Of a stretch of DNA of 64,000 nt, positions 1 to 64,000 are shown piece after piece. Both the position numbers and the translations under genes were made by a program. The notes under the pieces were generated by a model. That model was not told the DNA's origin. It made no database searches and worked only from the letters and a program-made list of their open reading frames with translations. Numbering within the stretch: the stretch's first letter is position 1; each line of letters opens with the position of its first letter. The stretch comes from Fimbriimonadaceae bacterium (GTDB lineage: Bacteria > Armatimonadota > Fimbriimonadia > Fimbriimonadales > Fimbriimonadaceae): contig JADLBH010000011.1 of NCBI GenBank assembly GCA_020847855.1, positions 28,037 through 92,036 on the forward strand. The letters run 5' to 3'.

Positions 1-314
1 CCCTGCTCGCCGAAGAGGTCCCAGAAGACGACCGGGTTTGCGGCATAGGAGTAGTTGTTGAGGCCGATCTCCTTGGCACGCTCCTCTAGCTTGGGTTTGC
101 CACCGCCCGCGGCAGCCATACCGGAGAGGTCCCCCTTCACGTCCGCAACGAGCACGGGGACCCCGATTTGGCTGAACTGTTCCGTGAGGATTTGAAGCGT
201 GACTGTCTTTCCAGTGCCTGTCGCGCCCGCGATCAGCCCGTGCCGGTTCGCCATCTTTGGCAGCATGTGGACGGGTGCGTCACCCATTCCTACGAACAGT
301 GGGGGCAGGCTCAT
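1..314 (-). CDS. HerA-like ATPase of the DUF853/YjgR family (partial, N-terminal part)
   Basis: The minus strand from an ATG at 314 reads open to the window edge, giving the first 104 residues. Walker A GATGTGKT lies at residues 30-37, followed by a strand with ADVKGDLSG at about 57-65. The order '[15 protein letters not shown]' then 'DVKGDLSG' is characteristic of the DUF853/YjgR branch of HerA/FtsK-type P-loop ATPases (family knowledge). The cellular role is poorly defined; these are cytoplasmic putative NTPases. The C-terminal part is outside the window. It is divergent from the M14 peptidase gene with about 34 bp between start codons, so the promoters must overlap. Confidence 0.85.
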
Positions 315-348
315 GGAAGCGACGAGGATACCTTTGCTCGGGTAAACC

Positions 349-1920
349 TTGGCGGTGACGCTTGTCCCCTTGCTCCTCATCGCGTCCCTTACGCCCGGCT
401 GGCCGCAGACGAAGGCCGAGTCTTCGAAGTACCTCGAGACGTCGAGCTACGCCGATGTGATCTCGTTCCTGGAAGGTCTCGAACGGGCGGGCGCCCCCAT
501 CCGGCTCGAATACATCGGGACTTCCACCAAGGGAAAGCCGATCCCGATGGTCGTCGCCGCTCGCCCTCTACCGTCCTCTCCCCAGGATGCGGCGAGGTTG
601 GGTCGACCCATCGTGTACGTCCAGGCGAACATCCATGCCGGAGAGGTCGAAGGCAAGGAGGCGATCCTACATTTGTTGCGGCGATATAGCCAAGAAAGTT
701 CCGGCATTCTTGATAAGATCGTTCTCATCGTGAACCCCATCTACAATGCGGATGGGAACGACGACTTTGGACCGCAGGCCCGACACCGGCCAGGTCAGAA
801 CGGTCCAGAGCTTGTGGGTCTGCGGCCCAATGGCCAAGGCTTGGACTTGAACCGGGACTTCATCAAGGCCGAGTCGCCCGAGATGCGCGCCGCGCTGAGG
901 TCCGTGTGGACCGCCTACCGCCCCCACGTAATGATGGATCTACATACGACCGACGGAACCCGGCACGGTTACCCGCTCACCTATGCGCCTCCCCTAAATC
1001 CGAACGGTGCCACCGGGTTGTACGAGTTTGGCCGCGATGTCTTCATGCCGGAGGTTCGCACTCTGCTTCGCTCGAAAGGATTGGAGACGCAGGACTATGG
1101 CAACGACGAGACTCGCGCCGGGTCGAGAGGATGGTACGTCGTGGGCCCCGAGGGTCGGTATTCGACGAACTACGCTGGCCTGGTGGACTGCATCGGGATT
1201 CTGAGCGAGGCGATCGTCTATGACAGCTTCGAGAAGCGGATCCGGACTACGGAGGCATTCACGGACGAAGTGCTCCAAGCAACGGCACGGCACGCGGCCC
1301 ACATCCTGGAAACCGCGAGAAAGGCGGCCGATCCCGATTCGGTGATCGCACGAAAGGAACTGGGCGTGCGGTTGGAGACACGGTCACGGGGGGTCGAAGG
1401 CATCCTGCTCGAACGCAAGACGGCGGAGCGCCGTACCGGCCCGGTGACGGACATCGAACCGGTGCGTATGGAGGTCTACGACCGATTTGTGGCCACGAGA
1501 TCGGCCCCTGTGCCCGAGGCGTTCCTCTTTCCTGCGGCCTTTCCCCAGGTCGCTGAGCTGCTCGCTCGGCACGGCGTGATCGTCGAGCAGTTGGACGAGG
1601 ACTGGAAGACACCGGCTCAGGAGTTCGTCGTCTCCCAAGCGCGGCAAGGAACCCAGCCCTTCCAGGGGCACCGGCTCATCACGCTGGACGGCTCGTTCCG
1701 AGATGTGGACTACACCGCTGCAAAAGGCGACTACGTGGTGCCGATCCGGCAGGCGTTGGGCGAGCTCGCCTTCCATATCCTGCACCCCCTGGGGGACGAT
1801 GGCGCGTTGACCTGGGGCTTCTTCGGAGCCGAGGCGCCCGCCGTCGGGGACGTTGCCGCGGTTCACTTGACCGACCGGCCCGTCCGCGCGGCCCGGCACG
1901 TCGTCCCCGCACCAGGTTAG
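349..1920 (+). CDS. M14-family zinc carboxypeptidase, exported
   Basis: A 523-residue protein with a hydrophobic N-terminus ([12 protein letters not shown]) consistent with a signal peptide. Zinc-ligand motif HAGE (His96, Glu99), the M14-typical LNRD at about 167-170, the second zinc His199 in DLHTTDG and a candidate catalytic Glu287 in SEAIVY are all visible. It should remove C-terminal residues from peptides outside the cytoplasm; the substrate is unknown. The start is TTG at 349 (an in-frame stop lies at 343), with GTG 355 as an alternative. About 190 residues follow the catalytic domain and I do not recognise them. Confidence 0.88.
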
Positions 1921-1978
1921 CGGGACGCGCCCACCCGCCTGAAACGGGTTGGACATCGAGAGCGTCAGTAAGGGAAGG

Positions 1979-4138
1979 ATGACGGTACTGCCCTTCCTCG
2001 TGTTCGCGCTTGCGCCCGCCACCGTGACGCTGAAGCATGAAGCGGCCCCAGTGTCCCGGGTGCTGGCCGCACTCTCGAAGGAGACCGGACGCGAGTACGC
2101 CGTTGGCCCAACGCCGATGGGCGAGATCATTTTTGTCCAAGTCAAAGATGCCGAGCTGGATGATCTTGAGGCCCGGATTGCGGAGGCGACTTCAGGGAAA
2201 TGGGTGGAGAGCGAGGGCAAGCGCCTCTTGGTGCCTGATGCGAAGCGAAGGCGACTCGAAGAGCAGCTTGACGACTCGGAGAGTCGTACCCTGCTCGGCT
2301 TGACGCTCAAGCGCCTCGCGGCCCGTGAGAGCGAGAACCACGAGGGAGCCCAGGGCGAGATTGCAATCGGCGGTGCCTTTATGGGCGGCATGTCAGATCA
2401 ACTCGCGACGAGGTGCGCGCTGGGTATCGGACTGAACGGTCTCAGCGTCGTGCGTCGCGACGGAAGAGTGGTCTGGAGCACCCAGCCGACAGCGGGCCAA
2501 CTGCAACTCCGGGTGCCTGGCCTCGAGCAGGCGGTGGCCAAGGCAGTCAAAGAGCACAACGACATGGCGGACGCTCCATGGCCGATCCCCGAGGACGCAG
2601 GGGAGGCGGAGAAGATCCGCGCTCTCATGGACGAAATGGGGGCTATGTTTCGGCCGAAGCGAGCGGAAGGGAAGGCAGTGCTCGTTCACGCTATCGGCAC
2701 CCGCGAGGTCAATTCGTACGACTCAGGATTGAACTTGGAGGTCGTGGTCTACAACGAGAAGGGAGAGCGGATGACGACCTCGGAGACCCGGCTTGGCAGT
2801 CGGTGGGAGGAGAGCGAAGCGGAGCATGAGCCCATGGAAGAGGCGGACGTGACCGAACCGACAAAGGAAGTGGCCCAAGAGCTCCCGCCACAACAGGTCG
2901 TAGAGGAGCGGCAACCGGAGCCGCAATGGGAGTTCTCGGAACGGACCCAAGAATGGATGCGACTGGTGGGAAACGGAGGATGGGAACTCACCAAGGACGA
3001 GAGGGCAAGGGAGTTGATCCTAGGGATCGCGGAGCACGATCCGCTCTCCTATAGTGCCAGCGAGGCCCTGGGCCACTATGCCGAGCGGAAGGGTAAGAAC
3101 ATCGTCGCCTGCCTTCCGGATGAAGACGCGCGCTTTGACGAGGCCAGGACCGAGGCCCTCATCGAGGCGAGTTGGGCCAAGGACGGATTCTTGAAAATGG
3201 CAACCGTGGGCGACTGGCTCGTGGTGTCGCCTCGCGAGCCGAGTACGAGCCGCGAGACGCAGTTCGATCGGGCCGCGCTGGTTCGGCTGATGAAACTCGC
3301 TGGCGCGGGTGGAGTCGCGCCCCTGAACGATTGGGCCGACTATGCTGCGAGTAACCCCGACCCCAATCGAAACTCGATTGCGAGCGGCCTGGTCCGCCTC
3401 ATGCTCCAACGCGAGAACGGATTCTTTGGCCAAGAGGACGATTGGCTCGTGTTGCGGCTCTATGGCACGCTCTCCTCTGCGCAACGCTCGTCCCCGAACG
3501 GAATCGCGGTTCCGGCAGGGGTTTGGAGCCAGACCCAGCGGGCGACGGTAGGAAAGTGGGTGTATGGCCCCGATCCTCACCTTGTACCCAAGGTGGATGT
3601 GCCATTCATCGAGCGGATTCTCGAGGAGATGCCCTTTGGGGGCTGGGGTAGGGCCGTGTCACTGGCCTTGGAACCTACCCAAGTGGCCCCTGGCTGGGTC
3701 GGAGGCAACACGGCCCTGGTCGTGAGTCGCACCACCGACTCTTGCTACAGCCCGGCGGATGGTGCCGGGAGTGGGTTCCCTGGCTCCACCGGGATCGAGG
3801 AACTCGCCCTGCTTCAGGTGCTGCTCTCGGACAATGAAGCTCGGCAAGCCATCGAAGGAGAGCAACCGTTGCCTCGCTCGTTCCGCGTGGGCAAGAGGGA
3901 GCGGATACGGCTCAGCATCGAGGTTGCACCGGGGGTCTATGTGAGCGGCGAGCTGTTTGACGACAAGATTGATCCGAGCGCGGAACCCGTGGCATTGGCA
4001 GACCTCCCGCCGGACCAGCGAGCCAGGCTCGACGAACTCGCGAACAAAATGAAGAGCGGCCCCGTCGGGAAGTTCATCAAGATGATGGCGACCATGGGCG
4101 GCGTGAGAGGGCGTGAGACCGTGCCACCCGGCGACTGA
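1979..4138 (+). CDS. Exported protein of unknown function with a possible STN-like N-terminal domain
   Basis: About 719 residues from ATG 1979, which gives a clean signal peptide (MTVLPFLVFALAPATVTLK); an upstream TTG at 1949 would add ten residues in front of it and is less likely. Residues about 15-95 (…VSRVLAALSKETGRE… then a VKDAELDDLEARI helix) resemble the short N-domain of secretins and TonB receptors, but this is weak. The middle is Glu-rich and low complexity (about residues 275-325). No catalytic motif was recognised. It follows the M14 gene on the same strand after 58 bp. Confidence 0.6.
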   Translation: MTVLPFLVFALAPATVTLKHEAAPVSRVLAALSKETGREYAVGPTPMGEIIFVQVKDAELDDLEARIAEATSGKWVESEGKRLLVPDAKRRRLEEQLDDSESRTLLGLTLKRLAARESENHEGAQGEIAIGGAFMGGMSDQLATRCALGIGLNGLSVVRRDGRVVWSTQPTAGQLQLRVPGLEQAVAKAVKEHNDMADAPWPIPEDAGEAEKIRALMDEMGAMFRPKRAEGKAVLVHAIGTREVNSYDSGLNLEVVVYNEKGERMTTSETRLGSRWEESEAEHEPMEEADVTEPTKEVAQELPPQQVVEERQPEPQWEFSERTQEWMRLVGNGGWELTKDERARELILGIAEHDPLSYSASEALGHYAERKGKNIVACLPDEDARFDEARTEALIEASWAKDGFLKMATVGDWLVVSPREPSTSRETQFDRAALVRLMKLAGAGGVAPLNDWADYAASNPDPNRNSIASGLVRLMLQRENGFFGQEDDWLVLRLYGTLSSAQRSSPNGIAVPAGVWSQTQRATVGKWVYGPDPHLVPKVDVPFIERILEEMPFGGWGRAVSLALEPTQVAPGWVGGNTALVVSRTTDSCYSPADGAGSGFPGSTGIEELALLQVLLSDNEARQAIEGEQPLPRSFRVGKRERIRLSIEVAPGVYVSGELFDDKIDPSAEPVALADLPPDQRARLDELANKMKSGPVGKFIKMMATMGGVRGRETVPPGD

Positions 4139-4189
4139 GCCCTGTATTTTTGCGGGTTCGCCCATGAAATGGTCTTGGGTGGCGTCACA

Positions 4190-4210
4190 TTCTGGCTTCT
4201 GTCGCCAGAA
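4190..4210. promoter_or_regulatory. Perfect 7-bp stem-loop in the leader of a PEP-CTERM gene
   Basis: TTCTGGC (4190-4196) pairs with GCCAGAA (4204-4210) around a 7-nt loop. It sits about 44 nt upstream of the ATG at 4254 and about 50 nt after the preceding stop codon. There is no following T-run, so it is not a standard terminator. Role unknown; it could be an operator or a leader structure. Confidence 0.4.
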
Positions 4211-4253
4211 GTATCCCTAGGGACTTTGCGCCCTCGAAAGGATTCACGTCACC

Positions 4254-5054
4254 ATGAAGTCAACTCTCCTCATCCTCGTCCCGCTTGCCGCCGTCAGCGC
4301 CAGAGCCCAACTCATTGACACCCGACTCGACACGGACGGGAACTCTTCTGCCTACGTGCAGGACGGAGTGATCGGCGCGAACGAATATGGGGCAGGGAAC
4401 AACCAGGCCTTCCAGGGAGCGGGGAGTGGCTTCGGGGGAACTGTAGGCAGTGGCGCGCTCTACATGGACTTTGACGCGACCAACCTGAACCTTGGTTTTC
4501 AACCTGGCGCGGACTTGAACGACAATGTCGTGATCTTGATTGACTCCAAAGCCGGCGGCTTTACGGACGCCACGATGGACGACCAAGGCGATGCTGGCAG
4601 GAACCTCAGCACCAACCTCACTCGGGACGTGGACGACCTCTTTGCCGCAGGCTTCGAGGCGGACTACTCGATCGTAATGGGTGGTTTTGGCATCGTGGCC
4701 TTTGAGCTCGCCGCAGGGCCGATCAACTTCCTCAAGTTCGACGGTCAGTTCACGGGCAACGGCGCGGGCCTTGCTCGGGAGTTCTTCATGGATCGCGCGA
4801 CCCTCGGGCTCACCTCCCCGACGGCTAGCTTCGACTTCTTTGTCGCTTATGGGAGTGACTCGAATTTCATGTCGAACGAAGGGATTCCTGGCCAAGCGTT
4901 TGCCGGAGGGCCCAACCTCGGTTGGGACAACAACGGCGGGGGGGCCGTGAACTGGTCGGCCTATGACCGGATGGGCATCGTGCCCGAGCCTGCCACTATC
5001 GTTGCGCTCGGCGCGGGCCTTGCCGCCCTAATCGCCCGACGACGACGATCCTAG
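4254..5054 (+). CDS. PEP-CTERM sorted exported protein
   Basis: A 266-residue protein with an N-terminal signal peptide (MKSTLLILVPLAAVSARA) and a C-terminal VPEP motif, a short hydrophobic stretch (IVALGAGLAALIA) and an RRRRS tail, the tripartite PEP-CTERM signal handled by exosortase (established family). The body is Gly/Asp/Asn-rich, as usual for surface or matrix proteins. No exosortase gene is in the window. A purine-rich GAAAGGA precedes the ATG by about 10 nt. The specific function is unknown. Confidence 0.85.
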   Translation: MKSTLLILVPLAAVSARAQLIDTRLDTDGNSSAYVQDGVIGANEYGAGNNQAFQGAGSGFGGTVGSGALYMDFDATNLNLGFQPGADLNDNVVILIDSKAGGFTDATMDDQGDAGRNLSTNLTRDVDDLFAAGFEADYSIVMGGFGIVAFELAAGPINFLKFDGQFTGNGAGLAREFFMDRATLGLTSPTASFDFFVAYGSDSNFMSNEGIPGQAFAGGPNLGWDNNGGGAVNWSAYDRMGIVPEPATIVALGAGLAALIARRRRS

Positions 5055-5139
5055 ACCCGAAGAGACTTGGCCGACGCTCGGGTGTACATGGGCGTCGGCA
5101 GGCTCTTCGGCCGTGCTACTTGTCCGAGGTAGGCGATGG

Positions 5140-5640
5140 TTACGGTGCCAATGGCATTGCCATGATGACCGAACGGTAGTTCTTGTCCAACCACTGGTGG
5201 GTTCCGACCACTCTGAACCAGTGCTTTGTGTAGTAGCGGACGAGGTGCTCGGCCGGTTCGGCGGTATCGAGTAAGAGCCTCCTGAACCCTTGATACAGGG
5301 CAGTATCGCAACAGACTTGGAGGAGTTGGCGTCCGACTCCCCGGCCACGGTATGAAGGTGCGACACCGAACTGGCCAAGCACGGCCACACCTGCCTCGCG
5401 ATACTCCCGTGGATCATGGTCTTCGAAGACGGTCACGAGATTCGCCGTGCCGATCATGGTGCTTTTCTCGAAGGCCAGGAAGCACACGCCCTTCGCGGCT
5501 CGGTGCCGCGTCGTTTCCACGCATTGAACGCAAGCGGTGAAGCTCAGCCCCATTTCGGCGAGCTCAGCATACGCGGTGTGGAGCAGATGGGTGAGCTCCT
5601 CGAAGGAGTCATCGGCTTGCATCTGCCGAATCTCGATCAT
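5140..5640 (-). CDS. GNAT-family N-acetyltransferase
   Basis: From ATG 5640 the product has 166 residues and begins MIEIRQMQADD, a typical GNAT N-terminus. The acetyl-CoA loop VAPSYRGRGVGRQLL (the R/Q-x-x-G-x-G/A motif) and a C-terminal YYTKHWFRVVG strand are present. The substrate cannot be told. An alternative ATG at 5724 overlaps the aspS stop codon (ATGA) and would add 28 residues lacking GNAT features. It lies downstream of aspS on the same strand and is probably co-transcribed. Confidence 0.82.
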   Translation of the reverse strand: MIEIRQMQADDSFEELTHLLHTAYAELAEMGLSFTACVQCVETTRHRAAKGVCFLAFEKSTMIGTANLVTVFEDHDPREYREAGVAVLGQFGVAPSYRGRGVGRQLLQVCCDTALYQGFRRLLLDTAEPAEHLVRYYTKHWFRVVGTHQWLDKNYRSVIMAMPLAP

Positions 5641-5720
5641 GGGAAGACTTGCATTTTGAGCACAATTGGGCCGAGACAGCTCATGGGTGACCCGAGCTAG
5701 GCGCGGGGGGTGATCTGCCT

Positions 5721-7559
5721 TCATTCGGTTGCGGAAGCGTCGGCAGCGCGGCGAGAAGGTGACAGACCGAGTTCCTTCCACTGTTCCTGGCTGATCGCGC
5801 TAGGTGCGTCCATGAGCGGATCGTAACCCCCCCCTACCTTCGGAAAGGCGATCACCTCACGAATGTTCTCATCGTCGGTGAGGAACATCACGAGTCGGTC
5901 AATACCGGGTGCGATGCCGCCATGAGGGGGGGCACCGAACGAGAACGCCTCAAGGATATGGCCGAAGCGGCCCTGCTGGTCTTCCGCGGAAACTCCGATC
6001 AGATCGAAGATGCGCGCTTGGATCACGGGGTCGTGGATCCTGATCGAGCCTGACGCCCACTCATACCCGTTGCACACGACGTCGTAGCAATCGGCGCGGA
6101 CGCGAGCAGGGTCGGTGCCAAAGTAGATCAGGTCTTCGTGCTTGGGCGAAGTGAAAGGGTGGTGCGTCGGGTCCCAACTCTCGGTCTCCGTGTTCCACTC
6201 CACGAGCGGGAAGTCGAGGACGAACGCGAAAGCGAGCTTGCGAGGATCCCGTAAGCCGCACTCCCCGCCGATGACGGTTCGTAACCTGCTCAGGGCGTCC
6301 GAGGTCACCTTTCGAGTGTCGGCAACCATGAGCACGAGGTCTCCCACACTGGCGGCCGAGAGATCAAACAGCGCCCGCAGGTGCTCCACGGAGAAGAACT
6401 TCGCGATTGAGCCCTTCGCAAAGGTGCCATCACCGAGGTCAACCGTACCGTCGCCATGTTCGACCATTCTGGCAATCGTGGCTAAGCCCTTAGCGCCATA
6501 GCTCTTTGCGATCCCTTCCAACTCGCCGATTTCCTTGCGGCTCAGTCGCGCCCCCCCTGGATACAGGATCCCCCGGACTGAACCACCTTTCTCGATGCAG
6601 CTTGTAAAGACCCCGAAACCGCACTCGCGCGCAATCATGGACGCATCGAACAGTTCGAGCCCAAACCGCAGATCGGGCTTGTCTGTCCCGTATCGCTCCA
6701 TCGCTTCTTCATGGGTCAACCGCGTAAAGCCGACGATTGGTTCCTTTGGTAGTTCAAACTCACCGATCAGTCCGTTCACGACCGCGACCGTCATTGCCTC
6801 CGTGAGGGCCAGGATGTCCTCTTGGTGGACGAAGCTCATTTCAAGATCGAGCTGGGTGAACTCCGGCTGCCGGTCAGCACGTTGGGCCTCGTCACGAAAG
6901 CATCGTGCTATTTGATAGTAGCGCTCGATGCCTCCGACCATCAAGAGCTGCTTATACTGTTGAGGGCTCTGAGGAAGTGCATAGAACAGTCCGGGATCGA
7001 GTCGGTAAGGTACCAAGTAGTCTCTTGCGCCCTCTGGGGTGGACTTGGTAAAGATCGGTGTCTCGATTTCTAGGAAGCCTTCGTCGTCCAAGAAGCCTCG
7101 AATTCGGCGAACCGCTGCTGCTCGCAGCGCGATCTTACGATACATGCTGGGCCGGCGTAGGTCGAGATATCGGTGCTTGACCCTGAGCTCCTCGTTCACC
7201 TTGCGCATCTGCTCCTCATCACTGACAGGAAACGGAAGGGTTGCGGACTGGCTCAGGACAGAGAGCCCGGTGACACCGATTTCGACCTCGCCGGTGGACA
7301 GCTTTGGGTTCTTGTTCTCTTCGTCCCGCTCCCTCACGATCCCAGTCACGCTGAGGCACGACTCCGATCGGATCTCGTCGGTGCCAAGGGTTTCAGGGTC
7401 TATCACCAACTGCACGAGGCCGGTTCGGTCCCTCAAGTCCACGAAGTAGAGCCCGCCGAGGTCACGCACCTTGTGGGCCCATCCGTTCAGACAGATCTCC
7501 AGTTGTACGTGATCGGCGCGAATGTCGCCGCACCAGTGGGTGCGCTGAACAAAGCTCAT
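5721..7559 (-). CDS. aspS: Aspartate--tRNA ligase
   Basis: A 612-residue class II aminoacyl-tRNA synthetase, the usual bacterial size. The N-terminal OB-fold anticodon domain (WCGDI…[11 protein letters not shown]) is followed by the catalytic core with motif 2 ([18 protein letters not shown]), a bacterial-type insertion domain, and motif 3 ([12 protein letters not shown]) near the C-terminus. It charges tRNA-Asp with aspartate in the cytoplasm. It starts 54 bp downstream of the CmcI-like gene on the same strand and ends overlapping a possible GNAT start. Confidence 0.97.
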
Positions 7560-7613
7560 GATTGGCGGGAGGATACCGGTGTCCGGAGCACAGGCCCGGC
7601 CCTCGGAACCTCT

Positions 7614-8291
7614 TTAGACTCGGCGAAGCCAGCCGCCAGGGTTGAAGGTCATCAAGAACCTCTCTCGCCGGGAGTCGGGTCGAAAGCGATGGTCTTCCGC
7701 GAGGAACTGTGCCAGGGCCTCGGTAGGCCCTGGCCCGTGCTCACGGTACACCGGGTGGCCGTTCACATTCCCATCTTCCACTACGAGATAACATCCTGGA
7801 GTGACAAATCCGGAATAGGCGCGCAACTCTGTAAGAACATGCTCGCGAGAGTGGTCAGAGTCGAGCACGACCATCACGCGATCCGCCCCCCTGCACTCCT
7901 CCCTCAACCAGTCCAAGGTGTCTTGCGACGTAGAGGAGTCCTTTCGGTACACGATTCTGGGGTGGATGGGCAGGTTATCCTGGGGGTCAAGGTCCACAGA
8001 GGCGATCTTGCCATGCCCGACGAGGTCGAGCAAGTGGGCAAAGTAGAGCGTGCTGCCCCCGTTGAACGTTCCGGTCTCGATGATGAGGTCGGGACGGGTT
8101 TCATAGAGGATTTCCTGGTAGGACCAGAGGTCATTGGGGCTCTTCAAGACCCGGACGCCTTGCCACCAAGTGTCCTCCCACGTTTGGGTGCGGTAATGGT
8201 GGTAGTAGAGCTTATGGAACAGTCGTCGGGCGAACGGGTCAAGGAACCGCCAGAAGACGGACTTCACACCCATGGCGGCCCGCTTAAGCAT
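7614..8291 (-). CDS. CmcI-like (cephalosporin hydroxylase family) SAM-dependent methyltransferase
   Basis: About 225 residues from ATG 8291, whose start overlaps the stop of the upstream PhyH gene by 8 bp. A later ATG at 8273 is possible. The segment LIIETGTFNGGSTLYFA is a SAM-binding motif I, followed by SVDLDP and VVLDSDHSREHV, the pattern of the CmcI/rhamnosyl O-methyltransferase family. These enzymes O-methylate sugars or small molecules. Pairing with a PhyH oxygenase suggests a small-molecule or glycan modification module; that is an inference and the substrate is unknown. Confidence 0.8.
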   Translation of the reverse strand: MLKRAAMGVKSVFWRFLDPFARRLFHKLYYHHYRTQTWEDTWWQGVRVLKSPNDLWSYQEILYETRPDLIIETGTFNGGSTLYFAHLLDLVGHGKIASVDLDPQDNLPIHPRIVYRKDSSTSQDTLDWLREECRGADRVMVVLDSDHSREHVLTELRAYSGFVTPGCYLVVEDGNVNGHPVYREHGPGPTEALAQFLAEDHRFRPDSRRERFLMTFNPGGWLRRV

Positions 8292-9099
8292 GAAGCGACC
8301 AGAGCAAAGGGTTGATCTCTTCGTTGTCCAATGGATCGCCGATGCTAAGGGACTCGAAATACTCTTGTGGCAAGACGTTCTGCTTACCATTGAAGGTGGA
8401 TCCATCAGGCATATAGGCACAGGTCATGGCTCTGCGCGGTTTGTTCGTCATGTTCGCGCCCGCGGCATGGGCGACGAGCCCGTGGTGGAGGACGGCATCC
8501 CCGGCATTGCAAGGACATGCGACCGGTTCGAGCTCGAGCCAATCAGGATAGTGTCGAAAGAGGTCGCCTTGGTTCGTTCCGAGCGCGACGTTTCCGAGAC
8601 CCGCGCTCCGATGGGTTCCAGGCAGATAGTAGAGACACCCATTGTCCCGCGTCGCGTCGTCCAGGGCGATCCAGAGGGAAATGGCCCGGTCGGAGTCAAA
8701 CGACCAATAGGGGTTGTCCAGGTGCCATGCGGTCGGGTTCCCGAAAGGTGGCTTGTAAAGGGCCTGATCGTGCCACACCCGGATTCCATCCACCTTCGCG
8801 AGACTCCCTGCGATCTCCGCGAGGGCAGGGTCATAGATCAGCTTGCGCAATCCTTCGTGCGAGTCCGCGAGGCGCAAGCACTGGGTAAAGATCTGGGCGT
8901 AGTAGCTGTCTGGGTCGGACTGGTTCTGGAGCGGTGCGCCCGCCTTGGAGAGCCGCTGCGAGACCGCTTCGTCCACCGTGGCTCGCCATTCCTCTAGCTC
9001 GTCGGGCTCGAGCAATCCTAGGATCACGGCGAAGCCATTCGTCTCGTAGTAGTCGTGCTGAAACTGTGTGAGTTTGGTGCGCACAGAGGGATTATGCAC
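8284..9099 (-). CDS. Phytanoyl-CoA dioxygenase (PhyH) family Fe(II)/2-oxoglutarate oxygenase
   Basis: About 271 residues. The facial triad is visible as HLD (in AWHLDNPYW) and a distal His in HHGLVAHAAG, with the 2-oxoglutarate-binding Arg plausibly in KPRRAM. The N-terminus LTQFQHDYYETNGFAVI is typical for the family, favouring GTG 9099 or GTG 9084. ATG 9162 with an upstream AAGG is an alternative that would add 21 residues. It probably hydroxylates a small molecule. Its stop overlaps the CmcI-like start, implying translational coupling. Confidence 0.85.
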   Translation of the reverse strand: MHNPSVRTKLTQFQHDYYETNGFAVILGLLEPDELEEWRATVDEAVSQRLSKAGAPLQNQSDPDSYYAQIFTQCLRLADSHEGLRKLIYDPALAEIAGSLAKVDGIRVWHDQALYKPPFGNPTAWHLDNPYWSFDSDRAISLWIALDDATRDNGCLYYLPGTHRSAGLGNVALGTNQGDLFRHYPDWLELEPVACPCNAGDAVLHHGLVAHAAGANMTNKPRRAMTCAYMPDGSTFNGKQNVLPQEYFESLSIGDPLDNEEINPLLWSLHA

Positions 9100-9282
9100 T
9101 TGCCAAGGGGAGTCGTGGCATCTCGAAGCGTCGAACCGGGCTGCTTCGCTCCCTTTCGGCATGGGCCTTGACGATGCGGTTGATGAGCCAACTGCGCGAA
9201 CAGTCCTCCTAGTCCCCTGACCGCTCGCAGAAACCAAGCGACCGCGTAGGAGAAGGGAGTCCCCAAGTAAACTCCGCCCAAC

Positions 9283-10182
9283 TTGAAGCCGAACGCAGCG
9301 AGTCGGGCAGCCCTAGTTTCCGTGTGGGTGACCACGGTCGTAGTGGTCATCAAGCTGTACGGTGCCTATCGCTCGGGCAGTATCAGTGTCCTCGCCGAGG
9401 GTCTCCAATCCACCGTTGACATTCTCATGTCGCTCCTCGCCTTTGCCGCGGTCTCCTATTCGGCGAAGCCTCCTGACGAGCGGCACGCATATGGGCATGG
9501 CAAAGCTGAGTTGCTCTCCAGTGCAGTCCAGATGATCTTCGTTTTGGGCTCATCTGTATTCATTCTGATTCAGGCTTACATGCGGTTTGTGACGCCACGT
9601 CCGATCGCCTGGGATTGGGGCTTGGCTACGATGTCGCTAGCCCGCGTTATCAACTTGGGCCTCACGTCTTTCATTCGGCAAACGGCGAATCGGACTGGCT
9701 CGCCGGCGTTGCACTCCGAGGCGCTTCACTTGCGAAGCGACCTGATCGCGAGTGTTGGCGTGCTGGTTGGGGTCGGGCTGGTTGCGCTGACCGGCCAAAA
9801 CCGCCTCGACCCAATCGCCGCAGCAGTGTTTACGGTGATCGCGATGGTTGCTGCGGTTCGGCAACTGGTATCCGTAGTCCATCCGTTGATGGATGGTGCG
9901 CTCCCACCGGAGGAGATCGCGAAGATCGTGCATGTTCTGGACTCCCACACCGAAGTCCGTGGGTACCACAATGTCCGCACGCGCATTGCGGGAAATCTAC
10001 GTCACTTGGAACTGCACGTCATGCTTGACGATGACCTTTCGTTCCCCATGGCCCACGAAATCGCGGAACAGGTGGAGGCGGAGATCAGCAAGGCTCTTGG
10101 CGGGGCCCTGGTGAGCATTCACTACGAGCCTTATGAGGCCGAGGTCGCGCACCGCATGAAGGAGCACGAAGGAAAACTCTAG
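9283..10182 (+). CDS. Cation diffusion facilitator (CDF) metal exporter
   Basis: A 299-residue protein with five to six hydrophobic segments and a C-terminal cytoplasmic domain. TM5 carries the CDF His/Asp pair (SEALHLRSDLIAS). In the TM2 region the usual Asp/His positions read AEGLQSTVD, so the metal site is partly altered (Glu and Gln in place of the commoner residues). The C-terminal domain (VRTRIAGNLRHLELHVMLD) fits the ferredoxin-like CDF dimerisation domain. It should export a divalent metal such as Zn, Fe or Mn. The start appears to be TTG at 9283. Confidence 0.87.
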   Translation: MKPNAASRAALVSVWVTTVVVVIKLYGAYRSGSISVLAEGLQSTVDILMSLLAFAAVSYSAKPPDERHAYGHGKAELLSSAVQMIFVLGSSVFILIQAYMRFVTPRPIAWDWGLATMSLARVINLGLTSFIRQTANRTGSPALHSEALHLRSDLIASVGVLVGVGLVALTGQNRLDPIAAAVFTVIAMVAAVRQLVSVVHPLMDGALPPEEIAKIVHVLDSHTEVRGYHNVRTRIAGNLRHLELHVMLDDDLSFPMAHEIAEQVEAEISKALGGALVSIHYEPYEAEVAHRMKEHEGKL

Positions 10183-10460
10183 GCTTTGTCATCCTCGTCT
10201 CCCTCTTGTTTCCACCCAGGAGACCGACTCGGCAACGAAGTGGCGAACGGCCCGAAACGAGAAGTTGACGACCCGACCCGTTCGTGCTTAGGTCAACCGG
10301 TGTTCACGTACCAACGCTGGCGAGGACCCCATCCTCCAAATCTCGGCATGTGACGGGTTCCGCAGTCACAATCGAGGACTCACCGACCTCTGAACATTGG
10401 GAGGGGCATGAGTTCCCATCCATACCCCTGGGTGTCCACACGCGAGCCGCGCCTTTGCGG
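10183..10460. other. Intergenic region between convergent genes, nothing recognised
   Basis: This 278-bp gap separates the CDF exporter and M23 peptidase genes, which converge on it. I see no convincing ORF, RNA gene or hairpin with a T-tract. Confidence 0.4.
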
Positions 10461-11687
10461 TCAGCTCCCCACGATTTCGAGGGATGCAGCCTCGAACGCC
10501 TCCCCCTTCCCTAGATCGGTGCCGACAGTGACAACCCACGCGCCAACTGGGAACTCGGCACGGCCCAGAGCCTTCGCGGCGCCCTTGATGTACTTGAGGT
10601 CGGGCAGCAGGGAAGCTCCCGCACCCGAATCGCTCTCGAGAGTCGCCATGACGACCACGAGGACGTCGCGTTCTTTGTCATACTTGTGGACGACACCATC
10701 CAAACGAGTCTGACCAGACTTTCGCACGAACTTTGTCGTTGCTTGGCGTGGTACTGGCACAGTGAGCTGGTTCGCGGCTTCCAGACTAAAGACGCTGTTG
10801 ACGACGTGTCCTTCCGGCGTATGGAGCTCGAAGTGCAGATGGGGCCCGGTTCCCTCGGCGTTTCCACTGTCACCCACCCATCCGACCATCTCTCCTGCGC
10901 GGACTGTGCTCCCATCCTTGATCCCAGGTGCGAAAGCGAAGCGCTCGCCCCCCATGGCATTGTCTGTCCCCGGCGAATCGTTGTTGATATGCATATAGAC
11001 GGCCTGCCACCCGTCCTCCGCGCTGATCGTGAGCCAATAGTGCCTCGGGCTCGAACGCAGGGAGACCGTTCCGTCGAAAGCCGCAACGAGGGGGGTCAGC
11101 TTCGGTGCCATGAGGTCTTGGCCGTGATGACGGCGGGTGCCGCCCCCGCGCGACGCAAGAAAGGTGTCCGCCAGGCGCGTGCCGCCGAGCACTGGATAAA
11201 TGATGGGGAGGGTCACCGTCTCGCTCGAAACCCCATCGGAGTCAATGATCGCGCCCAAAGCGCCGGGTCGGGCGACCGGGGTGCGAACTCCCGAGCGTGA
11301 CGGAACCGGTGATCCGGGGGAGTAGAGCATAATCTCCGTGGCGTCCCCCACCTCCGACTCGATCCGACGATAGATCACGGCGATCTCTCGGCCCCCTACA
11401 AGGTCGGAACCCGAGACCGCGCGGCGGCCCCGATCCGTCCACCGAAGCAAGACCGAACGGGGAAGGATGAGCTCCCGGCGGTCAGCACGACCGAAGAAAT
11501 GTTCGTCTCCACGGTCGTTCCAAGTGCTGTCCACGTCCATGACGAGGAGCCTCTTTGCCGATTCATAGGTAACGACCCGTCCCTCCCACCTTTCGTGCCC
11601 GGCCGGGGGCGGGGCCATGCCCTTCCATGGGTTTGCGGGGAGCTGAGATACCTGGTAAGCGAAAGCCATCGTGGCAAGGACTACCAT
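10461..11687 (-). CDS. M23-family (LytM-type) metallopeptidase, exported
   Basis: A 408-residue protein with a short hydrophobic N-terminus (MVVLATMAFAYQ). The peptidase motifs are complete: HHGQDL (His-x3-Asp zinc ligands) and GPHLHFEL (HxH), separated by VGDSGNAEGTGP. About 130 unassigned residues precede the catalytic domain and about 90 follow it. LytM enzymes cut peptidoglycan cross-bridges; with all ligands present it is probably active. It begins 13 bp after the MFS gene stop on the same strand, so the two are probably co-transcribed. Confidence 0.87.
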   Translation of the reverse strand: MVVLATMAFAYQVSQLPANPWKGMAPPPAGHERWEGRVVTYESAKRLLVMDVDSTWNDRGDEHFFGRADRRELILPRSVLLRWTDRGRRAVSGSDLVGGREIAVIYRRIESEVGDATEIMLYSPGSPVPSRSGVRTPVARPGALGAIIDSDGVSSETVTLPIIYPVLGGTRLADTFLASRGGGTRRHHGQDLMAPKLTPLVAAFDGTVSLRSSPRHYWLTISAEDGWQAVYMHINNDSPGTDNAMGGERFAFAPGIKDGSTVRAGEMVGWVGDSGNAEGTGPHLHFELHTPEGHVVNSVFSLEAANQLTVPVPRQATTKFVRKSGQTRLDGVVHKYDKERDVLVVVMATLESDSGAGASLLPDLKYIKGAAKALGRAEFPVGAWVVTVGTDLGKGEAFEAASLEIVGS

Positions 11688-11700
11688 AACTGACGTTATC

Positions 11701-12999
11701 CTACCTGCTACCGCGAACGCATCGCACGAGGACGGTTCCGATCAGGAACAGCACACCTGCAGTCCAGAACATGGCCGTGTAACCTGCGCCAGGTTGAACT
11801 CGGTTCAACCCGTCTACGAGAAAACCTGCCGCCCCGACGACGAGTTGGACGCTTGTGAGGCTGGAGGTCCAGAGGCCCATCTGGGAGCCCGCTCGGTCAA
11901 GGTGGGGGATCACGTCCGAGGCGAGTGCCCAGTCTGCGGAGCTGTAGAGCCCGAAACCCACCCCGAACGGTAGGGCAAGGAGCCAAAGCAGGGTGAGATC
12001 GCGTGCGAGGGCCAGCGGTCCCAGCGCCCCCATCACGAGCACCGCAGACAGATAGATCACGCGCTTCCTTCCGATCTTGTCCGCGAGGCTTCCGGCGATC
12101 ACGGCCCCGAAGGCGCCAAAGAGCGAGACTGTGACGGCGAGGACGTTCGCCGCGCCAGCCGGTGTCTTTGCGTCATAGGAAAAAACTCGAAAACTGGTGA
12201 ACTCGTCGGTAAGATAGTTCACAAGATAGTTGGTCACGAGGGAGAAAGCCAATGCAGTGAGTGCCCGGTTCGCCCAAACCCAACGGAAGTCGGCACTTCT
12301 CCAGGGCTCTAGCCATACCTGGGCGAGGCTAGGCCGGGCTTTCGGCTTCGGCGAGGTTCGCTGGTGACCTCGGAGCGTGAGCAACGTCAAGCCTGCACCG
12401 GTCAGGGTGACGATTGCGATCCCAGCGTAGATCCGGCCGTTCGTGACCAGAAGGATCGCAGCTACTGCGCTTGCCACCTCGGCAAGCCGCTGTAAGAGCA
12501 CCATGGCTGCGCTTGACCGCCCTCTCCCCCCCTCGGGAACTAGTTCGGGCACCATCCCGCCATAGGGACCGGTCCCCACATCGTCGGAGATTTGCAACAA
12601 GAGGTAACCGATAGCAAAGACGAGTAAGGTCGGTGCAGAAGAGAGCACTCCCAGTGCGACCAGGGTCAATAGTGCTCCCACGAGGAGGAAGGGCCGGCGA
12701 TGGCCCCAGCGGGAATCGGCGCGGTCGCTCCATGCACCGAAGACCACGGGCCCGACGATGGCCCAAATCGCCCCCAGGCCGTACACCGTGCCCCAAGCCG
12801 AGTTGTGGCTTCCCCCGGGCACGAACTGGCGGACCTGGAGAGGCAGGAGGACGAAGAGCAGGATGAACCACTTATAGCTGACCGCAAACCAGTAGGCGCT
12901 GAACCCTAGGTTCCAAGCCCACGTGTCTCGATACACGCCGCGATGCCCGGTCAATCGCAGCCGAGTATACGTGCGCCTCAGCCCTCGGACATGTTGCAA
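11701..12999 (-). CDS. MFS transporter
   Basis: A 432-residue protein with about 12 hydrophobic segments. The first cytoplasmic loop after TM2 has the MFS motif A-like GAWSDRADSRWGHRRPF, repeated in the second half as GSLADKIGRKRVIYL. The loop sequences look like the sugar-cation symporter (GPH-like) side of the superfamily, but the substrate is not determinable. It lies directly upstream of the M23 peptidase gene. Confidence 0.85.
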   Translation of the reverse strand: MQHVRGLRRTYTRLRLTGHRGVYRDTWAWNLGFSAYWFAVSYKWFILLFVLLPLQVRQFVPGGSHNSAWGTVYGLGAIWAIVGPVVFGAWSDRADSRWGHRRPFLLVGALLTLVALGVLSSAPTLLVFAIGYLLLQISDDVGTGPYGGMVPELVPEGGRGRSSAAMVLLQRLAEVASAVAAILLVTNGRIYAGIAIVTLTGAGLTLLTLRGHQRTSPKPKARPSLAQVWLEPWRSADFRWVWANRALTALAFSLVTNYLVNYLTDEFTSFRVFSYDAKTPAGAANVLAVTVSLFGAFGAVIAGSLADKIGRKRVIYLSAVLVMGALGPLALARDLTLLWLLALPFGVGFGLYSSADWALASDVIPHLDRAGSQMGLWTSSLTSVQLVVGAAGFLVDGLNRVQPGAGYTAMFWTAGVLFLIGTVLVRCVRGSR

Positions 13000-13224
13000 G
13001 GCGACGAGCGGGATCGGCCCAGACGTTGAACAAGGTCGTCGAAGCCGGCAACGCGGAAATCCTGTAACGGGAGCCTGCTAGGCTGGCCTTGCACATCGCC
13101 CGCTCAGAAGGGATCCAAGTTCCGCGCAACCTTGAAGCAAGACGGCTTCGCTGCAGGCTGGGGACCGATCTCCGATCCCGACACCTTCTTCGTGGCGAGT
13201 CTAGCCTAGCAGGTAGATCAGGGA
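13000..13224. other. Non-coding spacer upstream of cassette A
   Basis: No convincing gene was seen here. Short open stretches exist on the plus strand but none has a start codon, ribosome binding site or recognisable domain. Confidence 0.4.
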
Positions 13225-13240
13225 CTTTAGGCCTAAAGTG
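13225..13240. promoter_or_regulatory. 16-bp perfect palindrome, candidate operator of cassette A
   Basis: ACTTTAGGCCTAAAGT is a perfect 16-bp palindrome. Its right half overlaps the position expected for the -35 element of the extended -10 promoter at 13256-13264, so a bound protein would block RNA polymerase. The half-site CTTTAGGC also occurs at 31621-31628, upstream of cassette B. The bound factor is unknown. Confidence 0.5.
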
Positions 13241-13255
13241 TAGAATTGAATCCGT

Positions 13256-13264
13256 GCTATAATC
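13256..13264 (+). promoter_or_regulatory. Extended -10 promoter (TGCTATAAT) of cassette A
   Basis: The sequence TG-C-TATAAT is a consensus extended -10 element. Transcription would start about 7 bp later, near 13271, only a few bases before ATG 13274. The mRNA is therefore predicted to be leaderless or nearly so. No good -35 hexamer is seen, which an extended -10 can tolerate. Confidence 0.55.
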
Positions 13265-13273
13265 CCGGCCTTA

Positions 13274-13671
13274 TGGCAATGAGACGCTCCGGGCTCGCTG
13301 CCGGCCGAGTAGTTCTGGGTGCCACCTTGATCTTCGGCGGATTGGTCGGGATCGTGCCAGCAAGGCCCTACTACGTCCTGGGCGTACCGAGGGATCTTGG
13401 CACCGTGGATGCCGACTTCGGCGCGACCGTGCCCGCGGTGCTGATCAACGCCACCCGGTCCGAGATGGATGTCCGCTATTCCGCGTTCGGGTGCGGCCCT
13501 GGTGGGACTGCAAGCGTTCCGCCCTTCAGCTGCCGCGGTATCGAGTTGCACTTCGCAGGCGGCGGACAGAACGGCCCACACATACTTCGTGCCATAATTC
13601 AAGGTGCAGGGGATCGGTTCGTAACCACGTGCATAGTGGAGACACGGGCGATCCTCACCAGGAAGCGATGA
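13274..13671 (+). CDS. Small exported protein, weakly DUF1573-like (cassette A, gene 1)
   Basis: A 132-residue protein beginning with a signal-peptide-like segment (MAMRRSGLAAGRVVLGATL). The mature part has the order hydrophobic strand, Asn (AVLIN), Cys (FGCGPG), then VPPFS and a further strand, resembling the Ig-like DUF1573 fold; this match is weak. The cassette B counterpart at 31737 shares the segment S-V/I-PPFS and the same overall layout. A second ATG lies two codons downstream. It has an almost absent 5' leader and its stop overlaps the pseudopilin start (ATGA). Function unknown. Confidence 0.6.
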
Positions 13672-14429
13672 TGCGTCGAGGGTTCACCTTGGTCGAGTTG
13701 CTCGTCAGCGTCGCCATTTTCGCGGTACTGACTGCGATCCTGGTGCCCGTCTTGGGTTCGGCAAAGCGTCGGAGCCAAGCCGCGGTCGCGGTCGCCCACG
13801 TTCGCCAATACGCCCAAGCCGCACTGATCTACGAATCCGCCTACGAGGGATTGCCGGAGGCGAACAATTTGACGGGCGGGTATTGGATCTCGGCCATGGG
13901 GCTGATGAGGGCCGGACGGGCACAATTGGTAGACCCGACCTTCCGGGTACCAGATCCGAAGAGCAATCTCGTAGCGTTGAGCGGTTATGCGATCAACGGT
14001 TGCCTAGGCTCACGTCCATTCGCCGACGAACCGAGTAGGACCGTGATCTTCGCTACAGTCGGCGAGTTTGCCGACATCAACGTCTTGGGCGTATCCGAGA
14101 TGAACGTGGTCGCGCTGATGGCTCCAGACTCTATCGAGTACGGGGAGATCGGAGACAAGGAGTTCTCCAAGACGAACCAACGGTTGATCCGCCGCCAGGA
14201 GTACGGTGCCTTGCGCCATATGGGCAAGGGAGCCTATTCGTTCCTCGACGGCCACGCAAAGCTGCACGCGCCCACGGAGTTCACCTACCCAACGGACGCA
14301 TACATGTGCTTCCCTCGACCAGGAAGTAGGATGGCCGGGCCGAACGGTGGGCTTCGCTTCTTCACGACTTACAATCTATCGGCTCGCGGTGATTCGGCAC
14401 CGGAACCTCACGGAGCGATGAACCGCTGA
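13668..14429 (+). CDS. Type II secretion pseudopilin-like protein with an H-X9-DG motif (cassette A, gene 2)
   Basis: A 253-residue protein starting MMRRGFTLVELLVSVAIFAV, the prepilin signal cut before Phe by prepilin peptidase, with the conserved Glu5. Near the C-terminus H-(9 residues)-DG is seen in LRHMGKGAYSFLDGHAK, the hallmark of the abundant DUF1559-type pseudopilins of Planctomycetes and Armatimonadota. It is inserted into the plane of the inner membrane. It overlaps gene 1 by 4 bp (ATGA). It may be a dedicated pseudopilin for exporting the cysteine-rich protein encoded next, which is an inference. Cassette B lacks it. Confidence 0.82.
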   Translation: MMRRGFTLVELLVSVAIFAVLTAILVPVLGSAKRRSQAAVAVAHVRQYAQAALIYESAYEGLPEANNLTGGYWISAMGLMRAGRAQLVDPTFRVPDPKSNLVALSGYAINGCLGSRPFADEPSRTVIFATVGEFADINVLGVSEMNVVALMAPDSIEYGEIGDKEFSKTNQRLIRRQEYGALRHMGKGAYSFLDGHAKLHAPTEFTYPTDAYMCFPRPGSRMAGPNGGLRFFTTYNLSARGDSAPEPHGAMNR

Positions 14430-14448
14430 ACGAAAGAGTCCCAATCTC

Positions 14449-14820
14449 ATGAAAAGTAACACTTCCCTTGAACGAAGCCGCCAGCTCACCAAGCTGTTCG
14501 GCATTTCGGTAGTGATGTTAGTCCTGTGCGGTCTGGCAACTGCGCAGATCTTCAGCCAGTGCAACTACGTACCGAAGGATCCGGTGACCGAGCCTTGCAA
14601 CGTGGCGACGGGTTGCACCGACACGTGCCAGCGAACCTACTATGACGAGGCGGTGTGTGAAGTGAATCCACTGTCTTCGTGCCTCAAGGAGATCCAATCT
14701 CAGTACGACACAGTGAAGACTTACGGATGTGTGCCTGGCACTACCTGCCATTGCCCGTCAAACGTTCCAGCAATGAACACCTCGTACGTCCTCGTTGATC
14801 GCGAACGATGCACGAGCTAA
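14449..14820 (+). CDS. Secreted ten-cysteine protein (cassette A, gene 3)
   Basis: A 123-residue protein with basic residues, then a hydrophobic signal segment (LFGISVVMLVLCGLATAQ), giving a mature chain of about 90 residues with ten cysteines. The spacing is C-11-C-5-C-3-C-9-C-7-C-15-C-5-C-1-C-18-C. The paralogue at 32147-32500 has C-11-C-6-C-6-C-9-C-6-C-15-C-7-C-1-C-17-C, and both carry a TC-x-CP motif. An even cysteine number and conserved spacing suggest five disulphides and an extracellular fold. I do not recognise the family. Possible roles are toxin, adhesin or signalling peptide; none is shown. Confidence 0.75.
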   Translation: MKSNTSLERSRQLTKLFGISVVMLVLCGLATAQIFSQCNYVPKDPVTEPCNVATGCTDTCQRTYYDEAVCEVNPLSSCLKEIQSQYDTVKTYGCVPGTTCHCPSNVPAMNTSYVLVDRERCTS

Positions 14821-15851
14821 AGCACTGGTCGGCGCTACTATTCCTAGCGATTGCGAGCACCCACCAGCTAGCTTGGTGCGCGGAGGGTCGGACGCTGAAG
14901 TACAGCGTTCACTTGTGGATCTTGCCTCAAAGAATAGACGTGGAAGCTCGCGTCGAGGACGCACTGTGGAGGCTTCGGGAGGGAGGGATGACCCGAGAAA
15001 CGGCAGAACGCAATCGGAGCGCTCAGCGGGCGTTCTTCGAATCGCAAACGAAGCCACATGAACTCAAAGGTTCACTCCTACTCTATACAGACGGACGTCG
15101 TCGGCGCGTTGATTACTTCGTTCCTTTGTTGGGGACGGCCGTACGAGCGTTGCCCTATAGTGAGAGCTTTGACGGCCAACTGACGATGACGAAGGAGCAA
15201 GGACGGGGCTCTGTGTCGTTAGGTGACAGTACATCGTTCTTTCGTTCGGTCGCTCACTCGGTGTTCCTCGCTGGGACAGTGCCGGTCGGTTCTTCGTTCA
15301 CTTCCACAGAGGAACCTGGTGTCGGGTTGCGCATCGGATACGACCACGGTGTCATCGGTCGAGAGACGACAACTTTGAAGGGAACTTTGTTCGAGCCGCG
15401 ATCCGGAGAGTGTCGAATCGAGTCCAAGGAAGGGCGCGTGTGGCAGGAGTACTCTATCGAAGCTCAGGGTTCGCTGCGTTCCGCAGTTGAAGGTGGTGCG
15501 CCATACCGCGTTGTGGTCACGACGAAGGACGCGAAAGGTACCGTTCTGAGGCGTGAGAAGTTCGAGTTCGTGGCCGCGACGAATACTCAGTTTGAGCCTG
15601 TCCTCGGAAGATTGGAGGCTGGGTTGCACGTCTCGGACGGCAGGGCGACGACGAATGAGGGTGGCCTTTCGTACTTGTGGCCAGGCTCGCTTCCGACGGT
15701 AGAGGCTGCTCGCCAGCTCACCCGCTCCCACCTCGAGTCCAATGGTTCAGTGTCCCGAGAGAAATGGGCGTTACCGCTCCTCGGGGCTGGTGCGCTGATC
15801 CTTGCCTTGCCGTTTCTACGTAAGATCTTGCGAAAGATGAGGCGTTCGTGA
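14808..15851 (+). CDS. LRxGGMT protein with a C-terminal membrane anchor (cassette A, gene 4)
   Basis: A 347-residue protein that starts inside the end of gene 3 (13-bp overlap). It has a signal peptide (HWSALLFLAIASTHQLAWC), an early helix with LREGGMTRETAERNR, a mostly beta-rich body (…YSESFDGQLTMT…), and ends in a TM segment (LLGAGALILALPFL) with a strongly basic tail (RKILRKMRRS). It should be anchored with its body outside. The cassette B paralogue (32635-33681, 348 residues) shares LRxGGMT, ESxDGxxT and a late xxYxxxGxLP segment. Function unknown; the coupling suggests it holds, processes or presents the ten-cysteine protein. Confidence 0.7.
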   Translation: MHELKHWSALLFLAIASTHQLAWCAEGRTLKYSVHLWILPQRIDVEARVEDALWRLREGGMTRETAERNRSAQRAFFESQTKPHELKGSLLLYTDGRRRRVDYFVPLLGTAVRALPYSESFDGQLTMTKEQGRGSVSLGDSTSFFRSVAHSVFLAGTVPVGSSFTSTEEPGVGLRIGYDHGVIGRETTTLKGTLFEPRSGECRIESKEGRVWQEYSIEAQGSLRSAVEGGAPYRVVVTTKDAKGTVLRREKFEFVAATNTQFEPVLGRLEAGLHVSDGRATTNEGGLSYLWPGSLPTVEAARQLTRSHLESNGSVSREKWALPLLGAGALILALPFLRKILRKMRRS

Positions 15852-15875
15852 GGGAGTGATGGGAGGGGCCCTGGT

Positions 15876-16499
15876 CTAGGACTCCCCAGGTGACCGCCCC
15901 GTCATACTGTCTTCAAGGAAGCGGTAGTGACCGACGACGGTCCAACTGTGCAGCACGTCCTCCTCGGCCACCTGGCGGATGTTATGGACTACCGCTGGCC
16001 AACCGCTCCTGCCGAGGCGGTCGCTCACGATCCCGATGTGGTCGCGACCGGTCGGCATCCTCCAAGTCACGATATCCCCCGGCCGCCACTCGGTTGCAAG
16101 ACAGTCCGTGGCCAGAACTTGGAAGTGCCGCCGAAAGTAGACAGCAAGATTCCGCACTCTGCGATGGTCAATGTTTGCGTCCGGGCGGGCGATGTCGGGG
16201 TAGAGCGAGCGGCGGTGGTCGTCTTGGAGGGCCCTTTGCATATCGAGGCCTGCTCCCCGCAGAGCCCTTATGGCCACGTCGGAACACGCCCCCACGCTAG
16301 AGGGCACATCGCCTCCAGGGTATGCGATCTGGTAGTAGGAGGCGTCGTAGCGGGCGGGACGGTCGAGCTGGACCAAGGCACCGCGAAAGACCGGGTTCGC
16401 GCTCCGGGGCCGGGGCGCAGACCCAAGCGCGCCACGGGGAGCAGAGCGCAAGCTACACCCAGCGAGGAGCAGGAGCGTCAGGGAGCCGACAACCCGCAT
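15876..16499 (-). CDS. DUF1287-family lipoprotein
   Basis: About 207 residues from ATG 16499, giving a lipoprotein signal (MRVVGSLTLLLLAGCS) with Cys15 as the lipid-modified residue. The conserved DUF1287 pattern is present: YYQIAYPGGDVP, then CSDVAIRALR, DANIDHRRV and WRPGDIVTWRM…DHIGIVSD. The Cys and His arrangement recalls NlpC/P60-like folds, so a cell-wall hydrolase role is often proposed for the family; no activity is established. It converges on cassette A and is divergent from the isomerase gene. Confidence 0.82.
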   Translation of the reverse strand: MRVVGSLTLLLLAGCSLRSAPRGALGSAPRPRSANPVFRGALVQLDRPARYDASYYQIAYPGGDVPSSVGACSDVAIRALRGAGLDMQRALQDDHRRSLYPDIARPDANIDHRRVRNLAVYFRRHFQVLATDCLATEWRPGDIVTWRMPTGRDHIGIVSDRLGRSGWPAVVHNIRQVAEEDVLHSWTVVGHYRFLEDSMTGRSPGES

Positions 16500-16570
16500 G
16501 GACGATACAACGACGAGGGGACGGTCCGGGTGCCCCAGGGTTGGAGGGGACGGGTACATTCTCAGATTCG

Positions 16571-17461
16571 ATGGATCGCTCAGGCCACCAGGACGTCCGC
16601 ATTGGCACGCTTGCCCCGCTCGAAGGGGCGCAAGGCTATTTGAGGCAGCTCCTGCCCCACGGCTTCGAGTGCTTCCAGCTTACGATGCGGGCAACGATCG
16701 GCGGGCTCGATTTGCCTTCGCTCGCCACCGAGGTAAAGGAGGTCTTACGGGATCGAGCGGCGGTCTCGTCCTTGGGACTCTATGGCAACCCGCTCACGAA
16801 CGAGGAGACGGCGCGAGACTGGGCGACCGTGATCCGCTCCGCAGGGCTCTTTGGAGCGAAGTTCGTGTGCGGTTTTGCCGGTGCGCTCGAGGATCGGCCA
16901 GTGGACGAGAGCATCCCTCGATTTGCGGAGGTTTTCGGCGAACTTGCGAAGGTGGCCGAGGGCGAGGGAGTGAAGATCGGCTTCGAAAACTGCGACATGG
17001 GGGGCACGTGGGAAAGGCCAAAATGGAACATCGCCCACTCGCCCAGAGCTTGGGAACTCATGTTCGACGCTGTGCCCTCGGATGCCCTCGGCCTCGAATG
17101 GGAACCGTGTCACCAGATGGTCTCGTTCATCGAGCCGGTGCCTCAACTCCGCCAGTGGGTGGGGAAGGTCGTCCACATCCATGGCAAAGACGCGACGATC
17201 GCCTGGGACGTCGTGAGGCGAGAGGGGACGCGGTGCGGCAAACATGTCGTGCAGCACCGAACTCCAGGGTTCGGCGACACGAACTGGGCCGACGTGATCA
17301 GCGTCTTGCGGTCAGCAGGCTGGCGGGGCTCGATTGATATCGAAGGCTGGCACGATCCCGTCTACCGCGGCGACCTGGAAATGACGGGGCAGGTCTATGG
17401 GCTGAACTATCTCAAAGGGTGCCGCGGCGGGCCGTACGTGCCCAACCCTGCCACGGCATAG
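16571..17461 (+). CDS. Sugar phosphate isomerase/epimerase (xylose isomerase-like TIM barrel)
   Basis: 296 residues from ATG 16571. The AP-endonuclease-2/xylose-isomerase TIM-barrel pattern is visible: KIGFENCDMGG (metal-binding Glu after the strand), LGLEWEPCHQ, KVVHIHGKDA and a final SIDIEGWHDP. It probably interconverts a keto or inosose sugar using a divalent metal; the exact substrate is not known. It converges with the membrane-protein gene, leaving only 2 bp between stop codons. Confidence 0.85.
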   Translation: MDRSGHQDVRIGTLAPLEGAQGYLRQLLPHGFECFQLTMRATIGGLDLPSLATEVKEVLRDRAAVSSLGLYGNPLTNEETARDWATVIRSAGLFGAKFVCGFAGALEDRPVDESIPRFAEVFGELAKVAEGEGVKIGFENCDMGGTWERPKWNIAHSPRAWELMFDAVPSDALGLEWEPCHQMVSFIEPVPQLRQWVGKVVHIHGKDATIAWDVVRREGTRCGKHVVQHRTPGFGDTNWADVISVLRSAGWRGSIDIEGWHDPVYRGDLEMTGQVYGLNYLKGCRGGPYVPNPATA

Positions 17462-17463
17462 CG

Positions 17464-18285
17464 CTACTCGGCCTTGGGTTCCTCAGGTTCGGAAGGCGCC
17501 CCGGGCTCTTGCGGCGGGGCTGGTACCTCCGGGGCGGGGGCCTCGGGTTGCGCGGGCGCGGCGACCGGGACGGCCTCGGCCACGGGGCCCATGCCCACGA
17601 GGTCGCGATAGACGAGCGCAGTACCCACAGTGGCGATGGGGAAGGTCACCAGAATGCCGATACAACACGCGATGACGCCCAGGCCAGAGACCAAGCCGAG
17701 CACGAAATAGAGGACCGCCGCCATGAAGAGGAACTTGCTCATCTTGCCGAAGCTGAAGGAGAGCGCGTCGAACGGCGAGAGGCCCTGGACGACCATTGCG
17801 GGGAGAACCAGCATCGTCAGCCCGCCCGCGATGAACGCCGGGAAAATGCACAGATAAACGCCGATCGTCACCATCACGTAGGTGAGGAGCGTGGCGAGCG
17901 CGAACGGTACGAACCTGCTTACTCCCCAAGTGACGTCAGCCATCTCAACTTTTTGGCCCGACATGTGCTTGAACGCCATGTGGATCATGGATGCGATGAA
18001 CGGCCCAGCGAGGGCATAGCCCAAGAGCGTGAAGGGCATCGAGATCGTGCTCGCTCGAACCTGCTGCATGAGGATCGGCATAAGCTCCCTGGGCGGGTTT
18101 TGCATGTCCATGGTGCTGGTGGCAAGCAACGAGCCCATGTAGCCGACCATGTTGCTCACCATCATGACGATCAGGGCGGATACGATGAACGGCCCAAAGT
18201 TGGCCTTGATGATCTCCCAGGCCTCACCGATGACGCTGAAGCGGATCTCGTTGATGACCGGTCGCGGGTAGTTGGAGGGTTGCAT
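17464..18285 (-). CDS. Multi-pass membrane protein of unknown function
   Basis: 273 residues from ATG 18283-18285. A short cytoplasmic N-terminus (…IGEAWEIIKANFGPF) leads into about five hydrophobic segments, with a repeated GVSRFVPFALATLL / LSFSFGKMSKFLFMAAVLYF arrangement. This resembles the DUF975 or glycerophosphodiesterase-membrane-domain type of integral membrane protein. The last 50 residues are a Pro/Ala/Glu-rich tail (PAPEVPAPPQEPG). No catalytic motif was seen. Confidence 0.7.
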   Translation of the reverse strand: MQPSNYPRPVINEIRFSVIGEAWEIIKANFGPFIVSALIVMMVSNMVGYMGSLLATSTMDMQNPPRELMPILMQQVRASTISMPFTLLGYALAGPFIASMIHMAFKHMSGQKVEMADVTWGVSRFVPFALATLLTYVMVTIGVYLCIFPAFIAGGLTMLVLPAMVVQGLSPFDALSFSFGKMSKFLFMAAVLYFVLGLVSGLGVIACCIGILVTFPIATVGTALVYRDLVGMGPVAEAVPVAAPAQPEAPAPEVPAPPQEPGAPSEPEEPKAE

Positions 18286-18410
18286 AGCGGACGCTCTCAA
18301 GGATCAGGACGGTGGGATACCCGATTTCGGAGCCGAAGCACACTTACTCCTCCGCTCCGATAGCCGGAACCTGATGCGAACGACGAGGGTCACAGGCTTG
18401 CGAGAGGGGC

Positions 18411-20390
18411 TCAGGCCGCCTTCCGCGGTGGCGGCTCGCCGTCCTCGCTGGGGACTTGGCGGAACTCCGCGGGCAACGACGTGTACGGTCCAGGTGGCAC
18501 CTTGGGCCACTCCACCTTGTCGCTCAAGTCCCACTCGTGAAATGCGCCCTTGGTCAAGGTGAGCCGCAGAATCGCCACAGTCTCGTAAGCGGGTACTTGG
18601 CCCAGGATGTTCTCGCCTGGTAGGCCGCTCCCTCCCGTCCCGAACTGCCTCGCGGCTGCACCTCGGTCGAGCAACCTCAGCAACCGAGGCGCTTCGGCTT
18701 TTCCCACGAGCGTCGCTACTCGGGGCCAGCGCTGGGACCGGAGCGTGAGTGCGGCACTCTCGGGCAAGCCGTATGGACAGGCATCCGTCGGGTCAATCTC
18801 CGGCGAGCCTCTGGCTACCAGCGACTGATCCTCCCCGAGCTGCTCGTTGGAGCAAATCCTACGATAGGCGACTTCGGCGACGACCGTGCGCTGCGCTCGG
18901 TTGAGCTGGGCGAACGTGACGGGTTCGCCTTTGCGCAACCGGGCCATGAGGTCGAGGCCCAAGGCGGCGACGATCCGGTACCCGTCGTGGAGGCCGGTGT
19001 GGCGCGCAGCTGAGGCGAACGGGGCCACTGCAGCCGCGTGGGCAAGGGGCCAATATGTGGCCAGGTCCTCGCTCATCGTGACAAGAAGGGCATAGTCCTC
19101 CAGGCTTACCGTGCCTGCCTTGTGCGCTCGTGCGATCACGGCTCGGGCCACTTCCCGATCAACCCATCGGAGAGGGACACCGGTCGCATGGGGCGTGAGC
19201 CAACCCGCTTCGTCGGGCACAGTCTCCCATCCGGCGAAGTTTCGGATCAGGGACGTACACTGCGCGAGCGCGTACGAGTCGCCCTGGCTGAGGTATGGCC
19301 CAAGGCCTGCAAGGTTCTCCGGAAGGTGGGCGACGAGGTTCGCATTCAGATCGTCGGCCCAAGCGGCAAGGACATCACCGGTAGCCTCAGCGATCGGCTC
19401 ATGGGCCACTGGGTCCAGCATGCGCTCCCTTGCGGCATCGGTCGCCTCGTCGAGCCTGGAGTTCCGGGTCACCAAGTCGCAGTACGCCTTCGTCGCCTCA
19501 GGGATTTTGAGCAACGGCTGGTTGGGCTTGGGAGCGGCGGCGAGAGTCCGGAACACATCCGGATCCTGGGGGAACGTCCGTTGGGAGACCACGCCGACTC
19601 CGAACACCGACTGAGATCCACCGCGCTTCGCGTAGAGGTTGACCCATGCCTGCGAGAATTGCGAACTGACGACAAGCCTGATTGCCTTCCGATCGTCCAG
19701 AGCGATCGGAGCGGCCCTCGGACTGGACACGGTACTGCCCGCCCCGTTGGGGAGCCCCGCTGCTTCGAGGGCGACCTCCCAGTCGGCCTGTTCTCGCACG
19801 TACTCTTTCAGAGCCGGATCGAGGGTGCCAGGCAGCTCCCGTTGCATCTTGTTCGGATCACTCGTGAAAACCGTGCGGCCGTTACTCAGCGCATTTGCCA
19901 ACCGGTCTTGCCCGATGCCGAGCAGGATTCTGGCAAGTAGCCGCACTTGGGCTGAATGCTCCCAGAGGTTGCGTTCGAGCTCCCACCGGCTCGCACTCTC
20001 TGCACCTTGGAGTGGTTTGAGCAGATCGGACGCGACCTCGACGCTGATCTCAGTTCGGAGCGACTCCTTGCACTGTTCCAGCACCGACTTTGCGAGCCTT
20101 TGGGCCGAATCGTTGGCATTGTCACGCAGCGGCTTGGCACGGACGAGGACGAAGGCCTCGCCGTCGCGGTTCCATTGGGCCTGGAGCGCGTTCGCGACCT
20201 TTTGGCGCAGGTCGGGCGCAGCAACGTCGCGAACCCGCACGATTGCGACCTCGCCTCTCAGGGCGGGAGAAGCCCGCCACTCCTCGCCCATGGATCGGCC
20301 GACGTCCGGGAGCAACCGTTCGAGCCGGGCTGGCGGGCCGAGATAGTCGGCACCCGCCGTCCCCATCGCCAGCAAGGCCGCGCACAGCAC
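18411..20390 (-). CDS. Large exported protein of unknown function
   Basis: 659 residues from GTG 20390, with an N-terminal hydrophobic segment (MLCAALLAMGTAGA) consistent with a signal peptide. The rest is an Ala/Leu-rich, mainly helical sequence with no motif I can identify. It lies between gyrA and the membrane-protein gene on the same strand, 63 bp downstream of the gyrA stop, so it may be read from the gyrA promoter. Confidence 0.65.
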   Translation of the reverse strand: MLCAALLAMGTAGADYLGPPARLERLLPDVGRSMGEEWRASPALRGEVAIVRVRDVAAPDLRQKVANALQAQWNRDGEAFVLVRAKPLRDNANDSAQRLAKSVLEQCKESLRTEISVEVASDLLKPLQGAESASRWELERNLWEHSAQVRLLARILLGIGQDRLANALSNGRTVFTSDPNKMQRELPGTLDPALKEYVREQADWEVALEAAGLPNGAGSTVSSPRAAPIALDDRKAIRLVVSSQFSQAWVNLYAKRGGSQSVFGVGVVSQRTFPQDPDVFRTLAAAPKPNQPLLKIPEATKAYCDLVTRNSRLDEATDAARERMLDPVAHEPIAEATGDVLAAWADDLNANLVAHLPENLAGLGPYLSQGDSYALAQCTSLIRNFAGWETVPDEAGWLTPHATGVPLRWVDREVARAVIARAHKAGTVSLEDYALLVTMSEDLATYWPLAHAAAVAPFASAARHTGLHDGYRIVAALGLDLMARLRKGEPVTFAQLNRAQRTVVAEVAYRRICSNEQLGEDQSLVARGSPEIDPTDACPYGLPESAALTLRSQRWPRVATLVGKAEAPRLLRLLDRGAAARQFGTGGSGLPGENILGQVPAYETVAILRLTLTKGAFHEWDLSDKVEWPKVPPGPYTSLPAEFRQVPSEDGEPPPRKAA

Positions 20391-20453
20391 GACCCCATCA
20401 TACAGTATCGGTCCGGAGCGGTTGCTTAGGCGTTCGGTCAGAACACCGGGTTC

Positions 20454-22925
20454 TCACTCTTCGACGAGCGTATCGGATGGCGTTTCCTCGTCGTCCTCTT
20501 CCGGCGAGTCCACGAGACGGGCGACCGAGGCGATCGAGTCGCCTGCGGCGAGGTTGATCAGCTTCACGCCTTGAGCGATCCTTCCCACGAGGCGCACGTC
20601 CTTCACTTTGAGCCGGATGCCCTTACCGTTCGTGGTGAGCACGAGGAGCTTATCGTCTTCCTCGACCATCTTTGCGCTCACGATCTTGCCCGTCTTCTCC
20701 GTGACGTTCATGGTGAGGATGCCCTTTCCTCCGCGCCCTTGTACTCGATAGTCCTCGACTCTGGTGCGCTTGCCAAACCCGTTCTCTCCTACGACGAGCA
20801 ACGTGGCCTCGTCGTCGGCGAGAACGGCCGTTACCACATAGTCCTCAGGCTGAACCGTGATCCCCTTCACTCCTCCAGCGGCCCGCGAGCGATCCCTGGC
20901 CGCGGTCTCCTTAAAGCGTATGGAAAGGCCCTTGCGCGTGACGAGCATGACGTCTTGGTCGCCACTGCTTTGGAGCACCCAACCGAGTTCGTCGCCCTCC
21001 TCGATATCGAAGGCGATCAAGCCGTTCGATCGGATGTTCTGGAACTTGTCCAAGGCGGTGCGCTTGATTTCGCCGAGCCTGGTCACCATGACGAGGTAGC
21101 CCTCGCCCTTGATGTCCTTGACGCGCACCGTCGCGGTCACCCGCTCGTCACCGTCCATCGCGATATAGTTGATGACCGGCATTCCCCTGGCATAGCGTCC
21201 GCTCTCGGGGATGTCGTAGGCTCGAAGCTTGTAACACTTGCCCCGGTCGGTGAAGAACAGGATAAAGTTGTGGGTGTTCACCTGGAAGAGCTGGGCCGGT
21301 TCGTCATCTTGCTTCATGACGTTCTTCATGCCCTTCCCCCCCCTCTTTTGCTGTCGGTAAGCGTCAAGGCTAATCCGTTTGATATATCCGTCCCGGCTCA
21401 GGCTGACGATGACCTCTTCCTCGGGGATGAGGTCCTCCTCGGTGAAGTCGCCGACCTCTCGGGCGATGATTCGGGTTCGCCGCTCGTCGCCGAACTTGTC
21501 CCGCAAGGCTGTGGTCTCGTCGCGCAGGACGGTTCTCAACCGGTCCGGGTTGCACAAGATGTCCATGAGGTCCTGCGACCTTCGCAGCGCCGCCTTGTAG
21601 TCGCTCTCCAGCTTGTCCTGTTCGAGCTGGGTAAGCCTGCGCAAGGGCATGGCGAGCACCGCGTTCGCCTGGTAAGGCGACATGGCGAACTTGCGCACCA
21701 ACTGAACCCTTGCCTCGTTCGTGTCCTTGCTGGCGCGAATCGCCGCGATGACCTCGTCCAAGAACCGACGGGTGATCTGGAACCCCTCGTTGAGGTGGAC
21801 CTCTTCCAGAGCGCGCATCAGCTCGTAGCGCGTTCGGCGCTCGATCACCTCGCGGCGGTGGCGGATGTACTCGTCGAGCAAGACCGTGAGCGGGGAGACG
21901 CGCGGCGCGCCGTCCACGAGGCTGAGCATGATCGCTCCGAAGGTGGTCCGCAACTGGGTGTGCTTGAGCAGGTAGTTCAGTGCCTTGTTCGGGTTCACGT
22001 CTCGGCGAAGCTCAATCTGGATCCGCATGCCCCGCTTGTCGGTGTAGTCCTGAACGTCGGTGATCCCGTCGAACTTCTTGGCCTTTGCGATGTCGGCGAT
22101 GGACTTCACAAGGTTCGTCTTGTTGACCTGGTAGGGGAGCTCGCTCACGACGATCGCGGTCTTGCCGCTCTCGATCGGCTCGATCATCGTCTTGGCCTGC
22201 ATGATCACGCTGCCTCGTCCCGTCTCATAGGCGTCGCGGACGCCCTTGGTCCCCATGATGAGCCCATAGGTGGGGAAGTCCGGCCCTTGGATGTGCTCCA
22301 TGAGCTGGTCGAGCGTGCACTCGGAGTCGTCAATCCGAGCGAGGATCGCGTTGCACACTTCGGTGAGGTTGTGGGGCGGCATGCTGGTCGCCATCCCGAC
22401 CGCGATGCCTTGACTCCCATTGCAGAGCAGGTTGGGGAACTTGCTGGGGAGCACCGAGGGTTCGTTCATAGACTGGAGATAGTTCGGCATCCAGTCAATG
22501 GTCTCGCGCTCGAGATCCTCGAGCATCTCCATGGCAATGGGGGTGAGGCGGCACTCGGTGTACCGCATGGCGGCCGGGCTGTCACCGTCCACGCTCCCAA
22601 AGTTTCCTTGGCCCTCGATCAGCGGATAGCGCATGCTGAACGACTGCGCCATGCGGACGAGGGTCGGGTAGATGATCGCCTCGCCGTGGGGGTGGAAGTC
22701 GCCACTGGTTTGTCCGCAAACCTTGGCGCACTTTGTGGTCGCGTTCTGAGGGCTGAGGTTCAGCTGGTCCATCGCGTAGAGGATGCGGCGTTGGACCGGC
22801 TTGAGCCCGTCCCGTACGTCGGGCAATGCTCGCGCGATGATGACGGACATCGCGTAGTTGACGTAGCTCTTGGCGAGTTCTTCCTCGATCTCGACCGTAC
22901 TGATGTTTGCGTCGTTCTCCGCCAC
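20454..22925 (-). CDS. gyrA: DNA gyrase subunit A
   Basis: 823 residues. The catalytic Tyr122 is in [10 protein letters not shown], at the same number as in E. coli. The GyrA box (QQKRGGKG) at the start of the C-terminal beta-pinwheel marks it as gyrase rather than topoisomerase IV. With GyrB it introduces negative supercoils. The quinolone-binding segment reads [15 protein letters not shown], so positions 83 and 87 are Ala and Pro rather than Ser and Asp. The start is GTG 22925 with GAGG 6 nt upstream. The C-terminal tail is acidic (EEDDEE). gyrB is not in the window. Confidence 0.97.
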
Positions 22926-23076
22926 AGTGCCTCAGGTGTAGAGACGACCCCAGATTGGGTTGAGCCTCAGGCCCTAGGGTACCTTGGGCACGGTTCGGGA
23001 CCCGGACAGTGGGCACGGGACGATCTCTCGTCGAACCGGTGCGCTTGCTAGTCGGATGCTGGTTCTGGCGGCTCGG

Positions 23077-24318
23077 TCAAGGTGCGGAGAGCCACTGCGT
23101 CCAGAAGTCCACGAGCTCTTGCTGGTTGAGGTAGTCCCTGGGAGGGACATCGCCCCGAACCAGCACCTTGTCCCGAAGCCCTGTCCACACCGGCAGGGCG
23201 CGAAGCAACGCCATTTGCGTCCCTGGCGTCCTCGATGCCCAAAGCTCGCGGAGCCGGGTCTCGCCCCATCCCTGGTAGTTATAGTAGGGTAGGAGCTGGA
23301 TGAACTTGATCACAAGTTCTTGATCCTGTATTCGTACCAAGGTGTCCATAGCGTGGGCCGCCGAATCGAAGAGCCTCATCCTGCTGGGGGCGAGCGTTGC
23401 GTCGCGGCCGGGGTCAAGAGCGCGGAGCAGTTCGCTCTTCGCGCTCTCGGGTACCCGTGCCCATTCGTCCGGGTTCGTCGCAACCGGGATCAGGGTACTC
23501 ATCAGGTTCGGCCTTAGGCCTGGCAACTCCCAGTTTCTCAAGGCCGCATAGCCCATCCACTGATGCCTCGGATCGAGGGCGTCCACTTTTCCTAGGAGAG
23601 CCCGGGATGCGCGTGTGCCGTAGGCCGAGCTTACGGACGAACCACTGAGGTTCATGAGCATCGTGAGAGTTCGCACCTCGTCATCGCGGGAAATCGAACC
23701 TAGGGCCTCGATGGCAGAGCAAAGGAACGCTTCATTCGGGTTCGACAGGTTTGGTGGAAACTCGCTGTTGGTGACCGTAGCACTCAAGAGCAGTGTCCAC
23801 TCACCGGGTTGCGCCGGTACGACCTCACCCCAGACCTCTTGCGGGTCGAAGGCCTTCCAAGAAAAGTACAGTTTGCCTTGGATTTGCGCATCAATCGCTG
23901 CGACCACTTTGGTACCGATCTCCCGTGGACGCAGGGGCGGGGCGCCACCGTCCTCCGTAAGGTTCCCTATCACGACACACTGAATCTGACCAGCGGCGAC
24001 TCCGTGGAGGCTCGCGAGGACCTGATAGACCTCGACGTAGGCTGCGATCTGGCTGGCCCCCTCTGGGTTTTCGAGCCAACCTAATGTAAGCGGACGGATT
24101 TGTGCCGGATATTCGTCAACCTTTTGGGCCACGACGATGTCGTCAGCCTCGACGAACGAGTTTGCATGCGCGGTGTAGTCTCCGGCGACCAGACGCCTCG
24201 CGTCGGTTCCGGCATCGTCGGCAAACCGTTGAGCCTGGGCTACGGTCGCAAGCCCAATCAAGGCAATCCATGTGAGCAAAGTGCTTGCCTTTCGGTGGAG
24301 CATTCGTGAAAGCCTCAT
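23077..24318 (-). CDS. Exported protein of unknown function, possibly HEAT-like
   Basis: 413 residues from ATG 24318 (ATG 24303 is possible), with a signal peptide (LTWIALIGLATVAQAQ). The first half appears beta-rich (…YTAHANSFVEADDIVVAQ…) and the second half has repeated helical pairs with conserved Leu/Ala, reminiscent of HEAT-type repeats. That assignment is weak. It begins 11 bp after the stop of the gene at 24330, so the two probably form an operon. Confidence 0.6.
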   Translation of the reverse strand: MRLSRMLHRKASTLLTWIALIGLATVAQAQRFADDAGTDARRLVAGDYTAHANSFVEADDIVVAQKVDEYPAQIRPLTLGWLENPEGASQIAAYVEVYQVLASLHGVAAGQIQCVVIGNLTEDGGAPPLRPREIGTKVVAAIDAQIQGKLYFSWKAFDPQEVWGEVVPAQPGEWTLLLSATVTNSEFPPNLSNPNEAFLCSAIEALGSISRDDEVRTLTMLMNLSGSSVSSAYGTRASRALLGKVDALDPRHQWMGYAALRNWELPGLRPNLMSTLIPVATNPDEWARVPESAKSELLRALDPGRDATLAPSRMRLFDSAAHAMDTLVRIQDQELVIKFIQLLPYYNYQGWGETRLRELWASRTPGTQMALLRALPVWTGLRDKVLVRGDVPPRDYLNQQELVDFWTQWLSAP

Positions 24319-24329
24319 CCCTTTTTCGG

Positions 24330-25814
24330 TTATTCCTTGATGTGCTGAACCTTATCAGTCCAAAACTTTATTCGGTAGGTGCCGGCAAAAACACCTGTAG
24401 TCCCCACAGTCCTCCTATTCGCTGCATAGTAGTGGTGAACCATATTGTACAACGGGACGGCCGGATTTGTCGTGTAGAGGTGTGGATCTATCGAGAAGAT
24501 TGCGAGCCGGTCGTAAGCGAGCGAGTTCGCCCCTTCTCCAAGTCGGCCTGAAGGGTGGGCTCCTGATGCCCCGCTCTCGGTCGTCCAATAGACATCCTGA
24601 GTGTTGATTTGCCACGTAGGCGGCGGCGGGGGTGGCTGGAACCTCTCTTGGATCCAAACGAACGGCATCCTCTGCCCGACGTTGTCCACCAAGACGGGCC
24701 TGGAACGCATCTCCCACCCGTACGGCTTGCCAGGGGCCGATGCCGCTAGTTCTACGTCGTCTGCTGGATTGTTCTGCATGTCCTGGGGGCGGTGGGCAGT
24801 GAAACAAAAGGCGTTGATGTTCGGTTCGCCCGTCGCGACGCCGGGCGGCGGTGACTGGTCCGAATTGTCCTGGATCGTGTACGTTCGGCCGCGGAACCGA
24901 ACGACTTGGCTGCATCGAGGCATGATGCCCGCTACGCCACTCGCAGCGAGGGCACCGACGCGGAGCTTCGATCGTGCTTCGTACGGGGTTTGCCCCGGCA
25001 TGGCACCGAGACCCGCCCCAAGGCTCCACAGAAACGTGGTCTCGCCTTCCATCCCAGGGAGGTCGTTGACGACCTCCATCTGAAATTGCACGGTGCCTAG
25101 TTGAGGGCGTTGGGAGAGGACCGGGAACGAGTTCCCGGTCGGGTCATAGTTGAAATACTGCAGATAATAGGGGTTGGAAGCGACGGACTCGTCGTGCTCG
25201 ATCGAAGGGACGAAGGCCGCCTCGTGAGCGCCTTGCCAGCTGTCCTCCCCAGTGGCGATGCCGAGTTTCAACGGTCCCCCGGCTGCCAAGAACGAGACCA
25301 TGGCTAGCTGCTCTTGCTTCGAGCCATCGGGGAGTGTGAGCGTGACGACGCACTCGGCCGTGAAAAGCCCTGTAGTGTCGAACGCCCAACCCACCGTGGC
25401 CGGTGATGTGCCAGGGCTGGGAACCCAGATCGCACCTGCAGGAGGATTGGTCTGGCCCTGCTGAACAACGTTGACCCATTGGTACGTGACGGAACTGCCC
25501 GGAGGGGTCCCGGTTACTTCGCAGCTCAAGTCGAACTCGGCAAAGTGGCAGCCCATCGCGGTCTGGTAGACACTCTGCTTAACATGGCTGTACTGAAGGG
25601 CCTCACACTCGTCGGAAGCTACGATGGTCACGTTCCAAGCACTCGCGACTCCCGAACAAGTGAGCACGGACGCAAGGCTCACATACCGGATGCCCGTGGT
25701 TCGCACCCGGGCAAATGCTCCCGTTGGACGGCCAATCGCTCTAGTCTTGAAGATGGTCTCACTCCTGAAGGTGCGTGCTCGCAGGTGCGCAACGAGGGAG
25801 CCTACCCATGGCAT
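24330..25814 (-). CDS. Exported protein with an Ig-like segment, unknown function
   Basis: 494 residues. The hydrophobic signal is not at the very N-terminus but at about residues 43-60 (YVSLASVLTCSGVASAW), so the true start may be downstream of 25814. The region CEVTGTPPGSSVTYQWVN followed by FTAECVVTLTLPDG looks like an Ig/PKD-type beta-sandwich. A Pro-rich stretch (PPPPPP) is near residue 400. No catalytic motif was recognised. Probably a surface or periplasmic structural protein. Confidence 0.6.
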   Translation of the reverse strand: MPWVGSLVAHLRARTFRSETIFKTRAIGRPTGAFARVRTTGIRYVSLASVLTCSGVASAWNVTIVASDECEALQYSHVKQSVYQTAMGCHFAEFDLSCEVTGTPPGSSVTYQWVNVVQQGQTNPPAGAIWVPSPGTSPATVGWAFDTTGLFTAECVVTLTLPDGSKQEQLAMVSFLAAGGPLKLGIATGEDSWQGAHEAAFVPSIEHDESVASNPYYLQYFNYDPTGNSFPVLSQRPQLGTVQFQMEVVNDLPGMEGETTFLWSLGAGLGAMPGQTPYEARSKLRVGALAASGVAGIMPRCSQVVRFRGRTYTIQDNSDQSPPPGVATGEPNINAFCFTAHRPQDMQNNPADDVELAASAPGKPYGWEMRSRPVLVDNVGQRMPFVWIQERFQPPPPPPTWQINTQDVYWTTESGASGAHPSGRLGEGANSLAYDRLAIFSIDPHLYTTNPAVPLYNMVHHYYAANRRTVGTTGVFAGTYRIKFWTDKVQHIKE

Positions 25815-25900
25815 AGGGCTAAGGTACCGGGTATTAAGCCCTAGACCAGTGCGCAGTGCGGTGACCCGCGAACCCGATATCCGCGCGGATTGCCCCTAGC

Positions 25901-26452
25901 TCACGAGCCGAGGAGGCGTCGGACCGTCTCCTCCGCGAGTTCGAAATGCATGGCGTCCTCGCGAGAGAAGCCCGCACCCCAGTACCAACCCTCGGCGTGG
26001 AAGTAGCGGTAGGCCCGCACGAGCCCAGCCTGTACTTTGCCGTCGCCTCGCGGGTCAACTTCGCCGTCGAAGGTCAAGTCAATCGCAGTACCCCATGCAT
26101 GGTTCGAGACACTCTTCTGAGACCCGCGCACAAGCCTTGCGCACAGCATTCCAGCGGTGCCCACCGATGCAAAGGCGACGGGGTCCGCTCGACGAAACTC
26201 TGCCATCACCCTGTTCAGGGACGCCACGGCGACATCGAGGCCGGTGACGCGGAAAGAACCCACGTTCGCGGTCACGATTCGCGACTTCAGTCCACGGTTC
26301 GTCACCGGACGACACTGCTGGTCGTACGTTTCCCGCGGCTCACCGAGCAGGGCGCGGAGCGTCGAGGGTCGGCACGCGCTGAGCCCGGTGTTATAGGAGC
26401 CCTTGGGCGGCGCGGTGACGAGGCGGGAGAGGGGCGGCTGTGGACAAGGCAT
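25901..26452 (-). CDS. M15-family peptidase (D-Ala-D-Ala carboxypeptidase-like)
   Basis: Up to 183 residues. The VanY/M15 zinc motifs are complete: SNHAWGTAIDL (SxHxxGxAxD) and EDAMHFE (His ligand). It should cut peptidoglycan stem peptides. No clear signal peptide is seen. The annotated start at 26452 overlaps the glyQ start on the other strand by 13 bp, so a shorter form from an internal start (for example the GTG near 26416) is possible. Confidence 0.82.
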   Translation of the reverse strand: MPCPQPPLSRLVTAPPKGSYNTGLSACRPSTLRALLGEPRETYDQQCRPVTNRGLKSRIVTANVGSFRVTGLDVAVASLNRVMAEFRRADPVAFASVGTAGMLCARLVRGSQKSVSNHAWGTAIDLTFDGEVDPRGDGKVQAGLVRAYRYFHAEGWYWGAGFSREDAMHFELAEETVRRLLGS

Positions 26453-27453
26453 GCCTCCAACAGGCCCGCGAACACGCCGAAGTCAACCCCTCCGTGGTAC
26501 CTTGCATTGCCTTGCTCACGCTTCAAGAATTGATCTTTCGGCTCCAAGACTACTGGAGCAAGCAAGGCTGCACCGTGCTCCAGCCCTATGACACGGAGGT
26601 CGGCGCCGGGACGAGCCACCCCGCCACCGCCCTCAAGTGCCTCGGGCCCGATCCGTGGAACGTCTGCTACGTCCAGCCCAGCCGCCGACCCGCGGACGGG
26701 CGCTACACCGTGAATCCGATGCGCGGGCAGCGGTACTACCAGTTCCAAGTCTTGCTCAAGCCCAGCCCGGAGAACGTCGTAGACCTCTACTTCGAGAGCC
26801 TGAACGCTTTGGGATTCGATACTGCGAAAAACGATGCCCGCCTTGCCGAGGACGACTGGGAGAACCCCAGCCTGGGAGCCAGCGGTGTGGGATGGGAGGT
26901 CTGGCTGGACGGCACCGAGATCAGCCAATTCACCTATTTCCAACAGATGGGAGGGATCGAGTGCAATCCGGTGTGCGCGGAGATCACCTACGGACCAGAG
27001 CGCCTCGTCTTGATGCTGAACAACGGTAGGTCCTTCTGGAACGACCTGTATTGGTCACCGAGCCTGACCTATCGCGAGGCCGAGGCCGATCTCGAAATGC
27101 AGCACAATGTTTACAACTTCGAGGTTGCCTCGGTCGAGCTCTTGAAGCAGTTGTTCGACATGTACGAGGCGGAGTCGAAGCGCCTCATCGAGACGCCGGT
27201 CTGGTGGGACGACGAGCGGGGGGTGATGACCGCTTCCCGGCCCAACGAGAAGGCCCGCGAGGGGGCGCTGGTCTATCCGGCGTTCGATATGGCGCTCAAG
27301 TGCTCCCACACCTTCAACGTGCTCGATGCGCGCGGGGCCGTCTCCGTCACGGAGCGGGCCAACTATATTCACCGTGTCAGAGCCCGCGCCCGTGCCTGTT
27401 GCCTCAAGTACGTCGAAACGCTGCAAACGCGCGAAGCGATCATGAAAAAGTGA
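26440..27453 (+). CDS. glyQ: Glycine--tRNA ligase alpha subunit
   Basis: Up to 337 residues. The class II core is unmistakable: FRLQDYWSKQGC, LQPYDTEVGAGTSHPAT, PWNVCYVQPSRRP and EITYGPERL, with QFTYFQQMGGI. It forms the catalytic half of the alpha2beta2 enzyme that charges tRNA-Gly and needs the beta subunit (GlyS) for tRNA binding. GTG 26440 has a GGAGAGG 6 nt upstream. TTG 26512 would match the usual family N-terminus more closely. glyS does not follow it in this window. Confidence 0.95.
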   Translation: MDKACLQQAREHAEVNPSVVPCIALLTLQELIFRLQDYWSKQGCTVLQPYDTEVGAGTSHPATALKCLGPDPWNVCYVQPSRRPADGRYTVNPMRGQRYYQFQVLLKPSPENVVDLYFESLNALGFDTAKNDARLAEDDWENPSLGASGVGWEVWLDGTEISQFTYFQQMGGIECNPVCAEITYGPERLVLMLNNGRSFWNDLYWSPSLTYREAEADLEMQHNVYNFEVASVELLKQLFDMYEAESKRLIETPVWWDDERGVMTASRPNEKAREGALVYPAFDMALKCSHTFNVLDARGAVSVTERANYIHRVRARARACCLKYVETLQTREAIMKK

Positions 27454-27500
27454 GATAGATCACCGATTAGTTGGCACGTTGGATAGAGAATGGCTACCGA

Positions 27501-27514
27501 GAGCCGCAAGGCTC
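27501..27514 (+). promoter_or_regulatory. GNRA-capped hairpin before a PEP-CTERM gene
   Basis: GAGCC and GGCTC pair around a GCAA tetraloop. It sits directly upstream of the AGGT ribosome binding site of the gene at 27525, so it could affect translation. It is too short to assign to a known riboswitch class. Confidence 0.35.
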
Positions 27515-27524
27515 CAGGTAAACC

Positions 27525-28196
27525 ATGAAAACTAACCTAATCACTCGCACGGCAACTCTGACGTTGCTCGCCATCGGAGGCAGCTTGGCGTTCGGGTTCC
27601 CGATCGCGGACGACAGCTTCGAGAACCTGCCACTCGACGGCTATGCGAACGTTCTCAACAACTGGATCCAGGGCACTTGGGGGTCGGAGTACTCTTCGAT
27701 CACCGGCTCGACGTCCTCGGTGCTCACGGCGCACGGCACGAAAATGCTCAGCGCCAACGCCGGAACCGACGTCTGGACTCAGACCGTCCAGCTCTTGGAC
27801 GTGAGCGCGCTCGCGGGCCTGATTGACTCGGGCGGCGCGGTCGCGAACTTCCGAGCCCTCTATAACTACGACGCGACGGCAGGCGCACAGAGTCTTGCAG
27901 GGCTCTGGTCGTTTGGCCAGAACGACAGGTGGGGAAGCCACACGAACGTCCTCTTCAACACCGCTGCGCTCGACGGGCTGGCAGGCACCTGGGAGCACAA
28001 CGTCGTCTCCATGACCCTTCCCGTGGGCACCCGCTGGCTGATCACCGAGGTCGGATTCGTGAACGCGAGCCTGAACGGACAGCCGGGGTACGTGGACGCG
28101 GGCAACCTGGAGGTCGTCCCAGAGCCCTCGATCCTCGTCGCGACCGGCCTCGGCCTTGCCGCACTTCTGCGAAGGAGGGCGACTGCGCGCAAGTAA
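27525..28196 (+). CDS. PEP-CTERM sorted exported protein
   Basis: 223 residues with a signal peptide (TATLTLLAIGGSLAFG) and a C-terminal VPEPS motif, a hydrophobic stretch (ILVATGLGLAALL) and an RRRATARK tail. This is the exosortase sorting signal. The mature sequence looks like a beta-rich surface protein with no catalytic motif. It is 71 bp downstream of glyQ and unlikely to be functionally linked to it. Confidence 0.85.
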   Translation: MKTNLITRTATLTLLAIGGSLAFGFPIADDSFENLPLDGYANVLNNWIQGTWGSEYSSITGSTSSVLTAHGTKMLSANAGTDVWTQTVQLLDVSALAGLIDSGGAVANFRALYNYDATAGAQSLAGLWSFGQNDRWGSHTNVLFNTAALDGLAGTWEHNVVSMTLPVGTRWLITEVGFVNASLNGQPGYVDAGNLEVVPEPSILVATGLGLAALLRRRATARK

Positions 28197-28321
28197 CACC
28201 CGGAACCCCATTCTAGACACCGAAGCTAGGTGCTAGAAATCGGTTGTAGTCTCAGCATCCAGCCCCAAGTCCCTGCGAAACGGGTCCACACGACCCGATC
28301 CAAAGGATAGACTTGGGCTGG

Positions 28322-29068
28322 ATGCGTACTTTGTTGCTCGGGATGCTGCTCGCCTCACAGGGATGGGGAGGGACCGCTCCTGCCTCACCCGATATCCCGA
28401 TCCTGACAGAGTTCGACTCGACCACCTTCCCCGTGAGTTGGCAAGGAGGCGAGATCCGCGGTGCCGGTGTCTCCCTGACGCCTTCTGAGAAGGATCGTTC
28501 GCTCCGGGTGCTCAAGGCCGCCTTTGCCAAGTACCCGGACGGGTTCTTGGAGCGCGACCTCAAGCGCGTCTTCGTCCTACGTCGGATCAGCTTCTATGGA
28601 CTGGACTACGGCGGCACGAACTCCCTCGATACGGTCTATGTCACCAACGATGGCACCGCGAACGGCTACACTGACGGCTTCCTCGAACGCGCCTTCCACC
28701 ACGAACTGTCCAGCATTCTGCTCCGAAACCACATGCAGGATTTCGACCTTACTGCCTGGCGTGCCGCGAACCCCGGCGGCTTTCAGTACGGAGAGGGCGG
28801 TACCGACGCTCTGCGGACGGGAAAGGCGAACACCCAACTCAACGAGGAGGCGATGGCCGCCGGGTTTGTGAGCCAATACAGCCAAGCGAGCTACGAAGAA
28901 GACTTCAATATGGTGGCCGAGTCCCTCTTCATGGGGCCCAAGGAGTTCTGGGCCGCGGTCGACAGGCACGCGGCCCTCGCGAAGAAGGTCCGCCTCGCCA
29001 TCGCGTTCTACGGCAAGCTGGACGCCAGTTTCACCGAGACGCACTTCCGCGCCCTCGCTTCCTCCTAG
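28322..29068 (+). CDS. Exported protein resembling a zinc metallopeptidase with an incomplete motif
   Basis: 248 residues from ATG 28322, with a signal peptide (LLLGMLLASQGWGG). The helix FHHELSSILLRNH occupies the place of an HExxH zinc motif, but the second His is Ser. A downstream acidic helix (EEDFNMVAESLF) could supply the third ligand. The overall layout matches putative zinc-binding metallopeptidases of the gluzincin type. It may be inactive, or use another residue to bind metal. The assignment is moderate. Confidence 0.6.
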   Translation: MRTLLLGMLLASQGWGGTAPASPDIPILTEFDSTTFPVSWQGGEIRGAGVSLTPSEKDRSLRVLKAAFAKYPDGFLERDLKRVFVLRRISFYGLDYGGTNSLDTVYVTNDGTANGYTDGFLERAFHHELSSILLRNHMQDFDLTAWRAANPGGFQYGEGGTDALRTGKANTQLNEEAMAAGFVSQYSQASYEEDFNMVAESLFMGPKEFWAAVDRHAALAKKVRLAIAFYGKLDASFTETHFRALASS

Positions 29069-29116
29069 GCACCCCCGCCCTGGCGCAAGGCTTCGCTGCA
29101 GGTACCGTACTTCCGG

Positions 29117-29539
29117 ATGCTGGCACAGGTCGCCAAGGAGTTTCGGTGGGAGATGGGCCATCGTTTGCCCGACCACCCCCTCTGCCGGAACGTACACGGG
29201 CACAGTTACCGCCTTGTGGTCGAGATCGAGGGAGAGGTCGGTGACGATGGCATGGTCGTGGACTTTGGCGAGATCGCCCAGATCGTGAAGCCCTTGGTGG
29301 ATCGCCTCGATCACTCCTTCGCGCTGGATCCGAGTGATGAGGTGATGCGCGGTTTTCTTCGCGACGAGGGCCATAGAACCGCGGAACTCCCCTTCTTGAG
29401 TACCGCAGAGAACCTCGCTGGCCATTTCGCCGAGGCGCTCTGGCAGTCCCTGGCATCGCGGAAAGGGGTCAGTGCCGTTCGAGCGACCGTCTACGAGACG
29501 CCCAGCTCCTCCGCGACCGTCCAGGTGAGGCGACCATGA
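29117..29539 (+). CDS. queD: 6-pyruvoyl-tetrahydropterin synthase / QueD family enzyme
   Basis: 140 residues. The zinc His residues are in WEMGHRL and VHGHSY, the catalytic Cys is in LCRNVHGH, and DHSFAL and TAENLAGHF complete the family pattern. In bacteria this family usually makes 6-carboxy-tetrahydropterin for queuosine or 7-deazaguanine synthesis; other members make biopterin precursors, so the precise product is uncertain. It overlaps hpt by 4 bp (ATGA), implying coupled translation. No other queuosine genes are present here. Confidence 0.85.
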   Translation: MLAQVAKEFRWEMGHRLPDHPLCRNVHGHSYRLVVEIEGEVGDDGMVVDFGEIAQIVKPLVDRLDHSFALDPSDEVMRGFLRDEGHRTAELPFLSTAENLAGHFAEALWQSLASRKGVSAVRATVYETPSSSATVQVRRP

Positions 29540-30045
29540 AAGTGCTGATCACCCAATCCGCCTTGGACGGCCGGACCGATGAGCTCGCCAGCGAGATCAA
29601 CGCGACCTATGGCGAAGAGCCGGTCGTGCTCCTCTGCGTGCTCAAAGGTGCCTACATCTTCGCGGCGGACCTCGCACGACGGCTGACGTGCCCCGTGGTC
29701 GTGGACTTCATCCAAGTGAGCAGCTATGGCGATTCGACGGTCTCCAGTGGGGTGGTCCAGCTCAAGCGAGACCACGACGTGAACATCGAGGGGCGGCACA
29801 CGCTCGTGGTCGAGGACATCGTGGACTCGGGCCTCACGCTCGAACACCTGCTCGCGATGCTCCGAACCCGGCGCCCCAGGAGCCTCCGAACCGTCGCGAT
29901 GCTCAGCAAGGCCCGCGCAAGGGGCTTCGAGGCCCCATTGGACTGGGTTGGGTTCGAGATCGAGAACCAGTTTGTGGTAGGATACGGCCTGGATCACGCG
30001 GAGAACTACCGCAACCTGCCCTACATCGGACTGATGGAGGAGTAG
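29536..30045 (+). CDS. hpt: Hypoxanthine phosphoribosyltransferase
   Basis: 169 residues. The PRPP loop VVEDIVDSGLTL (E-D-x-x-D-S-G), the early LLCVLKGAYIF and VDFIQVSSYG, and the C-terminal VGYGLDHAENYRNLPYIG are all characteristic. It salvages hypoxanthine and guanine to IMP and GMP in the cytoplasm. It is coupled to queD by a 4-bp overlap. Confidence 0.95.
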   Translation: MKVLITQSALDGRTDELASEINATYGEEPVVLLCVLKGAYIFAADLARRLTCPVVVDFIQVSSYGDSTVSSGVVQLKRDHDVNIEGRHTLVVEDIVDSGLTLEHLLAMLRTRRPRSLRTVAMLSKARARGFEAPLDWVGFEIENQFVVGYGLDHAENYRNLPYIGLMEE

Positions 30046-30120
30046 GAAGGCTCCGCACCCGTCCCATCCTTAGTGCCGGTCTCGGTCACTAAGACCCCCT
30101 ACCCCAAGGTTCCCAACCGA

Positions 30121-31488
30121 ATGAACCACACGTTCAGAACTAGAAAAGCAGAATCTGGTCGCCCCCGCCGACGTCGAACCCGAGGCGAAGAGAGGCCGGA
30201 CCTCACCGTAGACGTTGACTCGCTGCCGACCATTGACGCCAACCATTTCGACAAAATGTCGGCGACCGAGCTCGCCAAGGACGCGAAGAAGGCCAAGATC
30301 AGCCTCGACCTGCCCCGAAACGTCGTGATCGAGGAGCTCGTCGCCAAGGCCAACCCCGAAGAGATCTACCGCAAGGGTGTGCTCGAAGTCCTCTCCGACG
30401 GCTGGGGGTTCCTCCGCCGAGACAACTATCAGCCCAGCATCGAGGACTCCTACGTCAGCCAAAACCACATCAAGAAGCACGGACTCCGGCCCGGCGACTC
30501 GGTCTTCGGACTGTGCCGCGCACCCAAGGAAGGCGAGAAGTACCACGGCATGCTCCGAGTGGAGATGGTCAACGGACACGGCACCCTCTCCCCCGAGACC
30601 CAAACCCGCCGCAACTTCGACACCCTCACCCCCCTCTTCCCCGACGAGGTCCTCCACCAAGAGACCACCCCCGACAAGATCATCGGGCGCATCATTGACC
30701 TGATCTCCCCCATCGGCAAGGGACAGCGAGCCTTGATCGTCGCCCCACCCAAGGCGGGAAAGACCACCATCCTCAAGTCCATCGCCAACTCCGTCACCGA
30801 GAACAACCCCGACGTCTACCTCATGGTCCTTCTCGTGGACGAGCGGCCCGAGGAGGTCACCGACATGAAGCGATCCGTCAAGGGCCAGGTCATCAGCTCC
30901 ACCTTCGACGAGCCCGCAGAGAACCACATGCGGGTCACCGACCTCTGCCTCGAACAGGCCAAGCGCCTCGTCGAGGACGGCCGAGACGTCGTCATCCTCC
31001 TCGACTCCATCACCAGGCTCTCCCGCGCCAGCAACCTCACCATCAACCCCAGCGGGCGCACCCTCTCCGGAGGCCTCGACCCCGCCGCACTCTATCGCCC
31101 GCGCAGGTTCTTCGGCGCCGCGCGAAACATCGAGGAGGGAGGCTCGCTCACCATCATCGCCACCGTCCTCATCGAGACCGGCTCCAAGATGGACGACAAC
31201 ATCTTCGAGGAACTCAAAGGGACCGGCAACAGCGAGCTCGTGCTCGACCGCGACCTCGCCGAGCGCCGCATCTGGCCCGCCATCAACGTCCGCAGCAGTT
31301 CCACCCGACACGAGGAACAGCTCCTCGAGAAGGGCCAGCTCGAAGCCGTCTACCACCTCCACCGCATCCTCGCCAACAGCAAGGACACCGTCGAGGCGAC
31401 CGACCAGCTCATCAAGCTCCTCAAGCGGATGCCGACCAACAAGGCGTTCCTCGAGAGCGTCATCGCCAAGACCCGCGCCACGGTCTAA
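30121..31488 (+). CDS. rho: Transcription termination factor Rho
   Basis: 455 residues from ATG 30121. An Arg-rich N-terminus ([13 protein letters not shown]) precedes the RNA-binding cold-shock-like domain ([11 protein letters not shown]). The ATPase core has Walker [22 protein letters not shown] and the Arg-finger region. It is a hexameric RNA helicase that ends transcription. The last 28 codons plus stop (31404-31488) recur almost unchanged at 33738-33822, downstream of cassette B. The gene is unusually rich in C-ending codons. Confidence 0.96.
31404..31488 (+). repeat. Direct repeat, copy 1: the rho 3' end
   Basis: These 85 bp are the last codons of rho. They match 33738-33822 at 83 of 85 positions: the first 78 bp are identical and the two differences are at 31482 and 31487 (TAA versus TGA stop). 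The two copies bracket cassette B. See the finding on integration. Confidence 0.95.
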
Positions 31489-31573
31489 CGCCCTGACGAG
31501 CTCGCAGCAACCGCACGGATACGTTTGCGGACCAAACGGTTCTTGTCCACCGTCGTCATCTGTGGGAAGATTC

Positions 31574-31592
31574 TTTCGGGAAATCTCCGAAA
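31574..31592. promoter_or_regulatory. Inverted repeat over the -35 region of cassette B
   Basis: TTTCGG (31574-31579) and CCGAAA (31587-31592) flank 7 bp. The repeat lies 7 bp upstream of the -10 element at 31599-31604, where the -35 region is expected. It could be a repressor or activator site. Confidence 0.4.
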
Positions 31593-31595
31593 ATA

Positions 31596-31604
31596 TGTTA
31601 TGAT
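31596..31604 (+). promoter_or_regulatory. Extended -10 promoter (TGTTATGAT) of cassette B
   Basis: TG-T-TATGAT matches the extended -10 consensus with one change in the hexamer. Transcription would start near 31611, about 45 nt before the ATG at 31658. Cassette A also uses an extended -10 element. Confidence 0.45.
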
Positions 31605-31642
31605 TGGCTTGTGTCTTGGGCTTTAGGCTCGGCGTACATCGC

Positions 31643-31648
31643 GGAGGT
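31643..31648 (+). promoter_or_regulatory. Strong ribosome binding site deciding the start of cassette B gene 1
   Basis: GGAGGT with a 9-nt spacer to ATG 31658 is a textbook Shine-Dalgarno. No comparable site precedes the GTG at 31737. This is the main reason to believe that translation begins at 31658, upstream of the ACAG repeat. Confidence 0.75.
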
Positions 31649-31663
31649 ATCGTAAGCATGAAC

Positions 31664-31708
<45 letters not shown>

Positions 31709-31736
31709 TCGCTACCATAGGAACGTTCGACGAATC

Positions 31737-32147
31737 GTGGCTTCGGTCGCCGCGCTGGCCAGTACGCTTGTGCTCGTGTCGCCGTTTGCGCCAATTCAAC
31801 GACTTGTACAACCTAGTGCTTGGCCCGAAGGCGAGCACCTGGTGAAACTGAACTCCAAATCCACGAGTGTGTACTTCGTACGAGTAGCGAATCCGACGCT
31901 TTCCAATCTCCGGGTGGCCATCGCGTCCGACTGTTGCTCCATCGAAGGAATCGCCTTTGAATCAATCCCGCCCTTCAGCACGAGGGTCTTGCGAGGCGAG
32001 GTGGATTGGCAGCACGCGAGAGTGGAGGGAGGTGTCCTGCGCGTGGCAGTCCGGATTGCTTCCGATACTGGAAACCGGGATCAACTCCTTGCCTATCACG
32101 TCGCGGAAGGCGACTACGTGAGCGCCCGCTACGGAGGAGGAAAGTAG
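31737..32147 (+). CDS. Small exported protein, weakly DUF1573-like, out of frame with its likely start (cassette B, gene 1)
   Basis: The given coordinates are the longest frame from GTG 31737 (136 residues), but that form lacks a ribosome binding site and the basic part of its signal peptide. The codons just upstream in the same frame read NRYHRNVRR, an ideal n-region, followed by the core IVASVAALASTLVLV. They continue from the ACAG tract, whose ATG is at 31658. With nine ACAG units the product would be one 161-residue exported protein; with ten, as here, it is off. The mature part has a strand ending in FVRVANP, then DCCSIEG and SIPPFS, matching the layout of the cassette A protein at 13274. 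Confidence 0.65.
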   Translation: MASVAALASTLVLVSPFAPIQRLVQPSAWPEGEHLVKLNSKSTSVYFVRVANPTLSNLRVAIASDCCSIEGIAFESIPPFSTRVLRGEVDWQHARVEGGVLRVAVRIASDTGNRDQLLAYHVAEGDYVSARYGGGK

Positions 32148-32500
32148 TGCTGCACCTGCTTAAGGATCGAAAGGTGCAGCTTGTCCTTGCAGTAGCGATG
32201 TTAACGAGCGTGGCGAACGCCAACTTCTTACGATGCTACAGTTCTCAGCGTGAGTTCATTGGCATCGCATGTCTTCAGAGCGAATCCGGGTGTCCGAGCC
32301 CCAATCCAGAATGTGTACGCCACGTCGTGACGGACTACACTTGTGCCGGAATAGGTTTCGGCTGTAGCCTAGCGTTCGGAACACTTACGGGCCAACGTTG
32401 GGTGATTCCGTGTGTCACAACGATCGTAGGCACGTGTGCTTGCCCAGAGCTGAGCGGGCCCCCAACCGAGGAGTACAACTATGCCGGATACTCGTGCTAA
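32147..32500 (+). CDS. Secreted ten-cysteine protein (cassette B, gene 2)
   Basis: 117 residues from GTG 32147, which overlaps the stop of gene 1 by one base (TAGTG) and has GGAGGAGG 6 nt upstream. The signal peptide (KVQLVLAVAMLTSVANA) releases a mature chain with ten cysteines spaced C-11-C-6-C-6-C-9-C-6-C-15-C-7-C-1-C-17-C. This matches the cassette A protein at every one of ten positions with small length changes, and both have TC-x-CP near the end. Family unrecognised; probably a disulphide-rich secreted effector or surface protein. Confidence 0.75.
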   Translation: MLHLLKDRKVQLVLAVAMLTSVANANFLRCYSSQREFIGIACLQSESGCPSPNPECVRHVVTDYTCAGIGFGCSLAFGTLTGQRWVIPCVTTIVGTCACPELSGPPTEEYNYAGYSC

Positions 32501-32634
32501 CTTACGATTCCCAATGTCGCGCGGATCTGTTCTCAGAAACCGCCGCCGACTCGCTATCGCTGTTGAAATCGAATCCTCGATTTGCAACCATTGACCAAAG
32601 CACCGACACACTGAGAGAACCAACTCTTGGGAAC

Positions 32635-33681
32635 ATGAAAATGAGCAGAACGCAAACCGATCGTCCCTATTTGGACGCCATGCCGGAGCCGACTCACCGT
32701 CGAGCGGCTTGGCGATCCCTCGTACCGTTCACTCTGGCCCTCACCGCCTGCGGCTGGGCCCAGACCGTGAAAGGCACCATGACCACCACGCTCCCGCCGA
32801 GCGGAAAGACGGTCCAACAAGAGTACGACCGAAGGGTCTTCGAGCTTCGACGCGGAGGAATGACCGAGAACCAGATCCAAGCCTCCGACGAAATGATCCG
32901 TCACAGTGCCGAGCGGCTCGCCGCCGGACTGGGGAGCACCGGGCCATTCGAGTACGTCCGAGACGGCGTGAACACCTGGGTCACGTATCCCGTCAGCTCG
33001 ACCAGCCTCGGCAGCGACCAGTCGCAGCACATCGAGTCGTACGACGGCACCACGACCGTCCATGTAGGGCCCTCGGGCACCGTCGTCGAGGCCGGCGACA
33101 AGCGCACCTTCACCGGCAACGCGCTCTGGCAGGCCGCGCTCTGCGGCACCGTCCAGTCTTGGCTACAAGAGGTCTCCGCGACCCAGGGGCCGGACGGCGA
33201 AGTCGTCGTCTTCGAGGCCGTGAAAGACGAGATGATCCACCGCCTCACCGTCACCTACGCAGACTCGGCGAGGGCGAGGGTGGTCGCGGTCGACCAGGGC
33301 TACGTCACTCCGGCACAGTTCGTCAAGCCGGGGGTGGACCCGTACGTCCGGGCCGCCAAGGCGACGGTCCAACAGTCCCCCGCCCAGGTTGACTTCGACT
33401 TCTTCGCAGGGGGCAAAGCGACGCAGCACATCACGCTCGCGATCGAGAGCGAGTCGCCCGACGCCTCGGTGGCGCTCCTGCGGGGTGTCAAGCCCGGCTC
33501 GAAGGTCGTGGACCTTCGCCTCGGGGCGAAGGCGCCGGTCAACTACGTGTTCGACGGGAAGCTGCCGGAACACTCGGCCATCGCCTCGGAGCCCGCGCCC
33601 GTCGGGCTCGCGCCGCTCGGCGCTTCGTTCGCCGGTCTCGTCGGCCTCGTTGCCGCAGTCTGGCTCTGGAAGCGCAAATGA
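32635..33681 (+). CDS. LRxGGMT protein with a C-terminal membrane anchor (cassette B, gene 3)
   Basis: 348 residues from ATG 32635 (upstream in-frame codons are probably untranslated; ATG 32680 is an alternative). Signal segment LVPFTLALTACGWAQ, then an early helix with LRRGGMTENQIQ, a beta-rich body with IESYDGTTTVH, and a C-terminal TM segment (FAGLVGLVAAVWLW) ending KRK. It is one residue longer than its cassette A paralogue (14808-15851). The 3' part is more GC-rich than genes 1 and 2. A possible receptor, anchor or immunity-like partner of the ten-cysteine protein; the role is not known. Confidence 0.7.
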   Translation: MKMSRTQTDRPYLDAMPEPTHRRAAWRSLVPFTLALTACGWAQTVKGTMTTTLPPSGKTVQQEYDRRVFELRRGGMTENQIQASDEMIRHSAERLAAGLGSTGPFEYVRDGVNTWVTYPVSSTSLGSDQSQHIESYDGTTTVHVGPSGTVVEAGDKRTFTGNALWQAALCGTVQSWLQEVSATQGPDGEVVVFEAVKDEMIHRLTVTYADSARARVVAVDQGYVTPAQFVKPGVDPYVRAAKATVQQSPAQVDFDFFAGGKATQHITLAIESESPDASVALLRGVKPGSKVVDLRLGAKAPVNYVFDGKLPEHSAIASEPAPVGLAPLGASFAGLVGLVAAVWLWKRK

Positions 33682-33687
33682 ACCAGA

Positions 33688-33717
33688 GGCGGCGAGGCTC
33701 GAAAGGGCTGCGCCGCC
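33688..33717 (+). terminator. GC-rich hairpin after cassette B
   Basis: GGCGGCG (33688-33694) pairs with CGCCGCC (33711-33717) 6 bp after the stop of gene 3. The loop is 16 nt and no T-tract follows, so it is a weak terminator candidate and might instead stabilise the mRNA end. Confidence 0.35.
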
Positions 33718-33737
33718 CCACTTCCTACTGACCCCGG

Positions 33738-33822
33738 CCAGCTCATCAAGCTCCTCAAGCGGATGCCGACCAACAAGGCGTTCCTCGAGAGCGTCATCGC
33801 CAAGACCCGCGCCACCGTCTGA
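33738..33822 (+). repeat. Direct repeat, copy 2: duplicated rho 3' end
   Basis: Matches 31404-31488 at 83 of 85 positions and keeps the rho reading frame through to a TGA stop (…[20 protein letters not shown]). No start codon, ribosome binding site or other rho sequence precedes it, so it is a fragment. Homology begins abruptly at 33738. Confidence 0.95.
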
Positions 33823-34116
33823 CCCTGCGCGGGAAGGGCGTGGCCCCCCTGCCCGGCGGGGGAGCGCCCGCGTGCGCCAGGCGAGCCCCTCGCGTCGCTC
33901 GTCCCGCCCGTAGCCGTGCCCGGAGAGGCATCGAGGGTGCTCAGGGAGCTTTCTGGACCGTCTAGGGAACCCCCTGGACCGCTCAGGGAGGCCCGAGTCG
34001 CCCTGTTGACGCTCAATGAGCGACGAACGAGCCTCCACGAGCACTCAGTCCGGGCGGCCGAGCCCAACTTCTCGCCCTGTCCCGCACTGGGGCGGTCGCT
34101 TTGGTAGCCTTGCGGC
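33823..34116. other. Gap between the rho fragment and yajQ
   Basis: The gap contains a GC-rich hairpin (CCCCC at 33845-33849 with GGGGG at 33858-33862) and the small degenerate tandem repeat listed below. No gene was recognised. Together with 33682-33737 and the rho fragment this is the longest non-coding stretch in the window. Confidence 0.4.
33941..33994. repeat. Degenerate 20-21 bp tandem repeat, about 2.5 copies
   Basis: The units TCAGGGAGCTTTCTGGACCG, then TCTAGGGAA…CTGGACCG, then TCAGGGAGGCCC follow one another. They share the pattern TC(A/T)AGGGA…CTGGACCG. Function unknown. Confidence 0.5.
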
Positions 34117-34611
34117 ATGGCGACGCAAGAGTTTAGCTTCGACATCGTCTCCGAGGTGGACTTGAACGAGGTGAAGAACGCGCACAACCAGGCGGCCAAG
34201 GAGCTGGAGCACCGCTACGACTTCCGCGGGAGCAACGCGAAGATCGAGTTCGACGGCAAGGCGATGAAGCTGACGGCGGAGGACGAGTTCCGGCTGGGGC
34301 AGGTTCGCGACATCGTCTTCAGCAAGCTGGTGAAGCGGGAGATTGACCCGAAGATGGTGGAATACGGGAAGATCGAGCCCGGCGCGGGGGTCTCGGTGCA
34401 CCAGTCGGTGACCTTCAAGCAGGGGATCGCACAGGACCACGCCAAGTCGCTCGCCAAGCAGATCAAGGACAAGGGCCTCAAGGTCCACGCGCAGGTGCAA
34501 GGCGAACAGCTGCGGGTGAGTGGCAAGAGCAAGGACGATCTGCAGAAGACGATCCAGTTCGTGAAGTCGCTCGACCTGCCCTACAGCGTGAGCTGCACGA
34601 ACTTCCGCTGA
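34117..34611 (+). CDS. yajQ: YajQ/DUF520 family nucleotide-binding protein
   Basis: 164 residues, full length for the family. The N-terminus (EFSFDIVSEVDLNEVKNA), RYDFRGSNAKIEF and the C-terminal QFVKSLDLPYSVSCTNFR are diagnostic. Some YajQ proteins bind cyclic di-GMP and act with transcription factors; others are only known as nucleic-acid or tRNA binders. Cytoplasmic. It faces the FG-GAP gene across a terminator. Confidence 0.92.
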   Translation: MATQEFSFDIVSEVDLNEVKNAHNQAAKELEHRYDFRGSNAKIEFDGKAMKLTAEDEFRLGQVRDIVFSKLVKREIDPKMVEYGKIEPGAGVSVHQSVTFKQGIAQDHAKSLAKQIKDKGLKVHAQVQGEQLRVSGKSKDDLQKTIQFVKSLDLPYSVSCTNFR

Positions 34612-34612
34612 G

Positions 34613-34644
34613 AAAAAAAGGCCCCTCCCCGCGAAGGGAGGGGC
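34613..34644 (-). terminator. Rho-independent terminator of the FG-GAP gene
   Basis: A perfect 9-bp stem, GCCCCTCCC (34621-34629) with GGGAGGGGC (34636-34644), is followed on the minus strand by a run of seven Ts (the A-run at 34613-34619). It ends transcription of the gene at 34672-36234. On the plus strand no T-tract follows, so it would serve yajQ poorly. Confidence 0.85.
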
Positions 34645-34671
34645 AACCGGAGAGGTGCTAGGAGGCGACGA

Positions 34672-36234
34672 CTACCGCTGGATCTCCCACTGGACGTAGT
34701 CCGTGCGAGTCTGCCAGCCGCTGAAGAGGACCGGGCCGGTGGGCTTGTATCCAACGAGCGCGCGCAGGGCCCCCGTGGAGCTGACGAACCGACCTGGGTT
34801 CGTGGTGACGATGACGGTGACGGTCGAGTCGCCGAGGGAGGCGGCGCGAGTGTCCACGACCTCGTAGGCGCCGGTCGAGAAGTCGAAGAGCGAGAGCGTC
34901 TGGCTCATGTTCGCCACGCTGGTCGAGCCTTCGTACTTGAGGGTGAGCCGGGAGACCGTGCCGAGCGCGACGGTGCCGTCGAACTGGACCTGGACGGGGG
35001 CCTCGGTGGAATTGAGGATGACGAACTGCTTGCCGCCGAGGCGGTCGTCGTCGCTGGCCTGGAGAGAGGCAAGGTTGCCACCCGCCTGTGCGCCCCGAAG
35101 GAACGAGAAGGCGGAGGGCGTGACGATGATCGGGCCGCTGGGCACACCGAAGTAGAGGCTGACGTTGCTGGAGTCTCGGTTGGAAACCGCGAGATCGAGA
35201 GCACCGTCGCCATTGATGTCACTCACGCGGACCGCGCCCGGCCTCGTGCCGGTCGCATGGGTCTGTGCCGCGGCGAAGGTGCCCGTTCCGAGGTTCTCGA
35301 AGACGCTGAGCTGGTTGCTGTCCTGGTTGGTGAGCGCGACGTCGGTGTCGCCGTCGCCGTCCAGGTCGCCTGTCGCGACGGAGTCGCCGTTGAGTCCGAG
35401 GGTCGCATAGTTCGTGGGGCCGCTCAAGACGCCCGCACCGTTGTTCCGGAACACCGAGAGGAACTCGGGGTCGCCGACCGCGACGAGAACGTCCTGGTCG
35501 AGGTCGCCGTCAATGTCCGCGATCGCGACGCCGTTCGGCCGGACCGCGCCTCCGACGCTATAGGTCGCGCCCGCGGCGAGGTTGCCACCACTGGAGAGCA
35601 TGACCTGGATCGTGCGGTCCCGGTGGTTGGAGACGACGCCATCGGCCCGCCCGTCGCCATTGATGTCGCCCAACGCGACCGCCTGTGGCTCCACGCCCAC
35701 GCCGAAGGTCGTCGAGGCAAAGTTGCCCGCCCCGGAGTTTTTGATCTGCGTGACGCTGTTGCCGTCTCGGTTGGCCACGGCGGCATCGAGCTGATTGTCG
35801 CCGTTGATGTCGCCGGTCGAGAGCCCCCGCGGGTCCGAGCCGGTCGCGACCGAGCTTCCCACGGTGAAGAGCCCGCTCCCGGGATTGATGAGCACTCGGG
35901 CCGAGCCCGCATTGTGCTGGGCGACGATCAGGTCGGTGTCCGCGTCGCCGTCAGCGTCCATGGCGCGCAGGTCGCCCGCGCCGACCCCTGCGCCCAAGAA
36001 GACCTGGTGGCCCAGGGTGAAGGTGCCTGCTAGGGAGCCGAAGTAGATCTGGACTCGGTCGGGCCCGTCCACCGAGACCGCGATGTCCATGAAGGCGTCG
36101 TTGTTGAACTTGCCGATTGCGATCCCATCCGGGTTCGGACCGACCGCGAGGTTGGTGGGCCCGTTCAGAGTGATGGCAGAGGCTGAGCACACAGCGAGTG
36201 CGGAGAGACTGAGAAGTGTTGACAAGCGTTGCAT
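34672..36234 (-). CDS. FG-GAP/VCBS repeat exported protein
   Basis: 520 residues with a signal peptide (LSTLLSLSALAVCSASA). At least six repeats of about 50 residues carry calcium-binding DxDGDxDxD or DINGDGRAD motifs (DADGDADTD, DINGDNQLD, DIDGDLDQD, DLDGDGDTD, DINGDGALD), the mark of a beta-propeller. The last 140 residues are a different domain, ending with a WQTRTDYVQWEIQR tail. Likely a surface protein involved in adhesion or binding. Confidence 0.85.
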   Translation of the reverse strand: MQRLSTLLSLSALAVCSASAITLNGPTNLAVGPNPDGIAIGKFNNDAFMDIAVSVDGPDRVQIYFGSLAGTFTLGHQVFLGAGVGAGDLRAMDADGDADTDLIVAQHNAGSARVLINPGSGLFTVGSSVATGSDPRGLSTGDINGDNQLDAAVANRDGNSVTQIKNSGAGNFASTTFGVGVEPQAVALGDINGDGRADGVVSNHRDRTIQVMLSSGGNLAAGATYSVGGAVRPNGVAIADIDGDLDQDVLVAVGDPEFLSVFRNNGAGVLSGPTNYATLGLNGDSVATGDLDGDGDTDVALTNQDSNQLSVFENLGTGTFAAAQTHATGTRPGAVRVSDINGDGALDLAVSNRDSSNVSLYFGVPSGPIIVTPSAFSFLRGAQAGGNLASLQASDDDRLGGKQFVILNSTEAPVQVQFDGTVALGTVSRLTLKYEGSTSVANMSQTLSLFDFSTGAYEVVDTRAASLGDSTVTVIVTTNPGRFVSSTGALRALVGYKPTGPVLFSGWQTRTDYVQWEIQR

Positions 36235-36324
36235 GGTTTCTTTCCCCCGAGCGCCGCGAGTGCGGCCGTCGGATATCGGTTAGGGAGCCATCACGCCCCA
36301 CAGTTGATACAGGGGCGTGGGGAT

Positions 36325-36930
36325 CTAGGCGTTGGACCGAGCGCGCTCGAGCCACACGGCAAGCTCGCGCAGTACTTTGCCTCGATGGGAGACCTCGTGC
36401 TTCTGGGCCGGGGTGAGTTCTGCCATGGTACACCCGAGGGAAGGGAGCCAGAAGATCGGGTCGTAGCCAAATCCCCCGGTTCCGCGAGGCTCCTGCGCAA
36501 TCGAGCCCTCGCACGTCGCGCGAAAGGCTCGTGGCTCCTCGCCGGGCGCTTGGAGCGCGACGCAGCAAACAAACCTCGCCCTCCGCTCGGCAGGCGGCAG
36601 CCCGCGCATCCGATCCAGGATCATCGCCGCCTTCTCGGTGAAGGAAGTCTCCTCCCCAGCGAAACGCTTGCTGAGTGGGCCGAGCTCGCCCGGCAGAGCA
36701 TCAATCTCGAGCCCCGCGTCGTCTGCCACACAAACCTCTCCCGTGTGGGCGAGAGCCGAGCGCACCTTGATCTCGGCGTTCTCCTCGTAGGTCGTCCCGA
36801 ACTCTTCCGGCTCTGGCGCTCCAGGGTATTCGGCGAGCGTCACCACCTCCAATCTGGGTGCACGGCCGCGCAGCACCTCGGCCATCTCCCGCGCTTTGGC
36901 CGGATTGTGTGTGGCCACGACCAGCCTCAT
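36325..36930 (-). CDS. rdgB: XTP/dITP diphosphatase (RdgB/HAM1)
   Basis: 201 residues. Start ATG 36930 overlaps the rph stop codon. [36 protein letters not shown] and [12 protein letters not shown] are diagnostic. It hydrolyses non-canonical purine triphosphates (XTP, ITP) to protect DNA and RNA. The rph-rdgB pair is a common conserved arrangement. Confidence 0.93.
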
Positions 36931-37643
36931 TGGATTCCTAGAACTTTCCGTTGGGCTGCGAGGAGCTCGCTGACCCCCTTCTTGCCCAGCGAGAGCATCT
37001 GGCCCAGTTCCTCGGCGGAGAACGGCTCGTGCTCGGCGGTCCCTTGAATCTCGACGAACCGTCCGGAGTCTGTCATGACCACGTTCATGTCGGTGTGGGC
37101 GCGGGAGTCCTCTTCGTAGTTCAGGTCGAGAACGGTTCGACCCCCCACGATCCCCACGCTCACCGCGGCCACAGCCTCGCGCAAGGGCCATTTCTTCAGC
37201 ATCCGTTTGCCGTTCATCCAGGTCAAAGCGTCGTGGAGGGCGACATAGGCGGCGGTGATGGAGGCGCACCGGGTGCCACCGTCCGCCAACAGGGCGTCGC
37301 AGTCCAAGGTGATCGTCCGCTCCCCCAACGCCTCTAGATCCACGGAGGAACGGAGCGAACGTCCAATGAGCCTCTGAATTTCTTGCGAACGGCCATTCGG
37401 GCCGCGGGTGCCGTCACGCTGATTTCGTTGCCGCCCCGATCTCGGCAGCATCGAGTACTCGGCCGTGACCCAGCCGCCCCCCGACCCCTTGAGCCAAGGG
37501 GCCACGCGATCCTCGACCGTGGCAGTGACAAGCACGTGGGTATCGCCGAGCTGGATCAGGCACGATCCTTCGGCGAACTTCATCGCGCCCCGCTCCATGT
37601 TGAGCGGTCGTAGCTGGTCGGGCTCTCGGCCGTCAGTTCGCAT
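36927..37643 (-). CDS. rph: Ribonuclease PH
   Basis: 238 residues from ATG 37643. The N-terminus [14 protein letters not shown], then [22 protein letters not shown] and [22 protein letters not shown] segments (here [15 protein letters not shown]) are characteristic. It is a phosphate-dependent 3'-5' exonuclease that trims tRNA 3' ends. Translationally coupled to rdgB by the ATGA overlap. Confidence 0.95.
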
Positions 37644-37699
37644 GGAACCGCCGATTGTACCTGCGGACACGCACCCAAGGGTAATCTTCGAACCCAAGG

Positions 37700-39862
37700 A
37701 TGGTGCAGCAGCTCGGAGAGCGGAGAAAGGTTTGTGTCCTCGGGGCGGGCACGATGGGTAGCGGGATCGCGGCCCACCTCGCCAACCTTGGGTTCACTGT
37801 CACCCTACTGGATCTGGACCCGAGCTCGGCCGCGGAGGCGTTCGAAAGAGCGAAGCGGGCTCGCCCCCCGCACTTCTATGTGCCAGAGACCGCCGATACC
37901 GTCACGTTGGGCGGGATTGGCGACCTCGAGCGTCACGTCGAGGGTTCTGACTGGGTCTGCGAAGCGATCATCGAGAAGCCGGACGCAAAGCGGGAGCTCC
38001 TGGCCCGACTGGAGCCATGCCTGCCCGCCGGGGCGTTCGTCTCCACAAACACGAGCGGTCTCGAGATCGGAATGCTCGCCGAGGGCCTCGGAGACGACTT
38101 CAAACGGCGTTTTCTAGGGACACACTTCTTCAATCCTCCGCGGCACCTCAAGCTGCTCGAGCTCATCCCCACCTCGGAGACCGACCCTGAGATCGTGACC
38201 GCAACGACGCGGTTTCTGGAGCGGGAAGTGGCGAGGCGCGTCGTTGTCGCGAAGGACACCCCCGGGTTCATCGCGAATCGGTACGGGATGTGGTGCATGT
38301 ACCACGCGATCCATGTCGCAGAGCGGCTCGCGCTCTCGATCGAGGACGTGGACGAGTTGACCGGGCCCCTTCTGGGTAGGCCCCGCTCAGGCAGCTTCAG
38401 GCTCAACGATCTTGTCGGCCTCGACATCATGCAGGACATCGCCCAGAACCTCGTATCGCGGTGTACTCACGACCCGCACATGGAGACCCTTGAACCCCCT
38501 TCGAGCCTTGACTATCTCTTAGAGAAAGGTTGGATCGGCAACAAAACAGGACAAGGTTACTATAGAAAGGAGAACAAGGACTTTTTTGCGTTCGACCTCA
38601 TGAATCATGGCTACAGAATGACAAGGAAGCCTGATTTTCCTTCGCTCGCTGCGATTGCGAAGCTGCCTCTAGAAGAGAGGGTCAAGGCAGCCCTTGCGCT
38701 GCAAGACGATGCTGGCGAGTTCCTTCGACGCTACTTGATACCCGCTTTGGACTATGCTACCTATCTGGGCAAAGAGATAAGCCACAGCCCCGAGGACTTT
38801 GATCACGTGATGATGTGGGGCTTTGGATGGGAAGTAGGGCCGTTCCGCCTGCGCGACATGCTCGGGGCCGGTGAGAGCCGCTACTATTCGGTGAAGGGAG
38901 TTGCAGGCTGGGACGGGAAGGTCCACAAGGCCAGTAAGCCCGCCGAATATCGCTCGGTGGGGGACTTCAAGGTGGTCGAGGAGCACGAGGGATTCCGCGT
39001 CCGATCTATGGAAGGGGGGGTTCGGCTCCTCTCGACCACGACAAAGCTTGGCGTCTTCTCGCTCCCGCTGATCCGTTCCCTCACGACGTGGCTCCAAGAG
39101 AGCAAGCCAGGCCCGATCGTGCTCGCGTCCGAGGATCGAGCGTTCTCAGCCGGCTTTGACCTTAAGTTCCTCCTGGAGTGCTCCGAGCGTTCCGACTGGG
39201 ACGCCCTCGAACAAGGGTTGATAGATTTACAGGGTCTTGGACTGCTTCTTGCGGAATGGCCGAGTGTTTCCGCCGTGACTGGATATTGTCTAGGCGGGGG
39301 ATTTGAAATGGCTACCTCATGCGCAGTGATGGTGGCTTCGGCTGAGGCACAGATCGCACTCCCCGAGGTAAAGGTGGGCCTGATCCCAGGAGGGGGGGGT
39401 ACCTCGTTACTCCGTCTCCGGCACCAAGGGAGCGCGAAGGATCTTGTGGAGGTAGCGTTGCTCTTGGCCCAGGGCACGTTCTCCGCGAACGCAGTGGAGG
39501 CCCGCAAGCTCGGCTACCTGAGGGAGACCGACCTCGTCTCGTACCATCCAGACCGGCTCCTCGAGGACGCAAGACAAGCGGCGCTCACCGTAGAACCGAG
39601 GCCGTTGCCCGAGTGGGAATCGGTCGCCGGGCCCGTGATCGGGATGATTGAACAAGCCCTCAACGACCTGCGCAAGAAGGGAGACTTGACCGACCACGAT
39701 CTCAGTGTCTGCGAGCAGACCAAGGCGATCCTTGGAAAGGCTACGAGCTTTGAGGACGCGCTCGCCCGTGAGCGACTGGCATTCCGGCATTTGCTCGCTC
39801 AAGGTCTTACGGTCGCCAGAGTGCGACACATGATTGAGACGGGCAAGCCACTCCGCAACTAG
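37700..39862 (+). CDS. 3-hydroxyacyl-CoA dehydrogenase / enoyl-CoA hydratase fusion (FadN/FadB-like)
   Basis: 720 residues. The N-terminal NAD-binding domain starts [18 protein letters not shown], with [16 protein letters not shown] holding the catalytic His region, then a 3HCDH C-terminal domain. The last third is an enoyl-CoA hydratase fold ([39 protein letters not shown]). This domain order matches Bacillus FadN rather than E. coli FadB. It should catalyse two steps of fatty acid beta-oxidation. The stop overlaps the convergent peptidase gene by 4 bp. No thiolase is next to it. Confidence 0.9.
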
Positions 39863-40995
39863 CCACCGAGGGCTCGCAGCGCCTCCGCCTTCAGGTCTTG
39901 CAGGTCAAGGTTCGTCATCGCCTCGATCACGTTCACCGGGTTCCACTCCGAGTCGTATGCCTTCACGAAGCACCGGTCCGCGAGGTCTTGTCCCAAAGGT
40001 ACGCCGCCAGGTCCCAGGAGAGGAGTGTTGGGGAACTTCCCAAGGAGGCACTCTCGGGCGACGGCCAGCGCCCGGTCATGGTCCGCCTGGGTCCAGGCCT
40101 TGACGTCGTCCAGCAGGGCAGAACGCATTCTCGCGGGCCAGTCGTCCTCGCCGGGTACCGCCTTATGGGCCGCGACAAGTTCAAACGAGTACCCGCCACC
40201 CGTCGGCAGGACCACGGCCTGTTGCCAGTACGACTCTGGCTCTTGGAGCCGCCAGGCTCGGAAGAGGGCTGAGCCCTTGCCCGTGCCGAGGGCGACGAGG
40301 GCTAAGAACTTGCGCGGCTCGAGCCTAGGCCATGTCCCCAGCTGAATCCGAGCAACCTCGATCCCGCCGGTCGCGCCATGGGTGGGCTCCCAGGGAAGGC
40401 CCTCCTTGGGCCGCTGCCGGAGGGGCCCTTCGTGCAGGCGGGGAACGACCTCGGCGAGGCCTTCGCCCGGCTCGAACGCGCCCCCGATGCAGATCCGCGT
40501 CCGCTCCCCCGAGCGGACGAGATCGTAGACGTCGCGAACGTCCTGGGGCCGAACCTTGCGGAAGTCGTAGGGTCTCGCACCCAGGGCCTGTTGCAGGGCG
40601 GTGGGCGGCTCGGCGACGAGGCGCCCGAGCGCACGGAGGATCGCGGAATCGGTGAGGGCCGCTCGCTCGACCAGCCCTTCGGTCAGGAGGCCCGCGATGG
40701 CGAGCTGCCCCCGCGGCACGCTGAACCGGATCACGAGCATGCCGGGCCGAGCCTCGGTCTCCAAGCCCCTGCCCACTTGCGACGCGAGGCCAAGCACTTT
40801 GTCCCTGGATAGCTCGGTGCTCCCGTCGCGCAGGGCGATGGCGAGAGCCAGCAGGGCGGCGTCCTGCTTCGCCGTCATTGGCTCGGCTACGCGGGACACC
40901 GAGCAGACCACGATCTGGTCGGCGTCGGGCACGGCGATCTCGGTCACGAGCGGCACCGGGGGAGCTCCGAGCAGCATGAGTAGGGCGGAGGTCAT
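39859..40995 (-). CDS. M16-like peptidase subunit lacking the zinc motif
   Basis: 378 residues from ATG 40995, with a signal-like N-terminus (ALLMLLGAPPVPLV). The fold and location match the non-catalytic partner of M16B peptidase pairs; no HxxEH is present. It starts by ATGA overlap with the upstream subunit, so the two should be made in equal amounts. Probably an inner partner of a heterodimeric periplasmic peptidase. Confidence 0.7.
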   Translation of the reverse strand: MTSALLMLLGAPPVPLVTEIAVPDADQIVVCSVSRVAEPMTAKQDAALLALAIALRDGSTELSRDKVLGLASQVGRGLETEARPGMLVIRFSVPRGQLAIAGLLTEGLVERAALTDSAILRALGRLVAEPPTALQQALGARPYDFRKVRPQDVRDVYDLVRSGERTRICIGGAFEPGEGLAEVVPRLHEGPLRQRPKEGLPWEPTHGATGGIEVARIQLGTWPRLEPRKFLALVALGTGKGSALFRAWRLQEPESYWQQAVVLPTGGGYSFELVAAHKAVPGEDDWPARMRSALLDDVKAWTQADHDRALAVARECLLGKFPNTPLLGPGGVPLGQDLADRCFVKAYDSEWNPVNVIEAMTNLDLQDLKAEALRALGG

Positions 40996-42122
40996 CGCCC
41001 CCTCACTTGGAGCGCCACGGGCTCCGCGAACCAAGCCGCGGCTTCCACGACTTCGCTCGGGCTGAGCTTCGCAGCTACGGACGAGAGGTACCCCGTCGCC
41101 CGCACTCCGGTGGGAGCGCCGAGGCGGGCCTCGAGCCTTGCCCTGGCAAAAGGCGAGTCCGGGGCCAGCGCACGTGCCAGGTCTCGTATCCCAGCCTCCG
41201 CAAAGGGCGCCACCGCGGTCCCTGCGTTTGTATCGAGGCCGCTCCAATCCGACCCTGCCGACCAGAGCGAGACCACCGCCTGTTGAAAGGACTCGGTGAA
41301 GAGCAGGACACGTTGCTCCCCGGCCCTTTGGAGCGCGAATCCAGCCGCGAGCTTGGCCAGAGTCGCTTGGTTCTCCAGGCTGGAGACAACTACGGCGCGG
41401 GTGCTTCCTCTCGCCGAGACCTCGGCGGTGAGCACTTCGCTTCTAGGCCCCGGAGCGAACTTGGAGGGGGGGGCGCCCCGCCGTGCAGGAAGGGTCCCAA
41501 GGGTCGAATAGGCGAGGTTTGTGGCCTCTTCGATCGTGACGTCGCCGGTGATCGCGACCACGATCGAGCGCGGATCGAAGACCTCCGCTTGGAGAGAGCT
41601 CAAGACAGGGGGGGGGACTGCGGCCAAGGTCGAGGCGTCGCCCATCGGGTCCGGGGCGCCCTCGCCGAAGGCAAGCGCCCAAGCCGCGGCAGCGTGAACC
41701 GTGTAGGGAGGGCGGATCGCCGCTTCCTCGCCGATCACCTTTGCCTCGTTCGCAATCTGTTCCGCTGTGAACTCGAACGGTCCCGCTGCCTCCTTGGCGA
41801 CCTGGAGGAAAGTCTCAAGCGCGAGGGGTGGGCCGTCCATCCCGATCTCGACGGCCTCTCGCGTCGTCTCGGCCCGGAGGTACCCGCCCATGCGCTCGAC
41901 ACGAGAATCGAAGTCCCGCTTGGGCCCGAGTGCGACCAAGTGCTCGAGCAGGTGGCGACACCCTGAGCGGGCCGGGGTCTCACCAACCCCGCTGGCCGCC
42001 ATGACGACGGCAACGCGACCTTCCACCGGCATCGGCTCGATGGCGACGACAACCCCATTGTCCAATTCGAGCCGTGTCACCCCCGGAACGAGCAGTGCAA
42101 GGGCGGCGAGAGTGGCAGTCAT
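40992..42122 (-). CDS. M16-family zinc peptidase (catalytic subunit)
   Basis: 376 residues with a signal peptide (LAALALLVPGV). The inverted zinc motif HLLEH is in SGCRHLLEHLVAL, and the downstream Glu is in IANEAKVIGEEAA, as in M16B enzymes. It should cleave small proteins or peptides outside the cytoplasm. It overlaps the SDR gene upstream and its partner downstream by 4 bp each, forming a tight three-gene operon. Confidence 0.85.
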   Translation of the reverse strand: MTATLAALALLVPGVTRLELDNGVVVAIEPMPVEGRVAVVMAASGVGETPARSGCRHLLEHLVALGPKRDFDSRVERMGGYLRAETTREAVEIGMDGPPLALETFLQVAKEAAGPFEFTAEQIANEAKVIGEEAAIRPPYTVHAAAAWALAFGEGAPDPMGDASTLAAVPPPVLSSLQAEVFDPRSIVVAITGDVTIEEATNLAYSTLGTLPARRGAPPSKFAPGPRSEVLTAEVSARGSTRAVVVSSLENQATLAKLAAGFALQRAGEQRVLLFTESFQQAVVSLWSAGSDWSGLDTNAGTAVAPFAEAGIRDLARALAPDSPFARARLEARLGAPTGVRATGYLSSVAAKLSPSEVVEAAAWFAEPVALQVRGR

Positions 42123-42862
42123 CGGAGGTAGCTCGCCCCGTTGATGTCAATCACGACGCCCGAGAGGTAGGAGGCTTCGTCGCTGAGCAGGAAGGCGATG
42201 GTGGCAGCGCAGTCCTCGGGCTTTGCGACCCGACCGAGCGGGATGTCCCGAAGAATCTCGGGCAACCGTTCCTCCATCCCTTCGCGAGTCATGGCGGTCT
42301 CCACCCAGCCCGGCGCGATCGCGAAGTGCTGCACTCCGAGCTTCGCATGCTCGACGGCAAGCGCCCGCGTCAGGTTGATCAGGGCCGCCTTGGCCCCGGA
42401 GTATGCGGCGGCTCGCGGCTCGCCCCGATGCCCGACCCGGCTTGCGACGTTCACGACCTTACCGTGCCCCTGCGCCACAAACGTCCGACAGGCTTCGCGA
42501 ACGAGACGGGCCGGGGTGAAGTAGTCCACCTCGAACGTCTGGCGCATCGTCGCCTCCCATTCCGAGTCGGTGGCACCGACGAAGTCCAACAGCCCGTAGA
42601 CCCCTGCGTTGTTCACCAAGGCGTCTAGGCGACCGTCCTTGACCACGCGTTCCATGAGCATCTTTCCCGCGTCGGGCTTCTGGAACCAAGCGTGATAGAC
42701 GCCGCTACACGCCTGGCCCAGTTCCGCCGCCACCGCTTCTGCCTCCTCCCTCCGCGCCCCAAAGTGCACCGCGACGTCCCATCCTTCGCCTGCGAGCCGA
42801 AGCGCGGTCGCGCGCCCAATCCCGCGCGAAGCTCCAGTGACCAAGACCCGCTTCCGATCCAT
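42119..42862 (-). CDS. SDR-family oxidoreductase (3-oxoacyl-ACP reductase-like)
   Basis: 247 residues from ATG 42862, with an AAGG 8 nt upstream. Cofactor motif VTGASRGIGRA, NNAGVYG, catalytic Ser in NVASRVG and YSGAKAAL (Tyr-x3-Lys) are present. It is an NAD(P)H-dependent dehydrogenase of the FabG type. The true substrate is unknown. First gene of the operon with the two M16 peptidase genes. Confidence 0.87.
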   Translation of the reverse strand: MDRKRVLVTGASRGIGRATALRLAGEGWDVAVHFGARREEAEAVAAELGQACSGVYHAWFQKPDAGKMLMERVVKDGRLDALVNNAGVYGLLDFVGATDSEWEATMRQTFEVDYFTPARLVREACRTFVAQGHGKVVNVASRVGHRGEPRAAAYSGAKAALINLTRALAVEHAKLGVQHFAIAPGWVETAMTREGMEERLPEILRDIPLGRVAKPEDCAATIAFLLSDEASYLSGVVIDINGASYLR

Positions 42863-42915
42863 AAGGAAACCTTGGCACATGCCGGGTCGTATGAAGTACG
42901 TTAGGGGAACTTTCC

Positions 42916-44652
42916 ATGCGTCTGCACCTTCCCATCGCCGCGGTCGGCACCGCCCTGATCTTTGCCAGCATGGCCGCGCTCAGGCCGCCTCAGCCCGAGA
43001 GCCCGGTCACGGTGACCCTCTATCTGGGGACCGAGTGCCCCGTGAGCGCAGCCTACACGCCCCGGCTCAAGGAGCTTGCAGAGCGGTATCGCGGACGGCC
43101 CGTGGAGATCCGCGCCCTGTTCCCCCAGGGTAGCGACGACGGGACGAAGCTCCACGACTATGTCCAAGAGCGCAGGTACCCGTTCGCCTGTGAACTCGAC
43201 CTCGGGGGAGAAGCGGCGAGGAACGACCAAGTCAAGGTCGTGCCGACCGTCATCGTGAGGGACAAGCAAGGCGGATTGCTCTATCGCGGCCCCTTCGACG
43301 ACAACAAGCAGCGGGATCTGGTGCGCAGAAGCTATGTCACGGACGCAGTGGACGCAGGCCTCCAAGGCACCGTGCCGAAGGTGAAGCAGGCGGAAGCGGT
43401 AGGTTGCCTCTTGCAACCCGCCCCGATCCCAGCGGTCTCCGCCGTCACCTTCGCCGAGCACGTGGCCCCGATCCTCAACGAGCACTGCCTCGAATGCCAC
43501 AGGCCAGGGCAAGTCGCGCCGTTCTCGATGGAGAAGTTCGAAGAGGTCAAGAACTGGTCGAAGATGATCGCCCTCGTCACCAAGAACGGCACGATGCCGC
43601 CGTGGAAGGCGGCACCGGGCATCGGCGAGTTTCAGCACGAGAACCGGCTTGACGATGCCGAGAAGGAGACCCTGCAGAGGTGGGCCGAGGCGGGAGCTCC
43701 CTCGGGCGAGTTGGGGAAGGCGCCTGCCCCGCCCAGCTTTCCCGAGGGCTGGCCGCTGGGCGAGCCCGATCGGGTTCTGAAGACGGCAGCCGCGTTCAAG
43801 CTCGGTGCCGACGGCCCGGACGAGTACTGGAACTTCGTGATCAAGGCGGACAACAAGGAGCCCGTCTTTATCCAAGCCATGGATGTGAGGCCGGGGAACC
43901 GCAAGGTCGTCCATCACGTCATCGCCTTCCTGGATAACTCCGGCCAGGCACGAAGGAAGGCGGAGGCGGATCCTCGGGGGGCGTACTTGACCTATGGCGG
44001 ATTGGGGTTTGTGCCGACCGGTTCGCTCGGCGGATGGGCGCCAGGCTTGAAGCCGACCCTCACCGCGCCCGACACTGGGATCCGCCTAGATCCCGGCACG
44101 GACATCGTCCTTCAGGTCCACTATCACAAGAGCGGAGTCGAGGAGACCGACCAAACCGAGATCGCGCTTTACTACAACAAGCAGAAGGTGAAGAACGAGG
44201 TTCAGATCGCCTGGATCGCGAACCTGTTCATCCGGATCCCGGCGGGAGACCCGGCAAAGAAGTTTACGCAGACCCTACCGATCCCCGTGGACGTCACCCT
44301 CTATTGGCTGATGCCTCATATGCACACCTTGGGCCAAGAGATGCGCGCCACTTGGGTGCGACCGGACGGGACGGAAGAGCCCCTGATCTTCATTCCGAAG
44401 TGGGACTGGAACTGGCAGCTCGCCTATTATCTCAAGGAGCCGAAGTTGCTCCCGAAGGGGTCCAAGCTCCGGGTCGAGGCGGTCTACGACAACTCTGCCG
44501 ACAACCCGTTCAACCCGAACAACCCGCCGAAGGATGTGACCTGGGGCGAGGCGACCACCGATGAGATGATGCTCCTTGTGGCTGGTATCAGCGTCGAGGG
44601 CCGGCTGGGCCAACTCGCAAGGCGGTTCTTGCGCAACGTCGGAGGCGACTAG
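42916..44652 (+). CDS. Redoxin / cytochrome c / copper monooxygenase-like fusion protein
   Basis: 578 residues with an N-terminal signal anchor (LPIAAVGTALIFASMAAL). Three parts follow: a thioredoxin-like domain (TLYLGTECPVSAAYTPRL, one Cys) at about 30-140; a cytochrome c-like segment with heme motif CLECH at about 193; and a C-terminal copper type II monooxygenase-like region with KVVHHVIAF, DIVLQVHYHKSG and LMPHMHTLGQEM, the His pattern of the ascorbate-dependent (PHM-like) fold. Similar fusions are known from Planctomycetes and Acidobacteria. The substrate is unknown. It converges with the DUF1552 gene, overlapping 4 bp. Confidence 0.82.
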   Translation: MRLHLPIAAVGTALIFASMAALRPPQPESPVTVTLYLGTECPVSAAYTPRLKELAERYRGRPVEIRALFPQGSDDGTKLHDYVQERRYPFACELDLGGEAARNDQVKVVPTVIVRDKQGGLLYRGPFDDNKQRDLVRRSYVTDAVDAGLQGTVPKVKQAEAVGCLLQPAPIPAVSAVTFAEHVAPILNEHCLECHRPGQVAPFSMEKFEEVKNWSKMIALVTKNGTMPPWKAAPGIGEFQHENRLDDAEKETLQRWAEAGAPSGELGKAPAPPSFPEGWPLGEPDRVLKTAAAFKLGADGPDEYWNFVIKADNKEPVFIQAMDVRPGNRKVVHHVIAFLDNSGQARRKAEADPRGAYLTYGGLGFVPTGSLGGWAPGLKPTLTAPDTGIRLDPGTDIVLQVHYHKSGVEETDQTEIALYYNKQKVKNEVQIAWIANLFIRIPAGDPAKKFTQTLPIPVDVTLYWLMPHMHTLGQEMRATWVRPDGTEEPLIFIPKWDWNWQLAYYLKEPKLLPKGSKLRVEAVYDNSADNPFNPNNPPKDVTWGEATTDEMMLLVAGISVEGRLGQLARRFLRNVGGD

Positions 44653-45971
44653 AACAGTTCCTTCAAGGGGCCTGTGCTGTCGCCGAGGGACTCGCAGGCC
44701 ACGCCCATCCGGTCGAGCATCGAGACGAAAAGGTTCGTGAGCGGGGTGTTCGGTGCATAGACCCGATGGAGCCCGGAGTCGAGCCTGCCGCCCGCTCGGC
44801 CCGCGACCAAGATGGGCAGGTCGTCGTGGTTGTGCCGATCCCCATCGCTGATCCCCGCGCCATAAACGATCATTGAGTTCCCGAGCAGGCTCCCCCCTCC
44901 CGGTTCTGGGATCGCCTCCATTTTCTTGAGGATGTAGGCGAGTTGCTCGACATGGAACGAGTCAATCCGACGCTTCTTCTCCACCTTGTCCGGGTCCTTG
45001 CCGTGGTGGCTCACGTCGTGATGGCCGTCCCCGATCCCGATCTCCGGATACGCCCGGTTGCTTCCGTCATTGGCGAACATGAACGTCGCGATTCGGGTCG
45101 AGTCGCTCTGAAACGCGAGCACCATCATGTCGCCTAGCAGGCGGATGTGCTCGCCGCGATCGCGAGGCACCCCCGGCGGCAAGGGGACCCCGTCCGGCGT
45201 CGTTCCCAATGGTTGCGCCGCGAGCCTTCGCTCCACGGATCGCACGGCTTCGAGGTACTCGTCCAGTTTTTCCTGATCCCTGGCACCTAGGGTCCGCAGG
45301 AGCGAGCGGGCGTCCTCGAGGACCGCGTCCACGACGCTCCGTCGCGAGAGCAACCGTTGCTTGCGGGTATCCGGGTCGAGCCCGACCTCGCCGAAGAGCC
45401 GCTCGAAGACGGCGCGCGGGTTCACCTCTTTGGCGACCGGGGTGCCAGGGCTGCTCCAACTCACATTGCCGGAGTAGGCGCAGGAGTATCCGCTGTCGCA
45501 ATCCCCGGCGATTGCCCCTCGCTCGCAACCGATTTCGAGGCTGGGGAGCCGCGTCTTGCCCCCTACGGCCTGGGCTGCGACCTGGTCCACCGAGACCCCT
45601 GCGTGAATGTCCTCCCCGGCGGTCTTCTTGATGTGAACACCGGTGAGCCAAGTTGCAGTCGAGCGGGCGTGGTCGCCGGGCCCGTCCCCCAGCGCGGCGG
45701 CGTTGCCTTGGGCAAGTCCGGAGACGACATTGATCTGGCTCTCCAGCCCAGCCAAGGGTCGGAGGATCTCGGGGAGCGAGGCGAGCTTCCCCGCCCCCGC
45801 AGGGCGCCAACTCGCCATGTCCATCCCGTTGGGAACGAAAACGAAGCCCATTCGAGTCGGGGCGGCGGCAGGGGTTTGGGCGAGCGCGCTGGTCGGCGAC
45901 ATCGCCTCCAGGTACGGGAGGGCTATTCCCGCACCGAGGCCGCGGAGCACGTGCCGGCGAGAGATCGCCAT
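44649..45971 (-). CDS. DUF1552 family protein, probably Tat-exported
   Basis: 440 residues. The N-terminus MAISRRHVLRGLGAGIALP is a twin-arginine signal. The body is of the DUF1552 type (VFVPNGMDMASWRP, LTGVHIKKT, MIVYGAGISDGDRHNHDDLP). The family is almost always adjacent to a DUF1592 cytochrome gene, as here, suggesting a periplasmic redox partnership; the reaction is unknown. It begins 37 bp after the DUF1592 stop. Confidence 0.88.
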   Translation of the reverse strand: MAISRRHVLRGLGAGIALPYLEAMSPTSALAQTPAAAPTRMGFVFVPNGMDMASWRPAGAGKLASLPEILRPLAGLESQINVVSGLAQGNAAALGDGPGDHARSTATWLTGVHIKKTAGEDIHAGVSVDQVAAQAVGGKTRLPSLEIGCERGAIAGDCDSGYSCAYSGNVSWSSPGTPVAKEVNPRAVFERLFGEVGLDPDTRKQRLLSRRSVVDAVLEDARSLLRTLGARDQEKLDEYLEAVRSVERRLAAQPLGTTPDGVPLPPGVPRDRGEHIRLLGDMMVLAFQSDSTRIATFMFANDGSNRAYPEIGIGDGHHDVSHHGKDPDKVEKKRRIDSFHVEQLAYILKKMEAIPEPGGGSLLGNSMIVYGAGISDGDRHNHDDLPILVAGRAGGRLDSGLHRVYAPNTPLTNLFVSMLDRMGVACESLGDSTGPLKELF

Positions 45972-46008
45972 TCCCTGATTATGGTGGATAACCGGTGAAA
46001 ACGAAACA

Positions 46009-48321
46009 CTAGCGTGAAGTGCGGTAGCGGAACGGCTTGCTCAGTACGACCCCTCGAATCAGCTCGCCCATGCGAAGCTTGTTCTCGAGGCACCGGTCGC
46101 GGATCGCGTTCAGGTGGACCCTGTCCTCGGGTCGGGGACCCCTTCCCAGGGCATAGGTGAAGAGCTGGGCCCCGAGGTGCCGCACGAATTCCCCTTCGCG
46201 GGCGAGGATCGCCCGCTTGAGCCCGATTGGGCCCTCGATTTTGGTCCCGTCGGGGAGGTCGCCCCCTCGCTCGACGGGGAAACCGCCCTCGTCTAACTTC
46301 CGTGCTCGACCGATCGCGTCGAACGATTCCAAGGAGAACCCGATGGGATCCATGGCGCGGTGGCATCCCGCGCATGCGGGATCTCGAAGGTGTCGCGACA
46401 TCCTCTCACGGATCGTGAAGGCACGAACCGAGTCGCTGTCGTCCGCAATGACGCCTACGTTGGGCGGGGGTGGGGGCAAGGGCGTCCCCAAGACCTGCTC
46501 GAGGACGAACTTGCCCCGCTTCACCGGCGAGGTTCGGTTGGGGTTGCTTGTGACCGTTAGAACCGATGCATGCCCCAGAACGCCGAGCCTGCGCTCCGGC
46601 GGGAGCTCGTAGCGCTGCCAAGCGTCGGACTTGGGCTCGATCCCATAGTGGCGCGCAAGCGCACCATCGAGCTCCGTGGTGGCCGATGCCACGAACTCGG
46701 TGACGGGCAGGTTCTCCCGCACGATCCGCGCGAAGAGGCGAAGGGTCTCTTCGATCATCGCGTCCCGTAGTTCGGGAGAGAAACTTGGGAACGTCTTCTT
46801 GTCCGGCTGAGTGATCGCGAGCTTGCGCAGCAAAAGCCATTGGGTGGCGAAGCCCTCGGCCAGGCCTCGGGACCTCGGGTCCCTCAGCATCCGTTCCACC
46901 TGCTTGCCCAGTTCCTCGGGCCTCGTCAGCGTCCCGCTCTTTGCCGAATCCAGCAAGGCTTGGTCCGGAAGGCTCGCCCACAAGAAGTAGGAGAGCCGGG
47001 TCGCAAGCTCGTAGGGATCGAGCGCGAGGTCGCCCTGCGCATCCGGCTTGCCGGTGCCGAACTCGGGGCGGAACAGGAAGCTTGGTGAGGACAAGGTGTA
47101 AACGATGCCGGCCTGAACCGCGCCCTCCCAATCCACGCCGTCCTTGCGGGCACGGTCGAACACCCCGCGAACAGCCTTGCGTTGCGGTTCTTCCAGCGGG
47201 CGCCGGAACGCTCGCTCGGCAAGTCGGGCGAGGGCGAGCCGCGCCCGCTCCTCTGGGTCGCTCGTCGCACTCAGGCCCGAGAACAGCCGGTCCCGAGCCG
47301 CGGATCCCTGCACGGCCGCCGTTTCTTGCCTCAGCTCCACCCACGAGACGACCAGGTTGCGGTCACGCTGGGCCGGGTCGCTGTGCGAAGGATTGTAATA
47401 GTCGTTCACGAAGGATACGTCCACGCGAGTCTCACCTTGCTTGAGGTCAAGAGGGATCTCCACGATGAGCGGTGCCGAGCGGCTCGACTTGACCTCGACG
47501 GTCCCGTAGCCCTGCCCGCCGACGCGGATTGCGGCCTTTGCGGGCTCGGGGCCTGCTTGCTGGGCCCAGAGTGCGACCCGGAGCCTCCCAGTGCCTGGAG
47601 AAGTCAAAAACGCCGTGGTTGCCGTGCCGTTCGCGAAGAGGTTCAGCTCGCCGTCCTCCGTGGGTCTGGAGTTCTCGGGGCCCGAAAGGTCCGAACCCTG
47701 CCGGAGAACGGTCGGTGTCGCTTTCGTCGGGACGACCTCCGCCGCGATGCTCTCTGCACTCGCCAAGTACTTCTCGAAGAGGAGCGGGGAGGTGCTGAGC
47801 ACGTCGCCGATCGTGTCGAAACCGTATCCCACGTCATCGTTGGGGAAGTCTGGCGCAAGCTTGGCCTCTACGCCGAGCAAGTCGCGGACGCTGTTCGAGT
47901 ATTCGAGGCGGTTGAGCCTCCTTACGGTCACTCTCCCCGCCCCGGCGTCGGCTGCGGCCTCCGAGGCGATTGCCTCGAAGAGTGCGGCGACCGAATCCAC
48001 CTCCTCTCGGGTGAGCGGTGCCGAGCCTGCGGGAGGCATGTGCCTGGTTCTCACGTAGAGCAGGGCCTTTTCCGCGAGACCTGGGGCAGTTGCGAGAGCC
48101 TTGGCGCCCCGCATCGCGGACAAATCGAGCTTGCCCGGCGGGTTCGTGCCCTGGTGGCAGGTCGCACACTTGGCGGCGATCACCTTTCCAGCCCGCTGGG
48201 CGAAGAGCCGCTCCGACTCCTGCCTCGTCGGCTCCGTTCGGCGCCTAGGCTCGGAGGCGAGGCCTAGGACGAGCGTGCTTGCGCTCAGGAGGATCAGGGC
48301 ATGGCGAAGGCACGGGCCCAC
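46009..48321 (-). CDS. DUF1592-family cytochrome c protein (DUF1587/1592/1588/1585 domains)
   Basis: 770 residues with a signal peptide (LILLSASTLVLGLAS). A heme motif CATCH (in KCATCHQG) lies near residue 52, then the planctomycete-type cytochrome domains: RLNRLEYSNSVRDLLG (DUF1587), ELATRLSYFLWASLPD (DUF1592), and a C-terminal CAGCHRAMDPIGFSLE with a second heme motif, ending near ALGRGPRPED (DUF1585). Probably a periplasmic electron-transfer or oxidative enzyme acting with the DUF1552 protein. Start GTG 48321. Confidence 0.9.
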   Translation of the reverse strand: MGPCLRHALILLSASTLVLGLASEPRRRTEPTRQESERLFAQRAGKVIAAKCATCHQGTNPPGKLDLSAMRGAKALATAPGLAEKALLYVRTRHMPPAGSAPLTREEVDSVAALFEAIASEAAADAGAGRVTVRRLNRLEYSNSVRDLLGVEAKLAPDFPNDDVGYGFDTIGDVLSTSPLLFEKYLASAESIAAEVVPTKATPTVLRQGSDLSGPENSRPTEDGELNLFANGTATTAFLTSPGTGRLRVALWAQQAGPEPAKAAIRVGGQGYGTVEVKSSRSAPLIVEIPLDLKQGETRVDVSFVNDYYNPSHSDPAQRDRNLVVSWVELRQETAAVQGSAARDRLFSGLSATSDPEERARLALARLAERAFRRPLEEPQRKAVRGVFDRARKDGVDWEGAVQAGIVYTLSSPSFLFRPEFGTGKPDAQGDLALDPYELATRLSYFLWASLPDQALLDSAKSGTLTRPEELGKQVERMLRDPRSRGLAEGFATQWLLLRKLAITQPDKKTFPSFSPELRDAMIEETLRLFARIVRENLPVTEFVASATTELDGALARHYGIEPKSDAWQRYELPPERRLGVLGHASVLTVTSNPNRTSPVKRGKFVLEQVLGTPLPPPPPNVGVIADDSDSVRAFTIRERMSRHLRDPACAGCHRAMDPIGFSLESFDAIGRARKLDEGGFPVERGGDLPDGTKIEGPIGLKRAILAREGEFVRHLGAQLFTYALGRGPRPEDRVHLNAIRDRCLENKLRMGELIRGVVLSKPFRYRTSR

Positions 48322-48340
48322 TACGCCTAGTGTAGCCGCG

Positions 48341-49201
48341 CTAGGCCCGTCCCAGGATCGCGTCCATCGCGCGGGAGGCGTTCTCCACCCTCACCATCGG
48401 GTGGTGGCGGTAGCCAGGAATCATCTCCGCAACGGCCGGACCTTGATATCCGATCTCCTCCAAGGCGGCCGTCACCTCGGGCCAGTCCACGTCCCCTTCG
48501 AGCAGGTCCACAAAGCCGTCTGCGGTACCGACGGCACGCCGAAAGTCCTTGAAATGTACGCCCACGACCCTGGGCCCCAGGTGCCGCAGCCAGTCCTGCG
48601 GGTAGCCGAACGGAAGAATGTTGCCGACGTCCACATAGGCACCGATCCAAGGTGATTGGAAGGAGTCTACGAAGTCGGCTACCTCGGCAGGGCTGAGCAG
48701 GAACTTGTTCCACACGTTCTCGATCCCGAGGCGCACCTGATGGGCTGCAGCAACGGGCAGCACCTCGGCCAGGCCTTCCCGCGCATAGCGCAGAACCTCT
48801 GCATAGGGTTGGCGGGCGCGATCGGGGAGAAAGAACACGTCCACAGCCCCAGGGATCGTAAGGAGCGTCTTCGCCCCCAATCGGGACGCGATCCTGACCA
48901 TGGACTTGAGGTCTGCGACGGCGGTGGCCCGGAGCTCCGGTTCCGCGCTCGCGAGGTTTCGCTCCCAATAGAGGCCGCTCGCCAAGCTGCCGAGACTGAT
49001 CCCGAGCGTGCTCGCCGTGGTCTTGATCTCGTCGAGCCGCTCGTCGCCCGCGTCCACCCCGAGGGAGGTGCCAGCAGGGCCGACCGCGAGCTCCACCCCC
49101 TCATATCCAAGCGCCATCCCAAGGTGGATCGCCTCGATGGGGTCGAGTGTGCCTTCGAGGCCACCGGGGAACGACCAATAGTTGACCGACTTTACAACCA
49201 T
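48341..49201 (-). CDS. Sugar phosphate isomerase/epimerase (TIM barrel)
   Basis: 286 residues from ATG 49201. The metal-site pattern LGIENVWNKF, IGAYVDVGNI, VVGVHFKDF and AVAEMIPGY marks the AP-endonuclease-2 fold. The substrate is not known, though the adjoining sugar importer suggests uptake-linked sugar or inositol catabolism. It lies 20 bp downstream of the ABC permease gene and 19 bp upstream of the DUF1592 gene, all on the minus strand. Confidence 0.87.
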   Translation of the reverse strand: MVVKSVNYWSFPGGLEGTLDPIEAIHLGMALGYEGVELAVGPAGTSLGVDAGDERLDEIKTTASTLGISLGSLASGLYWERNLASAEPELRATAVADLKSMVRIASRLGAKTLLTIPGAVDVFFLPDRARQPYAEVLRYAREGLAEVLPVAAAHQVRLGIENVWNKFLLSPAEVADFVDSFQSPWIGAYVDVGNILPFGYPQDWLRHLGPRVVGVHFKDFRRAVGTADGFVDLLEGDVDWPEVTAALEEIGYQGPAVAEMIPGYRHHPMVRVENASRAMDAILGRA

Positions 49202-49221
49202 GTCACGCGGAGGATACTGAG

Positions 49222-50049
49222 TCAGCCCTTGAGCGCGCCCGCAGTCATGGCCTGCTGCACCCGGTCGCGGAACAAAGCGTAGACCAGGATCACGGGCGCC
49301 ATCACGATCACCAAGGCGGCGAAGAGAGCGCCCCAGTCGGCCTCGTACTGCTGGGTCATCGTGAGATTGGCAAGCCCGACCGGTAGCGTGAAGCCCGCCT
49401 GCGAGGTGAGGAGCACCTTGGCCAAGGCATACTCGTTCCACAGTCCGATGCCGGCAAAGATCCCTACCACGGCCAGGCCGGGCTTGACCAGCGGAAGCAT
49501 CACGCGCCAGAACGTGCTCGCGTGGGTGCAACCGTCCATCATGGACGCTTCGATCAACTCATCGGGAACGGAATCGAAGAAGCCGCCCAGCACGAACACC
49601 GTGAAGGGAAGGGAATAGGCGACGTAGACGAGGATCAGGCCCCAAAGGGTGTCCACGCCCTTGAGGTCGCGCAAGAGCATGAACAGGGGCACGATGACGA
49701 GCAGGTGCGGGAACATCATGCCGCCCATGAACCCGCCGAAGACCAGACCGTGCCCCCGGAACCGGTACTTCGAGAGAACGTACGCCGCCATCGCTCCGAT
49801 CGGCAGGAGGATCGCAAGGGTCGCGAGGGAGGCAACGAGGCTGTTCACGAAGCCCGAGCCGATCCCGGTGGTCCCCCAGGCCTTGGCAAAGTTGCCCCAC
49901 GCGGGTTGGGTCGGCAGGCTCCAGGGGGAGGCCGGGATCATGTAACCGGGCTTGATCGAAGAGACCACGACCCAGGCGATGGGCCCGGCCGTGCCCACGA
50001 AGAGCAGGAAACCGGCGAGGGCTCCGAGGATCCGACCGAAAGTCCTCAT
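49222..50049 (-). CDS. Carbohydrate ABC transporter permease (MalG type)
   Basis: 275 residues with about six TM segments. The EAA loop is in DELIEASMMDGCTHASTFW, where it contacts the ATPase. It overlaps the partner permease gene by 4 bp. No ATPase gene is found in the window, so a shared MsmK/UgpC-type ATPase encoded elsewhere is probably used (common for this class). Confidence 0.9.
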   Translation of the reverse strand: MRTFGRILGALAGFLLFVGTAGPIAWVVVSSIKPGYMIPASPWSLPTQPAWGNFAKAWGTTGIGSGFVNSLVASLATLAILLPIGAMAAYVLSKYRFRGHGLVFGGFMGGMMFPHLLVIVPLFMLLRDLKGVDTLWGLILVYVAYSLPFTVFVLGGFFDSVPDELIEASMMDGCTHASTFWRVMLPLVKPGLAVVGIFAGIGLWNEYALAKVLLTSQAGFTLPVGLANLTMTQQYEADWGALFAALVIVMAPVILVYALFRDRVQQAMTAGALKG

Positions 50050-50936
50050 GCGCGGGCCGCCGTCGGATCGCGCCGGAACCAGAAGAGGACGGCAAGGCTG
50101 ATCGCCATGACCACGAGGAAGTTGGCGACTGCGATGCTCGTCGCGTAGCCGAATCGGCTCACCTCGAACCCCTGCTCATAGAGATAGGTGAGCATGGTCT
50201 CGGTGGCCCGGTCCGGATCACCGCCCCTCGTCATCACGATCACCAAGGCGAAGGTGTTCACCACGTTCACGACCGTATAGACCACGGCCACTCGCTTGAT
50301 GGGCCAGAGCATCGGCCAAGTGACGTGCCAGAACCGGTGGAGCCGTACAGAGCCGTCGAGCTCCGCCGCCTCGTTCACCTCGGCGGGAAGCGACTTGAGA
50401 CCAGAAGCGAAGAGCAGGGAATAGAAGCCGAGCGCATACCAGACGAACGCAGCCGCGACCCCGCCCAGCGCGGTCTGGGGCTCGCCCAGCCATGCCCGCT
50501 CCCACGAACCCAGTCCGACCGCCCGAAGCAAGTTGTTCACGAGACCGATCTGGGGCGAGAGCAAGAAGTACCAGATGATGGCGACGACGACGAGAGAGAC
50601 TGCCTGTGGGTAGAGATAGATCGAGCGAATCGCACGGGCCCAACGGGTCTCCTCGTTCACGACATGCCCGAGGCCCACACCCCCTGCGATGAGGGCGACG
50701 CCACAGACGACGATCAAGATCAAGGTGTTGCGAACCGAGGTCCAAAACACCGGATCGGCAGCCAGCCGCTGGAAGTTGTCGGCCCCGACGAACTTCTTGA
50801 CCGGGGAGAGCCCCGACCATTGGAACGTGGAGAGATGGAGCGACTGGACCAAGGGCCAGAGCACGAAGACGAGGTAAAGCAAGCCCGCAGGGGCTAAGAA
50901 CCCGAGCACGAATGGGCCCTGTCCCTTGCGTCGCAT
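50046..50936 (-). CDS. Carbohydrate ABC transporter permease (MalF/UgpA type)
   Basis: 296 residues with about six TM segments. The EAA loop is in SLPAEVNEAAELDGSVRLHRF. It pairs with the MalG-type permease downstream (4-bp overlap) and is 3 bp from the upstream binding-protein gene. Confidence 0.9.
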   Translation of the reverse strand: MRRKGQGPFVLGFLAPAGLLYLVFVLWPLVQSLHLSTFQWSGLSPVKKFVGADNFQRLAADPVFWTSVRNTLILIVVCGVALIAGGVGLGHVVNEETRWARAIRSIYLYPQAVSLVVVAIIWYFLLSPQIGLVNNLLRAVGLGSWERAWLGEPQTALGGVAAAFVWYALGFYSLLFASGLKSLPAEVNEAAELDGSVRLHRFWHVTWPMLWPIKRVAVVYTVVNVVNTFALVIVMTRGGDPDRATETMLTYLYEQGFEVSRFGYATSIAVANFLVVMAISLAVLFWFRRDPTAARA

Positions 50937-50939
50937 GGC

Positions 50940-52256
50940 TTACGAGGCGACCTTGTACTTGGTGACCGTGCTGTCGTTCCGTGTCTTGGTGGCGGCGGCC
51001 TCGCACCGCTCGACGAACTGCTCAGGAGTGAGCTGCCCGTTCAAGAGGGACGTGATCGCGCCCTCGATCTCCTCTTGCATCGCGGGATACCACGTGCGAT
51101 ACTGCACGGACCACACGGTCTTGCTGCCTGCCAGGGCCCGAGCCGGCGCCTCGAGCGAGGGGGGCATGTCGGTGTCGTCGCTCCCGACGATCGCCATGAG
51201 CGTCCCTTTCTCCCGTACGAACTTCTTCGCCTCGTCGAGAGACGTGAGGTAGCGGAAGAACTCGATCGCTTGCTTGGGGTGCTTGGCCGCAGTCGGCACC
51301 ATCCACGGCTCGATACCGATGAGCAGGGCGGTGGGGTCGCCCTTGCCTCCGGCTACGTCCGGAACCGGCATGAACGCCACCTGCGCTCCGGGAGGCATCG
51401 TGCTCTTCATCTCGGATTCTAGCCAGGAGCCGCACGGAACCATGGCGGCCTTGCCGTTCAAGAACTGGGTCTGCGCCTCGGTGTGGCTCATCGCGACGGA
51501 GCCCTTGAGGAAGAAGCCCTTGTCGCGGAGCTCGGCGATCATCTGTGCGGCGCGCAACATCGCAGGCGAGGACCAAGCACCAGGCTCAAGGTTCTGGGCG
51601 GCGTTCACCGCTTCGATCCCCCCGACCGAGCAGGCCCACGGCAGCAGCATCCCCTCGATCATGTAGTACGGGTATTGGCCCTGGAAAGCGATGGGGGCCA
51701 CGCCCTTCGCCTTGCACTTCTCCCCAAATGCGAGGAGCTCGTCCCAAGTCTGCGGCGGTGTCCATCCGTTCTTTGCGAAGACGCCGGGGTCGTACCACCA
51801 ACCGTAGATCATGACGTAGAGCGGGAGCATGTACGTCTTCCCGTCCTTCTGGCAAAGTTCGAGAAGCCCTGGCCGGAACGTGCTCCTCCACGGTTCGTCG
51901 CTCTTGTACGCCTTCTCGTCCAAGGCGGAGTCCAACTCGAGCAGGGCGCCGTCGTTCACAAGGGCCCAATGATCCATTCCCCACCCAGGGAACATGAGGT
52001 CAGGCACATCGCCCGCGACGAGGCGGGGGCGAAGGGCCTCCCAAACGCGCGGGTCGCCCGCAACCGTGACCTGGACGTTCGGATTGAGCTTGCTGTACTC
52101 CTCGCCCGCCTGTTGGAAGAAGTCAATCCCGTAGCCGCCTTGGAAGGCCTGAACCTCGACTTTCACCTTGCCGCCGGGTGCGCCCGACCCCGAAGGGCCG
52201 CATCCGGCCACGATGAGTAGTGAGCTGAGGGCGAGCACGAGAGGGATGGGTCTCAT
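50940..52256 (-). CDS. Sugar ABC transporter substrate-binding lipoprotein
   Basis: 438 residues from ATG 52256, which gives a lipoprotein signal ending in LIVAGC. The mature protein has the extracellular solute-binding family 1 layout: KVKVEVQAFQGG, PDLMFPGWGMDH, GKTYMLPLYVM, AAMVPCGSWLESEM. It captures a sugar or oligosaccharide. It is the first gene of the uptake operon and is divergent from the SARP-like regulator. Confidence 0.9.
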   Translation of the reverse strand: MRPIPLVLALSSLLIVAGCGPSGSGAPGGKVKVEVQAFQGGYGIDFFQQAGEEYSKLNPNVQVTVAGDPRVWEALRPRLVAGDVPDLMFPGWGMDHWALVNDGALLELDSALDEKAYKSDEPWRSTFRPGLLELCQKDGKTYMLPLYVMIYGWWYDPGVFAKNGWTPPQTWDELLAFGEKCKAKGVAPIAFQGQYPYYMIEGMLLPWACSVGGIEAVNAAQNLEPGAWSSPAMLRAAQMIAELRDKGFFLKGSVAMSHTEAQTQFLNGKAAMVPCGSWLESEMKSTMPPGAQVAFMPVPDVAGGKGDPTALLIGIEPWMVPTAAKHPKQAIEFFRYLTSLDEAKKFVREKGTLMAIVGSDDTDMPPSLEAPARALAGSKTVWSVQYRTWYPAMQEEIEGAITSLLNGQLTPEQFVERCEAAATKTRNDSTVTKYKVAS

Positions 52257-52324
52257 CACTAGGGTGGAAGATACCCGCACTCGCAAAGATCAGAACTTTC
52301 CTAGAAAAATCAGAATCTCTTCAA

Positions 52325-52330
52325 TATAAT
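52325..52330 (+). promoter_or_regulatory. -10 element (TATAAT) of the SARP-like regulator gene
   Basis: A consensus TATAAT ends 16 bp before ATG 52347. Transcription would begin near 52337, so a GTG start at 52332 would lie outside the mRNA. The -35 region is not obvious. The spacer between this gene and the divergent binding-protein gene is about 90 bp. Confidence 0.5.
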
Positions 52331-52346
52331 AGTGTCGAACGGCCCT

Positions 52347-55313
52347 ATGAAGGGAGCTTCCACGAAGAAGATCAAGTCCAAGGGAGTTATGCACCCACAG
52401 CCGTGGCGTGTCGAGCTCCTGGGCGGAATCCTCGCGGAGCGAGGCACGAGGCGCACCACGAAGTTCTCGACACGCCAGACCGCGGGGCTCCTCGCGCTGC
52501 TCGCTCAGGCCGCACCGCTCGGAGTGCCGCGCGACGAGGTCACCGCGAGACTTTGGGGCGAAGGAGACCGCCAGACCCTCCGCAACCGGCTGAGCCAAGC
52601 CGTTTCGACGCTGCGCAAGCTCTTGGAGTCTGGGGAGGAGAGGGTCTTTTCGAGCACCCACTTTGCCTTGGCCTTCAAGCCTGGCACGGTGACCGTGGAC
52701 GTCCACGAGTTCGAGGCAACCATGGAGCGCTTGGCTTCGGCAGAGGACGCGGACGAACGGCTGGAGCTCGCGGTACAAGCGGCAGCACTCTACAAGGGCG
52801 ACTACCTCGCCGGCTACAGGTTCCCTTGGGCCGAAGCGGATCGTTCGCGCCTCAAGTCCATGCTCCTCATCGCGCTGGACGTCGCGATCCAAGGGCATGA
52901 GGAGGCAGGTCGCATCCAGCGCGCCGTGGACGTTGCCTTTCGCCGCTTGCACGCGGAGCCTGCCGACCCGGCGTCCTTGCTCAAGCTTTGCGGGCTACTC
53001 TTGAAGTTCGGGAGGCCGTCTCAGGTCGCCCAACTGATCCACGCCCACGAGGCCAGGCTCCCTGAAGGCACCCGGCTCGACCCGGCACTGGAGGCCGTTC
53101 GGGCCCAAGCCGTTGCCCTGCCTCGGTCCGGCACAAGAGAACTCGATCCGAGCGTGCAGGTCTCGCACTCGTTCCGTCCCAATCCTCTGCCAGCGTATCC
53201 CAAGCCGATCGTTGGGCGCGAGGTCGAGTTGTCGAGGCTGGGGGAGGTCCTGTCGGGCTCGGAGCGTCGCCTTGTTTCCGTCACCGGCATGGGTGGCTCG
53301 GGGAAGTCCAGGGTGGCGGTGGCGGCGGCGGAGGAACATATCGAGCGGAACGGCGGGTGGGTAGCGTATATGACCGTCGGGAGTGGTGCTCCGTTACTCT
53401 CCTCAATCGGGACTTCGCTCGGTCTCGGGAGTACTGACCGGATCGAGGGGATCGCAGACGCGGTCGGCGCAGGAACGAGCGGCCTCCTGGTCGTGGATGA
53501 GGCGGAGCACCTGGACAAGGCGGCCGTCAAGGCCGTTGACCAGTTGTTGACGGCACTGCCGAAGCTCAAGGTCTTGGCAACGAGTCGCGCCCCACTCGAG
53601 TTGCCCATGGAGGCGGTTTTCCCGCTCTCACCGCTGAGGGTCGCCAAACTGCCTGGAGAGGAGGCATCCCCGGCTGCCAGACTCTTCCTTGAGTGCTTGG
53701 ATCGGCCCGAGTCCCTCAAGCCGAGCGACCTCGATGCGGTGCAGGAGTTCTGCGAAATGGTGGACGGCCTGCCCCTTTCCATCAAGCTTGCCGCAGGCTG
53801 GGTAAGGGTCCTTTCGGTCTCCGAGATCGTGGAACGCTTGCAGCACGAGCCCGCGATCCTGCGAGACGCCTCACTGCCCCCGACGTCGCGGCACGCCTCA
53901 GTCCAGCACGTCGTCTCCTCGACCCTCGACCTTATCAAGGAACCCACTCGATCCGTAATGTCTCGGATCGCCGCTTTCGAGGGCCCGTTCGCCCCAGCCA
54001 TTCTCGACCGGGTGGCGGGGTCAGGCACTCTAACGAGCCTCTTGGAGCTGGAGGCGATCGGTGTCCTGCACCAGGCGGGCTCGGTCGCAGATCGGACGAT
54101 GATGGCGATGCTGGGTACGGTTCGACGCGTCGTGAGGGAGAGATGGACCGACGAAGAGCGGGCCACCGCGTTGGAGAGCCATCGCTCCGTGATGCTCGCC
54201 GATGCCCTGATGCACGCTGGGGACACCGAGAAGGGACGCAACGATGGTGCGCTCGCCGCCCACTTTGCCGAGCACGTCGCCGCGATCCGCCGCTCGATCG
54301 AGCTGGGATGGGCTGACGATGCGGTCCGGCACGCGACCGTGGTCTCGCGGATCTGTGAGACCGGAGGGACGAGTCGCGGATGCACCGAGCTGCTCGAGGC
54401 AGCTTTGGGCATGGATGGGATCACGGACGCCTTCGCGCTTCGGGGCCGCGCTGTGCTCGCCCGCCTCTACTGGGTCGGTTCAGAGTACGCCAAGGCAAAG
54501 GAACTGGCTTCCCGACTGCTCCAGGAGGCCCACAAGGCGGGGAACTTCGAGGCCGAGACCGTGTCCACGTCCGTGTTGCAGATGGAAGCGCACCGGGTCG
54601 GCGACTATGCCACGAGCGAGTCGCTCCTCCAATCGAGTCTCGACGCCGCTCTCGGACGCAACGATCACGACGGGGCGGCCCGAAGTTGGCTCGGCCTCGG
54701 CAACCTCGCCATGGAACGCATGGAGTGGAGCGAGGCCGAAGAGGCATACTCGAACTCATTGGAGTCGGCTCGGAGGGCCCAAGCGACCGACCGCAGGATC
54801 GCGGCCCACGTGAACCTCGCACATCTCGCCATGGCCACCCAGCGCCACCTGGCTGCAGTCGAATTCGCGCGTCGGGCGTTGCGGTTGGTCGCTGAGTCTC
54901 CCGGCTTTGCGCGACTGGGCGCCGCAGCCAACGTGGTGGCGACCCAAGCCCATGCCGCGTTGGGCGATAGGAGCGAGGCCCTGGAGTCTCTCGAGCGGGC
55001 CCTCGAAACTCCGCCGGAGTCCGGTCGCGAGCTCGTCGCCCTTCTCACCGCCGCCGCCGATGCCTCGATCGTGGCCTCGCAGGCAAGGCTGGGGGCGCAG
55101 TTGCTCGGGTTCATAGACGGCTACGTCGCGAAGTGGGAGAACCCTGGAGGGCTCGAAGGGGCCAACCGAGCCGCGATCGCCGCCCGTTGCGAGGCGGAGA
55201 TTGGCGAGAAGCCCTTTGAAAGCCTCTATATGGCAGGGAAGGTGATTGGGCGGGAGCAAGCTCTCGACCTGGCCAGGCAAGTTGCCCACAACGGGACCGC
55301 CTGCGTGGTGTAA
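52347..55313 (+). CDS. SARP/AfsR-like regulator with BTAD, P-loop ATPase and TPR domains
   Basis: 988 residues from ATG 52347. The N-terminal winged helix and bacterial transcriptional activator domain (BTAD) span about residues 25-235 (…RLWGEGDRQTLRNRLSQAV…). Walker A GMGGSGKSRVAV is at about 315-325 and Walker B LLVVDEAEHLD at about 380. The C-terminal third consists of TPR-like helix pairs. It is an AfsR-type signal-integrating activator, rarer outside Actinobacteria. Its place beside the sugar importer suggests that it regulates that operon (inference). ATG 52389 is an alternative start. Confidence 0.82.
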   Translation: MKGASTKKIKSKGVMHPQPWRVELLGGILAERGTRRTTKFSTRQTAGLLALLAQAAPLGVPRDEVTARLWGEGDRQTLRNRLSQAVSTLRKLLESGEERVFSSTHFALAFKPGTVTVDVHEFEATMERLASAEDADERLELAVQAAALYKGDYLAGYRFPWAEADRSRLKSMLLIALDVAIQGHEEAGRIQRAVDVAFRRLHAEPADPASLLKLCGLLLKFGRPSQVAQLIHAHEARLPEGTRLDPALEAVRAQAVALPRSGTRELDPSVQVSHSFRPNPLPAYPKPIVGREVELSRLGEVLSGSERRLVSVTGMGGSGKSRVAVAAAEEHIERNGGWVAYMTVGSGAPLLSSIGTSLGLGSTDRIEGIADAVGAGTSGLLVVDEAEHLDKAAVKAVDQLLTALPKLKVLATSRAPLELPMEAVFPLSPLRVAKLPGEEASPAARLFLECLDRPESLKPSDLDAVQEFCEMVDGLPLSIKLAAGWVRVLSVSEIVERLQHEPAILRDASLPPTSRHASVQHVVSSTLDLIKEPTRSVMSRIAAFEGPFAPAILDRVAGSGTLTSLLELEAIGVLHQAGSVADRTMMAMLGTVRRVVRERWTDEERATALESHRSVMLADALMHAGDTEKGRNDGALAAHFAEHVAAIRRSIELGWADDAVRHATVVSRICETGGTSRGCTELLEAALGMDGITDAFALRGRAVLARLYWVGSEYAKAKELASRLLQEAHKAGNFEAETVSTSVLQMEAHRVGDYATSESLLQSSLDAALGRNDHDGAARSWLGLGNLAMERMEWSEAEEAYSNSLESARRAQATDRRIAAHVNLAHLAMATQRHLAAVEFARRALRLVAESPGFARLGAAANVVATQAHAALGDRSEALESLERALETPPESGRELVALLTAAADASIVASQARLGAQLLGFIDGYVAKWENPGGLEGANRAAIAARCEAEIGEKPFESLYMAGKVIGREQALDLARQVAHNGTACVV

Positions 55314-55319
55314 TCAGAC

Positions 55320-56297
55320 GTGCTCAAGGTAGGGATCGTCGGTTGTGGATTCATGGGCGGGATGCACGCATCGGTCTATGGCTTGCTCCCCGGATGCGAG
55401 TTGGTCGGTGCCTACGACCACCGGGAGGAAAGGGCGACGAGGTTCGGCAAGGAGCGCGGTTGCAAGTTGTTCGAGTCTCGGGAAGCCCTGATCGAGGCAG
55501 TGGACGCGCTCGACGTGTGCCTCCCGACCGACCTCCACTGTGACGCATCGGTCGCCGGGCTGGGTGCCGGCAAGCATGTCTTCTGCGAAAAGCCGATGGC
55601 TCTTGACGTGCGCGAGGCCGATCGGATGATCGCTGCCGCGGAGGCATCCGGTAAGCAGTTGATGATCGGCCACTGTATCCGGTTTTGGCCAGAGTATGCG
55701 TATCTCAAGGAGGCCGTGGACGACGGGCGCCTAGGGCGTCTAGTCTCCTTGAACCTGACACGGTATGGGGCGTTCCCCAGTTGGTCGGCGGACAATTGGC
55801 TCGCCGACGAGTCGCGGGCCGGTGGCGGGGCGCTCGACATGCACATCCACGACACGGACTTTGCCCTTTTCCTCCTCGGCGAGCCCGACGCCATGTCTTC
55901 GCGAGGCTCGCTCGACGAGAGGGGCATGAGCCACATTTTCACCACGATGAGCTATGGGCCGACCGTGGTCCACCTGGAAGGCGGTTGGAACCTCCCCGCC
56001 GGCACGCCGTTCAAGATGGCGTTTCGAGCAATCTTCGAGCGCGGTGCCATGATCATGGACAACGGCCCGCTGACCGTGTACGAAGACGGAAAGGATCCCA
56101 TGAGGCCTGAGTTTTCTGCGATGAAGGCGGAGGGGGGCGGGAACATCAGCGATCTTGGGGGCTACTATCATGAGCTTGCTTATTTTGTAGAGAAGGTTGT
56201 GACCGGGGCGCCGATCCAAACCGTTACGCCTCAAAGCTCGAGGCTCTCGCTCGCTACGGCGCTCGAAGAGATCCGCCAAGCGAAGGCGAACGCGTAG
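55320..56297 (+). CDS. Gfo/Idh/MocA-family oxidoreductase
   Basis: 325 residues from GTG 55320. The Rossmann motif VGIVGCGFMGGMHA, the catalytic-loop CEKPMALD and the substrate-domain GGALDMHIHDTD are typical. It oxidises or reduces a sugar or inositol using NAD(P). It lies 6 bp after the regulator stop and is probably co-transcribed, consistent with catabolism of the imported sugar. Confidence 0.9.
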   Translation: MLKVGIVGCGFMGGMHASVYGLLPGCELVGAYDHREERATRFGKERGCKLFESREALIEAVDALDVCLPTDLHCDASVAGLGAGKHVFCEKPMALDVREADRMIAAAEASGKQLMIGHCIRFWPEYAYLKEAVDDGRLGRLVSLNLTRYGAFPSWSADNWLADESRAGGGALDMHIHDTDFALFLLGEPDAMSSRGSLDERGMSHIFTTMSYGPTVVHLEGGWNLPAGTPFKMAFRAIFERGAMIMDNGPLTVYEDGKDPMRPEFSAMKAEGGGNISDLGGYYHELAYFVEKVVTGAPIQTVTPQSSRLSLATALEEIRQAKANA

Positions 56298-56328
56298 CGG
56301 CCGGGCCCGACTCGAACTCCAGCATCCG

Positions 56329-56502
56329 CTACCTGCGCACGACGCGGGCGAGCGTGGTATGGATCGAGGATCGGCTCTCCAGAGGCCGCAAGTGGGTCCA
56401 GCACACGGTGCCGCAAAGCGCGAGCCGTAGCCGCGCGGCTACTTGCTTCGAAAGCGCATAGGGATCCTCTCGCCCAGAAGAGCCTTCCAAGCTGTAAGCG
56501 GT
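56329..56502 (-). pseudogene. Possible remnant of an NAD-dependent epimerase (extended SDR)
   Basis: The minus strand encodes VTAYSLEGSS…DPYALSKQVAARLRLAL…WTHLRPLESRS before a stop at 56329. DPYALSK is the Tyr-x3-Lys active-site segment of extended SDR epimerases, and an LRP a little later is also typical. There is no N-terminal Rossmann region or start codon, and the frame is bounded by the aminotransferase gene. A short chance match cannot be excluded. Confidence 0.35.
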
Positions 56503-56506
56503 GACC

Positions 56507-57769
56507 CTAGACGGAGGCGAGCGACCGACCGACCCGCTCCACGATCTCGTCCACCGTGGGCTCGTCAATGATGAGGGGGGGGGTCAACCGGAACGTGCGT
56601 TGCCGAGTTTCTTTCGTGAGGATCGCGTTCTCCAGAAAAGCCTTCGAGAGGGCCTTCGTATCGAGGCCGTCCGCGACCTCGATCCCAAAGAGCAGGCCGC
56701 GCCAACGAACCTCCTTGATCCGGTCGGATCCGAGCGATGCAAGGCCCTCTGCAAGCCTGCCGCCCATGTGCTGAGCGCGGTCGGACAGTCCTTCCCGCTC
56801 CATCTCCGCCATCGCGGTGAGTGCGACCGCAGCCCCCAGGGGATTGCCGCCAAAAGTGGATCCATGATCCCCAGGCACGAAGACCTCGACGACCTCGCGC
56901 GTGCCGACGGCGGCGGAGACGGGGAGGACACCGCCCCCCAGCGGCTTGCCCACCGACATCAGGTCAGGACGCGCCGTCTCCCACTGCCAAGCGAAGCGCT
57001 TGCCGGTGCGACAGAAGCCAGTCTGGACCTCGTCCCAGATTAGGAGCACCCGGTTTCGGTCACAGATCTCGCGCAGACCCGCCATGAAGCCTTCCTCCGG
57101 CACGATCACGCCTCCCTCCGCCTGAATCGGCTCGAGGAGGACGGCCGCGGTGTTGGGATGGATCGCTTCCTCGATCGCCGCCAGGCTGCCGAACGGCACG
57201 ACCTTGAAGCCGGGTGTGAACGGCCCGAACCCATCCTTGTAGCCCGGCTCGGTACTAAAGCCAACGATGGTCGTCGTCCTACCGTGGAAGTTTCCCTCGC
57301 CGACGATGATCTCCGCCTTGTCCTGCTCCACCCCCTTGACCGTATAAGCCCATTTGCGCGCGAGCTTGATGCAGGTCTCCACCGCCTCCGCCCCGGTGTT
57401 CATCGGGCACACCATGTCGAGGCCCGCATACTCGGCTAGACCTTTCATGAAGAGGGCGACCTCCGGGGCATAAAAGGCTCGGCTCGGAACCGCCATCCGG
57501 TGCAACTGCTCCACGATCGCCGACACGATCGCCGGGTTCAAATGACCGTGGGCGACAGCGGAGTACGCACCGATGCAGTCAATGTACTCCTTGCCCGCGC
57601 CATCCCAGACCCGACAGCCGTCCCCGCGAACCAGGTTCACAGGGAGCGGCTTGTAGTTGTGAGCCCCATACTGCTCGGTCATAGAGATCGCTTCCGAGTC
57701 CGTGAGCTCGCTCGAAACCGCCGAAACCCCCTTGGCAGTGATCTCTTCCAGCAAGGTCGTTGTCGTCAT
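56507..57769 (-). CDS. rocD: Ornithine--oxo-acid aminotransferase
   Basis: 420 residues from ATG 57769. The signature YGAHNYKPLPV, GAEAVETCIKLARKW, ILVGEGNFHGRTTT-like segment (here IIVGEGNFHGRTT), DEVQTGFCRTGK and the PLP lysine in SVGKPLGGGVLP identify it. It converts ornithine and 2-oxoglutarate to glutamate semialdehyde and glutamate in arginine catabolism. Divergent from the FliL-like gene. Confidence 0.92.
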   Translation of the reverse strand: MTTTTLLEEITAKGVSAVSSELTDSEAISMTEQYGAHNYKPLPVNLVRGDGCRVWDGAGKEYIDCIGAYSAVAHGHLNPAIVSAIVEQLHRMAVPSRAFYAPEVALFMKGLAEYAGLDMVCPMNTGAEAVETCIKLARKWAYTVKGVEQDKAEIIVGEGNFHGRTTTIVGFSTEPGYKDGFGPFTPGFKVVPFGSLAAIEEAIHPNTAAVLLEPIQAEGGVIVPEEGFMAGLREICDRNRVLLIWDEVQTGFCRTGKRFAWQWETARPDLMSVGKPLGGGVLPVSAAVGTREVVEVFVPGDHGSTFGGNPLGAAVALTAMAEMEREGLSDRAQHMGGRLAEGLASLGSDRIKEVRWRGLLFGIEVADGLDTKALSKAFLENAILTKETRQRTFRLTPPLIIDEPTVDEIVERVGRSLASV

Positions 57770-57883
57770 ATGCCCAGTGTGTAGGATCGGAAGCCCGCTT
57801 GTGAACCCCGTACCCAGTGACAGTGGGCAGTGGTGCCTAGGGCGGAAAACACGGAACAACAACCGAGGGGATTGCAATCCAAG

Positions 57884-58447
57884 ATGTCTGACGCTGCCGA
57901 AGCACCGAAGAAGAAAGGCAAACTGCCAATGATCCTGGTCGTCGTCGCCTTGGTGGGCGGGGGCGGCTTCTTTGCCATGAAGGGCAAGGGCGATGCCAAG
58001 AAGGAGCCAGAAGTGGCCTTGGGCGAGGTCGTGCCGCTGGGCGAGTTCTTGGTGAACGTTCGCGGGGGGGCGTTCCTCAAGACGGACGTTAGCGTCCACT
58101 TGGCCAAGGAGGCCCTGCTCGATGAGCACGGAGGCGGGGGCGGGCACGGGGAGGCCGCGGAACCGCCCGCGTTCGTACGGGACGCGGTCATCGAGGTCTT
58201 GTCCGTCCAGTCCGTCGAGTCCATTTTGAGCGCGAAGGGCAAGGCAAGGCTGAAGGTCGAGATTGCGGAGGCGGTGAACAACGCCGTCCACGAGAACCAC
58301 GCCGAAGAAGGCGAGGGAAAGGACAAAGAGGAGAAGGGTCACGCCAAGGGCAAGGAGAGCGAGGCCGACGTGCTCGACCCGACGTGGGACAGTCAGGAAG
58401 GGCCCGTGCTCAAGGTCTATTTCACGAACTTTGCCGTCCAACCCTGA
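57884..58447 (+). CDS. fliL: FliL-family flagellar basal body-associated protein
   Basis: 187 residues from ATG 57884. A short cytoplasmic N-terminus (APKKKGKLP) leads into one TM segment (MILVVVALVGGGGFFAM) and the FliL domain (VPLGEFLVNVRGGAFLKTDVSVHL…VRDAVIEVLSVQSVESI). A His/Gly/Glu-rich insertion and a charged linker (EGEGKDKEEKGHAKG) are unusual. FliL supports flagellar motor function, but no other flagellar gene is present here. It overlaps the GT39-like gene by 26 bp tail to tail. Confidence 0.82.
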   Translation: MSDAAEAPKKKGKLPMILVVVALVGGGGFFAMKGKGDAKKEPEVALGEVVPLGEFLVNVRGGAFLKTDVSVHLAKEALLDEHGGGGGHGEAAEPPAFVRDAVIEVLSVQSVESILSAKGKARLKVEIAEAVNNAVHENHAEEGEGKDKEEKGHAKGKESEADVLDPTWDSQEGPVLKVYFTNFAVQP

Positions 58448-59660
58448 GGGACTGGACTCCTGCCGCGATCATGAGCGCCTGGAAGGGCACGGTGACGAGC
58501 CCGAACCTTCCATTCCCGAAGAACACCCCGACGAGGGCTGCGGTGACTCCGAGCCAAGCAAGGCCCACCCCCACGGCCAAAGCCTTCTCCTTCCTCGCCA
58601 AGGAGACCGCAGCGCCCAGGAGTGCGAGCGCGAGCAGACCGTTCCCCCCGATTGTGCAGGTACGGCGAAACACCAGGTACCTCGCTTTGTCGGCCCCCAT
58701 GCCTGGGACCATGAGCCGGTCGAACTCGGTCTGGAACGCCCAGTATGCCGCGTCGGTGTGCTTGAGGAACGTCTCGAAGAGCTTGGCGGGCCAGGCGCGG
58801 ATCGCCCGCACAGGATCTTGTCGAACGTAGAAGAGCGCGATTCTTCCCGCCGCACGGTCTCGCTCGACTTCTCCCAGGCCGTTGATCCGTGGCTCGATAA
58901 GCCGGGGGTCGCGATACCCCCCGGTTCCGCCCGGTGCCTGCCCGATCAGCAGGTTGTCCCCCCCGTTCGTGCTCACGGGCACGAAGGCGCTCAGGGCGGC
59001 ATAGTTTCGCGCCGTCCAAGGAGAGACCACGAGTGCGGCTCCGAGAAGGACCACAGCGACGCCGCGCGTCCTTGCCGGCCATTCACGGTATAGCACAAGG
59101 ACCGCCATCGTGGCCAAGGAGTAAGCCAGTGCTTGAGGCCGCACGAGCATGCCCGCTCCACAGACCAAGCCTGCAACGATCAGACCGGTTTCCGACCGGG
59201 ACGAAGTCAGCGCACAAACCCCCAGGAGCGCGAGCACGATGGCGAGCGACTCGGAAGCGAGGATGGAGCTATAGGCCACCATGGCCGGGCTCAGGGCGAC
59301 CAGGGTGGCGGCCAGGTTGGATGGGAGTCTGCTCAGGCCGAGCCGACGCGCCGTCCAATAGGTGAGCCCGACTGCGAGCACGCCCAGCACGAGGGTCAAG
59401 AGTTTGGCGGCCAACACGCTGGGACCCGTCAACGCAAAGAATCCTCCGAGCAGTCCGGGCCAACCGACGGGCCAATAAGCGGTGGGCACGCCGTCCACAG
59501 AGTAGCCCGCCCCCCCCGCGATCCCCGCGGCTCGCTGGAAGTACCACGCGAAGTCGGTCACCGGCTGGGTGTCCACGAGCGTCATCCAGACGACTCGGAC
59601 GAGCAAACCCAGCAGTACCGGCAATCGCCAACCCGCATCCCCGAGGAAGGATTGGCGCAC
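58422..59660 (-). CDS. Glycosyltransferase family 39 / ArnT-like membrane protein
   Basis: About 412 residues from GTG 59660, with roughly eight or more TM segments. An acidic loop after TM1 (VDTQPVTDFAWYFQRA) and the following GYSVDGVPTAYWPVGWP resemble the first periplasmic loop of GT39/PMT-type transferases that use polyprenyl-linked sugars. Upstream codons as far as 60017 are open but antisense to ubiX. The sugar and acceptor are unknown. Confidence 0.75.
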   Translation of the reverse strand: MRQSFLGDAGWRLPVLLGLLVRVVWMTLVDTQPVTDFAWYFQRAAGIAGGAGYSVDGVPTAYWPVGWPGLLGGFFALTGPSVLAAKLLTLVLGVLAVGLTYWTARRLGLSRLPSNLAATLVALSPAMVAYSSILASESLAIVLALLGVCALTSSRSETGLIVAGLVCGAGMLVRPQALAYSLATMAVLVLYREWPARTRGVAVVLLGAALVVSPWTARNYAALSAFVPVSTNGGDNLLIGQAPGGTGGYRDPRLIEPRINGLGEVERDRAAGRIALFYVRQDPVRAIRAWPAKLFETFLKHTDAAYWAFQTEFDRLMVPGMGADKARYLVFRRTCTIGGNGLLALALLGAAVSLARKEKALAVGVGLAWLGVTAALVGVFFGNGRFGLVTVPFQALMIAAGVQSLRVGRQSS

Positions 59661-59693
59661 GGGACCGGGCTCTGCCGTGTAGACTGGTTCAAC

Positions 59694-60344
59694 TTGAGTA
59701 CCGGTAGGCTTGTCGTCGGCGTCACGGGGGCCAGTGGGGCGATCTATGCTCAGCGGTTCCTCCGTGTCGCGGTCCGTCACTTCCGCGAGGTGTACCTGAC
59801 AATGAGCGAACAAGCGATTCAGGTCGCCGAGACGGAGTTGGGCGCGAGGATCGGCCGTACCCCGTTGGATACCGGCGAATGGCTCGGCGAGACCCCCCCT
59901 GGGCTTCGATTGTTGGATTCCAAGGACTTCTTCACTCCGCCCGCGAGCGGGTCGTTCCGCCACGATGGGATGGTGATCGTGCCTTGTTCCATGGGCTCGG
60001 CGGGCCGGATCGCCCACGGGGTGAGCGACGATCTACTGACGAGGGCCGCCGACGTCTGCCTCAAGGAAGGACGCCCGCTCATCGTCGTGCCTCGCGAAAT
60101 GCCGATGAGCACTATAATGCTGCGCAACCTTACGACCTTGGCCGAGGCGGGTGTGCGAGTGATCCCAGCGTGCCCGGCGTGGTATTCCAGGCCTCGAACC
60201 CTGGAAGAGCTGGCGGACACGGTGGTCGCTCGGATCCTGCAGAGCCTGGGGATCGAGCACGGCCTCGTCCCCGAGTGGGGGGCGGACGACCCTGGGGATG
60301 GCACGGGATCGGTGGCCGGGAGCACAATGGTGCAAGAACCGTAA
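59694..60344 (+). CDS. ubiX: UbiX-family flavin prenyltransferase
   Basis: 216 residues from TTG 59694. VVGVTGASGAIYAQRFL, the IVPCSMGSAGRIAHG loop and PREMPMSTIMLRNL are the FMN- and substrate-binding segments of UbiX. It makes prenylated FMN, the cofactor of UbiD-type decarboxylases. No ubiD is present. The stop overlaps the next start codon (TAATG). The start is not certain because no ribosome binding site is evident. Confidence 0.9.
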   Translation: MSTGRLVVGVTGASGAIYAQRFLRVAVRHFREVYLTMSEQAIQVAETELGARIGRTPLDTGEWLGETPPGLRLLDSKDFFTPPASGSFRHDGMVIVPCSMGSAGRIAHGVSDDLLTRAADVCLKEGRPLIVVPREMPMSTIMLRNLTTLAEAGVRVIPACPAWYSRPRTLEELADTVVARILQSLGIEHGLVPEWGADDPGDGTGSVAGSTMVQEP

Positions 60345-61261
60345 TGGGCAAAATCGTAGTTTTCGGCGGTAGCGGCTATCTGGGTGGGGAGATCGTCCGC
60401 CGTGCGCGGCTGGAAGGGCACGAGGCGGTGATCGTGGGCCGCAGCTGTTCCGGTCCTGGCACGGTCACATGGGACGGGAAGTCGCTCGGCCCATGGGCTC
60501 AAGAACTGGAAGGTGCCCTCGGGGTGGTCAATCTTTGTGGCTCCACGCTCTTTCAGCGCTGGACCCCCCGCGCGAAGGAGGAGATGTTGCAGTCCCGAGC
60601 GGGCACGACGGCTTTGATTGGGCAGGCGATCGCAGATTGTCAGAGGCCCCCTGCCGCGTGGGTGAACGCGAGCGGGTGCGGTGGCTATGGCGACTGCGGA
60701 ACGCGAGAAGTGAGCGAGGCGAGCGCGTTCTCCGACGGGTTCCTGGGCGAGCTTTGCCGAGATTGGGAGGGTGCGGTGTTGGCGGCCTCCACACCCAACA
60801 CGGCAAGATGCCGGCTTCGGTTGGGCACCGTGCTCGGGCAAGGGAGCCAGTTCGACACGATCCTCTCGAAGCTGCCGGCGATCGGGCCCCTGGGAGAGGG
60901 CAGCCACTATCAACCCTGGATCCACGCTGAGGACGCGAGCGGCCTCGTCATGTTTGCACTCGAACGACGGCTGGAAGGCACACTCAACGCCACTGCGCCC
61001 TTTCCGGCCACGAACGCGGCACTGATGGCCGCGGTGCGCAAGGCCATGGTGCGCCTTCCCGCCCCGGCAGTGCCCAAACCGCTCGTCGCCCTTCTTTGCA
61101 AGCTCCAAGGATGGGACGAGGGCCTTCTCTTGGACTCGTGCCGGGCCGTGCCCCAGATCGCTGTCGCGAACGGCTACCGGTTTGCCTTTGAACGGGCCGA
61201 GGCAGCAGCCCAAGCGGCCTTCGGCCAAGTTCCCAAGGCTTGGCGGCACCAGATCGCCTAG
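60344..61261 (+). CDS. TIGR01777 family epimerase (DUF1731)
   Basis: 305 residues. VVFGGSGYLGGEIVRRA is the Rossmann motif of an extended SDR; NLCGSTLFQRWTPRAKEEM and VNASGCGGYGDCG match the TIGR01777/YfcH family, and the final 50 residues form the DUF1731 domain. The role is unknown. Coupled to ubiX by the one-base TAATG overlap. Confidence 0.87.
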   Translation: MGKIVVFGGSGYLGGEIVRRARLEGHEAVIVGRSCSGPGTVTWDGKSLGPWAQELEGALGVVNLCGSTLFQRWTPRAKEEMLQSRAGTTALIGQAIADCQRPPAAWVNASGCGGYGDCGTREVSEASAFSDGFLGELCRDWEGAVLAASTPNTARCRLRLGTVLGQGSQFDTILSKLPAIGPLGEGSHYQPWIHAEDASGLVMFALERRLEGTLNATAPFPATNAALMAAVRKAMVRLPAPAVPKPLVALLCKLQGWDEGLLLDSCRAVPQIAVANGYRFAFERAEAAAQAAFGQVPKAWRHQIA

Positions 61262-61330
61262 GCCCTTGGTTCGTCCGTCCCCATCCGCGGCAACGACCGA
61301 AGGCTGCGAATCGTTGTAGGACTCAAGAGA

Positions 61331-62176
61331 ATGAACACTTTGAAGGCTGGCCTGCTGATCGCCGTGCTCACGGGCCTGTTCGTCGCGATCGGTTACTTCG
61401 CGGGCGGGACGGGCGGCATGGTGATCGGGCTCGTCGTCGCCGCCGTGATGAACCTAGGCTCGTACTGGTTCAGCGACAAGATCGTGATCAAGATGACCCA
61501 AGCACAGCCGGTGGACGAGCGCCAGGCGCCGGAGCTGTACGAGATGGTAGGGCGGCTCAGCGACCGCGCCGGGATCCCCCGTCCACGAATCTACATTGTG
61601 CCCGACCCAAGTCCGAACGCCTTTGCGACGGGGCGGAACCCGGAACACGGCGTCGTCGCCGTGAACCAAGGTTTGCTTCACCTGCTCGACCGAAGGGAGA
61701 TCGAAGGCGTCGTCGCCCACGAGCTGGCGCACATCAAGCATCGCGACACGCTCACCATGGCGATCGTCGCGACCCTGGCCGGGGCCATCGGCGTCCTCGG
61801 GATCATCCTTCGCTTCGGGGCCCTCTTCGCGGGCGGTCGTGACGGGGAGAACCCCCTCGGCGTACTCGCCGTTGCGATCCTCGCGCCCGTCATGGCGATG
61901 TTGGTCCAGATGGGGGTTTCGCGCATGCGCGAGTACGAGGCCGACCGGATGGCGGCGGAGATCACTGGGGACCCCGGTGGGCTCAGCAGTGCTTTGCTCA
62001 AACTTCACAATGGAGTCGTGCGCGAGCCAGGGAGCATCGCGCCGGAAGCAGCCCACATGTGTATCGTGAACCCGTTCGCAGGTCTGAAGGGGATTTCGAG
62101 CCTCTTCAGCACCCATCCTCCGGTGGAAGAGCGCGTCCGCCGACTCGAAGCGATCCGCTCGAAGGTGATAGCGTGA
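61331..62176 (+). CDS. htpX: M48-family membrane peptidase HtpX
   Basis: 281 residues. Two N-terminal TM segments, then the catalytic HELAH (VVAHELAHIKHRDTL) and two more TM segments, then SRMREYEADRMA with the third zinc ligand Glu. The ending STHPPVEERVRRL is typical. It degrades misfolded membrane proteins. It overlaps the zinc-ribbon gene by 4 bp. Confidence 0.94.
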   Translation: MNTLKAGLLIAVLTGLFVAIGYFAGGTGGMVIGLVVAAVMNLGSYWFSDKIVIKMTQAQPVDERQAPELYEMVGRLSDRAGIPRPRIYIVPDPSPNAFATGRNPEHGVVAVNQGLLHLLDRREIEGVVAHELAHIKHRDTLTMAIVATLAGAIGVLGIILRFGALFAGGRDGENPLGVLAVAILAPVMAMLVQMGVSRMREYEADRMAAEITGDPGGLSSALLKLHNGVVREPGSIAPEAAHMCIVNPFAGLKGISSLFSTHPPVEERVRRLEAIRSKVIA

Positions 62177-62511
62177 ACTGCCCGCGAGGGTGTGACGCGG
62201 TCCTCGCGATCGCTGATCGCGGCGGAATCGAGGTGGACTATTGCCCGCTCTGCCGAGGCGTCTGGTTGGACCGCGGGGAGCTGGACAAGCTGATCGAGCG
62301 GCAGTCTGAGGTGATGAGGCAGGCCGTGCCCACGGAACTTCCGGGCTACAAGCAAGCCTGGGGAGAACCGGAGCGAACGTCCCCAAGCCAGTCCGAACCC
62401 CCGCGCGACCGTTACCACGGCCGGTCGAGGGACTCTTATGACGAGGACTTCCGTAAGGGCAAGAGAAAGAAGCGGGGCTTGGACTTCCTGGACGATATCT
62501 TCGATTTCTGA
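62173..62511 (+). CDS. TFIIB-type zinc-ribbon protein
   Basis: 112 residues from GTG 62173, overlapping the htpX stop by 4 bp (GTGA). Two Cys pairs (NCPRGCD and CPLCRGVWLDRGEL) form a zf-TFIIB ribbon, found in many small bacterial proteins of unclear role. The C-terminal half is charged and ends in KRKKRGLDFLDDIFDF. Possibly a regulator or chaperone linked to HtpX, which is speculative. Confidence 0.85.
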   Translation: MNCPRGCDAVLAIADRGGIEVDYCPLCRGVWLDRGELDKLIERQSEVMRQAVPTELPGYKQAWGEPERTSPSQSEPPRDRYHGRSRDSYDEDFRKGKRKKRGLDFLDDIFDF

Positions 62512-62527
62512 GTCCAAGAGGGTCATG

Positions 62528-62555
62528 TTGGGACGAAGTCGCTCGGCGGTAGAAT
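62528..62555 (+). promoter_or_regulatory. Candidate promoter of the trigger factor gene
   Basis: TTGGGA (62528-62533), a 16-bp spacer and TAGAAT (62550-62555). The start of transcription would be near 62562, leaving a leader of only about 8 nt before ATG 62570, similar to cassette A. A longer leader results if translation starts at ATG 62591. Confidence 0.45.
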
Positions 62556-62569
62556 CCCAGGTTCGAATC

Positions 62570-63967
62570 ATGAGCGCTTCCGCCACTGAGATGTCCGTCA
62601 AGCGGACCGACTTGAACGCCTGCACGATCCAGCTCGACGTCGTATGCACGCAAGACCAGGTTCAAAAGGGCTTCGATCGCGCCGTTCGCGATTTTGCCAA
62701 GAAAGTCCGGGTTCCAGGGTTCCGACCTGGTGCCGCCCCCAAGGCGATGGTGGAGAAGATGATCCCCGAGGAGGATCTCGCGAACGCGGCGGTGGAGAAC
62801 GCCGTCCGTTCCGCGCTTCGCCAGGCGTTGGAACAGTCGGACGTGACGCCGGAGGACGCTCCCGCGGTCACGGTCACGAAGTTCGAGCGAGCCTCGTCTG
62901 AGCTCGAGTTTATGGTGAAGGTCCCCCTGGGCGCGAAGGTGACCCTGGGCGACTACAAGGCGCTGACCGCGAAGAAGCCGACCGTCGAGGTCGAGCCGGG
63001 GGAGGTCGAGTACCAGATCGAGGAGCTCCGCCGACGGGCAGGCACCCAGCAGGCGGTGACAGGTCGCGGCATTCAGGAGGGCGACGTCGCCGTCGTCCAC
63101 ATTCGGGCCGAGGGCGTCGAGGGCGAGGGCAAGACGTTCATGACCAAGGCGGGCCAAACGTTCCCTGCGCTCGATGCCGCGATCCTCGGCATGGAGGCCG
63201 AGGCGATCAAGCACGCCAAACTCAGCTTCCCTGAGAACTTCCAAGACGCGGATTGGGCAGGGAAGGAGTACGAGTGTACGTTGACGATCCGGAGCGTCTC
63301 CTCCGTCCAGGTCCCCGATGTGGACGCCCTAGTCGCCTCGCTCAATGTCAAGGACACCGCCGAGCTGGAGACGCGGGTCGCCGAAGGAATCATCTCCGCC
63401 AAGCGGAAGATCGGCGAGGACATGGTGAGCGAGCAGCTCTTGAACGCCCTCATCCAATCGAGCCAGGTCGAAGTGGCGGACCCGACTTGGGAGCGGGTGG
63501 GCTCGCGCAGGCTCCAGGAGATCGCCTACCAACTTCGCGAGGAAGGCTCAAGTCTGGAGAAGTACGCCGAGCAGAACGGGATGACTGTGGACGAGTTGGT
63601 CGCAGCCCAGATGACCGAAGCCAAGCTCCACGTCCAACGGGCAACCTTGGTCCGCGAGGTCTTCGTCAAGGAGGAGATGCAGATCACGGACGAGGACGCG
63701 AACGCGACCTTCCAAGAGATTCTCCGAGAGAACAAGGTGGGGCAAGAGGACGTGCAGGCCTTCATGAAGGAGAACGGCCATCAGATTCGTGAGGAGGTCG
63801 TGTTCCGGTCCATGTTCCGAAAGGTTCTGGGGCTTTTGAGGCAGCACGCCAAGGTGGAAGAGGTCTCTCCCAGCGAGCTCGGCCTCGATCAGCCCGCCCC
63901 CACCAAGAAGCCCGCGGCCAAGAAGCCGGCGGCCAAGAAGCCCGCGGCCAAGCCGACGAAGGACTAA
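62570..63967 (+). CDS. tig: Trigger factor
   Basis: 465 residues. An N-terminal ribosome-binding domain (VRVPGFRPGAAPKAMVEK) is followed by a PPIase-like middle domain (GDVAVVHIRAEGVEGEGK) and a helical C-terminal chaperone domain. The Lys/Ala/Pro-rich tail (KKPAAKKPAAKK) is not conserved in the family. It folds nascent proteins at the ribosome. ATG 62591 is an alternative start. Confidence 0.93.
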   Translation: MSASATEMSVKRTDLNACTIQLDVVCTQDQVQKGFDRAVRDFAKKVRVPGFRPGAAPKAMVEKMIPEEDLANAAVENAVRSALRQALEQSDVTPEDAPAVTVTKFERASSELEFMVKVPLGAKVTLGDYKALTAKKPTVEVEPGEVEYQIEELRRRAGTQQAVTGRGIQEGDVAVVHIRAEGVEGEGKTFMTKAGQTFPALDAAILGMEAEAIKHAKLSFPENFQDADWAGKEYECTLTIRSVSSVQVPDVDALVASLNVKDTAELETRVAEGIISAKRKIGEDMVSEQLLNALIQSSQVEVADPTWERVGSRRLQEIAYQLREEGSSLEKYAEQNGMTVDELVAAQMTEAKLHVQRATLVREVFVKEEMQITDEDANATFQEILRENKVGQEDVQAFMKENGHQIREEVVFRSMFRKVLGLLRQHAKVEEVSPSELGLDQPAPTKKPAAKKPAAKKPAAKPTKD

Positions 63968-64000
63968 CGCAGGGAAACGGCAAGGAGCCCTGCGAGACGG

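Follow-up and report, generated by a model that had tools for sequence, protein, structure and literature searches.

The question raised by this locus is whether two short gene cassettes, each encoding a small, predicted secreted protein with ten cysteines, belong to one system, and if so how this system is controlled and what it does. Both cassettes, A and B, lie in the stretch of DNA that was analysed (hereafter the window; 64,000 nt, positions 28,037-92,036 of contig C11), which is part of a Fimbriimonadaceae genome of 2.53 Mb that is assembled in 41 contigs and is 97% complete. Using a profile of the anchored partner protein, a third cassette, C, was found on contig C37 of the same genome. 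The original prediction stated that A and B share the same three genes in the same order; the order (gene 1, cysteine-protein gene, partner gene) is indeed common to both, and also to C, but cassette A includes a fourth gene, encoding a prepilin, between gene 1 and the cysteine-protein gene, which is absent from B and C. The features are collected in Table 1; gene names such as rho and msrA were assigned by eye. Gene 1 of cassette A begins with the ATG at 13273 and not at 13274, as had been proposed. Its stop codon overlaps the start of the prepilin gene, and in cassette B the stop codon of gene 1 overlaps the GTG start of the cysteine-protein gene. The description of the genes as overlapping or nearly touching does not extend to the cysteine-protein and partner genes of cassette B, which, assuming a partner start at 32635, are separated by approximately 134 bp. 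Many cassettes are flanked by direct repeats, and in the case of B these are 90-bp copies of a rho-like 3' end. The prepilin of cassette A, the broken frame of gene 1 in cassette B and the repeat tracts found at gene 1 had not been noticed before, and the last of these is regarded here as the most telling feature of the cassettes.

Table 1. Positions, in window coordinates, of the genes and repeats of cassettes A and B
Feature	Position	Strand	Basis
Cassette A gene 1, 132-aa DUF1573-like protein	13273..13671	+	Rebuilt gene-1 profile, E 1e-31 (own sequence in profile)
Cassette A prepilin, N-terminal methylation motif and H-X9-DG segment	13668..14429	+	Pfam N_methyl; TIGR02532
Cassette A ten-cysteine protein, 123 aa, predicted secreted	14449..14820	+	Cysteine frame; structure model, pLDDT 73.5
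Cassette A partner, 347 aa, C-terminus hydrophobic with basic tail	14808..15851	+	Sequence, BLASTP
rho-like gene 3' end, direct repeat copy 1, before cassette B	31400..31489	+	90 bp, 97% identical to 33734-33823
Cassette B gene 1: ATG 31658, tract, body in a different frame (out of register in the assembly)	31658..32147	+	
(ACAG)10.8 tract, directly after the cassette B gene-1 start codon	31664..31706	+	
Cassette B ten-cysteine protein, 117 aa, GTG start	32147..32500	+	Cysteine frame
Cassette B partner, 348 aa, C-terminus hydrophobic with basic tail	32635..33681	+	Sequence, BLASTP
rho-like 3' end, direct repeat copy 2, after cassette B	33734..33823	+	

The cysteine frame proposed to be common to A and B is confirmed, with gaps of 11-5-3-9-7-15-5-1-18 residues in the former and 11-6-6-9-6-15-7-1-17 in the latter. 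A loose ten-cysteine pattern derived from these gaps fits 32 of 44 family proteins (38 from the loci and 6 from the database), but no more than 30 of 22,000 shuffled sequences. The 12 proteins outside the pattern have from 4 to 13 cysteines in the trimmed piece, and at least two of them (L017 and P0010) are broken or shortened; the cassette C protein has nine of the ten frame cysteines. The two window proteins were expected to retrieve each other, and they do so with a profile but not by pairwise BLAST (E 0.94); their kinship rests, therefore, on the cysteine frame, the profile and the gene order. The partners of A and B are related (BLASTP E 1e-5), and their gene-1 products are weakly alike in a pairwise comparison (E 0.002). 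None of five cysteine proteins scanned against Pfam scored above a family cut-off. For 39 partners, Pfam returned nine families, each matching a single member, with a best E value of 0.0035. Of these 39 partners, 31 were scored as hydrophobic at the C-terminus and 35 at the N-terminus with the cut used; the window partners are narrowly below the N-terminal cut (1.54 and 1.57 vs 1.6). The statement that no described family of this composition is known agrees, for the cysteine proteins and their partners, with these scans and with literature searches that found no paper; the cassette is not wholly without kin, since gene 1 is DUF1573-like and a prepilin is often included.

For the structure model of the cassette A cysteine protein (pLDDT 73.5), the ten highest-ranked VIA rows are VEGF-family chains, which have the cystine-knot growth-factor fold (VEGF, PDGF, IL-17). 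Of the motifs CxGxC and CxC expected in this fold, CxC belongs to the ten-cysteine frame, and all 32 frame matches contain it because the pattern was built with it; CxGxC occurs in 11 of the 18 frame matches with a three-residue gap, and in neither window protein. A literature search for the cystine knot in prokaryotes gave only an apparently unrelated paper. The cysteine protein would be exported, stabilised by disulphides and displayed on the surface.

Judged by its sequence, gene 1 is DUF1573-like. The cut-off of this family (PF07610; 26.1) was passed by the gene-1 relatives of L091 (36.8) and L094 (33.3); those of L089 and L096 remained below it (narrowly for L096, with 24.2), four of the eight relatives scanned had no match, and copies A and B of the window were also unmatched in the Pfam scan. 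Several gene-1 relatives carry the CGC motif, in place of which A has CGP, and B and C have CCS. In two reviews (PMC9312934, PMC13188914), DUF1573 is one of the selenoprotein families for which a UGC motif is given, which hints at a redox role of the motif; such a role may be linked to the folding of the cysteine protein. A DUF1573 gene also appears in an iron-response list of Bacteroides (PMC10434189). A literature search combining DUF1573 with a cysteine-rich protein found no paper. In Bacteroides, small exported NVEALA proteins that contain cysteines are encoded near DUF1573 genes. This pairing is similar to the one described here, but no NVEALA match was obtained among the cysteine proteins scanned, and we know of no anchored partner of the cassette type in the NVEALA systems; a search for papers on NVEALA beside DUF1573 found none. 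The prepilin of cassette A matched Pfam N_methyl with 31.9 bits (cut-off 21.2) as well as TIGR02532, and has, by motif, an H-X9-DG segment. It shares its N-terminal motif with known prepilins of this type, and differs from them in being encoded inside a cassette.

The occurrence of these genes was surveyed in 291 genomes of Armatimonadota. The partner profile matched in 31 of them (E 0.001) and the cysteine-protein profile in 12 (E 0.01), seven matches being clear and five chance-like. Directly upstream of 39 of the 48 partner-family ORFs (two loci are counted twice owing to frameshifts) there is a cysteine-rich ORF with a hydrophobic N-terminal part, vs 6 of 191 control ORFs, which were other long ORFs of the same loci. 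The nine partner ORFs without it are those of L016, L018, L090, L092, L097, L103 and L108, the second piece of L037, and one of three in L038. Gene 1 was detected up to 2.6 kb upstream of 30 of the 48 partner ORFs (E 0.01; a single gene 1 enters this count twice in each of L017, L037 and L105). A prepilin, recognised by motif, lies beside 13; one further prepilin, in L088, escaped the motif. In agreement with the original prediction, the order gene 1, cysteine protein, anchored partner recurs across the phylum. The similarity matrices of the cysteine proteins and their partners are correlated (Mantel r 0.84 for 36 pairs and 0.94 within one group of 13 pairs; p 0.0005 in both), indicating that the pairs are inherited together.

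The pairing of one cysteine-protein gene with one partner gene immediately after it could be explained if the cysteine protein were a toxin of the bacteriocin kind, secreted by a producer that its anchored partner protects, with arrays holding several pairs. The co-divergence of both proteins agrees with this explanation, as do the five cysteine-partner pairs that occur in tandem within 10 kb in L105, and the fact that in the 13-pair group the leader is conserved and the mature part divergent (mean identity 0.74 vs 0.32). Among the L105 paralogues the leader DNA is nearly identical, which suggests exchange between them. Other observations argue against a toxin: no PADLOC match was found for 7 proteins scanned, the partners are large for immunity proteins, and the recurring prepilin and DUF1573-like gene are left unexplained. 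In addition, the orthologue pair with a usable dS (dN 0.049 and dS 0.462 for the cysteine protein; 0.079 and 0.386 for the partner) indicates that purifying selection acts on both proteins. We consider a toxin with its immunity partner unlikely, and nonetheless the main rival of surface display, which is itself a first guess.

The control of the cassettes is suggested by gene 1 of cassette B. Its ATG at 31658, which is preceded by a ribosome-binding-like sequence (by eye), is followed by ten whole ACAG units; the frame opened by this ATG ends after 20 codons, and the body of the gene is open in another frame. The 161-aa frame previously assigned to this gene is consequently not the one read from the ATG; 161 aa is the length expected with nine units, so the repeats had probably been miscounted. 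The body frame shows by eye an arginine-rich stretch before a hydrophobic part, which fits a signal peptide that starts upstream of the tract. In cassette C an ACAG tract follows the GTG start codon, and the body of gene 1 is likewise out of register, so that no in-frame tract was seen in this genome. When the reading frame was computed from the sequence for each number of ACAG units, it depended on the length of the tract in both cassettes. Within this genome (ACAG)4 occurs only at cassettes B and C, and none of the family's other 84 genomes contains it. Across the 291 phylum genomes there is one further site, in G278, and no cassette profile matches within the 2.5 kb that surround this site.

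Repeat tracts are also frequent at gene 1 of other loci. A scan of 449,900 bases for simple repeats with preset thresholds found 16 tracts, 12 of them inside the gene-1 zones (150 bases upstream to 60 downstream of the start), which represent 1.4% of the sequence (binomial p 1e-19). With these strict thresholds a tract is present in 12 of 30 gene-1 zones vs 1 of 239 control zones (Fisher p 4.5e-12), and the proportions rise to 16/30 vs 3/239 with looser thresholds and to 18/30 vs 5/239 with the loosest; these 30 copies are not independent (L093 and L094 contribute two each, L096 and L108 are a pair), and the profile was trained on 14 of them. Eighteen of the copies, cassette A included, lack a tract under the strict settings. 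The remaining four strict tracts lie elsewhere: L087 has two, poly-G runs in a regulator-like gene that is present in two copies, L100 has one, in the similar gene that precedes gene 1, and L018 has one, at a distance of 68 bases upstream of a solo partner gene. Genomes differ in the unit of the tract (ACAG, AG, G, C, T and A). Poly-G of at least 10 is rare in G028 and G031, with three places each, one of which is at a cassette in each genome; in others, such as G079 and G164, poly-G is common genome-wide.

When paralogous copies within one genome were compared, the length of the tract differed in three of four pairs. L096 and L108, both from G164, encode identical gene-1 proteins and have tracts of G10 and G17, with one base different among 150 on one side of the tract; the sigma-factor frame upstream reaches the gene-1 start in the G10 copy and stops at the tract in the G17 copy. 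In L087, G10 and G11 are found in two copies of a 918-bp repeat that show one difference in the 150 bases on one side; on the other side the ungapped counts of 111 and 112 of 150 come from a one-base offset, the sequences being near-identical. L094 has (AG)7 and (AG)9, with 12 differences in 150 bases of one flank and 10 in 45 bases of the other, and L093 has C9 in both copies.

Tracts and broken frames could also be the neutral wear of degenerate genes, in which case cassettes B and C would be dying. The out-of-register gene 1 of B and C, the split frames of L017 and L037, and the direct repeats flanking many cassettes are in line with decay; this process would not, however, place tracts of different units at the same gene position in different genera, and all three cassettes, A, B and C, retain unbroken frames for the cysteine protein and its partner. 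We regard decay as quite improbable.

The upstream gene was listed for the 30 gene-1 copies, and 11 regulator-like ones were picked and scanned against Pfam. Eight have sigma-70 region 4 above the cut-off (L038, both copies of L093, L095, L096, L099, L105 and L108), those of L087 and L100 are below it, and that of L109 is a GerE-type regulator. These eight sigma genes, directly upstream of gene 1, agree with a scheme in which the cysteine protein acts outside the cell as a ligand for a receptor-like partner, with wiring to the sigma factor that is encoded next to gene 1 in distant members. Such surface signalling has little probability in our view: cassettes A, B and C have no sigma gene beside gene 1, the predicted cytoplasmic tail of the partner consists of a few basic residues, and no anti-sigma domain was found by Pfam among the 39 partners.

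The explanation that we favour, at about even odds and on the strength of sequence comparison, is that the genes form a previously undescribed cassette, dedicated to a surface or secreted protein rich in disulphides and switched stochastically by changes in repeat length. The repeats, the pairing and the gene order are observed directly; the switching by the tract and the coupling within an operon are inferred. Several observations count against it: the out-of-register gene 1 of both B and C, the gene-1 copies that lack a strict tract, the equal tract lengths of the L093 pair, the abundance of poly-G throughout some genomes, and the purifying selection on the cysteine protein, which shows no sign of fast surface evolution between close orthologues. 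Slippage during replication at the 5' tract of gene 1 would shift the reading frame in cassettes B and C (ACAG); elsewhere it would alter the spacing in the promoter or leader (G, C and T runs) or the coupling to the upstream sigma-factor gene. In the ON state gene 1 would be made, followed by the downstream genes through the overlapping stop and start codons; this coupling may be weak, since ribosome-binding-like sequences are also seen, by eye, for the individual downstream genes. The Ig-like, DUF1573-type product of gene 1 might assist the disulphide-rich protein in the periplasm. The latter would be exported, perhaps by a type IV pilus-like machine that includes the prepilin, and then held or assembled by its dedicated C-terminally anchored partner. 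As a guess, the cysteine protein would be a variable surface module shown by some cells only, most likely for adhesion or contact.

This arrangement recalls the contingency loci of Neisseria, Campylobacter and Moraxella, in which the same kinds of tracts (G or C, or tetranucleotide) lie after the start codon or in the promoter, and changes in their length shift the frame or the spacing. The genes controlled here, in contrast, would be an undescribed family and not LPS enzymes or known adhesins. Simple-sequence contingency loci are also present in Haemophilus. Searches for papers on phase variation in Armatimonadota or Armatimonadetes found none, and those on secreted proteins of Fimbriimonadaceae gave only apparently unrelated papers. 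A broader reading, which we think improbable, is that of an undescribed, phylum-wide surface system of Armatimonadota, formed by a cystine-knot-like ligand and an anchored partner dedicated to it. The system would have diversified in tandem arrays, and its random control by repeat length would have been re-invented with different units at the same gene. If true, it would be, as far as our literature searches indicate, the first contingency system reported from Armatimonadota and the first bacterial look-alike of cystine-knot ligands.

The cassettes point to an undescribed protein family, with a fixed ten-cysteine frame and a matched partner, that is open to expression and testing. The repeat tract offers a direct handle on the putative switch, and its lengths can be counted in metagenome reads without culture. 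The best-known cases of repeat-driven switching come from pathogens adapted to a host, Neisseria and Campylobacter among them, whose surface structures are varied in this way. The repeated occurrence of tracts of different units at the 5' end of the same kind of gene, in a phylum that is mostly environmental, would suggest that selection for this kind of switching extends beyond host immunity, and in Armatimonadota the selecting agents may perhaps be phages, grazers or neighbours.

The 3' end of a rho-like gene, the neighbour of cassette B, is present twice in the window, and its second copy lies behind the cassette, as if cassette B had arrived together with the end of its neighbour or had brought about a duplication of that end. 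In locus L019, from genome G062, the cassette is placed between two direct repeats that match an msrA-like gene in its 5' portion, and an exact direct repeat is found a few kilobases from cassette C, the third copy of the window's genome (locus L013). A further pair of direct repeats, in locus L015, encloses an integrase-like gene, judged by eye to be of the integron type, together with TIR-like and macro-like genes; this region is 1-2 kb distant from a cysteine cassette.

Repeats and simple runs at and away from the cassettes
Feature	Sequence	Coordinates	Length	Identity
Copies of rho-like gene 3' end	window	31400-31489; 33734-33823	90 bp	97%
Direct repeats around cassette	L019	5492-5804; 8643-8955	313 bp	95%
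Direct repeat near cassette C	L013	11284-11347; 12722-12785	64 bp	exact
Repeat-bounded integrase-like region	L015	7382-11496	257 bp (each repeat)	95%
G9 runs distant from cassettes	window	41608-41616; 56575-56583		
(ACAG)4	L111	G278:C19:1009		

Simple repeats also occur elsewhere: the additional (ACAG)4 follows directly behind an ATG in a genome from another family of the phylum, and a search with the cassette profiles gave no match at this site.

In the array of locus L105, which has five pairs, the paralogues differ in their mature parts, yet their leaders and upstream DNA are nearly identical, which suggests that the genes for the cysteine proteins recombine at their front ends.

The ten-cysteine protein P0005 is identical to that of L015; one source labels its organism as Chthonomonas sp., whereas L015 belongs to the family of the window. 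Since P0005 is on record in 43 contigs, suitable data for a population study likely exist already.
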